Shown here piece after piece: positions 1 to 45,011 of a stretch of 45,011 nt of DNA. The notes under the pieces are model-generated. The model ran no database searches and was not told the DNA's origin. It was given only the letters and a program-made list of their open reading frames with translations. Each line of letters begins with the position of its first letter. Position 1 is the first letter of the stretch. Where the stretch lies: NCBI GenBank assembly GCA_902582105.1, contig CACHQT010000008.1, positions 1 to 45,011 on the forward strand, written 5' to 3'. A program made the translations under genes and the position numbers. Origin of the DNA: an uncultured Pelagibacteraceae bacterium (GTDB lineage: Bacteria > Pseudomonadota > Alphaproteobacteria > Pelagibacterales > Pelagibacteraceae).

Positions 1-1
1 A

Positions 2-883
2 TCAGAGTTTTATTCTAAATTTGAACTATTTAAAAAATTTTATAAAGAAGCTGACGAAGTTTTAAATTTTCCAATATCAAAATTAATTTTAGATGGACCA
101 AAAGAAAAATTAGATTTGACAGAGAATACACAACCTGCAATTTTTTTAGTAGGATATTCAATTTTTCAGCTTTTAAAAAAAGAATTCAAAATTGATTTAA
201 ATAAAGCGAAATTTTTTGCTGGCCATTCTTTAGGAGAATATACAGCTCTAGCTTGTGCTGGAGTATTAGATTTTGCAAGTACATTAAAAATTCTTAAAAT
301 TAGAGGTAGAGCGATGCAAAGTGCAGTTCCCCAAGGAGAAGGTGGAATGCTGGCTATATTAGGTTCAGATATTGAAACAATAGAAAAAATTTTTAATGAA
401 AATAAAGATAAGTATCAATGTTACATTGCAAATGATAATTCTAACGGACAATTAGTTGCAAGTGGAGATACAGAAAGTATTAATAAACTTTCGTTGGACC
501 TTGCATCAAAAAATATTAAAAATATTAAACTTTCTGTCAGCGCTCCTTTCCACTGCAATTTAATGAATAAAGCAACAGAGCTAATGAAAAAAGAAATTGA
601 AAAATTAGAATTTAGAGATTTTAAAAATTCACTAATATCAAATGTTACCGCAGGTGAAATAAAAGATAAATCTATGATAAAAGATTTATTGGTTAAACAG
701 ATTGAAAATAAAGTACGATGGAGAGAGAGCGTTTCATATATGATTAATAATGGTGTAAATCAATTTATTGAAATTGGCCCAGGAAAAGTGCTATCCGGAC
801 TAGTTAAAAGAATTGATAGAAATGTAAAAATTAGTGCAATAAATAAAGAAGAAGATATAAGTATTATTAAAACAAATGATTAA
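2..883 (+). CDS. fabD: Malonyl-CoA:ACP transacylase FabD, 5' end outside the window
   Basis: This enzyme moves malonyl groups from CoA to acyl carrier protein in cytosolic fatty-acid synthesis. The frame is open from base 2, so the gene starts upstream and 293 residues are visible. The sequence shows TQPA, the nucleophile elbow GHSLGEYTAL, an RGRAMQ segment matching the conserved substrate arginine, and the later APFHCNLM segment carrying the catalytic histidine. The C-terminal IEIGPGKVLSGL is typical of the family. A TTG at 116 could be mistaken for a start, but conserved FabD sequence continues upstream of it. It overlaps fabG by 8 bases and heads the fabD-fabG-acpP group. Confidence 0.95.
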   Translation, partial: SEFYSKFELFKKFYKEADEVLNFPISKLILDGPKEKLDLTENTQPAIFLVGYSIFQLLKKEFKIDLNKAKFFAGHSLGEYTALACAGVLDFASTLKILKIRGRAMQSAVPQGEGGMLAILGSDIETIEKIFNENKDKYQCYIANDNSNGQLVASGDTESINKLSLDLASKNIKNIKLSVSAPFHCNLMNKATELMKKEIEKLEFRDFKNSLISNVTAGEIKDKSMIKDLLVKQIENKVRWRESVSYMINNGVNQFIEIGPGKVLSGLVKRIDRNVKISAINKEEDISIIKTND

Positions 884-1610
884 TTTTAAAGGTAAAAAAA
901 TATTAATAACAGGAGCGACTGGTGGAATAGGTAATGCTCTTGTAAAAAAATTCTTATCTTTAGATGGAACAGTTTTAGCAACTGGTACAAATACTGATAA
1001 ATTAGATTCTCTTAAAAAAGAATTTCCAAATATTAACGTATTGAAATTTGATATTTCTGATCACACCAAGATTGAAGATTTTATTGAAAATGTAACTTCA
1101 CAATTAGTTGGTTTAGATATTTTGGTTAACAATGCAGGAATCACTATGGATAATTTGTCATTAAGAATGAAAGATGAAGAGTGGAAAAAAGTCATAGATA
1201 TTAATTTAAGTTCAACTTTTTATTTGTGTAAACACGCTATTAAAAAAATGTTAAAAAATAAATATGGAAGGATTGTAAATATTACTTCAATAGTTGGACA
1301 CACTGGTAACTTAGGTCAATCAAATTATTCGGCCTCAAAGGCTGGTATGGTTGCGATGTCAAAAAGCTTAGCAATAGAGTATGCAAAAAAAAATATAACA
1401 ATAAATTGTGTTTCTCCTGGATTTATTCAATCAAAAATGACAGACAAAATAGTTGAAAGCATTAAAGCAGTTTTAACTTCAAGAATTCCGATGAGCAAGC
1501 TAGGGACTGGTGAAGATGTATCAAATACCGTTGCTTTTTTATCATCAGATGCAGCGTCTTATATTACTGGGGAAACAATACATGTTAATGGAGGCATGTA
1601 TATGGCTTGA
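876..1610 (+). CDS. fabG: 3-oxoacyl-ACP reductase FabG
   Basis: This NADPH-dependent short-chain dehydrogenase reduces 3-oxoacyl-ACP in the first reductive step of each elongation cycle. The 244 residues match the usual FabG length. Visible are the TGATGGIG nucleotide-binding loop near residue 13, the NNAG motif near 87, and the Ser/Tyr/Lys catalytic set in NITSIVG and NYSASKAG around residues 138, 151 and 155. The end VNGGMYMA is typical. The ATG overlaps the fabD stop region by 8 bases, suggesting translational coupling. A consensus -35 box for acpP overlaps its stop codon. Confidence 0.96.
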   Translation: MINFKGKKILITGATGGIGNALVKKFLSLDGTVLATGTNTDKLDSLKKEFPNINVLKFDISDHTKIEDFIENVTSQLVGLDILVNNAGITMDNLSLRMKDEEWKKVIDINLSSTFYLCKHAIKKMLKNKYGRIVNITSIVGHTGNLGQSNYSASKAGMVAMSKSLAIEYAKKNITINCVSPGFIQSKMTDKIVESIKAVLTSRIPMSKLGTGEDVSNTVAFLSSDAASYITGETIHVNGGMYMA

Positions 1611-1635
1611 CAAAGTTGATTAATAATCTAATAAC
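1607..1635 (+). promoter_or_regulatory. Candidate sigma-70 promoter for acpP
   Basis: A perfect TTGACA hexamer at 1607-1612 overlaps the fabG stop codon. After a 17-base spacer comes AATAAC at 1630-1635, a 4-of-6 match to TATAAT. The 49-base fabG-acpP gap is the longest in this gene group, and acpP usually needs much higher expression than its neighbours. This is a sequence-based inference. Confidence 0.5.
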
Positions 1636-1659
1636 GAAAATATAACAAAAAGGATTTAT

Positions 1660-1899
1660 ATGTCAGATGATATTTCAAGCAAAGTTAAAAAGATAGTTGC
1701 AGACCACCTTGGTATTGAAGAGGCTAAAGTTACAGAAGAGTCTAGCTTTATAGATGACTTGGGTGCAGATAGTTTGGACACAGTAGAATTAGTAATGGCC
1801 TTTGAGGAAGAATTTGGTTCAGAAATTTCAGACAGCGAGGCTGAAAAAATTCTAACTGTTAATGATGCAATTAAATTTATTGAGAGTAAAAGTAATTAG
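1660..1899 (+). CDS. acpP: Acyl carrier protein AcpP
   Basis: This small acidic carrier holds growing acyl chains on a 4'-phosphopantetheine arm in the cytosol. Its 79 residues match the family. The attachment site is Ser38 in [19 protein letters not shown], which is nearly invariant in ACPs. An AAGGA element lies about 10 bases before the ATG. In many alphaproteobacteria fabF follows acpP directly, but here the next gene is gmk, only 10 bases away. Confidence 0.97.
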
Positions 1900-1909
1900 A
1901 TATAATTAA

Positions 1910-2542
1910 ATGTCATCCACAAAAGATGGTATAATGATAATATTGTCATCACCATCTGGTGCTGGCAAAACAACACTTGTAAAATTATTAGCAAAAACTA
2001 AAAACTATCAAATATCTATTTCCCACACTACAAGAAAACCTAGAGAAAACGAAATAAAAGGTAAAGACTATTTTTTTACTAATAAAAAAGATTTTAAAAA
2101 TCTAATTAATAAGGAAAAATTTTTAGAATATGCCAAAGTTTTTAATAACTTTTATGGAACTACTCTAAAACCAGTTCAAGACAATCTTAATAAAGGAAAA
2201 AATGTCATTTTTGATATTGATTGGCAAGGAGCACAACAAATAAAAAATAAAAAACTGAAGTATAAACTAATAACTTTTTTTGTACTGCCCCCAAGTAAAG
2301 AAGTTTTATTTAATAGGCTTTCAAACAGAGACATGAAAGATAAAGTTATTGTAGAAGAGAGAATGAAACAATTTAAAAAAGATGTATTACACTGGCAAAA
2401 CTATGATTATGTAGTAATTAATGATGTACTGGAAAATTGTTTTAAAGAAATATGTGCTTTAATTGATTCAGAGGTCAATAAAACAAAAAATGGTTATAAT
2501 TTAAAATTTATCGAAAATCATGTAAAAAAACTACTTGTCTAA
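1910..2542 (+). CDS. gmk: Guanylate kinase Gmk
   Basis: Gmk phosphorylates GMP to GDP with ATP in purine nucleotide metabolism. The 210-residue protein has the P-loop [13 protein letters not shown] near residue 13, then [11 protein letters not shown] in the GMP-binding region and [11 protein letters not shown], all family hallmarks. Length is normal. Its last 12 bases overlap the 3' end of the convergent rsmA, leaving no room for a terminator. Confidence 0.96.
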
Positions 2543-3322
2543 ATTTTCATATTCTTTAGCAATCTCGTAATATATGTCAGGTGATAAATTTTGAGGTCTT
2601 AATTCTATATTTAATTTTAGTTTTTCAACAATTGTCTCAGGTTTTTTAAATAATTGCTTTAGTGGATTTTTTATTTTTTTTCTTCTTTGATTAAAAAAAA
2701 CTCTAGTTACAATTTCAAGATTTCTTGATTTTTGAAGTTTAAGATATTTTTTTTTTGGTGTAAATTTTAATAATGTACTTTCAATCTTAGGTTTTGGCAT
2801 AAAACATGAAGCGCTAACATTTAGTATTTTTTTTACATCAAGTTTCCAATTTGATAAAATTGAAAGTCTTCCATAGTTTTTGGAATTTGTTTTAGCTAAA
2901 ATTCTATCTGCAACTTCTTTTTGGAACATTAAAATATAATTTTTATACCATTCATCTTGATGATCACCAGTTATCCATTTAGATAATATTTGTGTCGAAA
3001 TATTGTATGGTAAATTTCCATAAACAATTAACTTCTCAGGAGAAATTAAATTTTCTGAAACTTTAAGAATATCATCATTTATTATATCAACCTTATCATG
3101 AAATCTTTTTTTAAGTTTATCAATAAGTCTTTCATCTTTTTCAATTATAAATAATTTTTTAGGTTTTTTTTCTAAAATGGACTCTGTCAAATTACCTGTT
3201 CCTGCACCAACTTCCAAAACTGTACTATTAGAAAATATATTTCCCTCATCTACAATTTTTTGTATTATATTTTTATCTATTAAAAAATTTTGACCTAAAC
3301 TTTTTTTAGCTTTAATTGTCAC
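2531..3322 (-). CDS. rsmA: 16S rRNA dimethyladenosine transferase RsmA (KsgA)
   Basis: RsmA uses SAM to dimethylate two adjacent adenosines near the 3' end of 16S rRNA during small-subunit maturation. The 263 residues begin with the signature [13 protein letters not shown], followed by SAM-binding motif I ([11 protein letters not shown]) near residue 37 and the catalytic NLPYNIST near residue 104. It is the last gene of the minus-strand lptF-lptG-lptD-surA-pdxA-rsmA run and overlaps pdxA by 11 bases. The surA-pdxA-rsmA order is a widespread proteobacterial arrangement. Confidence 0.96.
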
Positions 3323-4286
3323 GAATCTGATTTAAAAATTTAAATAATTCAATTAAGCTTGTAGGGTTAGATTTGTTTTTGCCCAACATTGTACTGTTGG
3401 GTCCATGATCGGGTGTCATTCTTAAAAAAGGGAGTCCTAGGGTAACATTGATAGCTTCGAATTCATGGAGAGTTTTAATAGGAGTTAAAACTTGGTCATG
3501 ATACATTCCTATAACTATATTAAATTTCTTTATATTACTTTTTAAAAAAAGTGTATCAGCAGGAAAAGGTCCATTAATATTAATTTTCTTTTTTTTGAGT
3601 TTTTTAATCGCGGGTATTATAATTTCTTTTTCTTCAGAAATTTTTTTGCTTGTTTCACAATGAGGATTTAGGCCAGTAATTGCAAATTTTGGTTTTCGCT
3701 TTAACTTATTTAAAAAAAATGAGTTTATAGTTAAAACATTTTGAATTATTTTTTTGGTTGAAATATTTTTTCTTACATCTTGTAAAGGCAAGTGTGTTGT
3801 TATGGGACTTACTGATAATTTTTTATTATATATAAGCATTACCTCTTTCCCATTTTTATTAGTTTTTTTTGCTATGTACTCGGTAATGCCTAAAAATCTT
3901 TTCTTTAAAAAGTGTTTCTTTGATATTGGGCCATTTATTAATATTTTGGCAGCTCCGTTGTTAATTATTTTTAAGCCTTCGATAAAGCAATTTTCTATAT
4001 ATTTTGAGGAGTTGGGAGTAATTTTATCAAAAGCTTTTTTAAAATTAAGTTTTATGTCTAAAACATTAATATAATTTTTTAAAAGTTTTATATCACTTAA
4101 ATTATTTTTATTAATTGTGTTTATTTTAAAATTATAATTTAAATTTTTCATTTGAGAAATTAACAGTTTTTTAGAGCAGATTAATAAGAAAGGTTTTTTA
4201 ATTTTTTTCAATTTTATTGATTTAAATAATAATTCTAAAAATACACTGTAAGGTTCACCAGCAACAATGACTATATTTTTATTCAT
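3312..4286 (-). CDS. pdxA: 4-hydroxythreonine-4-phosphate dehydrogenase PdxA
   Basis: PdxA oxidises 4-phosphohydroxy-threonine in the DXP-dependent pyridoxal phosphate pathway. The 324-residue protein carries NGPISKKHF, TGLNPHCE (a metal-binding histidine region), FPADTLF and GMYHDQVLTPIK, the last containing another conserved metal histidine; PDHGPN near the C terminus fits the third. The N terminus is lysine-rich and divergent, as is common in this genome. It overlaps surA by 8 bases and rsmA by 11. The partner PdxJ is not in the window. Confidence 0.9.
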   Translation of the reverse strand: MNKNIVIVAGEPYSVFLELLFKSIKLKKIKKPFLLICSKKLLISQMKNLNYNFKINTINKNNLSDIKLLKNYINVLDIKLNFKKAFDKITPNSSKYIENCFIEGLKIINNGAAKILINGPISKKHFLKKRFLGITEYIAKKTNKNGKEVMLIYNKKLSVSPITTHLPLQDVRKNISTKKIIQNVLTINSFFLNKLKRKPKFAITGLNPHCETSKKISEEKEIIIPAIKKLKKKKININGPFPADTLFLKSNIKKFNIVIGMYHDQVLTPIKTLHEFEAINVTLGLPFLRMTPDHGPNSTMLGKNKSNPTSLIELFKFLNQIRDN

Positions 4287-5226
4287 GGCTTATTTTTGAT
4301 CTTAATTTCAACTTATTAAAATAGATGATTGAAAATTGGTTAAGTTGTCTATCTGTTTCAAATCTAATTAAATTATCAAGTTCAGTTTTTAAATCTTTTT
4401 CAATTTTTTCAGTAACAACATTTTCTAATTTTAGAATCAAGAAACCGTTTGGCACATCAATTGTTTTAGTAATTTCACCAGGTTTAATTAATTTAATTTC
4501 ATTTACAATTTGTTGTGAAAGTTGATTTTTATTCATTAACCCAATTCTTCCACCAAAGTTCGATGTTGGTGATATGCTGTAAATATTAGCTGCTGTTTTA
4601 AAACCATTTTTTTTTATTTTTTCTCTAATTTCAAAATTTTTTTTATCAAAGTCTTTTTTATTTTCTATTGTAAATAATATTTCTGATAATAAATATTTTG
4701 TGATTTTACTATTGTTATTTTTATTGTCTTCAACTTTTTTTTTTAATTCTTCAACATTAATATTAAGTAGTTTTCTATAATTAAAATATACACGTTGGTT
4801 CCATAAAATTTCTATTTTTATTTTTTCTTCAATATTCTGTAACTTTATATTATATCTTGCTAAATAATTTTTAAATTCATCTATATTATTAAGTTGTAAT
4901 TTTTTATAATGATTTTGAATAAGGTTTTGTAAAACTTCTTTTTTTACCACTAAAGATTTATTATATTTATTTATTTCATTTTTTTTTATTTTTTCTCTAA
5001 TCAGTGATTCTTTTGCTAGATTTATCAAAGAATTTTTATCAATTTTTTTTAAATCATTATTTAAAGAAATTAAGTAATTAGCCTCTTGTAAAATATCTAC
5101 ATTTGTTATTATTTCATTATCCACTTTTGTTACAATATAAAAATTTGATGCAGCTTTTAAATTATTACTAAAAAAAAATAAAAAAAATAAATTTATTACT
5201 ATTAAATTTATTTTTGTTTTTAACAT
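4279..5226 (-). CDS. surA: Periplasmic peptidyl-prolyl isomerase/chaperone, SurA-like
   Basis: SurA is a periplasmic chaperone that escorts outer-membrane proteins to the BAM complex. The 315-residue protein has an N-terminal signal-like segment (hydrophobic to about residue 25, with KAAS as a plausible cleavage area), a helical SurA N-domain with VDNEIITNVDI, and one parvulin-like domain around residues 170-275 (LLSEILFT, FGGRIGLMNKNQL, GEITKTIDVPNGFLILKL). Only one isomerase domain is visible, whereas the E. coli protein has two. It lies directly downstream of lptD, its major client, with a 1-base overlap, which supports the assignment. Confidence 0.83.
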   Translation of the reverse strand: MLKTKINLIVINLFFLFFFSNNLKAASNFYIVTKVDNEIITNVDILQEANYLISLNNDLKKIDKNSLINLAKESLIREKIKKNEINKYNKSLVVKKEVLQNLIQNHYKKLQLNNIDEFKNYLARYNIKLQNIEEKIKIEILWNQRVYFNYRKLLNINVEELKKKVEDNKNNNSKITKYLLSEILFTIENKKDFDKKNFEIREKIKKNGFKTAANIYSISPTSNFGGRIGLMNKNQLSQQIVNEIKLIKPGEITKTIDVPNGFLILKLENVVTEKIEKDLKTELDNLIRFETDRQLNQFSIIYFNKLKLRSKISHE

Positions 5227-7628
5227 TATTTGTTAAAACCTGGACTGTTAATAGTTCCAAATGGTATAACAGTAAGAGAAAAATATATTAATTCTTCTGG
5301 CTTAATATCTCCATCTTCATAGTAAGATTTTTTGTATTCTACAGCTGCCTTTAAACAATCATTTTTATATTCATAAATTAAATCGTAATATTCGTTTAGA
5401 CCCAGTTGTTTGTTTCTTCTAGTATTAAAGCCCAAGGAAGAATTATCACTTAAATAAAGTGTGGTTTTGTTTGATAGATAACTTTCATCACCGATAATAT
5501 TATTTTTTTCTAGAAATTCAAAAGACGTAATAAAATTATTAACACTAAAAGTTGCATCTACAAGGTTATAGTTAAGAGTTTGCATATCGTTATCTAATGA
5601 AAAATTGTATTTAAGGTCAAAAAATTCTTTAGGTTTAAACAACATTTCACCTACAATATTAGAAGATTTTCTATTTAGAGTACTTTTTTCTGGAAGATCT
5701 TGATTTTCTTCATCTCTAAACATAGAAGCTAAATTTAATGAAAATAACTCATTCCCAAGTTTATCTGTCATTTTAAATTCGTTACCTATAGTCACTGACT
5801 GTCCACCTTCAACTGTTTCATCTGAACCTATTCTATTTAGAGAAAAAATATTATTATAATCAATTATTCTATCGCTATTCTTAATGTTTTTCGACTTATT
5901 CGGGCTAAATCTAGCTGATAGAATTGGGGTTAAAACACTATCAAATTTCAATCCTTCTTTTTTTAGCGGATATTGAATTTGATACTTTATAATTGAATGT
6001 AAATTTTGATTTAATTCATTTTTAGAATTTTTAGAATTTTTACTATCAGAATTGGAATTTTTTAATAGAAGCTCATAGTTTGTCACAAATCCATTTCCAA
6101 TAATATTTTGTAAGGATTGGTAATTTAAATCATTTACCATTTTTTTTTCGTAAACATTTGTATCGTACAATTTGCTATTACCACTAGAGGTAAATGACAA
6201 TTCACCCTCTAAACTATTTTCTAAGTATTTGGTCAAACTATAACTTGGAAAAATATATTCATATCTATCACTAGTCTCTTTTGCTAAATCTTCATAAACT
6301 TCTGTTGAAATATTTAAATCTAAATCATTATTATTTCCCTCAAACTCCAATTTTGAGTTTAAAACTGTTTCATTTGTTATCAGTGGAGATTTAAGCTTAT
6401 TTAATTTAAGATAATTATCTTCAGATACTTGTTGAATACTAAGGTCAATTTTTGAATTTTCAAAAAAATTAAAATTGGTATCAAAATTTGACTTTGCAAA
6501 AAAGTGAGTTCCTTGAGTTTTGCCTGATTGAATTAGTCTTGATTTATTTTCAATACTAAAGTCAAAAATATGATCAGAATTTTTGTTCGCTTGCCTGTAT
6601 TCAGTTTGATAAATTGTTTTTTGTTTATCATAAAATCTAGGAGTAAAAGTCAAGTCTTTATTATCTGATATTGCATAAAAATATGGAACTGCAAGATAAT
6701 TTCCTAGATTGTTAGAGGATGAGAAGGTCGGTATTAAAAATCCAGATTGTCTTTTAACTGTTGGATCAGGGTGAAAAAACTTTGGAAAATATAAAAATGG
6801 CTTATCGTAAATTTTTAGCCAAGCATTTTTATAATTTATTGTTTTTTTATTTTTATCATGGCGAATTTCTTCAGCAGCCATTTTCCATGGCGGGCATTTA
6901 TCTTTTCGTTTCTTACAGGTAGTAAAAATACCTTTTTTAAAAAAGGTATTTTCTTCTTCAATAATAATTGATTTTGCTTTTAATCTTGGTTCATTATTTT
7001 GGCTAAAATATTTTTTATTAAACTGTATTGATAAATCTTTCCCAACAATCTCATCAGTTTCCATATTTAATTTTACTATTCCAATATCGTATTCATTTTG
7101 TTCATTATCAATTAAATTTACAATTTTACCTTCAAGTATTTTATTTTTCATTGATAGGCTGAAGTTATTTGTGCTTAATGTATTGTTATTACTATCTTGA
7201 ACTATAGTTTTATTTTCAGAATATATTTCTTTTGATTTTCTATCATAAATTATATCGGAAGTATTTATTGTATACTTTTCTGATACTTTAATAGTGGTTT
7301 CATTTTTAGAAATAATCATATCTTTATTTAAAAAATATACCGCTTCATTTGTAGTTAAAATATTTTTGTTAATGATATCGATTATTTCAACATTATTTTC
7401 AACTATTATAACTGAGCTGATCTTGTCATATTCTGCTTTATCTGCATTAATTATGATTCCCTTTGGATCTTTAATTTCAACACCATTTCTAGCAATTATT
7501 TTATCACCTTTTTCTAGAGATTGAATTTCAGTTGCATTAATTTGCAACTCTTGACTAATAGCTTTATTGTTAAAAGAAAATATTAGAATAAATATACAAA
7601 TAAAATAAATTAAAATGTTATTTTTCAT
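5226..7628 (-). CDS. lptD: LPS-assembly outer-membrane protein LptD
   Basis: LptD is the outer-membrane beta-barrel that inserts lipopolysaccharide into the outer leaflet. The 800-residue protein starts with a signal peptide (hydrophobic residues 5-25), then an OstA/LptA-like domain (ARNGVEIKDPKGIIINADKAEY) around 45-200. Next come a conserved segment with two cysteines (CKKRKDKCPPWKMAAEEI) and PFLYFPKFFHPDP, then beta-rich sequence to the C terminus. Downstream surA and upstream lptG and lptF are the expected partners. A short SKNSKNSKN tract sits in the barrel region, probably a loop. Overlap with lptG is 11 bases. Confidence 0.92.
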   Translation of the reverse strand: MKNNILIYFICIFILIFSFNNKAISQELQINATEIQSLEKGDKIIARNGVEIKDPKGIIINADKAEYDKISSVIIVENNVEIIDIINKNILTTNEAVYFLNKDMIISKNETTIKVSEKYTINTSDIIYDRKSKEIYSENKTIVQDSNNNTLSTNNFSLSMKNKILEGKIVNLIDNEQNEYDIGIVKLNMETDEIVGKDLSIQFNKKYFSQNNEPRLKAKSIIIEEENTFFKKGIFTTCKKRKDKCPPWKMAAEEIRHDKNKKTINYKNAWLKIYDKPFLYFPKFFHPDPTVKRQSGFLIPTFSSSNNLGNYLAVPYFYAISDNKDLTFTPRFYDKQKTIYQTEYRQANKNSDHIFDFSIENKSRLIQSGKTQGTHFFAKSNFDTNFNFFENSKIDLSIQQVSEDNYLKLNKLKSPLITNETVLNSKLEFEGNNNDLDLNISTEVYEDLAKETSDRYEYIFPSYSLTKYLENSLEGELSFTSSGNSKLYDTNVYEKKMVNDLNYQSLQNIIGNGFVTNYELLLKNSNSDSKNSKNSKNELNQNLHSIIKYQIQYPLKKEGLKFDSVLTPILSARFSPNKSKNIKNSDRIIDYNNIFSLNRIGSDETVEGGQSVTIGNEFKMTDKLGNELFSLNLASMFRDEENQDLPEKSTLNRKSSNIVGEMLFKPKEFFDLKYNFSLDNDMQTLNYNLVDATFSVNNFITSFEFLEKNNIIGDESYLSNKTTLYLSDNSSLGFNTRRNKQLGLNEYYDLIYEYKNDCLKAAVEYKKSYYEDGDIKPEELIYFSLTVIPFGTINSPGFNK

Positions 7629-8700
7629 TTACTTTTACCAATCCGATGAGGGCAATTAATAATAAAATGATCTGAGGTGCCCATACCGAAACCATTATTG
7701 GAATTTTCTCACTTTCTGTTAGTAATTTAAAAAAGAAATTCACATAATAAATAATTACTGAAATAAAAATACCGAGTATCAAATTAAAAATTCTTGATTT
7801 ATTATATTTAACATTGAACATTAGAATTGATGATAAGCAAACCATGATAGCTAGATAAATAGGGTATGAGTAAAGTTTTAGCTGGTGTGCATTGACCATT
7901 ATGCTTGAATATCCTAAGGTTTTATAGTCTTTTTTTAACTCATTTAAATCTAAAATATTTAAAGAAGATAAATTTGAAAATAGATTTGAGATTTTTTGTT
8001 TATTAAAATTTGTTTCAAATATAATTTGGTTTTTCTTTTGAGTTGTTTGGTTTTCTTTAGTAACGGACGGTTGGTAAATTATCCAATTGTTTTTTTCTAT
8101 ATCAACTTTTTCTGCAGTTATTATTTTTTGAAATTTATGGTTTTTATCAAACTGTGTAATTATTACATTTTTTATAAAATTATTTTCTATTTTTTCCGCA
8201 TTTATCAAGTTTATATTTTTTGAAGTTTCGTCCTTAATCCAAAGACCATTAGAAGTAATTACAGCTAAATATTTATCATCTTTAGAATAGTCATTTTTAA
8301 TATCTAAATAAAAAAACTTTAAATTGGCTGATATATTGTAAAATACTAATACAATAAAAATACCTGTTAAAAAACTTGTCGCTGTAATAATATTTATTAT
8401 TTTTAAATTAGTTAATCCATAATTTTTGTAAATATTTAACTCATTTTTATCAATAATTTCAGAAAAAAAATATAGAGCGGATATTAAAAATATAAATGGA
8501 AAAATATCAAAAAGAATTGATGGTGCATTTAGCAATGTTAAAAATATTGGTAAAGTAAAATTTATACCCTCAACGTTTTTAAAAAAACTCAACTCTTCAA
8601 ATATATTTAAAATTATTGTAATACAAAAAAAAATAAGTGTAACGATCCCCAAAGATTTAAAAAAAGAATTAATCAAATATTTTTGGTAAATTGCAAGCAT
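7618..8700 (-). CDS. lptG: LPS export ABC permease LptG
   Basis: LptG is one of two inner-membrane permeases (YjgP/YjgQ family) of the LptB2FGC machine that extracts LPS. The 360 residues show the family topology: hydrophobic helices near residues 12-35, 50-78 and 100-125, a periplasmic domain of about 150 residues, then three C-terminal helices. It lies between lptF and lptD, and only 1 base separates it from lptF. F and G are paralogous; the second position in the operon and the C-terminal pattern decide the label. No lptB gene is in the window. Confidence 0.87.
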   Translation of the reverse strand: MLAIYQKYLINSFFKSLGIVTLIFFCITIILNIFEELSFFKNVEGINFTLPIFLTLLNAPSILFDIFPFIFLISALYFFSEIIDKNELNIYKNYGLTNLKIINIITATSFLTGIFIVLVFYNISANLKFFYLDIKNDYSKDDKYLAVITSNGLWIKDETSKNINLINAEKIENNFIKNVIITQFDKNHKFQKIITAEKVDIEKNNWIIYQPSVTKENQTTQKKNQIIFETNFNKQKISNLFSNLSSLNILDLNELKKDYKTLGYSSIMVNAHQLKLYSYPIYLAIMVCLSSILMFNVKYNKSRIFNLILGIFISVIIYYVNFFFKLLTESEKIPIMVSVWAPQIILLLIALIGLVKVNEK

Positions 8701-8701
8701 G

Positions 8702-9850
8702 TTATTTTTTCGTATAAATTAATTTATTTCTTAAAATTAGATAAGCAAATAAGCCTAAAATAATTGGCAAAATATAAAAGACACTAGTATTAATTAAATT
8801 TCTTCCTACGTAATTTACGGACATTTCAGAAAATATTATTATTATTACTCCAAAAGTAAAAATCAAAGATTTATGAGTTTTATATCTATGAGTTTCTTTA
8901 TACCTTGTAAGTAAGAAGCAGGATATTATAGTAATTAAAAATAAATAAATGGGTTTAATTATTCTATCAAAAAGTTCTTGATTTATTTCTTTAACAAAGT
9001 TTTGATCACATAATATATTGGCATTTTTATATATAAAAAATCTTTCTTTAAAATTATCTATATAAAAAGAGTAGTTACATTTAAAAAGGAAAAAAGTGCT
9101 TAATTCTTGTACTTTTGGGTGAGTGATAGACTTAGTTAGATAATTAGATAAATCGAATTCGGTTTTAGAAAAATTAAATACAGTTGTTTTTTTTTCATCG
9201 GTATTTAAAAATTTTCCATCGAACAATATTAATTTTCTTATACCTTCAACATCTCTTAAATAACCTTTTTTTGCAAAAATAATTTGTGACTTACCCTCGC
9301 TTAAATCATCTTTTAAAAAAATATTTTCAAATTCTTCGGATGAATTTTTGTTTTCTATAAAAATAGTAAGCTTATCGACGGTATCAATAAATTTTTTTTC
9401 CTGCATTAGCGAAGGGAAAAAATCCATATTCGAATCTTTCAGTTGTGATCTAGCCTGACTTTGTAGAGTCGGGCTTAATAAACTGGATAGAAATAATTGA
9501 AATAAAAAAAACAAAAAGGTATATTTTATCAGTACATTAGAAAATTTAATTTTATTAATTCCGTTTATCCAAAAAATTTTAAGTTCATTGCTTTCTTCAT
9601 ATTTCGTTATTGTATAAAATAAGGATATAAAAAAAATGAATGGCAGAATATTTTTAAAAATTTTTGGAAAATTTAATGCTGTAAAATAGAAATATATATC
9701 AAAACTGTGTCCATCTTCAGATATAAAGTCTAAAAAATTTACCGCCTGTATAATCCACACAATCAGGCTTAAACTAATAGCTCCTAGTAAGAAAAAATAA
9801 GTGTTATCAGATAAAAATTTTTTAAAGACAATTTTTTCGTTGAAATTCAT
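8702..9850 (-). CDS. lptF: LPS export ABC permease LptF
   Basis: This is the first gene of the LPS-transport operon and encodes the second YjgP/YjgQ-type permease. The 382-residue protein has hydrophobic segments near residues 17-37, 52-80 and 100-125, the family-typical LLSPTLQSQARSQL after the third helix, a periplasmic domain, and three C-terminal helices. It is followed with almost no gap by lptG, lptD and surA, and diverges from pepA across 49 bases, an arrangement also seen in other alphaproteobacteria. Confidence 0.87.
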   Translation of the reverse strand: MNFNEKIVFKKFLSDNTYFFLLGAISLSLIVWIIQAVNFLDFISEDGHSFDIYFYFTALNFPKIFKNILPFIFFISLFYTITKYEESNELKIFWINGINKIKFSNVLIKYTFLFFLFQLFLSSLLSPTLQSQARSQLKDSNMDFFPSLMQEKKFIDTVDKLTIFIENKNSSEEFENIFLKDDLSEGKSQIIFAKKGYLRDVEGIRKLILFDGKFLNTDEKKTTVFNFSKTEFDLSNYLTKSITHPKVQELSTFFLFKCNYSFYIDNFKERFFIYKNANILCDQNFVKEINQELFDRIIKPIYLFLITIISCFLLTRYKETHRYKTHKSLIFTFGVIIIIFSEMSVNYVGRNLINTSVFYILPIILGLFAYLILRNKLIYTKK

Positions 9851-9899
9851 AATAATAATCTATAAACCTTTTCAACTATAAGTATATATTCAAAAATCA
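9851..9899. promoter_or_regulatory. Divergent promoter region, lptF / pepA
   Basis: These 49 AT-rich bases separate the starts of two leftward and rightward operons, so both promoters must lie here or inside coding sequence. No strong hexamer pair or operator-like repeat is evident. Confidence 0.4.
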
Positions 9900-11363
9900 A
9901 TGAGTGTTCAAGTTTTCTATAAAAATAAGGCTAAATCGAGCGGTCTTGGTGTAATCGCTTTATTCGGAAACGAAAAATTCCAAATACAAAATCTAAGATC
10001 CTATTTTTCAAAAATTGAGGCTTCATATATTGAAAAAATTTCAAAAAAAAAAAATAATACTAAAGAAAATATTATTTCATTTAATATAAATGATAAAACC
10101 ACAATAATTATAATATCAATTAAAAAAATTTTAAAGGGATCTGGTGTAGAGGCATTAGGAGCTCAGTTGTATAATTTCATTAAAAAAGACAATATTAAAA
10201 ATCTTTCTATTTTTTCGGAGAGCATTAATACCAAGCCCGGAAAAGATTTTATTGGCCGTTTCATGCATGGACTTAAATTAAAATCATATGAATTTAATAT
10301 TTATAAATCAAAAAAAATAAAAAATAATTTAACAATCAATTTAATTGGAAAACAAACTACTTTATCTGCTAAAAATAAATTAAAATTTAGAGCCTTAGAA
10401 GAGGGAACTTTTTTTACTAGAGATTTAGTATCGGAACCTGGAAATATTTTACATCCAGATGAATATGCAAAAAGATTAATTAAGTTAAAAAAGTATGGAT
10501 TAAAAGTTACTGTTTATGATCAAAAAAAATTAAAGAAATTAGGATGTAATGCTTTATTGGGGGTTGGACAGGGAAGCATAAGAGGCTCTTATCTTGTAAC
10601 TGTTGAATGGAAAGGAAATAAATCTAAATCAAAACCTTTAGCATTTATTGGTAAAGGAGTTTGTTTTGATACTGGTGGTTACTCGCTTAAACCTGCAAGA
10701 TTTATGGAAGATATGACTTATGATATGGCAGGTTCAGCAGCTGTAGTAGGTTTGATGAAAACTTTAGCTTTAAGAAAAGCAAAAATTAATGCAGTTGGTG
10801 TTGTAGGTCTTGTTGAGAATATGGTAAGTGGAAATGCTCAAAGACCTGGCGACATTGTAAAATCTTATAGCGGAAAAACTATAGAAGTATTAAATACTGA
10901 CGCAGAAGGTAGATTAGTTTTAGCAGACGCTTTAACTTTTACTGAAAAAAAATTTAAACCTGAATTAATGGTCGATTTAGCGACTTTAACTGGCGCTATT
11001 ATTGTTTCTTTGGGTTCAGAATATGCAGGGCTTTTTTCTAATAGTGATAAACTATCAAAACAATTAATTGAAGCCGGTGAAAGAGTTGAGGAAAAATTAT
11101 GGAGAATGCCTCTTCACAAAAACTTTGATAAGCTTATGGACTCTAAAAATGCCGATATGCAAAATATAAATTATGTAGGAGGCGCTGGTTCAACAACAGC
11201 AGCACAATTTTTACAAAGATTTATTTTAAATAAAACATCTTGGGCTCACCTAGATATAGCTGGGATGGCATTTTCAAAATATGGAGGCGCAATAAACCCT
11301 ACTGGAGCAACTGGTTATGGTGTGAGATTATTAAATCAGTTTGTTGAGGATAATTATGAGTAA
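9900..11363 (+). CDS. pepA: Leucyl aminopeptidase, M17 family
   Basis: This cytosolic two-metal aminopeptidase removes N-terminal residues in peptide turnover. The 487 residues match the family. The catalytic C-terminal half has FIGKGVCFDTGGYSLKP (metal-binding lysine and aspartate), MTYDMAGSAAV, and the family signature NTDAEGRLVLADAL. The ATG at 9900 gives the normal length. It overlaps ndk by 8 bases, so the two are probably co-transcribed. The position next to lptF is conserved in alphaproteobacteria. Confidence 0.95.
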   Translation: MSVQVFYKNKAKSSGLGVIALFGNEKFQIQNLRSYFSKIEASYIEKISKKKNNTKENIISFNINDKTTIIIISIKKILKGSGVEALGAQLYNFIKKDNIKNLSIFSESINTKPGKDFIGRFMHGLKLKSYEFNIYKSKKIKNNLTINLIGKQTTLSAKNKLKFRALEEGTFFTRDLVSEPGNILHPDEYAKRLIKLKKYGLKVTVYDQKKLKKLGCNALLGVGQGSIRGSYLVTVEWKGNKSKSKPLAFIGKGVCFDTGGYSLKPARFMEDMTYDMAGSAAVVGLMKTLALRKAKINAVGVVGLVENMVSGNAQRPGDIVKSYSGKTIEVLNTDAEGRLVLADALTFTEKKFKPELMVDLATLTGAIIVSLGSEYAGLFSNSDKLSKQLIEAGERVEEKLWRMPLHKNFDKLMDSKNADMQNINYVGGAGSTTAAQFLQRFILNKTSWAHLDIAGMAFSKYGGAINPTGATGYGVRLLNQFVEDNYE

Positions 11364-11766
11364 TATACAGCAAACTCTATCAATTATAAAACCAGATGCT
11401 GTTGAAAGAAATTTAGATAGTGAGATCAAAGAAATATTTATCAACAAAGGTTTTAAAATTGTAAAAGAAAAAAAAATTCAGTTAACAAAATCTGAAGCAG
11501 AACAATTTTACAAAGTGCATGAAACAAAGCCTTTTTACAATGATTTATGCTCTTATTTATCCTCTGGACCCATACTAGTAATGATTCTCGAAAAAGAAAA
11601 CGCAGTTTTAGCCAATAGAGAAGTTATGGGTGCGACAAATCCAAAAGATGCAAATGAAGGAACAATTAGAAAAAAATTTGGAATATCAATTGATAAAAAT
11701 TCTGTTCATGGATCTGATAGTATTGATAACGCAACGATAGAAATTAATTTTTTCTTTAAAGATTAG
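11356..11766 (+). CDS. ndk: Nucleoside diphosphate kinase Ndk
   Basis: Ndk equilibrates nucleoside triphosphate pools by a ping-pong mechanism with a phosphohistidine. The ATG at 11356 gives 136 residues starting MSNIQQTLSIIKPDAVERN, the expected N terminus; a longer frame from 11341 would add five non-conserved residues. GATNPKDANEGTIR and the active-site NSVHGSDSIDNA are present. It overlaps the end of pepA by 8 bases and the 3' end of convergent purN by 4. Confidence 0.95.
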   Translation: MSNIQQTLSIIKPDAVERNLDSEIKEIFINKGFKIVKEKKIQLTKSEAEQFYKVHETKPFYNDLCSYLSSGPILVMILEKENAVLANREVMGATNPKDANEGTIRKKFGISIDKNSVHGSDSIDNATIEINFFFKD

Positions 11767-12341
11767 TTTAAAATTTTTTTAATAGCAGCTGGATAAATTA
11801 AATGTTCTTTTTTAAGAACTTTTTTTGCTAAAGAATAATGATCATCTTTTTTGGATATTTCGACCTTTTTTTGTAAAATTATTTTTCCTGAATCAAGTTT
11901 AGATGTAACGTAATGCACAGTACATCCTGCAAATTTTTCTTTATTTCTTATAGCTCTAATATGTGTATTCAAACCCTTGTATTTTGGAAGTAAAGAGGGA
12001 TGTATATTAATTATTTTACCTTTGAACTTTTTGATAAAATTTTTAGACAAAATTTTCATGAATCCAGCAAGACAAATTAACTTTATTTCTTTTTGGTTTA
12101 AAATTCGTAAAATTCTTTTATCTGTTCTTATTGTTTTGTCGTAACCAATTATTTTTTTTTCAATTTTATATTTTTTAGAATATTTTAATCCTTTTGCTTT
12201 ATTTGTATTTGAAAATATTAAGTTAACAGTAAATGGATATTTTTTAAATTTAGAAAATTTGATCAAATTTTTTAAATTACTTCCTTTTCCAGAAATAAAA
12301 ACTGCAGTTTTTATTTTATTAAGACCAGTTGATTTTGTCAT
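11763..12341 (-). CDS. purN: Phosphoribosylglycinamide formyltransferase PurN
   Basis: PurN transfers a formyl group from 10-formyl-THF to GAR, the third step of purine synthesis. The 192-residue protein has the phosphate loop FISGKGSNLKNL, the catalytic NIHPSLLPKYKGLNTH, and CTVHYVTSKLDSGKI, all diagnostic. It overlaps purM by 23 bases. Purine synthesis here draws on the same folate C1 pool that the betaine island would feed. Confidence 0.95.
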   Translation of the reverse strand: MTKSTGLNKIKTAVFISGKGSNLKNLIKFSKFKKYPFTVNLIFSNTNKAKGLKYSKKYKIEKKIIGYDKTIRTDKRILRILNQKEIKLICLAGFMKILSKNFIKKFKGKIINIHPSLLPKYKGLNTHIRAIRNKEKFAGCTVHYVTSKLDSGKIILQKKVEISKKDDHYSLAKKVLKKEHLIYPAAIKKILN

Positions 12342-13347
12342 TTAATTCGACTTTATTTTTTCCTGGAACTATTTTGCCTATTAAATATGGTTCATACTCT
12401 TTTTTAAAAAATTTTTTAACTTTTTTAATATTTTTTGGTTTAATGATTAGGCAAAATCCAACACCACAGTTAAAGGTTTTTAACATCTCGGCATCATCAA
12501 TGTTATTTTTTTTTAACCAATTAAATATTTTTTTTGTTTTTAATTTGTTTAAATTTATCTTGGCAACAAGATTATTTGGTATAACTCTTTTTAAATTATC
12601 TTTTATTCCACCGCCAGTAATATTTGCACATCCATTTATTAGATTATTTTTAATTAAGTTTAAAACTTCTTTTACATAAATTTTAGTTGGCCTTAATAAT
12701 TCTTTCTTTAAAAATTTATTTTTTTTTATATTAATTTTTTTTTTACTAATTATATGTCTGACTAGCGAAAAACCATTTGAATGCATTCCACTTGATGGTA
12801 CGGCAAGAATTAGATCGTTTTTTTTAATTTTTTTATTATAAAGAATTTTTTTTTCATCAACTATACCAACCGAAAATCCCGCTATGTCAAATTTACCTTT
12901 TTCATATGTCCCAGGCATTTCAGCAGTTTCACCACCGACCAATTCACATTCTGAAATTTTACAACCTCTTTGAATGCCTTTTATTATTTGTTTAAGTTTT
13001 TCAAGATCAATTTTGTTAATCGATATATAATCTAGAAAAATTAAAGGCTTTGCACCTTGAACTATTAGGTCATTTACACACATAGCAACCAAATCAATAC
13101 CGATCGTGTCATATTTATTATAAATATTTGCTATTTCAATTTTTGTACCAACTCCATCAGTGCTAGCTACAATTTTTGGTCTTTTATAACTTTTAGGAAT
13201 GTCCGAAATTGATCCAAAACCACCTATATTTTTAAACTTTTTATTGCCCTTATTTTTTGGTGAAATATTAGATATAAATTTAACAAAATTATCAGCAGCA
13301 TTTATGTTCACACCACTTTTTAGATATGTAAATTTGTTTTTTTTCAT
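12319..13347 (-). CDS. purM: Phosphoribosylformylglycinamidine cyclo-ligase PurM (AIR synthetase)
   Basis: PurM closes the imidazole ring of the purine precursor with ATP. The 342 residues match the family. Motifs include STDGVGTKIEIA, AMCVNDLIVQGAKPLIFLDY, VGGETAEMPGTY, SSGMHSNGFSLVR and ITGGGIKDNL, in the normal order. purM-purN is a standard operon pair. Its ATG lies only 11 bases from the divergent start at 13359, so at least one promoter must overlap coding sequence. Confidence 0.96.
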   Translation of the reverse strand: MKKNKFTYLKSGVNINAADNFVKFISNISPKNKGNKKFKNIGGFGSISDIPKSYKRPKIVASTDGVGTKIEIANIYNKYDTIGIDLVAMCVNDLIVQGAKPLIFLDYISINKIDLEKLKQIIKGIQRGCKISECELVGGETAEMPGTYEKGKFDIAGFSVGIVDEKKILYNKKIKKNDLILAVPSSGMHSNGFSLVRHIISKKKINIKKNKFLKKELLRPTKIYVKEVLNLIKNNLINGCANITGGGIKDNLKRVIPNNLVAKINLNKLKTKKIFNWLKKNNIDDAEMLKTFNCGVGFCLIIKPKNIKKVKKFFKKEYEPYLIGKIVPGKNKVELNDKINWS

Positions 13348-13358
13348 TAGTATTAAAT

Positions 13359-14438
13359 ATGCAATTTAAAAAAAAAATAAGTAATATGAATAAGTTTTAT
13401 ATAATTTTTTTTTCTTTCGTTCTATTTATAAATATAATTTCCATTTCTACATCAACAGCAGGTTCTTTCAAAATTAAAGATTTAGAGATTTCCGAGCCTT
13501 TTGATGGGAATTTTAATAAGGAAAAAGTTATTAATAAAGGATTTAAAGAGGCATTCTTAGAATTAATATCAATGATTACAACCTCAAGTGATCAAAAAAA
13601 AATTAAAAAAACATCTTTAGATCAAGTCAAAAGTTTAATTGATTCTTTTACAATGAGCAAAGAAAGATTTGCAAACAATTTGTATATAGTCAATTTTGAT
13701 GTAAGTTTTAATAAAAAAAATACTTTAAACTTCTTTGAAAAAAAAAATATTTTTCCATCAACACCAAAAAAAAAAGAAGTATTATTAATACCAGTTTTTG
13801 TTGAAATGCAATCTAATCAAATTTCACTTTTTCATAACAATGTATTCTATGATTTATGGAATTTACAAAAAGAGAGATACTATTTATTAAATTATATTTT
13901 GCCAACAGAAGATATTGAGGATGTAAATTTACTTTTGAAAAATAGAAAATCTATTGAGGAATATGATTTTAAGAAAATTATTAAAAAATATAATCTTGAA
14001 GATTTTATAATTGTAATTATTTATAAAAATTTCAATGAATTAAAAATACTTTCGAAAATACAAATAAATGATAATGCAAAAATAGAAAATCAGACCTTTT
14101 TAGATATAAATGTAAAAGACGATAAAAATTTAAATTTTGTTATTTCTGAGCTTAAAAGAAATTATGAAAATTACTGGAAAGATATTAATAAAATTAATAC
14201 ATCTATAAAACTTCCATTAAATGTTTCTCTAGAGTCCTCGAATTATGAAAAAATTTTAAATTTTGAAGGTGCATTAGAAGACTTAGATTTGATATTTAGT
14301 TATGAAATTTCAAAATTCGATAATAAGATAATCAATTATAAGCTAATATATAATGGAGCACCTAACCAATTTATTAATGATTTAGAAACGAAAGGTTTTG
14401 AGATTGATATTCAGAATCAAAACTGGAAAATTAAATGA
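13359..14438 (+). CDS. Putative periplasmic DUF2066-like protein
   Basis: Role unknown. The 359-residue protein has a hydrophobic signal-like segment at residues 13-35. A second ATG at 13386 would begin MNKFYIIFFSFVLF, a cleaner signal peptide. After it comes a mixed alpha/beta region with GFKEAFLELISMIT and a lysine-rich sequence. Length, export signal and position between purM and hdaA resemble DUF2066 proteins of alphaproteobacteria; I see no catalytic motif. Its stop overlaps the hdaA start (ATGA), so the two are translationally coupled. Confidence 0.5.
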   Translation: MQFKKKISNMNKFYIIFFSFVLFINIISISTSTAGSFKIKDLEISEPFDGNFNKEKVINKGFKEAFLELISMITTSSDQKKIKKTSLDQVKSLIDSFTMSKERFANNLYIVNFDVSFNKKNTLNFFEKKNIFPSTPKKKEVLLIPVFVEMQSNQISLFHNNVFYDLWNLQKERYYLLNYILPTEDIEDVNLLLKNRKSIEEYDFKKIIKKYNLEDFIIVIIYKNFNELKILSKIQINDNAKIENQTFLDINVKDDKNLNFVISELKRNYENYWKDINKINTSIKLPLNVSLESSNYEKILNFEGALEDLDLIFSYEISKFDNKIINYKLIYNGAPNQFINDLETKGFEIDIQNQNWKIK

Positions 14439-15097
14439 CGAATTTAAACCAACTCCTATTAAATTTTGAATATAAACAAAACTTCAAAGATGAAGATTTT
14501 TATGTAAGTAAAAGTAATTATTTTGCATTTAATTTAATTAATACTTGGCCCAAATGGGAAAAGAATTTTTTGAATATTTGTGGTGATAAATTTTCGGGAA
14601 AATCTCATTTGACAAACATTTTTTTGAAAAAATTTAAAGGAATAAAAATTAACGCACATTCACTTAAAAATGAAAACCTAAACGAAATTAAGGTTTATGA
14701 AAATGTTATTCTAGAAAATTTCGATATAAATATTAATGAAGTTCTAATTTATTCTTTATTCAATACCATTGATCAAGATAATAAGTTTTTAATCATAAAT
14801 TCAACTACCCCCATAAATGAGATAAAATTTAAATTAGATGATTTGAAATCAAGAGCAAAAGATTGTCTTTTTGCAAAGATTGAAAAGCCCGATGATGAGC
14901 TTATGTTTGCTCTAATTTTAAAAAATTTTTCCGATCGTCAGATTGTAATAGATAAAAAACTCATTGATTTTATTATTAAAAGAATAGATAGATCGTATGA
15001 CAAAATATTTGAATTCATATATAAAATTGATGAATTAAGTTTAAAAAAAAAAAAACCAATTGATTTTAAAACGATCAAAGAAGTATTGAAAGCTTAG
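14435..15097 (+). CDS. hdaA: DnaA-related regulatory protein HdaA
   Basis: HdaA/Hda is a short DnaA homologue that, with the sliding clamp, promotes DnaA-ATP hydrolysis and prevents over-initiation. The 220-residue protein has an N-terminal QLLLNFEYK, which resembles the clamp-binding QxxLxF motif, a degenerate P-loop CGDKFSGKSHLT near residue 49, an LENFDI Walker-B-like strand, and a helical lid region with DLKSRAKD. The DnaA DNA-binding domain is absent, as expected for Hda. It sits between the DUF2066-like gene and aspS. Confidence 0.78.
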   Translation: MTNLNQLLLNFEYKQNFKDEDFYVSKSNYFAFNLINTWPKWEKNFLNICGDKFSGKSHLTNIFLKKFKGIKINAHSLKNENLNEIKVYENVILENFDININEVLIYSLFNTIDQDNKFLIINSTTPINEIKFKLDDLKSRAKDCLFAKIEKPDDELMFALILKNFSDRQIVIDKKLIDFIIKRIDRSYDKIFEFIYKIDELSLKKKKPIDFKTIKEVLKA

Positions 15098-15098
15098 C

Positions 15099-16880
15099 TT
15101 GAGCAAATATAGAACACACAACTGTGGTGAATTAACCAAAAAAAACAAATCAGAAGACATTATTTTGTCTGGATGGATTAATAAAAAACGTGATCATGGA
15201 AACTTATTATTTATCGATTTAAGAGATAACTATGGCATAACACAATGTGTTATTGATAAAAGTAATAAATATTTTGTTCAGTTAGAAAAAATCCAACTGG
15301 AAAGTGTCATCAAATTATTAGGAAAAGTTGTAGAGAGAAGCAAAGATACTATTAACTCAGAACTTAAAACTGGCGAAATTGAAGTTGTTGTAGATTCTTT
15401 CGAAATACTTGGTCAATGTAAAGAACTTCCGATGCCTGTATTTACAGATCAAGAATACTCTGAAGAAATTAGACTTAAGTATAGATTTTTAGATTTAAGA
15501 AGAAGAAAAATACATGAAAATATTATTTTACGATCAAAGGTAATTTCTTTTATCAGAAAAGAAATGAATGAATTGGGTTTTTTAGAGTTTCAAACTCCAA
15601 TTTTAACTTCATCAAGTCCTGAAGGAGCAAGAGACTTCTTAGTTCCAAGTAGATTGAATCCCGGAAAATTTTATGCACTTCCACAGGCACCTCAACAATT
15701 TAAACAATTGATAATGGTCTCTGGTTTTGACAAGTATTTTCAAATAGCACCTTGCTTTAGAGATGAAGATGCAAGGGCCGATAGAAGTCCAGGAGAATTC
15801 TATCAACTTGATTTAGAAATGTCATTTGTAGAACAAGAAGACGTTTTCAATGTTGTGGAAAAATTAATGATAAATTTATTTAAAAATTTTTCTTCAAAAA
15901 AACTACTAAATAACAAATTTCCGAGAATCCCTTATGAGGAGGCGATGTTAAAATATGGAAGTGATAAACCTGATTTAAGAAATCCATTATTGATATATGA
16001 TTTAACAAATATTTTTACCAGGGAAGATGTAAAATTTGACATTTTTAAAAAATTAGTAAAATCAGGATCAAAAGTAAGAGCAATTGTTACAAAAAATACA
16101 AAAGACAAACCCAGAAGTTTTTTTGATAATGTAGACAAATGGGCAAAAGACGAAGGAGCTTCAGGTTTGGCATACTTTACAATTGAAAATCAAAATGAAA
16201 TTTCTGCAAAAGGCCCTGTAGGAAAATTTTTTTCAAAAAAGTCATTAGAGGAAATTATGAAAATTACAGGAGCAGATGTAGGAGATAGTATCTTTTTTGC
16301 TTGCGGAAAAATTAAAGAAGTTGAAAAAATTTCTTCACTTGCAAGAGATAAAATAGCTGAAGATTTGAACTTAATTGACAAAGACTCCTTCGCTTTTTGT
16401 TGGATAGTTGACTATCCAATGTTTGAAGTGGATGAAAATAATAAAATTAAATTTAGTCACAATCCTTTTTCAATGCCTCAAGGAAATATTGAAAAAATTG
16501 ATTTTAAAAAACCATTAAATATAAAAGCGTATCAATATGATATTGTTTGTAATGGTATTGAATTATCCTCAGGTGCTATTAGAAATCATATACCAGAATT
16601 GATGTATAAATTATTTTCGTTAGCAGGTTATGATAAAAAGCAGGTTGATGACAAATTTAGTGGCATGATAAATGCCTTGAGTTATGGAGCTCCTCCACAT
16701 GGGGGAATAGCTCCAGGTATAGATAGGATTGTCATGCTTTTAGCTGATGAAAAGAACATAAGAGAGGTAACAATGTTCCCAATGAATCAAAATGCACAAG
16801 ATTTGATGATGAACGCTCCATCTGAAGTCTCAGAAAATCAACTCAAAGAACTTAATTTATTATTAAAAAAGAAAAAATAG
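15099..16880 (+). CDS. aspS: Aspartyl-tRNA synthetase AspS
   Basis: This class II synthetase charges tRNA-Asp and, in many alphaproteobacteria, also tRNA-Asn. The 593-residue length and the GAD-type insert fit the bacterial form. It has the N-terminal OB-fold (SGWINKKRDHGNLLFIDLRD), motif 2 region (FRDEDARADRSPGEFYQLDLE), and motif 3 (GGIAPGIDRIVMLL). The start is TTG at 15099, one base after the hdaA stop; MSKYRTHNCGEL matches the usual AspRS N terminus and no ATG is available there. It ends 1 base from the convergent gene. Confidence 0.96.
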   Translation: MSKYRTHNCGELTKKNKSEDIILSGWINKKRDHGNLLFIDLRDNYGITQCVIDKSNKYFVQLEKIQLESVIKLLGKVVERSKDTINSELKTGEIEVVVDSFEILGQCKELPMPVFTDQEYSEEIRLKYRFLDLRRRKIHENIILRSKVISFIRKEMNELGFLEFQTPILTSSSPEGARDFLVPSRLNPGKFYALPQAPQQFKQLIMVSGFDKYFQIAPCFRDEDARADRSPGEFYQLDLEMSFVEQEDVFNVVEKLMINLFKNFSSKKLLNNKFPRIPYEEAMLKYGSDKPDLRNPLLIYDLTNIFTREDVKFDIFKKLVKSGSKVRAIVTKNTKDKPRSFFDNVDKWAKDEGASGLAYFTIENQNEISAKGPVGKFFSKKSLEEIMKITGADVGDSIFFACGKIKEVEKISSLARDKIAEDLNLIDKDSFAFCWIVDYPMFEVDENNKIKFSHNPFSMPQGNIEKIDFKKPLNIKAYQYDIVCNGIELSSGAIRNHIPELMYKLFSLAGYDKKQVDDKFSGMINALSYGAPPHGGIAPGIDRIVMLLADEKNIREVTMFPMNQNAQDLMMNAPSEVSENQLKELNLLLKKKK

Positions 16881-16881
16881 T

Positions 16882-17712
16882 TTATTTTTTTCCTTTTAAA
16901 TTAATTTTAATATCTGACAAATCGACAAGGTTTTTTTTATAATTGCTTCTTATAAAACCCTTGCTTGTTATATCTTTAACAATTTTTAAAAATTGATTTT
17001 GACCTTCTGATTCTTCATCTTCAGAAATGCTAGATTTGTCGGTGCCACCTATTGACGGTGTATGAGCTAAATCTTCTCTATTTTGGTATGATATAGCTAA
17101 CTCTCTAAAAATGTAATCAAGCATAGATGTTGCGCTTAAAATTCTATCATTCCCAAGAACTTTTCCAGAAGGTTCAAATTTAGTTCCAACATATGCGTTA
17201 ATAAATTCATCAAGTGGAACTCCATATTGAAGACCTAAAGAAATAGCAATTGCAAAATTATTCATTAACGCTTTTACAAGTTCACCTTCTTTGCTTGTAT
17301 CTATGAAAATTTCACCAATTTTACCATCTTCATATTCACCGGTGTGTAAATATATTTTGTGATCACCAATTGTAGCTTTTTGAATGTAGCCTTTTCTTCT
17401 ATCTGGCATACTAAATCTTTTACTTACACCTTCGTTAATTTTTTGAACAAATTTTTGGTTGTTTTCTTTGGAAATAACTTTCGGTTGGGATTTTTCTGCA
17501 AACACCTCTATATTTTTATTTTGTTTATTGTTTTTACCAATACCTTCATTTAAATTTTTAGTTTTTCTATTATCTAATTTAACGTCTAAAATTTCAAATT
17601 TTCCATCATCTCTTTTTTCGAGCTTTGCAAGTTCTGACTCATTAATATCATCGAGATAATGGCTTACTTTTATGCTACAAGTGTAATAAGTTTCTACTAA
17701 ATATTTTGCCAT
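16882..17712 (-). CDS. Stand-alone C-terminal (TSCPD-type) domain of B12-dependent ribonucleotide reductase
   Basis: The middle of this 276-residue protein (about residues 103-218) closely follows the C-terminal domain of alphaproteobacterial class II reductase Nrd[55 protein letters not shown], and [15 protein letters not shown]. The catalytic barrel, substrate cysteines and B12-binding part are absent. The first 60 residues ([20 protein letters not shown]) and an acidic linker near 225-240 do not resemble NrdJ as I remember it. It may be an NrdJb-like accessory or regulatory protein. It is followed head-on by aspS and preceded by a 110-base divergent region. Confidence 0.72.
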
Positions 17713-17822
17713 TATTTTCCTTTAAATTTTTTTTGAATCTTAAAACAATATTTTATATACAAATTATTATTTTAGTCTAATTTATTATATACAATTTTAA
17801 ATTGAAATAATTATAAAAAAAC
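17713..17822. promoter_or_regulatory. Divergent intergenic region
   Basis: This 110-base, extremely AT-rich gap separates the NrdJ-domain gene from the NDUFA12 gene. On the minus strand a purine-rich AAGGAAAATAATG provides the ribosome site for the NrdJ-domain gene. I see no RNA gene or clear operator. Confidence 0.4.
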
Positions 17823-18182
17823 ATGTTGACATTTGTTAAACAAATTTTTGTATGGTGGAATCAAGCAACCATTGGGACACGTCTCAAAACTATTTTTTTT
17901 GGAAAATTGGTTGGTAAAGATTCTTTTGGAAATAAATACTATCAAAATAAATCAGGTAACAGATGGGTTATTTATAAAGATGAAATTGATGCTTCAAAAA
18001 TACCAAACGAATGGTTTTCTTGGATTCATTTTACTAAGAATAAAATTGAAAATGTACATGAATTCCAAAAGTATGAATGGCAAAAACCACATCAGCCTAA
18101 TCAAACGGGCACAAACAAATCTTATCATCCAAATAAAAATAATGAAAAAAGTAACAAAAAATATAAAAGTTGGAAAAACTAA
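17823..18182 (+). CDS. NADH:ubiquinone oxidoreductase subunit NDUFA12 family
   Basis: The family is an accessory subunit or assembly factor of respiratory complex I, shared by alphaproteobacteria and mitochondria. The 119-residue protein contains the family pattern GKLVGKDSFGNKYYQNK, RWVIYKDEIDASKIPNEW and WIHFT, then a hydrophilic tail rich in Asn and Lys. The rest of complex I is not in this window. Its 3' end overlaps the start of the DUF2155 gene by about 41 bases, an arrangement consistent with co-transcription. Confidence 0.88.
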   Translation: MLTFVKQIFVWWNQATIGTRLKTIFFGKLVGKDSFGNKYYQNKSGNRWVIYKDEIDASKIPNEWFSWIHFTKNKIENVHEFQKYEWQKPHQPNQTGTNKSYHPNKNNEKSNKKYKSWKN

Positions 18183-18558
18183 CTTTTTGGTTTTTTTTAT
18201 AATTTTAATTTTTATAACTAGCTCTTTTTCTTTGAGTTCTGAAGAAAATTCTAAATTTCTAGAGGGAAATTTTATTGAAATTAAAATTTTAGATAAAGTA
18301 AGTTCAAAAAATAGTTTGTTGAAAATAAAAATTGGAGAAGAGAAAAAATTTAAAAACCTTACAATTAAACCACTTAGATGCAAAAACTCTGAGTTCGACG
18401 ATAGTCCAGAAATTACTGCTTATCTTCAAGTCAAAGATTTAACAAATAAAAATAAAGATGAAGTTTTCGTTTTTAATGGTTGGACTTTTTACTCAAGTCC
18501 TACGATTAATCCATTTGATCATCCAGTTTATGATATTTGGCTTGCGAATTGTTATTAA
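18142..18558 (+). CDS. Exported DUF2155-family protein
   Basis: Function unknown. The ATG at 18142 gives 138 residues: a basic start (MKKVTKNIKVGKTN), a hydrophobic segment to about residue 33, then a compact domain ending with FVFNGWTFYSSPTINPF and HPVYDIWLANC. The FxGWxFxSSP and HPVYDxWxxxC pattern marks DUF2155, which in alphaproteobacteria follows NDUFA12. The frame is open far upstream to 17833, but that part only shadows NDUFA12. A TTG at 18187 is a weaker alternative start. It overlaps the convergent accC by 4 bases. Confidence 0.78.
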   Translation: MKKVTKNIKVGKTNFLVFFIILIFITSSFSLSSEENSKFLEGNFIEIKILDKVSSKNSLLKIKIGEEKKFKNLTIKPLRCKNSEFDDSPEITAYLQVKDLTNKNKDEVFVFNGWTFYSSPTINPFDHPVYDIWLANCY

Positions 18559-19892
18559 AGAATTTTTTCATTATCTAACCAACTAACATTAAAATCAGAA
18601 TTTATAAATTTTTTATTAGTTAATAATTTTTTATGCAAAGGTATTGTTGTTACAATTCCCTCAATGACAAATTCGTCTAATGATCTGATCATTCTTTGAA
18701 TTGCTTCTTTTCTATTTCTTCCATGGCATATAAGTTTACATACCATGCTGTCATAATATGGAGTTACTTTATAACCTTGATAAATTGATCCATCTACTCT
18801 AGTTCTAAACCCAGATGGCTGATGACACATTCCAATTACTCCAGGAGATGGTTGAAAATTTTTACTAGGATCTTCGGCATTAATTCTGCATTCAATAGCA
18901 TGTCCTCTTGGTTTAACATCATTTTGTTCAAGAGCAGTATTTCCAGTAAACGCAATCCAAATTTGTTCTTTTATAATATCAATACCTGTAACCATTTCTG
19001 TAACGGGGTGTTCCACCTGAACTCTTGTATTCATTTCTAAAAAATAAAATTTTTTATCTTCATAAATATACTCAACTGTACCAGCGCCTTCATAACCAAT
19101 TTTACTTACCATATTTACAGTTTTTTCTAGCAAATCTTTTCTTACGTCTTCAGTTAATATTGGGCTAGGTGTCTCTTCAATGAGTTTTTGATGTCTTCTT
19201 TGGACCGAACAATCTCTTTCATGTAGATGTACTGTTCTATTTTTGCCAGATAAAACTTGTACTTCAATGTGTCTGGGATTTTGAAAAAATTTTTCAATAT
19301 ACACTTCATCATTAGCAAAAAATTTTTTTGCTTCGGACTTTGCGGATAGAAATAATTCTTCAAATTTATTTTCTTCAAAAACTATCTTCATTCCTTTTCC
19401 ACCACCTCCACCTGCTGCTTTTATTAGGACAGGAAATCCAATTTTTTTAGAAATTTCTTTTGCTTCTTTGATATCTGAAATGCCACCTTCGGAGCCCTCA
19501 ATTACAGGCAATCCATTTTCTTTAGCAATTTTTTTAGCTTGGATTTTATCTCCCATCATTTTTATGAGTTTTGAAGAGGGACCAACAAATTTTATGTTGT
19601 TTTCTTCTAAAATCTTAGCAAAGTTTGAATTTTCGGACAGAAACCCATATCCAGGATGTACTGCTTCAGCACCAGTAAGTTCAATTGCTGACATCAAAGC
19701 AGGTATATTTAAATAACTGTTTGTCGGTTGGTGAGATCCTATACAAACGCTCTCATCCGCCAATCTGACATGCATAGAGTCTTTATCGACGTCAGAATGG
19801 ACTGCAACTGTTTGTATTCCCCATTCTTTACATGCTCTAATAATTCTAACAGCAATTTCTCCACGATTTGCAATTAATATTTTTTTAAACAT
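18555..19892 (-). CDS. accC: Acetyl-CoA carboxylase biotin carboxylase AccC
   Basis: AccC carboxylates the biotin on AccB using bicarbonate and ATP, the first half-reaction of malonyl-CoA synthesis. The 445 residues match the bacterial single-domain form. It shows the N-terminal KILIANRGEIAVRIIRA, the ATP-grasp glycine loop AAGGGGGKGMKIV, ERDCSVQRRHQKL, and FLEMNTRVQVEHPVTE. It starts on the last base of accB, forming a tight accB-accC operon. The carboxyltransferase subunits are elsewhere. Confidence 0.96.
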   Translation of the reverse strand: MFKKILIANRGEIAVRIIRACKEWGIQTVAVHSDVDKDSMHVRLADESVCIGSHQPTNSYLNIPALMSAIELTGAEAVHPGYGFLSENSNFAKILEENNIKFVGPSSKLIKMMGDKIQAKKIAKENGLPVIEGSEGGISDIKEAKEISKKIGFPVLIKAAGGGGGKGMKIVFEENKFEELFLSAKSEAKKFFANDEVYIEKFFQNPRHIEVQVLSGKNRTVHLHERDCSVQRRHQKLIEETPSPILTEDVRKDLLEKTVNMVSKIGYEGAGTVEYIYEDKKFYFLEMNTRVQVEHPVTEMVTGIDIIKEQIWIAFTGNTALEQNDVKPRGHAIECRINAEDPSKNFQPSPGVIGMCHQPSGFRTRVDGSIYQGYKVTPYYDSMVCKLICHGRNRKEAIQRMIRSLDEFVIEGIVTTIPLHKKLLTNKKFINSDFNVSWLDNEKIL

Positions 19893-20326
19893 TAATCTAG
19901 AATCACAAGAGTCTGTCCGAATTCAACAGGAGAACCGTCCTGAACACATATTTCTTTTACTGTTCCATCAGAGGTAGCTGGTACATGATTCATTGTTTTC
20001 ATCGCTTCAACGATCATAATTGTATCTCCTTTTTTTATTTTTTTTCCGACTTCAACAAATTTTTTTGCCCCAGGTTCTGGCGCAAGATAAGCCGTGCCTA
20101 TAATTGGTGAGGTAACTCTTTTTCCTGCTAATACTTCTCCAAACTCATCTATCTTTTCAGCTACAGTCTTAGGAGATTTTTTTAGATCTGTACTTTGGGA
20201 TGATTTAGCAGAAACTGATTTAGAAACTTTGATTTTAAGATCATTATTTCCATACTCTAGCTCTGTTAAGTTAAATTCATTTAAATAATCAGTTAATTCT
20301 TTAATTAATTTTTTATCTATTTTCAT
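19892..20326 (-). CDS. accB: Biotin carboxyl carrier protein AccB
   Basis: AccB carries biotin between the carboxylase and transcarboxylase of acetyl-CoA carboxylase. The 144-residue protein has an N-terminal helix, a flexible Ser/Lys/Ala linker, and the biotinyl domain with TSPIIGTAYLAPEPGAK and the biotin site VEAMKTMNHV. The EAMKT variant replaces the commoner EAMKM/L but keeps the acceptor lysine. It overlaps aroQ by 4 bases and accC by 1. Confidence 0.95.
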   Translation of the reverse strand: MKIDKKLIKELTDYLNEFNLTELEYGNNDLKIKVSKSVSAKSSQSTDLKKSPKTVAEKIDEFGEVLAGKRVTSPIIGTAYLAPEPGAKKFVEVGKKIKKGDTIMIVEAMKTMNHVPATSDGTVKEICVQDGSPVEFGQTLVILD

Positions 20327-20763
20327 TTTTTAATCATGTTTTGCATTGCAATTATGGCTAAAATATAACCATCTGCACCAATTCCAAATATCCCTCCAGT
20401 TACTACATCACTTATTAGGGATTTTTGTCTAAATTCTTCTCTTCTGTAAATATTAGAAATATGAAGTTCAATTATTGGTTTTTTAAATATATTTAATGCA
20501 TCTCTTATAGCAACCGAAGTATGAGTAAAGCCTGCGGCATTAATTATTATTCCATCACAATCATTTCTTGCATCTTGTATGAGATTTACAATCTCACCTT
20601 CTACATTTGATTGGGTAAAGTTTAGATTAATGTTTAATTCTTTTGATTTTTTTAGACAATTTTTCTTTAACTCTTCAAAAGTGATAGAACCATATTGTGA
20701 TTGTTCTCTTTCACCTAATAGATTAAGATTTGGACCATTAATTATTAAAATATTATTACTCAT
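20323..20763 (-). CDS. aroQ: Type II 3-dehydroquinate dehydratase AroQ
   Basis: AroQ catalyses the third step of the shikimate pathway. The 146 residues have the type II signature ILIINGPNLNLLGERE with the following catalytic tyrosine in QSQYG, then IINAAGFTHTSVAIRDAL and ELHISNIYRREEFRQ carrying conserved catalytic residues. aroQ-accB-accC is a frequent gene order in proteobacteria. Only 16 bases separate its start from the divergent thiS. Confidence 0.96.
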   Translation of the reverse strand: MSNNILIINGPNLNLLGEREQSQYGSITFEELKKNCLKKSKELNINLNFTQSNVEGEIVNLIQDARNDCDGIIINAAGFTHTSVAIRDALNIFKKPIIELHISNIYRREEFRQKSLISDVVTGGIFGIGADGYILAIIAMQNMIKK

Positions 20764-20779
20764 CTTTTAATTATATATT

Positions 20780-20998
20780 ATGAAAAATATAAAAAAAATA
20801 AAAATTAAAATAAACGGCAAATTATCGATAATTCAAGATAATGTTACTTTATATAGCTACCTAATAAAACTTAAAGTTCCTATAAAAAAGGTTGCAATTG
20901 AATTAAATCAAGAAATAGTTGATAAAAACCGCTTAAAAAAAATTAAACTTAAAAAAAATGATAAAATTGAAATAGTTCATTTTATAGGTGGAGGATAA
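20780..20998 (+). CDS. thiS: Thiamine thiazole sulfur carrier ThiS
   Basis: ThiS is a ubiquitin-fold protein whose C-terminal glycine is converted to a thiocarboxylate that donates sulfur to the thiazole ring. The 72 residues end in IVHFIGGG, the expected tail. Sequence before it is lysine-rich but keeps the family beta-grasp pattern (IEIVHF). The partner thiG follows after two bases; the codons for the glycine tail (20987-20995) also supply the GGAGG ribosome site for thiG. Confidence 0.88.
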
Positions 20999-21000
20999 GA

Positions 21001-21774
21001 TTGAAGAAAGATCAATTAAAAATTGCTAATAAAAAATTTAATTCCAGATTAATAGTTGGAACCGGAAAATATAAAAATATGTCCGAGTGCGCAAAGGCTG
21101 TAAAATTTTCAGGTGCTGAAATCGTCACAGTTGCTGTTAGACGGGTAAATATTTTTAATAAAAATAAACCATTATTAATGGATTATTTGGACCCTAAAAA
21201 AATTACATATTTACCCAATACGGCAGGTTGTTTTAATTCTAATGATGCACTTAGAACCTTGAGGCTTGCGAGAGAAATAGGTGGGTGGAAACTGGTTAAA
21301 CTAGAAGTTTTGGGAGATAAAAAAACTTTGTATCCTGATATGATTGAAACATTAAAATCTACAGAGGTTTTAACAAAAGAGGGTTTTAAAGTTATGGTTT
21401 ATTGTACAGATGACCCTCTTATGGCAAGGAGATTAGAGGATGTTGGTGCATCTGCTATTATGCCTTTGGCTGCACCCATAGGATCAGGTTTAGGAATACA
21501 AAATAAAATTAATATTCAAATAATCAGAAAACAAACAAGTCTACCAGTTATTATTGATGCAGGTCTTGGACAGGCCTCAGATGCTTCAATTGCTATGGAA
21601 TTAGGGTGTGATGGAGTATTAGTTAATACTGCAATAGCAATGGCTAAAAATCCTATGCAAATGGCCTTAGCTTTTAAAAACTCAGTTATCGCAGGAAGAC
21701 AATCATATCTTTCTGGACGAATTGAAAAATCCTTATTTGGAAAACCATCTTCTCCGAAAAAAGGAATTATTTAG
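21001..21774 (+). CDS. thiG: Thiazole synthase ThiG
   Basis: ThiG condenses DXP, dehydroglycine and the ThiS thiocarboxylate into the thiamine thiazole phosphate. The 257-residue TIM-barrel protein has [65 protein letters not shown] and [20 protein letters not shown]. The start is TTG at 21001, placed 6 bases after GGAGG inside the thiS tail. SAR11 relatives are known to need an external pyrimidine precursor but to retain thiazole genes. It overlaps the convergent RNase E/G gene by 8 bases. Confidence 0.94.
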
Positions 21775-23545
21775 GTTTTTTTTTATGAAATTTTTTTCTA
21801 AAAAATTTTTTCTTTTTAAATGAATTTTTGTTTTGGATTTTTTTTGCATCCAATTTTTCATCATTTATTATTTCATTAATTTTTTTAAGTTTAGAAAATT
21901 TCTCAATCTTTTCTAAAGTTTTTTTAGATTTATTTTGAAAGTCGATTATATAATCTGGTATTATTAATGAATTATCAGCAATTATTTTTATTTTAATTTT
22001 ATTTTTTTTTTCGAAATATTTTAAGTTTTCAATGAAATTTTCTTTCATAAAATTTGATACTTTTTCACAAATTTTTAAATCAACAAATCTTGCTTTATTT
22101 GAGATAGATTTAATTTCTATTAGCTTTAGGACTTTAAAAGCAAAAGATTCATTTGTTAATGTAACTTCCCATTTAACAGAACTTTCCCTTAGTCTTTGTC
22201 TTGACATTTCAAGTAAGCCAAAGTTACTTATTCGACCTATTTGAATTCTAGCTCTATCTGATCTACACTTTTCCTTTAATCTTTTCTCAACCAATCTTCT
22301 ATTCGAGTAGCTAAGCATATCTATAAAATCAATAATAATAAGACCTGATAAATCTCTAATTTTTATTTGTCTTGAAATTTCATCGGCCGCTTCAAGGTTT
22401 GTATCCAAGGCTGTACTTTCGACATTTCTTTGTTTTATAGATTTGCCTGAGTTAACATCTATAGAAACTAAGGCTTCAGTTGGATTTATTACTAAATAAC
22501 CGCCAGAATTTAATTTTACCTGAGTATCAAAAATTTCATTTAGCTTTGCTTCAATGTTTTCTTTGTAAAAGAGAGGTACTTTATCTCTATACTTTTTTAT
22601 TTTTTTTACGTGGCTAGGCATTATTATTTTCATGAAATTTTGAGCCTTTTTGTAACCTTCGTTACCTTCTATAATTATATTTTTAGTATCTTCATCATAC
22701 ATATCTCTTAAAGTTCTTTTTATAATTTCACTTTCTTGGTGAATCAATGTTGGTGCAATTGAATTAATTGCAGTTTCTTTAATTGAATTCCAAACATTAA
22801 TTAAATTTTGAAGATCATAGTCGATTTCATTTTTTGTCTTATTTGATCCAGCAGTTCGAACAATTAAACCCATTTCATTAGGAATCTTGATTTCATTTAA
22901 AATGCTTCTTATTTTTTTTCTATCATTTGGATTAAAAATTTTTCTTGAAATTCCGCCACCTTTTGGGGTGTTAGGCATTAAAACAATATATTTTCCAGCA
23001 ATTGAGATAAAAGTACTTAAAGCTGCACCTTTAAGGCCTCTTTCATCTTTTAAAACCTGAACAAGTATAACTTGATTTGGTTTTATAACCTCTTGTATTT
23101 TATATCTTTTGGGGCGATATTTTTTTTCGTTTTTCTCCTGCTCTTCATTGTTGTTTAAACTTTCAGGTTTTTTTTCTACAGGATCAGCTATTTCTAAATT
23201 CCCTTCACTTAAATTTTTTTCTTCTAATTTTTGACTTTCTTTTTGAAGCTTTTCTCTATCTTTTTCTTCCTCTTCTTTTATTTTTTGTAAATCACTTTGA
23301 GGAATTTGATAATAATCTGATTGTATATCATTAAAAGATAGGAAACCGTGTCTGTCTCTTCCGAAATCTACAAAAGCAGCTTGAAGAGAAGGCTCAACTC
23401 TGCTTACCTTACCTAAATATATATTGTTTTTAATTAAATTGTTTCTTATGCCTTCGTATTCGTAATCTTCAATATGTCCGTTTGATTTAAGCACAACTCT
23501 AGTTTCATTTGGATGCGAAGCATCAATGTATAAATTTTTTTCCAT
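21767..23545 (-). CDS. Ribonuclease E/G family endoribonuclease, compact and without a zinc-link
   Basis: This 592-residue protein is the main single-strand-specific RNA-decay and rRNA-processing nuclease. It starts [19 protein letters not shown] like alphaproteobacterial RNase E. The S1 domain is split by a charged insert (about residues 85-150). The catalytic metal residues are kept in [10 protein letters not shown] and [10 protein letters not shown]. After [15 protein letters not shown], where relatives have CPxCxGTG, the sequence runs straight into [19 protein letters not shown], so the zinc-binding cysteines that join subunits are missing. There is no long scaffold domain, only a lysine-rich tail. 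The rne versus rng label is left open. Confidence 0.88.
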
Positions 23546-23642
23546 AATATGTTGATTAATTGTTTCATCTATTTAATTTAATAAATTTTGTTAAAATTCT
23601 GTGCCACATGTTTAACAAATTCGTATATTAAATAATACAAAA
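23546..23642. promoter_or_regulatory. Divergent region with a perfect 8-bp inverted repeat
   Basis: Between the divergent RNase E/G and mrcA starts, TTGTTAAA at 23588-23595 is matched by TTTAACAA at 23611-23618. The 15-base spacer itself holds TGTG-C-CACA. This could be an operator or a hairpin in a 5' leader. Candidate -10-like AT-rich hexamers are too many to choose among. Confidence 0.4.
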
Positions 23643-25982
23643 ATGAGTCAATTTTTTAAAAAAATATTAATACTAGTTACGAGCGGCATGTTGTTAGCTG
23701 CAATATTTATACTTGCTATTTTATGGGCATTTTCAAACGATTTGCCAGATTATAAGTTTTTAAAGAATTATAAACCTCCAGTTTCAAGCAAAGTGTACTC
23801 AGGGGAAGGTCAACTTGTAAGCGATTTTTCGTCAGAAAAAAGAATATTCATTCCATATGAAGCTATTCCTGAAAAAATAATAAACTCTTTTTTATCAGCT
23901 GAAGATAAAAATTTCTTTACACATCCAGGGGTTGATGCAAAGGGAGTTGTAAGAGCGGTTGTAAATAATATATTTAATGTAATTTACTCCAAAAGGTTAG
24001 AAGGTGCCTCAACCATTACTCAACAAGTAGCAAAAAATTTTTTATTAACAAATGAAGTAAGTTTAAATAGAAAATTAAAAGAAGCTATTCTTGCATTTAG
24101 AATTGAACGCGCCTTAAGTAAGGAAAGAATTTTGGAGCTTTATTTAAATCAAATATACTTAGGCGAAGGAACATATGGAATTGCTTCAGCAAGTTTAAAA
24201 TATTTTGATAAACCAATAAACGAATTAGAGTATGAAGAGTCCGCTCTTCTTGCTGCCTTGCCGAAAGCCCCAAGTAGATATAATCCATATAAAAATATTG
24301 AGATAGCAAAATTTAGAAGAAACTTAGTTTTAAAAAACTTATTAGACAATAACTATATTACAAAAAAAGATTATAAAAAATATCGAAAAAGTGAAATATT
24401 GCTGAAGAAAAGAAAAAAAATTTATCTAGAAGATACAAGATATTACGTTGAGGACATTAGAAAAAATATTGTTGAAAAATTTGGTTTTGAAAAAGTGTAT
24501 AAGCAAGGATTTAACATAAAGACCCCACTAAACTTAGATCTACAGAATATTGCTACTCATGCTTTAAGAAAAGGACTAATTGAATATGATCGCAGAAGAG
24601 GCTGGAGAGGACCGATAGTAAATAAAAAAACTTCTAAGAATTGGAGCAAAAATTTAGATGATCATTTTTTGGAAAATTCTCTTGATTGGAAATTGGCGAT
24701 TATAAGAAAAGTTAATGAGCTTTCACTGGAAATAGAAACAAAGGATAAAAATGGAGGCAAGATAGACTCAACAAGCTTATCATGGATTAAAAAAAAAACT
24801 GAAGATGCTTTCAATGTTGGTGATGTGGTTTATGTCAAAAAAATCGATAATAATCTCTATGAGTTAGAACAACTACCAAAAGTGAATGGATCTATTGTAG
24901 TAATGGATCCATTTACAGGAAGAGTTCTTGCATTAAGTGGGGGCTTTAGTTTTAAGAAAAGTGAATTTAATAGAGCAACACAAGCATTAAGGCAACCCGG
25001 ATCAGCTTTTAAACCCTTTATTTATGCTTTAGCTTTAGAAAATAATTATTCACCTTCTTCGTTAATTTTAGATGCGCCTTTAGTTTTGGAACAAGGTTCA
25101 GACTTAAAAATGTGGAAACCAGAAAATTATGGAAAAAAATTTTACGGTCCATCAACTTTAAGAATGGGATTAGAAAAATCTAGAAACTTAATGACAGTAA
25201 GGGTGGCTCAAGATTTAGGTATAAAAAAAATTATAAATTTCTCAAAGCAACTAGGAATTTATGAAAATCCAGAAGCGCTTCTATCAATTTCACTGGGTTC
25301 GGCTGAGACGACACTCTTAAAACTAACCACAGCATATTGCTCGTTTGTAAATGGAGGTAAGCTAGTTAAACCAATAATGATTGATAGAATTCAAGATACT
25401 GAAGGAATTACAATTTATAACTCAGAAAAAAGAGTATGTGACGCTTGTGAGCAAATATCTTATGATAACCAAAATGTTCCGAAAATTTTAGATAATTTTA
25501 ACCAAATTTTTTCATCTGAGAGCGCATATCAAATGACTTCTATGTTAGAGGGAGTTGTCAAAAGAGGTACTGGCAAAGGACTTAGGGATTTAAAATTGGA
25601 TATAGCTGGAAAAACAGGAACTACAAATAAAAATACGGATACATGGTTTATTGGTTTTACATCTAAACTTGTTGTCGGTGTTTATGTTGGAATGGATGAA
25701 CCAAAACCTTTAGGAAAACATGAAACAGGAGCAAAAACTGCTATGCCAGTTTTTAAGGAATTTGTTAAAATGGCAATTAAAAAAAAGGATGCCAGACCTT
25801 TTAAAGTGGCTGACAATATAGTAATGATGGTTGTCGATCCTTTAAGTGGAAAAAAATCAAGCTTTGCATCAAAAAAAACAATTATTGAGGTATTTAAAAA
25901 AGATAAATCATCATCTTTTAACAAACAAAATATTGATATTAATAATAGATTTGAAAACAATAATATATTAAGATTTTATTAA
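23643..25982 (+). CDS. mrcA: Bifunctional penicillin-binding protein 1A
   Basis: PBP1A polymerises and cross-links peptidoglycan from the inner membrane. The 779 residues comprise a cytoplasmic tip and one membrane helix (about residues 9-30), a GT51 glycosyltransferase domain with AEDKNFFTHPGVD and GASTITQQVAKNF, and a transpeptidase domain with the SxxK nucleophile in QPGSAFKPF, the SRN motif in EKSRNLMT, and KTGTTNKNTD. Domain order and motifs are complete, so both activities are expected. Its TAA overlaps the prfB ATG by one base. Confidence 0.95.
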   Translation: MSQFFKKILILVTSGMLLAAIFILAILWAFSNDLPDYKFLKNYKPPVSSKVYSGEGQLVSDFSSEKRIFIPYEAIPEKIINSFLSAEDKNFFTHPGVDAKGVVRAVVNNIFNVIYSKRLEGASTITQQVAKNFLLTNEVSLNRKLKEAILAFRIERALSKERILELYLNQIYLGEGTYGIASASLKYFDKPINELEYEESALLAALPKAPSRYNPYKNIEIAKFRRNLVLKNLLDNNYITKKDYKKYRKSEILLKKRKKIYLEDTRYYVEDIRKNIVEKFGFEKVYKQGFNIKTPLNLDLQNIATHALRKGLIEYDRRRGWRGPIVNKKTSKNWSKNLDDHFLENSLDWKLAIIRKVNELSLEIETKDKNGGKIDSTSLSWIKKKTEDAFNVGDVVYVKKIDNNLYELEQLPKVNGSIVVMDPFTGRVLALSGGFSFKKSEFNRATQALRQPGSAFKPFIYALALENNYSPSSLILDAPLVLEQGSDLKMWKPENYGKKFYGPSTLRMGLEKSRNLMTVRVAQDLGIKKIINFSKQLGIYENPEALLSISLGSAETTLLKLTTAYCSFVNGGKLVKPIMIDRIQDTEGITIYNSEKRVCDACEQISYDNQNVPKILDNFNQIFSSESAYQMTSMLEGVVKRGTGKGLRDLKLDIAGKTGTTNKNTDTWFIGFTSKLVVGVYVGMDEPKPLGKHETGAKTAMPVFKEFVKMAIKKKDARPFKVADNIVMMVVDPLSGKKSSFASKKTIIEVFKKDKSSSFNKQNIDINNRFENNNILRFY

Positions 25983-27080
25983 TGGAAAATGAATTTTTAA
26001 ATCATAAGAATGAAATATTGAAAATTTCTCAAAGAATTAAGGAGTATCTTTGAAAATAACAAAATCAAATTAATATTAGAAAAAAATAATAAAGAAATAC
26101 TAAAATCTGACTTTTGGCAAAATAAAAGTAGAGCCCAAAAAGTATTAAAAGAAAAAAAACTTCATGAAGATTTAATAAATTCTTATGAAAAGTCAATTAG
26201 AGAACTTGAGGATTTAGACGAGTTTCAAAAATTAGCTACTGATGAAAACAACCAAACAATCATCAATGAAAATTTAAAAAAAATTAAAACTTTAAAAAAC
26301 ACAGCCAAAAAAAACGAAATAAAATGTTTTCTTTCAGCTGAAAGTGACGGTTTAGATTGTTATTTAGAAATACATGCTGGAGCTGGTGGAACGGAAAGCC
26401 AAGATTGGGCAGAAATGTTAAGAAGAATGTATGTTAAATGGTCCAATAATAAAAATTTCAAATTTCAAATTATAAGCGAACATAAAGGGGATGAGGCAGG
26501 TATTAAATCTTCTACAATTAAAATCGAAGGTGATTATATTTATGGTTTGTTAAAATCAGAGTCTGGAATCCATAGATTGGTAAGAATATCTCCGTTCGAC
26601 TCAGGAGCAAGAAGGCACACAAGTTTTGCTAGTGTATGGGTTTACCCGGTCGTAGATGAAAACGTAAATATAGAAATTAAAGAAAAAGATTTAAGAATCG
26701 ATACTTATAGATCTAGCGGTGCTGGCGGACAACATGTGAATACAACTGATAGCGCTGTAAGAATTACTCATATTCCATCAAAAATTGTTGTTCAGTGTCA
26801 AAATGAAAGATCTCAACATAAAAATAAAGAAACTTGTATGAATATGTTAAAAGCTAGACTTTACGACCATGAAATAAAAAAAAGAGAAAAGGAGTCAAAA
26901 AATTTGGAAAGTTCGAAGTCTGAAATTGGTTGGGGTCATCAAATAAGGTCATACGTTCTGCATCCGTATCGTTTAGTAAAAGACAATAGAACAGATAAAG
27001 AAAGTTCAAATCCAGACAAAGTTTTGGATGGAGAAATTGATGAATTTATAGAAAGTTCACTTTATAAAACTAATGTTTAA
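25982..27080 (+). CDS. prfB: Peptide chain release factor 2, with programmed +1 frameshift
   Basis: RF2 terminates translation at UGA and UAA. The ATG at 25982 opens a 23-codon frame ending at an in-frame TGA (26051-26053) after CTT. A +1 shift, skipping base 26051, continues as ENNKIKLILEKNNKEIL and runs to 27080, for about 365 residues, the normal RF2 length. The peptidyl-hydrolysis motif GGQ is in SSGAGGQHVNTTDSAVRITH and the N-terminal helical domain is intact. This is the classic autoregulated gene and not a pseudogene. Annotation from the internal ATG at 26415 would lose the N-terminal 40 per cent. It overlaps the next gene by 8 bases. Confidence 0.96.
26039..26053 (+). promoter_or_regulatory. 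RF2 programmed frameshift site
   Basis: The bases AAGGAG at 26039-26044 form an internal Shine-Dalgarno-like element, followed by TAT and the slippery CTT TGA. In E. coli prfB the same layout (SD, then CUU UGA) drives the +1 shift when RF2 is scarce, because UGA is read slowly. Here the base after UGA is A, where E. coli has C. Confidence 0.93.
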
Positions 27081-29301
27081 AAAATTTTTAAAGCTAATTT
27101 CTTTATTATTAATATTGTTAATATTATTTATTGGCTACTTAAGTGTTTTTGGCATCAAAACAAAAAGCTTTAATCAATTAATCGAAGAAAAAATATCAAA
27201 ATCGAACAAAGATGTTAAAGCAAAATTTGAATATGTTAAAATTTTTTTAGACTTATCAAGCTTTTCTACAAATATCAAAACCTCAAATGTAGCTTTAACA
27301 TATGATGATAGAGACATCCAAATTAAAAATATCTCTACGAATTTTTCAATAGGAGCATTTTTAAAAAAAGAATTTGGAATTAAAAATACATCAATTGAGT
27401 TAAAAGATAATAATCTAAAAGATGTAATTAGTTTTTTAAGAGTTTATAAAAATAGCCCTCAACTAACGATTATTAATAAAATGTTAAAAAAGGGTTCAAT
27501 TTCTAGCAAAATAGAATTAAGTTTTAATGAGAATGGGAAATTAAGTAATAATTATAAATTTAAAGGGTTAATTGAAGGTGCAGAAATTAGATTATTAAAT
27601 AAGGAAATTATTTCAAATATTGATTTAAATTTTGATGTTCAAGATAAAATATATTTAATTGAAAAAGCAAAAATTCAATACAAAGAAATGAAATTTTTAT
27701 CTAATGGGATTAAAATTTCTGATAAAAAAAAGTATTTTTTAATTGAAGGGAATATAAATAATCAAGCTACTAATTTAGACTCAGAAAAATTATCAACATT
27801 TCTAAACAAAAATTTAGAAAACTTAAGCTTTGAAAATTTAAATTTAAGTTCTGATAGTAATTTTTTATTTAAAATAAACAAAAAACTAAAAATTTCTGAA
27901 TTTTCAGCTAAATCAATAATTAAATTAGATAAATTAAATTATAAAATAGATAAGACAAAACTCAAAAGTTATTTCCCCAATTATAATGGATCTATAAATC
28001 TCGAAGATCATGAAATTGAACTTTCTATTAAAAAAAATTATTTATCTATTAAAGGAAATGGTAATTATTTAATAGATACAGATCCTGAAAAAATTAATTA
28101 TCATGTAACAAATAAAAATGACAATCTTAGGTTCAAATCTAAAATAAATATTAATAAAAACCCTATAAATATAGAATTTTTAAATTTTAAAAAAAAAGAA
28201 AATATAGAATCAACTTTGATTATTGAAGGGGAACAAAAAAAAAATAAAACTTTATTATTTAACAAAATATCATTTAAGGATTCTAAAAATAGATTTTTAA
28301 TTGAGAATTTAAATTTAACCAAAGATTTAAAAATAAATTATTTTAAAAATATAAGCTTAAATTTTATCAACGAAAATGAAAAAAATAATCAAATTCATTT
28401 AAAAAAAGATAAAAAAAATTATTTAATATCAAGTAAAATTTTTGATGGTAGTACTTTTTTAGATGATATTTTAACTGGGGATAACGAAGAAGGAATTTCT
28501 AGATTTTTTAATAATCTAAATTCAGATTTTGCAATTAACATAGATAAAATTTTTATTGAAGATAATATTTTTTTAAAATCCTTAAAAAGTAAAATTAAAT
28601 TTAAAAAAAATAATTTAACTAATTTAGATTTATCTGGTGATTTTGTGGATAATAAAAAACTTACCTTAACTATTAGAACAAATGAAAAGAATGAAAAGAT
28701 AACAACTTTATTTTCACAAAATGCAAAACCTTTAGTTAAAAAATATAAATTTATCAAAGGTTTTGAAGGAGGTTCTTTAGATTACTATTCAATAAAAAAG
28801 AACAATGTATCAAAATCTAAATTAAAAATTAATGATTTTAAGCTAAAAGAGGTTCCTGCGTTAACTAAAATTCTTACTTTAGCATCTCTACAAGGTATCG
28901 CAGACCTTCTTACTGGTGAAGGTATTCGTTTTGATGAATTTGAAATGGACTTTGATAACAAAAAAAATCTTATGACAATTAATGAAATTTATTCAATCGG
29001 ACCTGCTATTTCAATTTTAATGGAAGGATATGTGGAAGGTAAAAATTTAGTAAGTCTTAGAGGTACACTTGTTCCCGCAACTACAATAAATAAGGCAATT
29101 GGAAAAATACCAATTTTAGGAGATATTCTTGTCGGAAAAAAAACTGGAGAAGGAGTATTTGGGGTTAGTTTTAAAATAAAAGGTCCTCCCAAAAAATTAA
29201 AAACAACAGTGAATCCTATTAAAACTTTAACACCAAGGTTTATTACAAGAACCATAGAAAAAATAAAAAAAACAGAAGTTAAAATTGAAAATGCACCTTA
29301 A
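27073..29301 (+). CDS. AsmA/YhdP-like large membrane-anchored protein
   Basis: This 742-residue protein has one N-terminal membrane helix (about residues 6-27), then a long beta-rich, lysine- and asparagine-rich region. A better-conserved C-terminal part (about 590-740) reads FKLKEVPALTKILTLASLQG, LTGEGIRFDEFEMDFD and GAISILMEGYV-like sequence, with LRGTLVPATTINKAIGKIP. That C-terminal pattern matches AsmA-like/DUF3971 (YhdP) proteins, which are thought to bridge the periplasm for lipid transport to the outer membrane. The exact subfamily and substrate are uncertain. It overlaps the convergent tyrS by 4 bases. Confidence 0.72.
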   Translation: MFKKFLKLISLLLILLILFIGYLSVFGIKTKSFNQLIEEKISKSNKDVKAKFEYVKIFLDLSSFSTNIKTSNVALTYDDRDIQIKNISTNFSIGAFLKKEFGIKNTSIELKDNNLKDVISFLRVYKNSPQLTIINKMLKKGSISSKIELSFNENGKLSNNYKFKGLIEGAEIRLLNKEIISNIDLNFDVQDKIYLIEKAKIQYKEMKFLSNGIKISDKKKYFLIEGNINNQATNLDSEKLSTFLNKNLENLSFENLNLSSDSNFLFKINKKLKISEFSAKSIIKLDKLNYKIDKTKLKSYFPNYNGSINLEDHEIELSIKKNYLSIKGNGNYLIDTDPEKINYHVTNKNDNLRFKSKININKNPINIEFLNFKKKENIESTLIIEGEQKKNKTLLFNKISFKDSKNRFLIENLNLTKDLKINYFKNISLNFINENEKNNQIHLKKDKKNYLISSKIFDGSTFLDDILTGDNEEGISRFFNNLNSDFAINIDKIFIEDNIFLKSLKSKIKFKKNNLTNLDLSGDFVDNKKLTLTIRTNEKNEKITTLFSQNAKPLVKKYKFIKGFEGGSLDYYSIKKNNVSKSKLKINDFKLKEVPALTKILTLASLQGIADLLTGEGIRFDEFEMDFDNKKNLMTINEIYSIGPAISILMEGYVEGKNLVSLRGTLVPATTINKAIGKIPILGDILVGKKTGEGVFGVSFKIKGPPKKLKTTVNPIKTLTPRFITRTIEKIKKTEVKIENAP

Positions 29302-30533
29302 TTAATTTTAATAATTATGTGATTTTTTTTTCCGAGAGATAATTTTAAAATATTTTCGTTATTAAAGTTTTCTAGAGAAACATTAAATTTTTCATCTTCT
29401 ATGGGATTATTATTTATCTTAATACCTTTATTTTTTATTGTTCTTCTAACTTCACTCTTAGAGTTTAATAAATTTGATAGAATTACAAGTTCTATTATAT
29501 TAATTCCTTTTTTAATTTTTTCTTTTTTTATTATAATAGATGGCAGTCCATCTCCCACAGACCCTTTTCCAAAAGTTTTTTTGGCAGTTTCTTCGGCCCT
29601 ATAGGCTGCTTTCTTTCCATGCAACATAGAAGTAGCTTCATTAGCTAATATTATTTTTAATTCATTGATGTTCTTATTTTTAATTTGTTCAACTTTATCT
29701 AATCTAATGTCGGTGAACATTTTAATAAATTTCATTACATCTCTATCATCCGTATTTCTCCAAAATTGCCAATAGTCATAGGATGATAAAAGTTTTTCAT
29801 CTAACCATACAGCACCTCTTTCTGTTTTACCCATTTTTGCACCAGATGCTAAAGTGATTAATGGAGTAGTTAAACCATAAACATGTTTACTCGAATGTCT
29901 TTTGACTAGCTCTACTCCGTTAACGATATTTCCCCATTGATCAGAGCCTCCCATTTGCATTAAACAGTTTTTTGTTTTATTTAATTCCAGAAAATCATAA
30001 GCTTGTAAAATCATATAATTAAATTCCATATAGCTTAACGATTGGTCTCTATCTAAGCGTAATTTTACACTATCGAAACTTAACATTTTGTTAATTGTAA
30101 AATGTTTTCCAATATCTCTTAAAAATTTAATATAATTAAGTTTACCAAGCCACTTATAGTTATTTACAAAAATAGGTTTTGTTTTAGGATTATTTGTTTT
30201 CAGATATATTTTAAAAATTTTTTGGATATTTTTGATATTTTTTTCGATTTCTTTTTCAGATAAAATTTTTCTTGTTTCATCCTTTCCTGACGGGTCACCA
30301 ATTCTTGTTGTTCCTCCCCCAAGCAAAACAATTGGTTGATGTCCGTGTTTTTGCAACATTCGAAGACACATTATCTGCAATAAGCTTCCCACGTGTAAAC
30401 TTGATGCGGTACAATCAAAACCAATATATGCTCTGATTTTCTTCTTATTCATCAACATTTCTAACTCTTCAGAATTGGTACATTGATTAAAATAATCCCT
30501 TTGCTTAAATTCGGATAAGAATGAATTTTCCAT
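29298..30533 (-). CDS. tyrS: Tyrosyl-tRNA synthetase TyrS
   Basis: TyrS charges tRNA-Tyr. The 411-residue protein has the class I fold with YIGFDCTASSLHVGSLLQ (HIGH-like motif), GGTTRIGDPSGKDE, QMGGSDQWGNIVNGVEL for tyrosine recognition, and AKMGKTERGAVWL (KMSKS-like). A C-terminal S4-like domain (LLNSKSEVRRTIKNKGIKIN) is present. It diverges from anmK across 58 bases. Confidence 0.96.
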   Translation of the reverse strand: MENSFLSEFKQRDYFNQCTNSEELEMLMNKKKIRAYIGFDCTASSLHVGSLLQIMCLRMLQKHGHQPIVLLGGGTTRIGDPSGKDETRKILSEKEIEKNIKNIQKIFKIYLKTNNPKTKPIFVNNYKWLGKLNYIKFLRDIGKHFTINKMLSFDSVKLRLDRDQSLSYMEFNYMILQAYDFLELNKTKNCLMQMGGSDQWGNIVNGVELVKRHSSKHVYGLTTPLITLASGAKMGKTERGAVWLDEKLLSSYDYWQFWRNTDDRDVMKFIKMFTDIRLDKVEQIKNKNINELKIILANEATSMLHGKKAAYRAEETAKKTFGKGSVGDGLPSIIIKKEKIKKGINIIELVILSNLLNSKSEVRRTIKNKGIKINNNPIEDEKFNVSLENFNNENILKLSLGKKNHIIIKIN

Positions 30534-30591
30534 ATTTTTTAAAAAAAGTGTAGAATCAATATACTTTATTTGAATTAATTAAAAAATATAT

Positions 30592-31719
30592 ATGAGTAAA
30601 AGTTTTTATAGCCTAGGTTTAATGAGTGGAACATCAATGGATGGGGTAGATGTTTCAATTATAAATTCTGACGGTAATGCTAAATTTAAAGGAATTTTTA
30701 ACAAATATTTTGAATATAGTGAAGATCTTCATAAAAATCTCATAAGTATTAGGGATAAAATTAATAGCTCTAATGATCTTAAAATACACTTAAAAGAACT
30801 AGATATTCTTCAAAAAGAAATAACTTTGTTTCACTCTAAAGCAGTCAATGAAGTGGTTAAGGAAATAGACTTTAACATAGATATTATTGGTTTTCATGGA
30901 CAAACAATTTTTCATAATGCGGATGAGAAAATTTCTAGACAATTAGGAGATGGGAATCTCTTGTCTCAATTAGTTAGAAAAAAAGTAGTTTATAATTTTA
31001 GACAAAATGATTTAAAAAATGGTGGGCAAGGAGCACCTTTAACACCTATATTTCACAAAATAATTTCAAAAAATATAAAAATTGACTTTCCATTTTGTAT
31101 ATTGAATTTAGGAGGCATTGCAAATATTACTGCTATAGAATCTGATGAAAACTCGACTTTGGTGAGTTGTGATATTGGACCAGGTAATTGCCTAATAGAC
31201 GAATGGATAAGAAAAAAAACGAGAAAAAAATATGATAAAGACGGTGCAATTGCAAAAATAGGTAAAAAAAACATAGTAATTTTAAATCAGGCTTTAGATA
31301 ATCACGAAAATTTAAGAAAGAAAAATATCCTTTCCTACGATGCTAAAGATTTTGACTTAAATTTTGTACGTGGACTTTCTTTGGAAGATGGTGTTGCAAC
31401 TATAACTGAATTTACAGGGTCAGTACTAGGAGAAGCTATTTTAGATTTTTTAAACAAATTAGACGACAAAACTAGAACAATTTTAGTTTCTGGAGGGGGA
31501 AGGAAAAATTTAACACTAGTGGAGTCTATTAAGAAAAATTTATTAGAAAAACATACAATAGAAAATATCGATAATTATGGATTAGATGGTGATTTTATAG
31601 AATCCCAAGCTTTTGCTTATCTTGCTATTAGATCTTGTCTTAAACTTCCTATTTCATTCCCAAAAACAACTGGCTGTAAAGAACCATCAACAGGCGGTGT
31701 ATTGGTTCAAAATTTTTAA
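30592..31719 (+). CDS. anmK: Anhydro-N-acetylmuramic acid kinase AnmK
   Basis: AnmK phosphorylates and opens 1,6-anhydro-MurNAc released during peptidoglycan turnover, allowing recycling. The 375-residue protein begins with the signature GLMSGTSMDGVDVSI, followed by IIGFHGQTIFH, NLGGIANITAI, DIGPGNCLID and a late VSGGGRKNL. In alphaproteobacteria anmK and tyrS are usually divergent neighbours, as here. It is followed by the clearest intrinsic terminator of the left part of the window. Confidence 0.95.
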   Translation: MSKSFYSLGLMSGTSMDGVDVSIINSDGNAKFKGIFNKYFEYSEDLHKNLISIRDKINSSNDLKIHLKELDILQKEITLFHSKAVNEVVKEIDFNIDIIGFHGQTIFHNADEKISRQLGDGNLLSQLVRKKVVYNFRQNDLKNGGQGAPLTPIFHKIISKNIKIDFPFCILNLGGIANITAIESDENSTLVSCDIGPGNCLIDEWIRKKTRKKYDKDGAIAKIGKKNIVILNQALDNHENLRKKNILSYDAKDFDLNFVRGLSLEDGVATITEFTGSVLGEAILDFLNKLDDKTRTILVSGGGRKNLTLVESIKKNLLEKHTIENIDNYGLDGDFIESQAFAYLAIRSCLKLPISFPKTTGCKEPSTGGVLVQNF

Positions 31720-31722
31720 AAA

Positions 31723-31765
31723 AAAGCGCATACTTTTTAACATATGCGCTTTAATTTTAATTTTT
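31723..31765. terminator. Bidirectional intrinsic terminator between anmK and the demethylase gene
   Basis: A perfect 10-bp stem, AAAGCGCATA at 31723-31732 and TATGCGCTTT at 31743-31752, encloses a 10-base loop. On the plus strand it is followed by a T-rich run to 31769. On the minus strand it is followed by TTTTTAAAAATTTTG. It can therefore serve both convergent genes. Confidence 0.85.
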
Positions 31766-31767
31766 TT

Positions 31768-33123
31768 TTATCCCTTAACTACTTCTCTTGTATTAGCGTA
31801 ATAAGATTCAGTAAACGGTATATCTACTACAACCGCATCTACTGGTTTCCCGGGTTTCTTTGAATATTTTCTAGGCAAATGTACTTTAAATTTAGTACCC
31901 ACCTTTCCTTTAGGGAATCCGTTGTTGTTTTTTGTTCCATCATATGGAACATAGCCCATTGCTATATTCATTCCTTTTTCTGGATGATACCAAGGAGAAG
32001 TTATAAATCCCACAGGTTTACCTCCACTTGGTTTTGAAATTAACCAAAAGTCTGGAGCATACTCAGTTATCGGTTTACCACCCAGCTCCATACCAACTAA
32101 TTGAAGTTTATATGGTTTTTTTCCAGCTTTAAGTTGTGATTTCATTTTTTCTAAAGCTGCTTTACCGACGTAATTAGCTTTCTTTTTCCATTCACCTTTT
32201 CCAGATAAAGAAACTTGGTAGCCCAAATTGCATTGAAATGGGTTATGTTCATGATCTAAATCTTGTCCCCAAGATAAAATTCCAGCTTGAATTCTTCTAT
32301 GGTGAGCTGGCGCTATAACTCTAAGCTTATGTTTTTTTCCAGCTTTAAGAACAGCATTCCACATATCATCAGCATATTTAGTTGCATTTTTTAAGTATAT
32401 TTCATAACCAGCCTCACCTGAAAAACCCGACTGTGAAATTACACAATCTCTACCACCAACTTTAGCTTTAGCCAAACCATAGTAAGGCATATTATCTAGA
32501 TCAACTTGTCTACCAATCAAATCTTTCATCAATGCTTTCGATTTAGGACCTTGTATTTGAACAGGACATGTGTCTATTTCATCAATTTCACATTTGAATT
32601 TTTTATTAGCATTTACTCCTTGAAGGTAGAGTCCAATGTCACTATCAGATAAACTAAACCAAAATTCATCCTTCGCTACTCTTAATAAAATTGGATCATT
32701 TAATACTCCTCCTTTGTAATTACAAAGAATTACATATCTCGCTCTCATTGGAGAAATTTTAGTTGCGTCTCGTGTAATTACATAGTTTACAAATTTTTCT
32801 GCATCTCTTCCTTTTACTCTAATTTGTCTTTCAACTGCTACGTTCCACATTGTGACATCTTTTTTTATTGAATTGTATTCAACCATCGCACCATTTTTAC
32901 CTTTCACATATCCCCTTGGGTGGTAAATACGATTATATACTGTTGCTCTCCAGCATCCTGCTCTCATTGATAAATGCCAATAAGGTGATTTTCTTACCCT
33001 TGTTGAAATTAACATTTCAACTTTTGTTGGTCCACTTTGTCTTAAATTATAAGGCACATGTCGATCTGATTGATTTACAGATGATTCATGTTTAAGTCTC
33101 GAATAATCAAATTCTTTAGACAT
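31768..33123 (-). CDS. GcvT/DmdA-like tetrahydrofolate-dependent demethylase or aminomethyltransferase
   Basis: The GcvT fold transfers a methyl or methylene group from an amine or sulfonium to tetrahydrofolate. GcvT-like blocks include TMWNVAVERQIRVKGRDAEK, RYVILCNYKGGVLNDPIL, SQSGFSGEAGYEIYL and GILSWGQDLDHEHNPF. At about 451 residues it is longer than GcvT or SAR11 DmdA (both about 370) and nearer LigM/DesA-type demethylases, so I do not name it dmdA. The start at 33123 is preferred over 33129 because GGAG then sits 7 bases upstream. It overlaps the MetF-like gene by a few bases; with the transporter genes this suggests demethylation of an imported osmolyte. Confidence 0.7.
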   Translation of the reverse strand: MSKEFDYSRLKHESSVNQSDRHVPYNLRQSGPTKVEMLISTRVRKSPYWHLSMRAGCWRATVYNRIYHPRGYVKGKNGAMVEYNSIKKDVTMWNVAVERQIRVKGRDAEKFVNYVITRDATKISPMRARYVILCNYKGGVLNDPILLRVAKDEFWFSLSDSDIGLYLQGVNANKKFKCEIDEIDTCPVQIQGPKSKALMKDLIGRQVDLDNMPYYGLAKAKVGGRDCVISQSGFSGEAGYEIYLKNATKYADDMWNAVLKAGKKHKLRVIAPAHHRRIQAGILSWGQDLDHEHNPFQCNLGYQVSLSGKGEWKKKANYVGKAALEKMKSQLKAGKKPYKLQLVGMELGGKPITEYAPDFWLISKPSGGKPVGFITSPWYHPEKGMNIAMGYVPYDGTKNNNGFPKGKVGTKFKVHLPRKYSKKPGKPVDAVVVDIPFTESYYANTREVVKG

Positions 33124-33844
33124 ATTCATTCTCCTTCAACCACTTGTTAGTTTCCTTCAAGCCGCCGAATGTATAAATGTGAAAAAAATCGGTATGCATT
33201 TTTAATTTCCCAATTAATTCATTAGGGTCTTTAGGTTTCATCAAATCTAACGCCTTACTAAAATTAGATTTTAGAAAATTAATAGAATTTTTTGCACCTA
33301 CAATATTAGCAAATTTAATCAAGCTAGTTATTTTGAGTGGTCCAGTAATTCCAACATGAACTGGTACTGTTTGTTTAGAAATGAAATCTATGATTAGCTG
33401 TGGATCTAATAACCATTGAGTTACTATGTAGTCAGCGTAAGGCTTTTTATCTTTCATAGCTTTTTCTAAATTTGAATCGGATATATCAGGACTCCCCTCT
33501 GGATGTCCAGCGATTCCTATCTTCATCTGCTCAAAATAACCAGTCTCTAAAAGCTGTATTGAGCTATCAAATTTTCCAATTGGCTCTCTACTTCCTCCAA
33601 TAACAAGAGCCTGTTTTACACCTCCGTCTTTACATCTAGCTACATACTCTTTAAGTTGAATATCACTCTCTATGGATCTTGCAGGGAAATGAGGTATTGG
33701 ATTAAAGCCTTTTTCAACTAGTTTAATAGCTTGGTCAGCGGTATCTTTATAGTCGCCTCCTGGAAGCATTGTTACGTATACATCTTTTAAAGCAGGTAAA
33801 GTATCCAGTTCAGTTTTAGGACTTATTTCCAAAGAAAAATTCAT
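33116..33844 (-). CDS. Short methylenetetrahydrofolate reductase-like protein
   Basis: MetF-type flavoproteins reduce 5,10-methylene-THF to 5-methyl-THF, or run in reverse. The 242-residue protein has FSLEISPKTE (the position of the catalytic glutamate), DVYVTMLPGGD, PIPHFPARSI, ALVIGGSREP and IGIAGHPEGSPD, all MTHFR-like, but is about 50 residues shorter than canonical MetF. It partly overlaps the demethylase gene, so the two products may work on the same THF-bound carbon. Whether it is the housekeeping MetF or a dedicated catabolic paralogue cannot be told here. Confidence 0.75.
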   Translation of the reverse strand: MNFSLEISPKTELDTLPALKDVYVTMLPGGDYKDTADQAIKLVEKGFNPIPHFPARSIESDIQLKEYVARCKDGGVKQALVIGGSREPIGKFDSSIQLLETGYFEQMKIGIAGHPEGSPDISDSNLEKAMKDKKPYADYIVTQWLLDPQLIIDFISKQTVPVHVGITGPLKITSLIKFANIVGAKNSINFLKSNFSKALDLMKPKDPNELIGKLKMHTDFFHIYTFGGLKETNKWLKENEYV

Positions 33845-33908
33845 TAGTGAATATTTATTTATTTTAAAAAGGCTGTCTATAAAAATCGCTTCTTATGCGC
33901 TAAAGAGA
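33845..33908. other. 64-base gap between permease and MetF-like gene
   Basis: This short spacer in the leftward cluster holds AT-rich sequence with a small GC-containing patch (33878-33900). I see no strong hairpin or confident promoter. The gap is wide for this genome, so an internal promoter is possible. Confidence 0.3.
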
Positions 33909-34793
33909 CTATCTTTTGATCCCTCTGTGTTTTTGGATTCTTCGACCGTATTCTTGAGTTATTCTGTCAAAGATTATGGCCAGCGCAACAATAGCTAATC
34001 CGTTAAATAGTCCTAATGCCAAATATTGGTTTGATATAGCTCTTAAAATAGGAACCCCTAAACCTTTAACACCAATCATAGATGCTATAACAACCATAGC
34101 TAACGCCATCATTATAGTTTGGTTTACTCCTGCAAATACTGTTGGAAGAGCTAAGGGTATTTGTACAGTTCTTAACTTTTGTAATTTTGTAGCTCCAAAT
34201 GCTTCACTTGCCTCTATTGTCTCTTTATCTACTTCTCTTATACCTAAATTAGTTAATCTTATAACTGGCGGTATAGCGTATATACAAACAGCAATTAAAC
34301 CAGGGATTTTTCCAATACCAAGTAGCATCAATATAGGAATTAAATATACAAAACTAGGAATGGTTTGCATCATATCTAATACAGGAAGCATTGATCTTTC
34401 AACTCTGTTTGATCTTGCCATTAGTACTCCTATTGGTATTCCAACAGCTATACACATAATTGTACAAACTGTTATGATTGCTACTGTTGCCATGCAATCT
34501 TTCCACATACCAAAGTATCCAATTGCCATAAAAGCTAGTATACTTCCAACTACAAGTTTCCAACTTCTTGAACCCAACCAAGCTAATCCACCTAATATTA
34601 ATAATATTATTGGCCAAGGTGTAGCTAATAGTAATTTTTCTAACCTTATTAAAAAAAATAATAGAGGATCGAAAAATGCCTCTATACCATCACCGTAAGC
34701 TCTAGAAAATTCTCTAAAAGTTTGATCAATCCCTTTTCTTAATTCCATTAGGGATTTACGCTCCATTACAGGAAATTTAGTTAAAAAATCCAT
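33909..34793 (-). CDS. proW: Glycine betaine/proline-type ABC transporter permease
   Basis: This inner-membrane subunit forms the channel of a ProU/OpuA-type osmolyte importer. The 294-residue protein has an N-terminal hydrophilic part, then about seven hydrophobic helices. The family-typical segments are VGIPIGVLMARSN, MQTIPSFVYLIPILMLLGIG, the EAA loop EASEAFGATKLQKLRTVQIP, and MVVIASMIGVKGLG. It follows the binding-protein gene after a hairpin. No ATPase gene (proV) lies next to it or anywhere in the window, which is unusual. The natural substrate could be glycine betaine, DMSP or a relative. Confidence 0.9.
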   Translation of the reverse strand: MDFLTKFPVMERKSLMELRKGIDQTFREFSRAYGDGIEAFFDPLLFFLIRLEKLLLATPWPIILLILGGLAWLGSRSWKLVVGSILAFMAIGYFGMWKDCMATVAIITVCTIMCIAVGIPIGVLMARSNRVERSMLPVLDMMQTIPSFVYLIPILMLLGIGKIPGLIAVCIYAIPPVIRLTNLGIREVDKETIEASEAFGATKLQKLRTVQIPLALPTVFAGVNQTIMMALAMVVIASMIGVKGLGVPILRAISNQYLALGLFNGLAIVALAIIFDRITQEYGRRIQKHRGIKR

Positions 34794-34810
34794 TTAATTT
34801 ATTCAAAAAT

Positions 34811-34839
34811 TAACGAGCCTAAATTAATTAGGCTCGTTA
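34811..34839 (-). terminator. Hairpin between binding-protein and permease genes
   Basis: A perfect 12-bp stem (34811-34822 with 34828-34839, arm TAACGAGCCTAA) with a 5-base loop sits just after the binding-protein stop. On the minus strand it is followed by ATTTTTGAAT, a short T-run. Such hairpins often let most transcripts end, or stay stable, after the abundant binding protein and give less permease mRNA. Confidence 0.8.
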
Positions 34840-34853
34840 AATAAAATTATATA

Positions 34854-35873
34854 TTAAAGACCAGCTTTAATTTTTTTCTTAGCAGCCCCAGATACCCATT
34901 TACCCCAAACATTTTCATGTTTTGATAAAAACTCGATAGCTGCATCTGAACCTTTAGCTTGGTTTTCTGCCATGTACACAAGCATACCATTCATTACATC
35001 ACCAGGGTAAGTACGTTTTTTAACATATTTTAAAGCGTCTTTTCCTCCAGTTTTAGCAAAGTTTGCTGTAACGATAGAGTTAACTTCAGATTTAGTCCAA
35101 GCAGTTGGTTTTGGATCTGCACAATCTTGTTCTGCTTTTGTTATACAGTTATCCCAGTTATCTCTGCTGTGAAATTTCACACCAAAATCTACAGGAATTA
35201 AACCATATTTCCCAACCATTGAAGTTGGGTTCCAATAGTAACCAAACCAAGGACTTCCAGAGTCAGCTGCTTTAGATATAGTACCATCTAAACCTGCTGC
35301 AGAACCTGGATCAATTAGTACCCATCCTTTTTTTTCCATTTCAAATGCTCTGAAAAGGTTTGCGTTAGCTAACTGACATCCCCATCCAGCTGGACAACCA
35401 ACAAAAGCACCTTTAGAAGGATCTTCTTTTGAAGGGAACCATTCAGGATGTTCTAAAATTTCCATAGCTGTCATACCTTTGATTTCAGGAATTTTTTCAA
35501 CAGTTCCTGGAGTTATCCACCAACCTTCACCAAGGCCAGTAATAGGAGCTTTGTTAGCTATGATTAATCTTTTTTCTGAAACAGCTTTTTTTAAAGGTGT
35601 GTAAACAGCATTAGCCCATTGTTCAGGGTTCATGTCTGGCTCACCTTTTTCATCCATAGAAGTAAAAGTAGGCATAGTTGCACCAGGTATAAGTTCAACC
35701 TCACAACCATATCCTTTTTCTAGGATTATCTTGTCTACGTTCGCCATTAACTCGGCAGATGCCCAGTTTTGTTCAGCGATAACTAATTTTCCACAGCTAG
35801 CATTAGCAATTCCACTAAAAGAAGTGAAACCAAATAAGACTAGAGCAGAAACAATTATATTTTTTATTTTCAT
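34854..35873 (-). CDS. proX: Glycine betaine/osmolyte ABC transporter substrate-binding protein
   Basis: This periplasmic protein captures quaternary-amine or sulfonium osmolytes for import. The 339 residues begin with a signal peptide (hydrophobic to about residue 23, likely cleavage after GIANA) and continue CGKLVIAEQNWASAELMANV, typical of OpuAC/ProX type II binding proteins. Many tryptophans (NPEQWANAVY, GEGWWITPG, WFGYYWNP) fit an aromatic cage for a methylated cation. The ribosome site AAAGGGGAAATAATG is unusually strong for this genome, fitting a high-abundance product. The gene heads the leftward cluster. Confidence 0.9.
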   Translation of the reverse strand: MKIKNIIVSALVLFGFTSFSGIANASCGKLVIAEQNWASAELMANVDKIILEKGYGCEVELIPGATMPTFTSMDEKGEPDMNPEQWANAVYTPLKKAVSEKRLIIANKAPITGLGEGWWITPGTVEKIPEIKGMTAMEILEHPEWFPSKEDPSKGAFVGCPAGWGCQLANANLFRAFEMEKKGWVLIDPGSAAGLDGTISKAADSGSPWFGYYWNPTSMVGKYGLIPVDFGVKFHSRDNWDNCITKAEQDCADPKPTAWTKSEVNSIVTANFAKTGGKDALKYVKKRTYPGDVMNGMLVYMAENQAKGSDAAIEFLSKHENVWGKWVSGAAKKKIKAGL

Positions 35874-36070
35874 TATTTCCCCTTTAATTAATTAAAGTCT
35901 AGCATCAAAACATACTGAGAAAAGAAAAGCAAATTTAGTTCAACTTTGAGTTGTAGTAAAAATGTCTTTAATTGTTTTTTAATTAATTATACGGTTTCAA
36001 ATATGATTTGGGTAAACAATCAATTTAAATCTATTAAAAGATTTACTGTAATAGGTTATTCATCTTTTCA
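35874..36070. promoter_or_regulatory. Divergent control region of the betaine/C1 island
   Basis: Together with the riboswitch, this forms the longest gene-free stretch in the window (302 bases). It must hold the promoters for both the transporter cluster and bhmT. Small hairpins are visible at 35941-35953 (CAACT/AGTTG) and 36026-36045 (TAAATCT/AGATTTA). I do not see a convincing protein-coding frame or an unambiguous -35/-10 pair. Confidence 0.5.
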
Positions 36071-36075
36071 TGAAT

Positions 36076-36175
36076 TGTACCTGAATAGGTTTCATTACAG
36101 ATTGCACTCAAACTATTTCCAGAAAATTTAATTAATAAAATTTTAAATTTAAAATTAATTAACCAGGAGGGAAAT
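36076..36175 (+). promoter_or_regulatory. Candidate SAM-V/SAM-II-type riboswitch upstream of bhmT
   Basis: A stem pairs AATAGGTTT (36084-36092, one bulged G) with AAACTATT (36110-36117). It encloses the 17-base loop CATTACAGATTGCACTC, which contains the ATTGCA core shared by SAM-II and SAM-V aptamers. The downstream AT-rich segment 36126-36162 can fold on itself and bring the ribosome site AGGAGGG (36166-36172) next to the aptamer. CCTG at 36080-36083 can pair with CAGG at 36164-36168, touching that site. From memory, SAM-V riboswitches were described in Pelagibacter before sulfur-metabolism genes and mask the Shine-Dalgarno when SAM binds. The assignment is by resemblance only. Confidence 0.6.
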
Positions 36176-37222
36176 ATGAAAAAAGATTTAATCACAAGAC
36201 TTAATGAAGGACCCGTTCTTTTTGCAGAAGGATATTTGTTTGCAATGGAAAGAAGAGGATATTTATCAGCTGGTGCGTTTGTACCTGAAGTTGTTTTAGA
36301 GCATCCAGAGGTAGTTTCTCAATTACATAGAGAGTTTATAAGAGCCGGATCAGATGTAGTCCAAGCATTTACTTACTATGGACATAGAGAAAAATTGCGT
36401 TTAATTGGCAAAGAAGATCTATTAGAGCCACTACAGAAGAATGCATTACAGATTGCTAAAGATGCAAGAGATGAGTTTAAAGATCTTGATTTACTAGTTT
36501 GTGGTGATGTTGCTAATACAAACATTTATGATCCAAGTGATAAAAAAAGTCATTCAGTGTGTCAAAAAATGTATGAAGAGCAAGTGGCTTGGGCAAAAGA
36601 AGCGGGAGTAGATTTTATTGTTGCAGAAACGATAAATTGGACAGAGGAAATGAAAATTGCACTTAAGGCAATCAAAGATGAAGGTTTAATTGCTGTAACA
36701 AATTTTTCAATTAAAAAAGGTGATAAAACTAGGGAGGGCCATACTCCGGGAGACGCTTGTAAAATGATGGAAGATCTTGGTGCTGATGTAGTTGGTTTAA
36801 ATTGTTATAGAGGACCAAAAATGACAATGAAACTTTTACCTGAAATAAGAGAAAAGGTTTCATGCCATGTTGCTGCTTTACCAGTTCCCTACAGGACTAC
36901 TGAAGAGCAACCAGGTTTTTTAAATCAAACTGATCATGGTTGTGATTGTATACCTGGCGGCAATGCATTTCCTGTTGCTTTAGATAATTTGTATTGTAAC
37001 AGATTTGAAATGGCTGAGTTTGCAAAGGACTGTGAAAAAAGAAAAATAAATCTTATTGGAATTTGCTGTGGAGCTGAACCTCACCACGTTAGAGAAATGG
37101 CAGTTGCCCTAGGTAGAAAACCAATATCATATAAATATTATCCAGATATGAGTAGACATTGGCTCCATGGTAAAGATAAGTCTTTTTTAGATATAAACAC
37201 TAGTATGAGTAAAAAATATTAG
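36176..37222 (+). CDS. bhmT: Betaine-homocysteine S-methyltransferase
   Basis: This zinc enzyme moves a methyl group from glycine betaine (or a sulfonium analogue) to homocysteine, giving methionine and dimethylglycine. The 348-residue TIM-barrel protein has the zinc ligands in GLNCYRG and IGICCGAEPHHVREMA, plus GPVLFAEGYLFAMERRGYL near the N terminus and DVVQAFTYYGHREKL, all BHMT-like. A strong AGGAGGG ribosome site precedes the ATG by 3 bases and probably belongs to a SAM-responsive leader. The next gene would oxidise the product dimethylglycine. B12 is not needed for this methionine route. Confidence 0.92.
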   Translation: MKKDLITRLNEGPVLFAEGYLFAMERRGYLSAGAFVPEVVLEHPEVVSQLHREFIRAGSDVVQAFTYYGHREKLRLIGKEDLLEPLQKNALQIAKDARDEFKDLDLLVCGDVANTNIYDPSDKKSHSVCQKMYEEQVAWAKEAGVDFIVAETINWTEEMKIALKAIKDEGLIAVTNFSIKKGDKTREGHTPGDACKMMEDLGADVVGLNCYRGPKMTMKLLPEIREKVSCHVAALPVPYRTTEEQPGFLNQTDHGCDCIPGGNAFPVALDNLYCNRFEMAEFAKDCEKRKINLIGICCGAEPHHVREMAVALGRKPISYKYYPDMSRHWLHGKDKSFLDINTSMSKKY

Positions 37223-37232
37223 TTCTTAAATT

Positions 37233-39638
37233 ATGGAAAGTAATGCAAAAGTAGTAATTGTTGGAGGTGGTGTAGTTGGATGTTCAATTCTATACCATCT
37301 CTCTAAATTTGGGTTAAAAGATTGTATTCTTTTAGAGAGGAATGAATTAACTTCAGGATCCTCTTGGCATGCAGCTGGAAATGTTCATGTAATCTCATCC
37401 GATCCTAATATTTCGAGAATGATGGCCTATACAATTGGTCTTTATAAAGAAATAGAGAAAGAGTCGGGTCATTCTTGTGGATTTAAACCTAGTGGCGGAT
37501 TTTATTTGGCTTCAAATGACGTTTGGGCCGAGTATCTCAAAAGAGAGAGATCTAAGGCTAGGTACATGGGTTTAGATCAAGAATTTATATCGCTTGATGA
37601 GGTAAAAAAGAAAAATCCACTGATTGATCCTTCCAGATATTTGCTTGCATTGTGGGATCCAATTGACGGAGAAGTAGATCCCTCTGGCGTAACTTACGCT
37701 TTTGCAAAAGCTGCAAAAGTTCATGGAGGAAAATATTATACACACACTGTTGTTAAGGACACCAAACAAAAAAAAGACGGATCCTGGGATGTTGTAACTG
37801 ACAAAGGTAATGTAAATGCTGAAATTGTAATTAATGCTGGAGGTCTTTGGGCAAGAGAAGTTGGAAAACTTGCAGGATTAGATTTACCTGTTCAACCAAT
37901 GGAACATCATTATTTAATTACAGAAGCAATCCCAGAAATAGAAGCAATGGGTGATCAAAGATTGCCGATAGGAACAGATTTTGAAGGAAATATTTATTTT
38001 AGACAAGAAGGAAAAGGAATGTTGCTTGGAACGTATGAACAAAAATCAACTCCATGGAAAGTAGGAGGAACCCCAATGAATTTTGGACATGAACTTTTAG
38101 AGCCAAAACTTGATAATATTCAAGATAGATTAGCTATTGGTTTTGAAAGAATGCCTGCTCTAGAAAAAGCTGGTATTAAAAACATTGTGAATGGCCCATT
38201 TACTTTTGGTCCAGATGGAAGTCCTCTGATTGGACCAGTTCCAGGAATGAAAAATTATTGGGTTGCAGTAGGTGTGATGGCTGGTTTTTGCCAAGGAGGT
38301 GGCGTTGGCAAATGTATTGCGGAGTGGATTATTGATGGCGAACCTTCAATAGATGTTTGGGCAATGGATGTTGCAAGATTTGGAGATTATGCATCACCAC
38401 AGTACGGAACAATAAAATCATCTGAAAATTATGAAAGAAGATTTATAATGACTTTTCCAAACGAAACTCTACCCAAGGGTAGAAAACAAAAAACAACTGC
38501 TCTTTATGATCGTTTTATAAATCAAGGAGCTGTTATGGGAGATAGTTTTGGTTTAGAAAATGTTTTGTGGTTTGCGAAAAGCAAAGAAGATGCATACGAA
38601 GAACCAACCATTAAAAGATCTAGATCACATAATTATGTTTCAAAAGAAGTAATAAATGTCAGAGAAAACGTAGGTATTACAGAGGTCGCAAACTTCTCAA
38701 AACATGAATTTAGAGGATCAGATGCTAGAAAATTTTTAGATTATGTTATGGCCGGAAGAATACCTAAACCAGGAAGAATTTCACTTAATCCAATGTTAAC
38801 CCAAAAAGGAAAACTCTATGGAGATTTAACAGTTGCATGCATAGATGAGAATGAATTCATGATTTTTGGATCAGGTGCAGCACAAGAAATGCATAGACGC
38901 TGGTTTGAGAGTCATATAGGTAAATTTAATTTAAGTTACAAAAATCGGTCTGATGATTTTCATGGTCTTAGTATTTCAGGTCCAAAATCAAGAGATTTAC
39001 TTCAAAAAATTGTTAGAGAAGATGTATCGAATAGTAAATTAAAATTTAGAGACTCAAGAAGAATGTATGTAGCTGGGGTACCAGCTATAATTAATAGATT
39101 ATCTTTTACCGGAGAGTTAGGTTATGAAATTTATGTCGCGCCACACTATCAGATTAAATTGTATGAAGAACTTATGGAGGCAGGAAAGGAATTTAATATT
39201 AAACCATTTGGAGCAAGAGCTTTAATGTCTATGAGGTTAGAAAAAAATTGGGGAGCTTGGACCCTCGATTACAGACCAGATTTCACCCCAAAAGAGGTAG
39301 GTTTAGATGTATTTATTAACTGGGATAAAGATTTTATTGGTAAAAATTCTGCCAAAAAAGACAAAAGTAAAAACAAAATTACCCCATTAATAGTTGAAAC
39401 TAATGAGATCGATGTAACGTATAATGAAGCTGTTATGAAAGGAGATAAAAGCATTGGGTATGTAACATCTGGAGGTTTTGCTCACTTCGTAAATAAAAGT
39501 GTTGCATTCTCTTACCTAGACACAAATGAATTAAATTCTGGAAAAGGTATTCAAGTTGAAATTAATGGTGATATGTTCAATTGTTCAATTATCAAAGAAC
39601 CGCTCTATGATCCAAGTGGTCAAAAAATGAGAAGTTAA
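37233..39638 (+). CDS. Dimethylglycine/sarcosine dehydrogenase-like flavoprotein with GcvT domain
   Basis: The enzyme oxidatively removes N-methyl groups and passes the carbon to tetrahydrofolate as methylene-THF. The 801-residue protein has a FAD-binding domain (VVIVGGGVVGCSILYHLSKFG at residues 7-27), then SGSSWHAAGNVHVI, whose WHAAG histidine is the flavin-attachment site in DMGDH and sarcosine dehydrogenase. A folate-binding GcvT half covers roughly residues 400-800 (GLSISGPKSRDLL, LSFTGELGYEIYVAPHYQ, KNWGAWTLDYRPDFTPKEVG). Placed 10 bases after bhmT, it would take the dimethylglycine made there. DMGDH versus sarcosine dehydrogenase is not decidable from sequence alone. Confidence 0.87.
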   Translation: MESNAKVVIVGGGVVGCSILYHLSKFGLKDCILLERNELTSGSSWHAAGNVHVISSDPNISRMMAYTIGLYKEIEKESGHSCGFKPSGGFYLASNDVWAEYLKRERSKARYMGLDQEFISLDEVKKKNPLIDPSRYLLALWDPIDGEVDPSGVTYAFAKAAKVHGGKYYTHTVVKDTKQKKDGSWDVVTDKGNVNAEIVINAGGLWAREVGKLAGLDLPVQPMEHHYLITEAIPEIEAMGDQRLPIGTDFEGNIYFRQEGKGMLLGTYEQKSTPWKVGGTPMNFGHELLEPKLDNIQDRLAIGFERMPALEKAGIKNIVNGPFTFGPDGSPLIGPVPGMKNYWVAVGVMAGFCQGGGVGKCIAEWIIDGEPSIDVWAMDVARFGDYASPQYGTIKSSENYERRFIMTFPNETLPKGRKQKTTALYDRFINQGAVMGDSFGLENVLWFAKSKEDAYEEPTIKRSRSHNYVSKEVINVRENVGITEVANFSKHEFRGSDARKFLDYVMAGRIPKPGRISLNPMLTQKGKLYGDLTVACIDENEFMIFGSGAAQEMHRRWFESHIGKFNLSYKNRSDDFHGLSISGPKSRDLLQKIVREDVSNSKLKFRDSRRMYVAGVPAIINRLSFTGELGYEIYVAPHYQIKLYEELMEAGKEFNIKPFGARALMSMRLEKNWGAWTLDYRPDFTPKEVGLDVFINWDKDFIGKNSAKKDKSKNKITPLIVETNEIDVTYNEAVMKGDKSIGYVTSGGFAHFVNKSVAFSYLDTNELNSGKGIQVEINGDMFNCSIIKEPLYDPSGQKMRS

Positions 39639-39648
39639 AAAATTAATT

Positions 39649-39741
39649 ATGAATATTAAGTTAAAAAAAAAAGAAATTAATACAATTCAAAATTGTAATT
39701 TAAATAATTCACGTGGAACAAATACCAATATAAGAAATTAA
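39649..39741 (+). CDS. Possible 30-codon small ORF before the methyltransferase gene
   Basis: An ATG at 39649 opens a 30-residue lysine- and asparagine-rich frame (MNIKLKKKEINTIQNC...) ending one base before the next ATG. It fills nearly all of a 104-base gap in which AT-rich stops should be common. A 7-bp hairpin (39681-39687 with 39691-39697) lies within it. No homology is recognised; it may be a leader peptide or chance. Confidence 0.25.
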   Translation: MNIKLKKKEINTIQNCNLNNSRGTNTNIRN

Positions 39742-39742
39742 A

Positions 39743-40372
39743 ATGGCACAGAAAGACGTAGGTAACAAAGTACCAATTTATAAATTAAAAAAAACTGACG
39801 AGGTCATGAAATATTATGATGAGTGGGGTGAAGGAAATAAATATGACAAAGATATGGTTGATTGGAATTACACTGGTCCTAAGGAGACTGCCGAAGTTTT
39901 TATTAAACACGAAAAGAATAAAGATGCAAAAATTTATGATGCTGGATGTGGAACGGGATTAGTTGGTGTTGAATTAAAGAAGTATGGTTTTTCAAATTTT
40001 TATGGAGCAGACCTTTCTCAAAAGCTTTTAGATTTAGTTCCAAAAGAACTTTATAAAAAATTAGATAAAGTCGATTTAAACAAACCCATAGATGAGCAGG
40101 ATGACGCATATGATGCTGTGATGTGCGTTGGTACATTTACTTTTGGCCATGTAAAACCTCCTGCCTTAGACGAATTTATAAGAATCACAAAAAATAAAGG
40201 TCTTATTTGTGTTACTATCAACGAAGGTATTCACGAGGAATATGGTTTTGATAAAAAAATTGAAGAGTTAAATAATCAGAATAAGTGGAAGAAAATTGAA
40301 TTTTTTAAATCAAATTATATAGCTAGCAAGGATGTTAATGCTTGGTTAGGTCTTTATGAGGTAATCAAATAA
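39743..40372 (+). CDS. Class I SAM-dependent methyltransferase, substrate unknown
   Basis: The 209-residue protein has a Rossmann-type methyltransferase core: motif I IYDAGCGTGLVGVELKKYG near residue 65, the acidic ribose-binding end GADLSQKLLDL, a motif II/III region YDAVMCVGTFTFGHVKP, and ITKNKGLICVTINEG. It resembles small-molecule methyltransferases of the Williams-Beuren-like group; no rRNA or protein substrate motif is seen. Its stop overlaps the Rieske oxygenase ATG (TAATG), so the two are tightly coupled. Context suggests a methylated osmolyte or a demethylation intermediate as substrate, which is inference. Confidence 0.8.
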   Translation: MAQKDVGNKVPIYKLKKTDEVMKYYDEWGEGNKYDKDMVDWNYTGPKETAEVFIKHEKNKDAKIYDAGCGTGLVGVELKKYGFSNFYGADLSQKLLDLVPKELYKKLDKVDLNKPIDEQDDAYDAVMCVGTFTFGHVKPPALDEFIRITKNKGLICVTINEGIHEEYGFDKKIEELNNQNKWKKIEFFKSNYIASKDVNAWLGLYEVIK

Positions 40373-41547
40373 TGTCAGATATATACAACATAATAGAAAA
40401 GAAAAAATTAGATGTTGTAAATAATCCAATAGAAAAATCTCATGGACTGCCAAACGAATGTTATACAAGTGAAAAATACACACAACTTGAGAGAAAAAAA
40501 TTATTTGAAGACAAATGGGTGGTTATAGGTGTCGCAAGTTCTTTACCAAATATAGGAGACGCAAAGCCATTTGACCTTCTAGGTATTCCAATAATAATTT
40601 TGAGAGATAAAAAAAATAAAATAAGAGTTTTTCATAATGTGTGTAGTCACAGAGGCTATAAAATCTTACAAAAAGACTGCAAGATTAAAAATGTCATAAG
40701 ATGTCCCTATCATTCTTGGTCATATGATATGACCGGTAAGCTTGTTGCAACTCCACATTTGGGAGGCATGAATAAGCATGAATGTAAAAAGTTTGATAAG
40801 TCCAAAAGCAATCTAAAAGAAATTAAATCTTATATTTGGCTTGATATGATTTTTATCAATATAAGTGGAAATGAAATCTCATTTGATAAATATATAAAAC
40901 CATTAAGCGATAGGTGGGAAAAGTTTTGGCCAGAGAAAGATAGAGAATTAATGGTTTATTCGAATGACTTTGGATATTTTAATTTAAATGCAAAGTGTAA
41001 TTGGAAATTTGCAATAGAAAACTATTGTGAAAGTTATCATTTGCCTTGGGTTCATCCAGGGCTAAATTCTTACTCAAAAATAAGTGATCATTATCATATA
41101 CAAGGATTACCCAATCGTTTTGCTGGACAAGGAACAAAAGTTTACAATCCTAAGCTAAAAGGAAAAGAAAAGTTTCCATGTTTTCCAAATTGGCCTAAAG
41201 ATAAAGAAAATATTGCAGAATATGTTGCTTTATTTCCCAATGTCATGCTTGGAATTCATAAAGATCATTTTTATGCGTATTGGTTAGAGCCCGTAGATCA
41301 TAAATTTACCAAAGAACACATGGAAATTTATTATGTAGGAGAAAAAGCTGCAAATTCAAATAAATTTAAAAATTTAAGAAAGCAAAACCATAAATTATGG
41401 AAGAGCGTTCAGTCGGAGGATGTTAATATAATAGAGGGTATGCAACAAGGAAGGAACTCACCATCTTACAACGGCGGAAATTTTTCACCTGTTATGGATA
41501 ATCCAACACATCACTTCCATAAATGGGTAGCAACTAATATAGTTTAA
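40372..41547 (+). CDS. Rieske non-heme iron oxygenase alpha subunit, betaine-demethylase-like
   Basis: The 391-residue protein has the Rieske [2Fe-2S] ligands in CSHRGYK and RCPYHSWSYD (C-x-H-x17-C-x2-H) and the catalytic mononuclear iron site in ENYCESYHLPWVHPGL (E..H and H). A later SEDVNIIEG supplies the likely acidic ligand. Architecture and motifs resemble choline monooxygenase, GbcA and carnitine oxygenases, which hydroxylate N-methyl or adjacent carbons of quaternary amines. No reductase gene lies in the window, so electrons would come from an unlinked partner. It sits one base from a methyltransferase start overlap and 2 bases from the M24 gene. Confidence 0.85.
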   Translation: MSDIYNIIEKKKLDVVNNPIEKSHGLPNECYTSEKYTQLERKKLFEDKWVVIGVASSLPNIGDAKPFDLLGIPIIILRDKKNKIRVFHNVCSHRGYKILQKDCKIKNVIRCPYHSWSYDMTGKLVATPHLGGMNKHECKKFDKSKSNLKEIKSYIWLDMIFINISGNEISFDKYIKPLSDRWEKFWPEKDRELMVYSNDFGYFNLNAKCNWKFAIENYCESYHLPWVHPGLNSYSKISDHYHIQGLPNRFAGQGTKVYNPKLKGKEKFPCFPNWPKDKENIAEYVALFPNVMLGIHKDHFYAYWLEPVDHKFTKEHMEIYYVGEKAANSNKFKNLRKQNHKLWKSVQSEDVNIIEGMQQGRNSPSYNGGNFSPVMDNPTHHFHKWVATNIV

Positions 41548-41549
41548 TT

Positions 41550-42785
41550 ATGAAATTTAATAGAAAAATTGTACCTAACACAAAATCAAAAGTAAATTTT
41601 ATTACCAAAAAAAGGTTACGTGAGGACGAAATTAATTTTGATAAATTAAGATCTTACAGGTTAGATAGAGTAAAAAAAGAATTAGTAAAAAATAATTTAG
41701 AAGCTTGCATCTTGTTCGATCCAGTAAACATTAGGTACGCTTTAGATACTGTGAACATGAGTGTTTACAATATGCATAATTTAACGAGATATTGTTTTGT
41801 ACCAGTTGATGGACCAACAATCTTATATGAATATTTCAATTGTGAGATTTTATCTAAGCATTTGGATTTAATAGATGAAATTAGACCATCAATAACATGG
41901 GATTATTTCAGTAACGGAGACCAAGCAAGTTCTCAACTTAAAAAGTGGGTAAATGAAATAAAAGATTTATCAAAAAATTATTTCAAAAATAAAAAAGTAG
42001 CAATTGATGTTATCAATGGACCTGCTGTAACCGCTTTAAATAAAGCTGGAATTGAAGTTGTTGATGCAAAATTAATTTTAGAACAAGCAAGAGTTATTAA
42101 ATCACCAGAGGAATTAAAATGCATGAAAGCAGCTTTAGAGGTTGCGGAAATTGGTGTTGCAAAGATGCGAGAAGAACTTAAAGCAGGTATGACTGAGGAT
42201 GAGCTTTGGTCCATACTTCATAAAACAAATATTGAACATGGAGGAGAGTGGATTGAATGTAGAATACTTTCGTCAGGTGAAAGAACAAATCCATGGATGC
42301 AAGAAAGTAGCAATAAAGTAATGCAAACTGGTGAAATGGTAGCTTTCGATACTGATATGGTAGGCCCATACGGATATTGTGCAGATATTTCGAGAGCTTA
42401 TGTGGTTGGTCATAAGTTTAATGATAAGCAAAAAAAATTATATTCAATGGCTACAGATCAAATTGATCATAACGCAAGATTAATAAAACCTGGAATGTCT
42501 TTTAAAGAATTTGTTTCAAAGTCTTGGGTTTTACCTGAAGATTATTATGGTAATCGTTATTCATGTATGGTTCATGGAATTGGCCTTTGTGATGAATGGC
42601 CTCAAATTAAATATCCAACTGACGGTGGGGAACAAGGTGGTAGTTTCGAAAAAAATATGACAATAACTTTAGAAAGTTATATTGGGAAAGTGGGCGGCAA
42701 AGAAGGTGTTAAATTAGAACAACAGTATCTCGTGGGACAAAATGGACTAGAGCTTATGTCTCATCATCCTTTAGAAAAAATATAA
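41550..42785 (+). CDS. M24-fold protein with DddP (DMSP lyase)-like active site
   Basis: M24 proteins are usually Xaa-Pro peptidases; DddP is a family member that cleaves DMSP to dimethylsulfide and acrylate. This 411-residue protein matches DddP strikingly: ILFDPVNIRYALDTVNM, HGGEWIECRILSSGERTNPW, FDTDMVGPYGYCADISR and YSCMVHGIGLCDEWPQIKYP. The metal set is Asp-x-Asp plus Asp ten residues on (DTD...ADIS), His in MVHGIG, Glu in TLESYIG, and Glu in GVKLEQQ, 15 residues later. A Tyr 5 before and an Asp 6 after that His match the catalytic residues reported for DddP, as I remember the numbering. Ordinary peptidases have D-x-G here. The true substrate is untested. The stop overlaps the next ATG. 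Confidence 0.72.
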   Translation: MKFNRKIVPNTKSKVNFITKKRLREDEINFDKLRSYRLDRVKKELVKNNLEACILFDPVNIRYALDTVNMSVYNMHNLTRYCFVPVDGPTILYEYFNCEILSKHLDLIDEIRPSITWDYFSNGDQASSQLKKWVNEIKDLSKNYFKNKKVAIDVINGPAVTALNKAGIEVVDAKLILEQARVIKSPEELKCMKAALEVAEIGVAKMREELKAGMTEDELWSILHKTNIEHGGEWIECRILSSGERTNPWMQESSNKVMQTGEMVAFDTDMVGPYGYCADISRAYVVGHKFNDKQKKLYSMATDQIDHNARLIKPGMSFKEFVSKSWVLPEDYYGNRYSCMVHGIGLCDEWPQIKYPTDGGEQGGSFEKNMTITLESYIGKVGGKEGVKLEQQYLVGQNGLELMSHHPLEKI

Positions 42786-43195
42786 TGAAAATTATTTTAA
42801 TAATGGGACTGCCAGGTGCAGGGAAAACAACTCTTGCGGAGACTTTGGCACCAATGGTTAATGCTAAAAGACTTAATGCAGATGAAGTTAGAAAAGCTGC
42901 AAACGATTGGGATTTTTCTCCAGAGGGCAGAACAAGACAAGCAAAGAGAATGGCAGAATTTGCTCTGAAATTAAAAAATGAAGGTAATTATGTAGTTGCT
43001 GATTTTATATGTCCCACCCCAGAAGCGAGAAAATTATTTCCTGCAGATTATATAGTTTGGGTAGATACAATTAAAGAAGGAAGATTTGAAGATACCAATC
43101 AAATGTTTATAAAGCCTGAAAAATATGACTTTCACGTCACTTCTCAAGATGCACAAACTTGGGCACCTAAAATATATGAAGATCTAAAAAAATAA
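42785..43195 (+). CDS. Small APS-kinase-like P-loop kinase
   Basis: The 136-residue protein has a Walker A loop LIMGLPGAGKTTLAETL at residues 4-20, a DEVRKAANDWDFSPEGR segment corresponding to the substrate-binding region of adenylylsulfate kinase, and VVADFICPTPEARKLF followed by VWVDTIKEGRFEDTN. It is about two thirds the usual CysC length and lacks a strict DGDN motif. SAR11 relatives are known to lack assimilatory sulfate reduction, so a standard CysC role is doubtful. Coupling to the DddP-like gene suggests phosphorylation of some product of the island, which is inference. Confidence 0.7.
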   Translation: MKIILIMGLPGAGKTTLAETLAPMVNAKRLNADEVRKAANDWDFSPEGRTRQAKRMAEFALKLKNEGNYVVADFICPTPEARKLFPADYIVWVDTIKEGRFEDTNQMFIKPEKYDFHVTSQDAQTWAPKIYEDLKK

Positions 43196-43215
43196 GATAT
43201 TAAATATTTTTTTTT

Positions 43216-45011
43216 ATGAACTTTTTAAAAAAATTTATCCTTATTTTATTATTTTTATTTCCTATTTCTAATTCCTTTGGAGAAGCTACCCTTACACATG
43301 TACAAACAGTAGCATTTGATGATGGTGATCAAAACCAAAATAATATAATAGCTGGTATTGAGTTTAACAAAGATGGAACAAAACTTTTTACAAGTTCTGC
43401 TAACAAAACTAATCCTGGCCTAATTATGGAATTTAATCTAAGTACACCTTACGATATAAGTTCAAGAACTTATGCAGGTGATGGTGAGAGATGCACAATG
43501 ACTGAAGTTCTAAAAACACCATATGATTTAGAATTAAACCATGATGGGACAAAATTATTTGTTGCAACAAGAGATGCAACTAATGGTGCAGATAAAGATA
43601 AACTTTTCAGATATGATTTAACTACACCTTATGATATTTCTACTTGTGCGTTTGCACAACAAACCACAAATCTCGATTCTTCAGATAATTTGAATGACAG
43701 TGCGGCTGGTAATTTTTCATTGGTAGGAGACGGATACTCAGGACATAGAAAAATTAGGCTTCAAGGTTTTGAATTTAACAACGATGGCACGAAATTATTT
43801 TTGAGTTGGTTTGGCCAAAACGATTATTCTGCTAAATTATTAGAATACACTCTTTCAACTCCATACGACATAACCTCACTTCAACTTGTTACAACAGCAG
43901 GAATTGAAATGGGAAGTGGCACCGATACCAATGTAGGTAACTCAGCAGGAATTAGGTTTGGTGCAAATGGAAAAAGAATTTTTATTATTAGTCACGATAG
44001 TAGCCCGGGTATCAGTCAGATTTCTCTTACAAATGCATTCGATACTTCATCATTTGTTTTGGATGGTAAATTTGACTTTGCGTCTCCATCAAATACACAA
44101 CCTAGAGGAGTTGCGTTCAACTCAAGTGGTTTAAAAATATACATTGGAAGTGGTCCTGGTCATGAAAGCATAGATCAGATATTCGAATATAATTTAGTTT
44201 GTCCATTTACTATTTTTGCTGGAACATGTCCTTCGATTACCAAAAATAGTGATAGAACTGGCATGGCAGAAGCCCAAGTAGAACTAGCAAAAAGAACAAT
44301 TAATTTTTCAACTAACTCAGCCTTAAATAGATTGAAGTGGATTAGAAGAAATAAAGATAAACAAAATTTATCAAACCAGAATATCAAACTAAACTTTTCA
44401 AATAGTTTACTATCATCTTTAAAAGCTGTACCAATTTCATCTATAAAAAAAATATCTGCGACTAAAAATAAAAACGACTCAAATAAAAACTATTTTTATT
44501 GGAGTGAAGGTAGTATTTCTCTTGGCAGAGTAGGAGATACTAGTATTGCATCAACAAAAAAAATTAATACAAACGCCTTAACCTTTGGTCTTGATAAATT
44601 TACAGATGATTATGGTCTAGAAGGGTTTGCCTTTAGATTTGGTAGTGATGATGTTGATGTTGGTAGCGCTGGCAGCAATTTAGATTCTAATACCTATAAC
44701 ATTACGTATTATAGTACTTCGCCTATTAAAGATGACACTAAATACTTAGATAAGATTTTTGGAATAGGAAAAATAAGATCAGATATAACTACTGTTCTTG
44801 ATGGCAAAAGCTTAAACGCAGATAGAACTGGAAATCAAATATATGGTACATTTAAAATTAAAGATGAATATAAAAGGGATAAATTAACCTTTATTCCATC
44901 TGGACAATTTGATTTTGGGCACACAATATTAAGAGGATATCAAGAAGCAGGTACAGGAGCTATTGAAGTTGAGGATCAACATGTTCGAACAAAAAATTTA
45001 AGAGCAACAAT
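43216..45011 (+). CDS. Exported repeat protein with autotransporter-like beta-barrel, 3' end outside the window
   Basis: The frame stays open from the ATG at 43216 to the window end (598 codons visible). It begins with a signal peptide (MNFLKKFILILLFLFPISNSFG). Residues about 45-335 hold four to five repeats built on FNxDGTKLF followed by a YxLSTPYDIS tail (for example at residues 50, 107, 187, with weaker copies near 247 and 301), a pattern of marine beta-propeller-like proteins. From about residue 427 YFYWSEGSISLGRVGD, TNALTFGLDKF and alternating beta sequence resemble the barrel of an autotransporter. It is probably a surface protein; its ligand is unknown. Confidence 0.7.
   Translation, partial: MNFLKKFILILLFLFPISNSFGEATLTHVQTVAFDDGDQNQNNIIAGIEFNKDGTKLFTSSANKTNPGLIMEFNLSTPYDISSRTYAGDGERCTMTEVLKTPYDLELNHDGTKLFVATRDATNGADKDKLFRYDLTTPYDISTCAFAQQTTNLDSSDNLNDSAAGNFSLVGDGYSGHRKIRLQGFEFNNDGTKLFLSWFGQNDYSAKLLEYTLSTPYDITSLQLVTTAGIEMGSGTDTNVGNSAGIRFGANGKRIFIISHDSSPGISQISLTNAFDTSSFVLDGKFDFASPSNTQPRGVAFNSSGLKIYIGSGPGHESIDQIFEYNLVCPFTIFAGTCPSITKNSDRTGMAEAQVELAKRTINFSTNSALNRLKWIRRNKDKQNLSNQNIKLNFSNSLLSSLKAVPISSIKKISATKNKNDSNKNYFYWSEGSISLGRVGDTSIASTKKINTNALTFGLDKFTDDYGLEGFAFRFGSDDVDVGSAGSNLDSNTYNITYYSTSPIKDDTKYLDKIFGIGKIRSDITTVLDGKSLNADRTGNQIYGTFKIKDEYKRDKLTFIPSGQFDFGHTILRGYQEAGTGAIEVEDQHVRTKNLRAT

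Follow-up and report, generated by a model that had tools for sequence, protein, structure and literature searches.

SAR11 bacteria abound in the surface ocean, where a large share of the methylated nitrogen and sulfur passes through them. In a 45,011-nucleotide stretch of Pelagibacteraceae DNA (here called the window), genes for a methyltransferase (MT), a Rieske oxygenase (RHO), an M24 protein (M24), and a kinase (KIN) lie end to end, which raises the question of whether the four serve one pathway for methylated osmolytes. As originally predicted, the four open reading frames (ORFs) belong to these families by ORF coordinates and Pfam matches, are joined by 1-base overlaps and a single 2-base gap (RHO/M24), and follow betaine methyl-catabolism genes, since BHMT-like and DMGDH-like ORFs precede MT. 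The genes of the locus are as follows.

31768..33129, minus strand: AMT, a DmdA-like aminomethyltransferase of the SAR11_1265 type (by sequence comparison)
33116..33844, minus strand: MetF, MTHFR-like, of the SAR11_1264 type, for oxidation of methyl-THF (weak in Pfam, with 21 bits where the cut-off is 24)
33909..34793, minus strand: ABC permease, OpuAB/DmpW-like, assigned to the same transporter as the next gene by position and translated sequence
34854..35873, minus strand: DmpX/OpuAC-like substrate-binding protein (SBP), by comparison of pocket residues
36176..37222, plus strand: BHMT-2, a second betaine-homocysteine methyltransferase-like protein
37233..39638, plus strand: DMGDH-2, a second dimethylglycine dehydrogenase-like protein
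39743..40372, plus strand: MT, class I SAM-dependent methyltransferase, 209 aa, ATG start (Pfam Methyltransf_11, 39 bits)
40372..41547, plus strand: RHO, Rieske non-heme iron oxygenase alpha subunit, 391 aa, ATG start (Rieske, 67 bits; Ring_hydroxyl_A, 144 bits)
41550..42785, plus strand: M24, DddP-superfamily dimetal enzyme in a clade of its own, 411 aa, ATG start (Peptidase_M24, 109 bits)
42785..43195, plus strand: KIN, P-loop kinase, 136 aa, ATG start (APS_kinase, 42 bits, residues 3-83 only)

DMGDH-2 and MT are 104 bases apart in the window; of the 53 named loci that have them adjacent, 45 show an overlap of about 1 base. An Rfam riboswitch search of the window gave nothing above threshold (two chance-level matches fell in the island, E 0.6-1), and promoter and terminator scans showed no excess over shuffled sequence. 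A SAR11 origin of the DNA was supported, as was the methylated-osmolyte setting first proposed for the locus, which has BHMT, DMGDH, DmpX-like transporter, and metF/AMT genes nearby. The four genes are not a closed unit: RHO, M24, BHMT-2, and DMGDH-2 recur as a group in variable order, close to a DmpX-like osmolyte transporter and the metF/AMT pair. Within the literature searched, no paper linked M24 proteins to Rieske oxygenases, in line with the earlier remark that no described pathway was known to join the four activities.

Enzymes and transporter of the proposed island

The nearest match of BHMT-2 was human BHMT, and the nearest solved structures were human DMGDH for DMGDH-2 (597 bits) and METTL27 for MT. 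In the SAR11 glycine betaine route, as cited from PMC3160333, the corresponding steps are assigned to BHMT SAR11_1173 and DMGDH SAR11_1253. BHMT-2 and DMGDH-2 are the same kinds of enzyme and are paralogues of the route copies: BHMT-2 is 50% identical to the copy in genome G026, and DMGDH-2 is 37% identical to the best G026 copy and at most 38% identical to other SAR11 copies. The best G026 copies are taken to be SAR11_1173 and SAR11_1253.

The transporter was compared with the DMSP transporter DmpXWV, for which a pocket of eight residues is described in RnDmpX (PMC10030565, in part). By alignment, SBP appears to retain seven of the eight (W35, T64, W84, E113, W152, Y200, and W202), while A153 is replaced by Gly, with Asn or Ala in some sequences. 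The same seven were found in all 66 SBP rows from the window and the loci, in which some loci of one genome appear twice. The pattern is partly specific; two distant SBPs (L195 and L226) keep 6/8 residues, against 2 in choX and in a betaine SBP of Rhizobium. Unlike DmpXWV, the window shows no third transporter gene in the ORF series formed by SBP, the permease, and metF.

We favor, with about evenly balanced confidence, an accessory island for the catabolism of imported methylated onium osmolytes, set beside a near-universal metF/AMT pair; we infer its reactions and substrates, the sequences, neighborhoods, and co-occurrence being observed. The DmpX/Opu-type ABC transporter would import an onium osmolyte (glycine betaine, DMSP, or a compound close to them). 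RHO would hydroxylate an onium methyl or the neighboring carbon, after which formaldehyde would be lost or the C-N bond cleaved, and BHMT-2 would provide an alternative removal of the first methyl, with transfer to homocysteine. DMGDH-2 would then oxidize an N-methyl and load the methyl on tetrahydrofolate, and MetF and the aminomethyltransferase would channel methyl-THF to C1 oxidation. Our best guess for the favored substrate of RHO, BHMT-2, and DMGDH-2 is glycine betaine. M24 would be a dimetal enzyme, either lyase or hydrolase, and its substrate would be an onium compound that is related or imported alongside, be it DMSP or a different betaine, with DMSP not obligatory; MT would have a looser role, and KIN would be a passenger with nucleotidyltransferase c8. 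Counted against the island reading were the missing reductase, the 19 genus genomes that have RHO without M24 and BHMT-2, the two fetched loci with EgtB/EgtD in that place, the two SAR11 genomes of the class sample that have RHO but lack M24, and the situation outside SAR11, where an aldehyde dehydrogenase gene follows RHO in six plasmid records and RHO neighbors are otherwise mixed.

The M24 protein and the DddP superfamily

The best solved-structure matches of M24 were 4rzy (285 bits) and 4b28 (275 bits), which carry peptidase M24 in their PDB titles and which we take to be RlDddP and RdDddP. The metal ligands given for DddP are D295, D297, D307, H371, E406, and E421, with Tyr366 and Asp377 as further residues (PMC4108388, in part). 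All six ligands, Tyr366, and Asp377 are retained in SAR11 M24. The earlier description "DddP-like" stands as a statement of homology; it does not extend to lyase activity, because the ligands and Tyr366 are conserved in 57/57 DddP-type M24s and Asp377 in 53/57, including some encoded beside amine-demethylation (MttB/DMGDH) genes. Since they are kept in nearly all members, these residues were rejected as proof of lyase function.

Three further comparisons separated M24 from DddP. With the NCBIfam DddP equivalog NF043017, M24 scored 356.7 bits, below the cut-off of 600, whereas the DddP of an Oceanisphaera plasmid passed with 626.5. In a tree holding one named DddP (L224), the named clade excluded SAR11 M24, which joined another lineage (f31) at 100/100. 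The DddP pocket contains a Trp and a Phe, for which the cited part of a review gives residue types without numbers (PMC5395565); they were taken as W95 and F278 via alignment. Among 20 SAR11 M24 sequences, Trp95 is replaced by Tyr (18) or Phe (2) and Phe278 by Met (20/20). Because the cut-off failed, the protein falls outside the named-DddP clade, and both pocket residues are replaced, the label of DMSP lyase is unsafe for SAR11 M24.

These differences make it unlikely that SAR11 M24 genuinely cleaves DMSP as a lyase of the DddP type, in an island that joins this separate job to glycine betaine demethylation (RHO, BHMT-2, and DMGDH-2) through one transporter. Such an arrangement would fit the retained ligands, Tyr366, and Asp377, the same residues found in MttB/DMGDH-cluster members, as well as the DmpX-like transporter. 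It would also fit the positions of RHO relatives, one of which, in Oceanisphaera, is separated by ∼3 kb from a named dddP (across the plasmid origin, with a BCCT gene between) and another ∼13 to 20 kb from a ddd-cluster-like CoA transferase-BCCT-Fe-ADH-MMSDH set in Pseudomonas MPC6, and the gene for SBP56, presumably of the methanethiol-oxidase family, that lies downstream in some relatives.

Association of M24 with demethylation genes was also seen outside SAR11. A DddP-type M24 occurs in 39/41 non-SAR11 Alphaproteobacterial genomes with a close RHO versus 77/384 overall, uncorrected for kinship and genome size; two SAR11 genomes of the class sample (G003 and G017) have RHO without M24, and including them gives 39/43. 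M24 was within 20 kb of RHO in 6 such genomes, with 0.8 expected. RHO, MttB, DMGDH, or BHMT genes were near 14/38 DddP-type M24 loci versus 2/20 control stretches (Fisher test, p 0.035; the M24 set came from 40 hand-picked loci, chiefly top-ranked ones, less two that have a different type of M24). We tentatively raise the possibility that DddP-superfamily M24s mainly catabolize quaternary amines and onium osmolytes together with Rieske or MttB-type corrinoid demethylases and DMGDH-like enzymes, that DMSP lysis, with its poor Km, is a side or derived activity, that SAR11 M24, with its changed pocket, performs an undescribed C-N or C-S cleavage, and that RHO provides oxygen-dependent onium demethylation.

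The Km of DddP for DMSP is high, 14 to 17 mM in the cited part of PMC5395565, an old puzzle that the genomic context of M24 may explain. SAR11 M24 resembles, but may not be, the DMS-releasing DddP. A survey, as cited, used an HMM threshold of 1E-30 to count DddP-like sequences among the DMSP lyases and placed Pelagibacterales among DddP holders (PMC8520302); if SAR11 M24 is no lyase, some of the DMS potential in models is wrongly assigned.

The Rieske oxygenase and its relatives

RHO has the Rieske CxH...CxxH motif and the catalytic His/His region. Its nearest solved structure is carnitine monooxygenase CntA (122 bits), and the Glu of its NYCESYH motif aligns with that of NYMECYH in CntA. The best NCBIfam model was glycine betaine monooxygenase GbcA, at 122 bits, far under the NF058607 cut-off of 670. 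The cognate CntB/GbcB-type reductase of CntA and GbcA was not found for SAR11 RHO: PF00175, sought as a FAD/2Fe-2S reductase partner, was in 0/13 genomes searched, and a GbcB-like query across 51 genus genomes detected only a lone ferredoxin domain, in 12. A strict GbcAB-type system was rejected because of the low GbcA score and the missing reductase. Present in 36/51 genus genomes and near metF in examined loci, RHO is an overlooked oxygenase and a candidate second route.

It is improbable that RHO instead acts on an N-methylated ring (homarine, for example), in a pathway that its relatives may serve and of which SAR11 would keep only the first step. Some relatives do lie in RHO-ALDH-FAD-FAD-EutQ clusters, where LysR genes and, in most cases, BCCT genes are nearby, and PMC13390433 cites a 2026 paper as showing Mgd to participate in homarine catabolism. 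The match of these relatives to homarine genes is a guess, however, and the FAD-FAD-EutQ run is absent from the fetched SAR11 loci. Neighbors in 20 Alphaproteobacterial RHO loci were mixed (soxB-like, 4; M24, 4; ALDH, 3; DMGDH, 0), the soxB-like genes again being consistent with a homarine role.

Gene order and co-occurrence in SAR11

Gene order was compared in the best 80 of 298 RHO relatives found, a set biased to close kin in which only ten searched-for genes were counted. MT-RHO-M24-KIN occurs in exact order in 44 of these best 80 named loci; M24 comes next after RHO in 57 (gap of ≤30 bases in 43 and ∼440 to 460 in 14), and KIN next after M24 in 67. M24 was found in 78 of the 80, and the exceptions (L109 and L127) stop at contig ends. 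From the metF side, 19 of the 80 read RHO-BHMT-DMGDH-MT-M24-KIN, and other named loci have BHMT-DMGDH-MT-RHO-M24-KIN, such that content is kept and order shuffled. The four-gene neighborhood is conserved beyond chance, while order and membership vary.

M24 and BHMT-2 are each carried by 17 of the 51 genus genomes, and the two sets coincide; every one of these genomes also has RHO, MT, and KIN. A search of 21 genomes for DMGDH-2 found it in 9, which are the very ones that carry M24 in that sample. The remaining 19 of the 36 genomes with RHO lack M24 and BHMT-2. RHO shares a stretch with metF/AMT in 34/36 RHO loci (adjacent in 22), and AMT of the SAR11_1265 type is in 47/51 genomes. The metF/AMT pair also adjoins RHO-M24 in other fetched genera with M24 (e.g., L048-L050, L062-L065, and L072; L066 is cut). 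MT, in 32/51 genomes including all 17 with M24, is a looser associate. The original choice of unit did not hold, in that M24 tracks BHMT-2 and DMGDH-2 and RHO tracks metF/AMT.

The metF-to-c8 stretch is variable, with EgtB/EgtD, SET, and HalD-like genes among its other cargo, and in two fetched RHO loci the ergothioneine genes EgtB/EgtD occupy the place of M24/BHMT-2. Mere sharing of a variable chromosomal region without joint function is nevertheless improbable, given the identical distribution of M24 and BHMT-2, the content kept despite shuffling, and the fact that M24 has the same kinds of neighbors in other bacteria.

KIN scored 33.5 bits with NCBIfam apsK (cut-off, 138.7), covering residues 3-83 only and falling short of a full-length match. 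It is present in 43/51 genus genomes, including all 36 with RHO and 7 without it; it is fused to a nucleotidyltransferase in two relatives (G001 and G006), and the c8 nucleotidyltransferase adjoins it in 23/25 fetched KIN-holding loci. KIN therefore probably belongs with c8, outside the pathway to which it had been assigned. A linear four-gene pathway (oxygenase, lyase, methyl transfer, and phosphoryl transfer), for which the tight window spacing, the 44 ordered loci, and the presence of KIN in every RHO-bearing genome would speak, is very unlikely and was rejected because KIN tracks c8, with order and membership variable and M24 tied more tightly to BHMT-2 and DMGDH-2 than to MT and KIN.

Gene content of the proposed island

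The four open reading frames of the original prediction (MT, RHO, M24 and KIN) are present on the plus strand where it had placed them, joined by 1-base overlaps and a 2-base gap. Pfam and NCBIfam supplied the classes below, and phmmer the nearest solved structures of these four; two second-copy genes precede them.

36176..37222, plus: BHMT-2, betaine-homocysteine methyltransferase-like; human BHMT nearest (160 bits)
37233..39638, plus: DMGDH-2, dimethylglycine dehydrogenase-like; DMGDH nearest (597 bits), which we take to be the human enzyme
39743..40372, plus: MT, class I SAM methyltransferase; METTL27 nearest
40372..41547, plus: RHO, Rieske oxygenase alpha subunit; carnitine monooxygenase CntA nearest (122 bits)
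41550..42785, plus: M24 protein; DddP nearest (285 bits)
42785..43195, plus: KIN, short P-loop kinase; a probable APS kinase nearest (32 bits)

OpuAC/DmpX-like binding protein, permease, MetF-like and DmdA-like genes also lie upstream, on the minus strand. The window corresponds to contig C8 in a genome of 952,813 bases and 76% completeness. Among the genomes compared, G026, G035, G078 and G226 are presumably HTCC1062, HTCC7211, HIMB5 and HIMB59.

We see about an even chance that these genes form, in general terms, an island for methylated osmolytes, a reading that covers two signals. As judged from homology, BHMT-2, DMGDH-2 and RHO point to an N-methyl betaine as the candidate substrate; the transporter, the M24 homology and the ddd-like neighbors of RHO in Pseudomonas and Oceanisphaera point to DMSP. 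The best structural match of the binding protein was 7yle (179 bits), taken to be RnDmpX with DMSP. Excerpts of PMC10030565 name 7YLE once and give the eight RnDmpX pocket residues; all 66 rows taken from the window and loci retain seven of them. The excerpts also give a Kd of 100 nM for HTCC7211 DmpX, which may be a copy other than the window-type protein; the fetched HTCC7211 stretch (L034) contained no binding-protein gene of this type.

M24 compared with DddP

Like DddP, the SAR11 M24 protein keeps six metal ligands, Tyr366 and Asp377 (residues from excerpts of PMC4108388). Of 59 M24 proteins collected, 57 were DddP-type; the ligands and Tyr366 occurred in all 57 and Asp377 in 53, and these near-universal residues therefore cannot separate a lyase from a relative. 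Unlike DddP, SAR11 M24 scored 356.7 bits on the DddP equivalog (cutoff, 600), which only Oceanisphaera DddP passed (626.5 bits) among 10 relatives scanned. In addition, W95 of DddP is replaced by Tyr or Phe and F278 by Met in 20 of 20 SAR11 M24 proteins (numbered from the structure alignment). Excerpts of PMC5395565 describe, for DddP, Trp and Tyr residues that hold the sulfur and a Phe in place of a peptidase His; we infer that this Trp and Phe are W95 and F278. Trp was kept at the W95 place in 36 of the 57 DddP-type proteins, including MttB-linked ones. In the tree, SAR11 M24 proteins grouped with those of the f31 lineage (100/100), away from Oceanisphaera DddP. Although M24 shares the metal ligands of DddP, these differences make a plain DMSP lyase unlikely.

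RHO, MttB, DMGDH or BHMT genes were near 14 of 38 DddP-type M24 loci, chosen by hand and for the most part high in the list, versus 2 of 20 control stretches on the same contigs (Fisher p 0.035); none was near the other 24. Rhizobium leguminosarum combines M24 with a RHO of another subfamily and a GbcB-like reductase (322 bits; cutoff, 500), adjoining 4-hydroxyproline epimerase and a betaine transporter. Parasedimentitalea has a DMGDH-sized FAD enzyme, M24, a trimethylamine methyltransferase family gene and sarcosine oxidase, and genome G494 has M24, an MttB-like gene (309 bits; cutoff, 525) and DMGDH. Genome G453 runs RHO, aldehyde dehydrogenase (ALDH), DapA-like, FAD enzyme, BHMT, one unknown ORF and M24, while in HIMB59 MT adjoins M24 beside two tandem BHMT-2-like genes (L183:9917-12042). 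Among the 41 non-SAR11 Alphaproteobacterial genomes that carry a close RHO, 39 had a DddP-type M24, versus 77 of 384 overall, raw counts to which kinship and genome size may contribute; adding SAR11 genomes G003 and G017 (RHO, no M24) gave 39/43. Six RHO-M24 pairs lay less than 20 kb apart in the Alphaproteobacterial sample (0.8 expected).

The Rieske oxygenase

The best NCBIfam model for RHO was GbcA (122 bits; cutoff, 670). The RHO motif, NYCESYH, lines up with NYMECYH in CntA and recurs, with changes, in relatives from Acinetobacter, Pseudomonas, Oceanisphaera, Cupriavidus, Phaeobacter, Leisingera and G453. The 14 SAR11 members of a 26-sequence RHO tree formed a single group (100/99). CntA cleaves a C-N bond to yield an aldehyde. 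ALDH followed RHO in all six plasmid-collection records examined, and a SAR11 family locus (L066) had the order RHO-ALDH-M24; this adjacency would fit such a cleavage. Neighbors were mixed at 20 Alphaproteobacterial RHO loci (soxB-like, 4; M24, 4; ALDH, 3). Glycine betaine is our first guess for the substrate, and a homarine-type role appears quite improbable.

PF00175 reductases were found in 0 of 13 genomes searched. A GbcB-like query retrieved nothing beyond a ferredoxin, present in 12 of 51 genus genomes, all with RHO. In G035 this 2Fe-2S ferredoxin adjoins an SBP56 gene (678 bits; presumably of the methanethiol-oxidase family) downstream of the island (L034:1053-2788). G035 also carries a second, 36% identical Rieske oxygenase with another Rieske-like gene, a D-2-hydroxyacid dehydrogenase-type gene and a gene that is glutamine-synthetase-like by eye (L067:6054-11920); a similar set plus an M24 lies on the M382 plasmid (L233).

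Distribution, gene order and KIN

RHO was found in 61 of 197 family genomes (E 0.001), 56 of them with close orthologues (at least 57% identity; one a fragment). Close M24 orthologues occurred in 35 (two fragments), 34 of which have RHO; the exception, G126, holds an M24 fragment. KIN (97/197) and MT (90/197) counts include weak matches. Among 51 genus genomes, RHO was present in 36, M24 in 17, BHMT-2 in 17, KIN in 43, MT in 32 and aminomethyltransferase in 47. M24 and BHMT-2 occupied the identical 17, all with RHO, MT and KIN; p-values for this co-occurrence overstate independence because the genomes are related. DMGDH-2 (76% or more) was in 9 of 21 genomes searched, exactly the 9 with M24.

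The expected conservation of four-gene order in SAR11 held in part. The 80 named loci compared (Pelagibacteraceae) were the best of 298; across them gene content was constant and order shuffled, with MT-RHO-M24-KIN running in that order in 44. Nineteen full loci read RHO-BHMT-DMGDH-MT-M24-KIN, others BHMT-DMGDH-MT-RHO-M24-KIN, and another group reversed BHMT-DMGDH. M24 was in 78; the two lacking it (L109 and L127) are on contig ends. Co-location by chance, set beside this constant content, earns little credence. A large ORF with a hydrophobic start (43216-45009), open at the window end, was present in 17 of the 80.

RHO was in 36 of 40 larger fetched loci, 34 of these also with a MetF-like gene, which adjoined RHO in 22; elsewhere island or other genes lay between. 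In HTCC1062, RHO lies between a MetF/aminomethyltransferase pair and KIN, with no M24 or BHMT-2 at that site. The pair is taken to be SAR11_1264/1265 from the description in excerpts of PMC3160333, where SAR11_1265 is an aminomethyltransferase of unknown substrate. Ergothioneine-type EgtB (489 bits) and EgtD (351 bits) genes, above cutoff in the members scanned, separate metF from MT-RHO-KIN in two loci (L040:5944-8123 and L061:10198-12377), and an EgtD-type gene alone adjoins RHO in a third (L051:8020-8925). In other SAR11 genera (L050, L052, L063-L065 and L072), RHO or RHO-M24 precedes varying sets with HalD-like, class II aldolase, L-carnitine-dehydrogenase-like (348 bits; cutoff, 414) and F420-hydrogenase-beta-like genes.

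The original prediction of a single pathway of oxygenase, lyase, methyl transfer and phosphoryl transfer is hardly credible: KIN accompanies RHO in 36 of 36 RHO-bearing genus genomes, which counts against a mere neighbor, but it is fused to c8, a nucleotidyltransferase-like gene, as a single ORF in G001 and G006 (L256 and L257) and adjoins c8 in 23 of 25 fetched loci holding KIN. A shared site may explain its constancy, and KIN is treated here as a neighbor rather than a pathway member. The c8 product resembles an HxGH nucleotidyltransferase, and the fusion is perhaps a kinase-nucleotidyltransferase.
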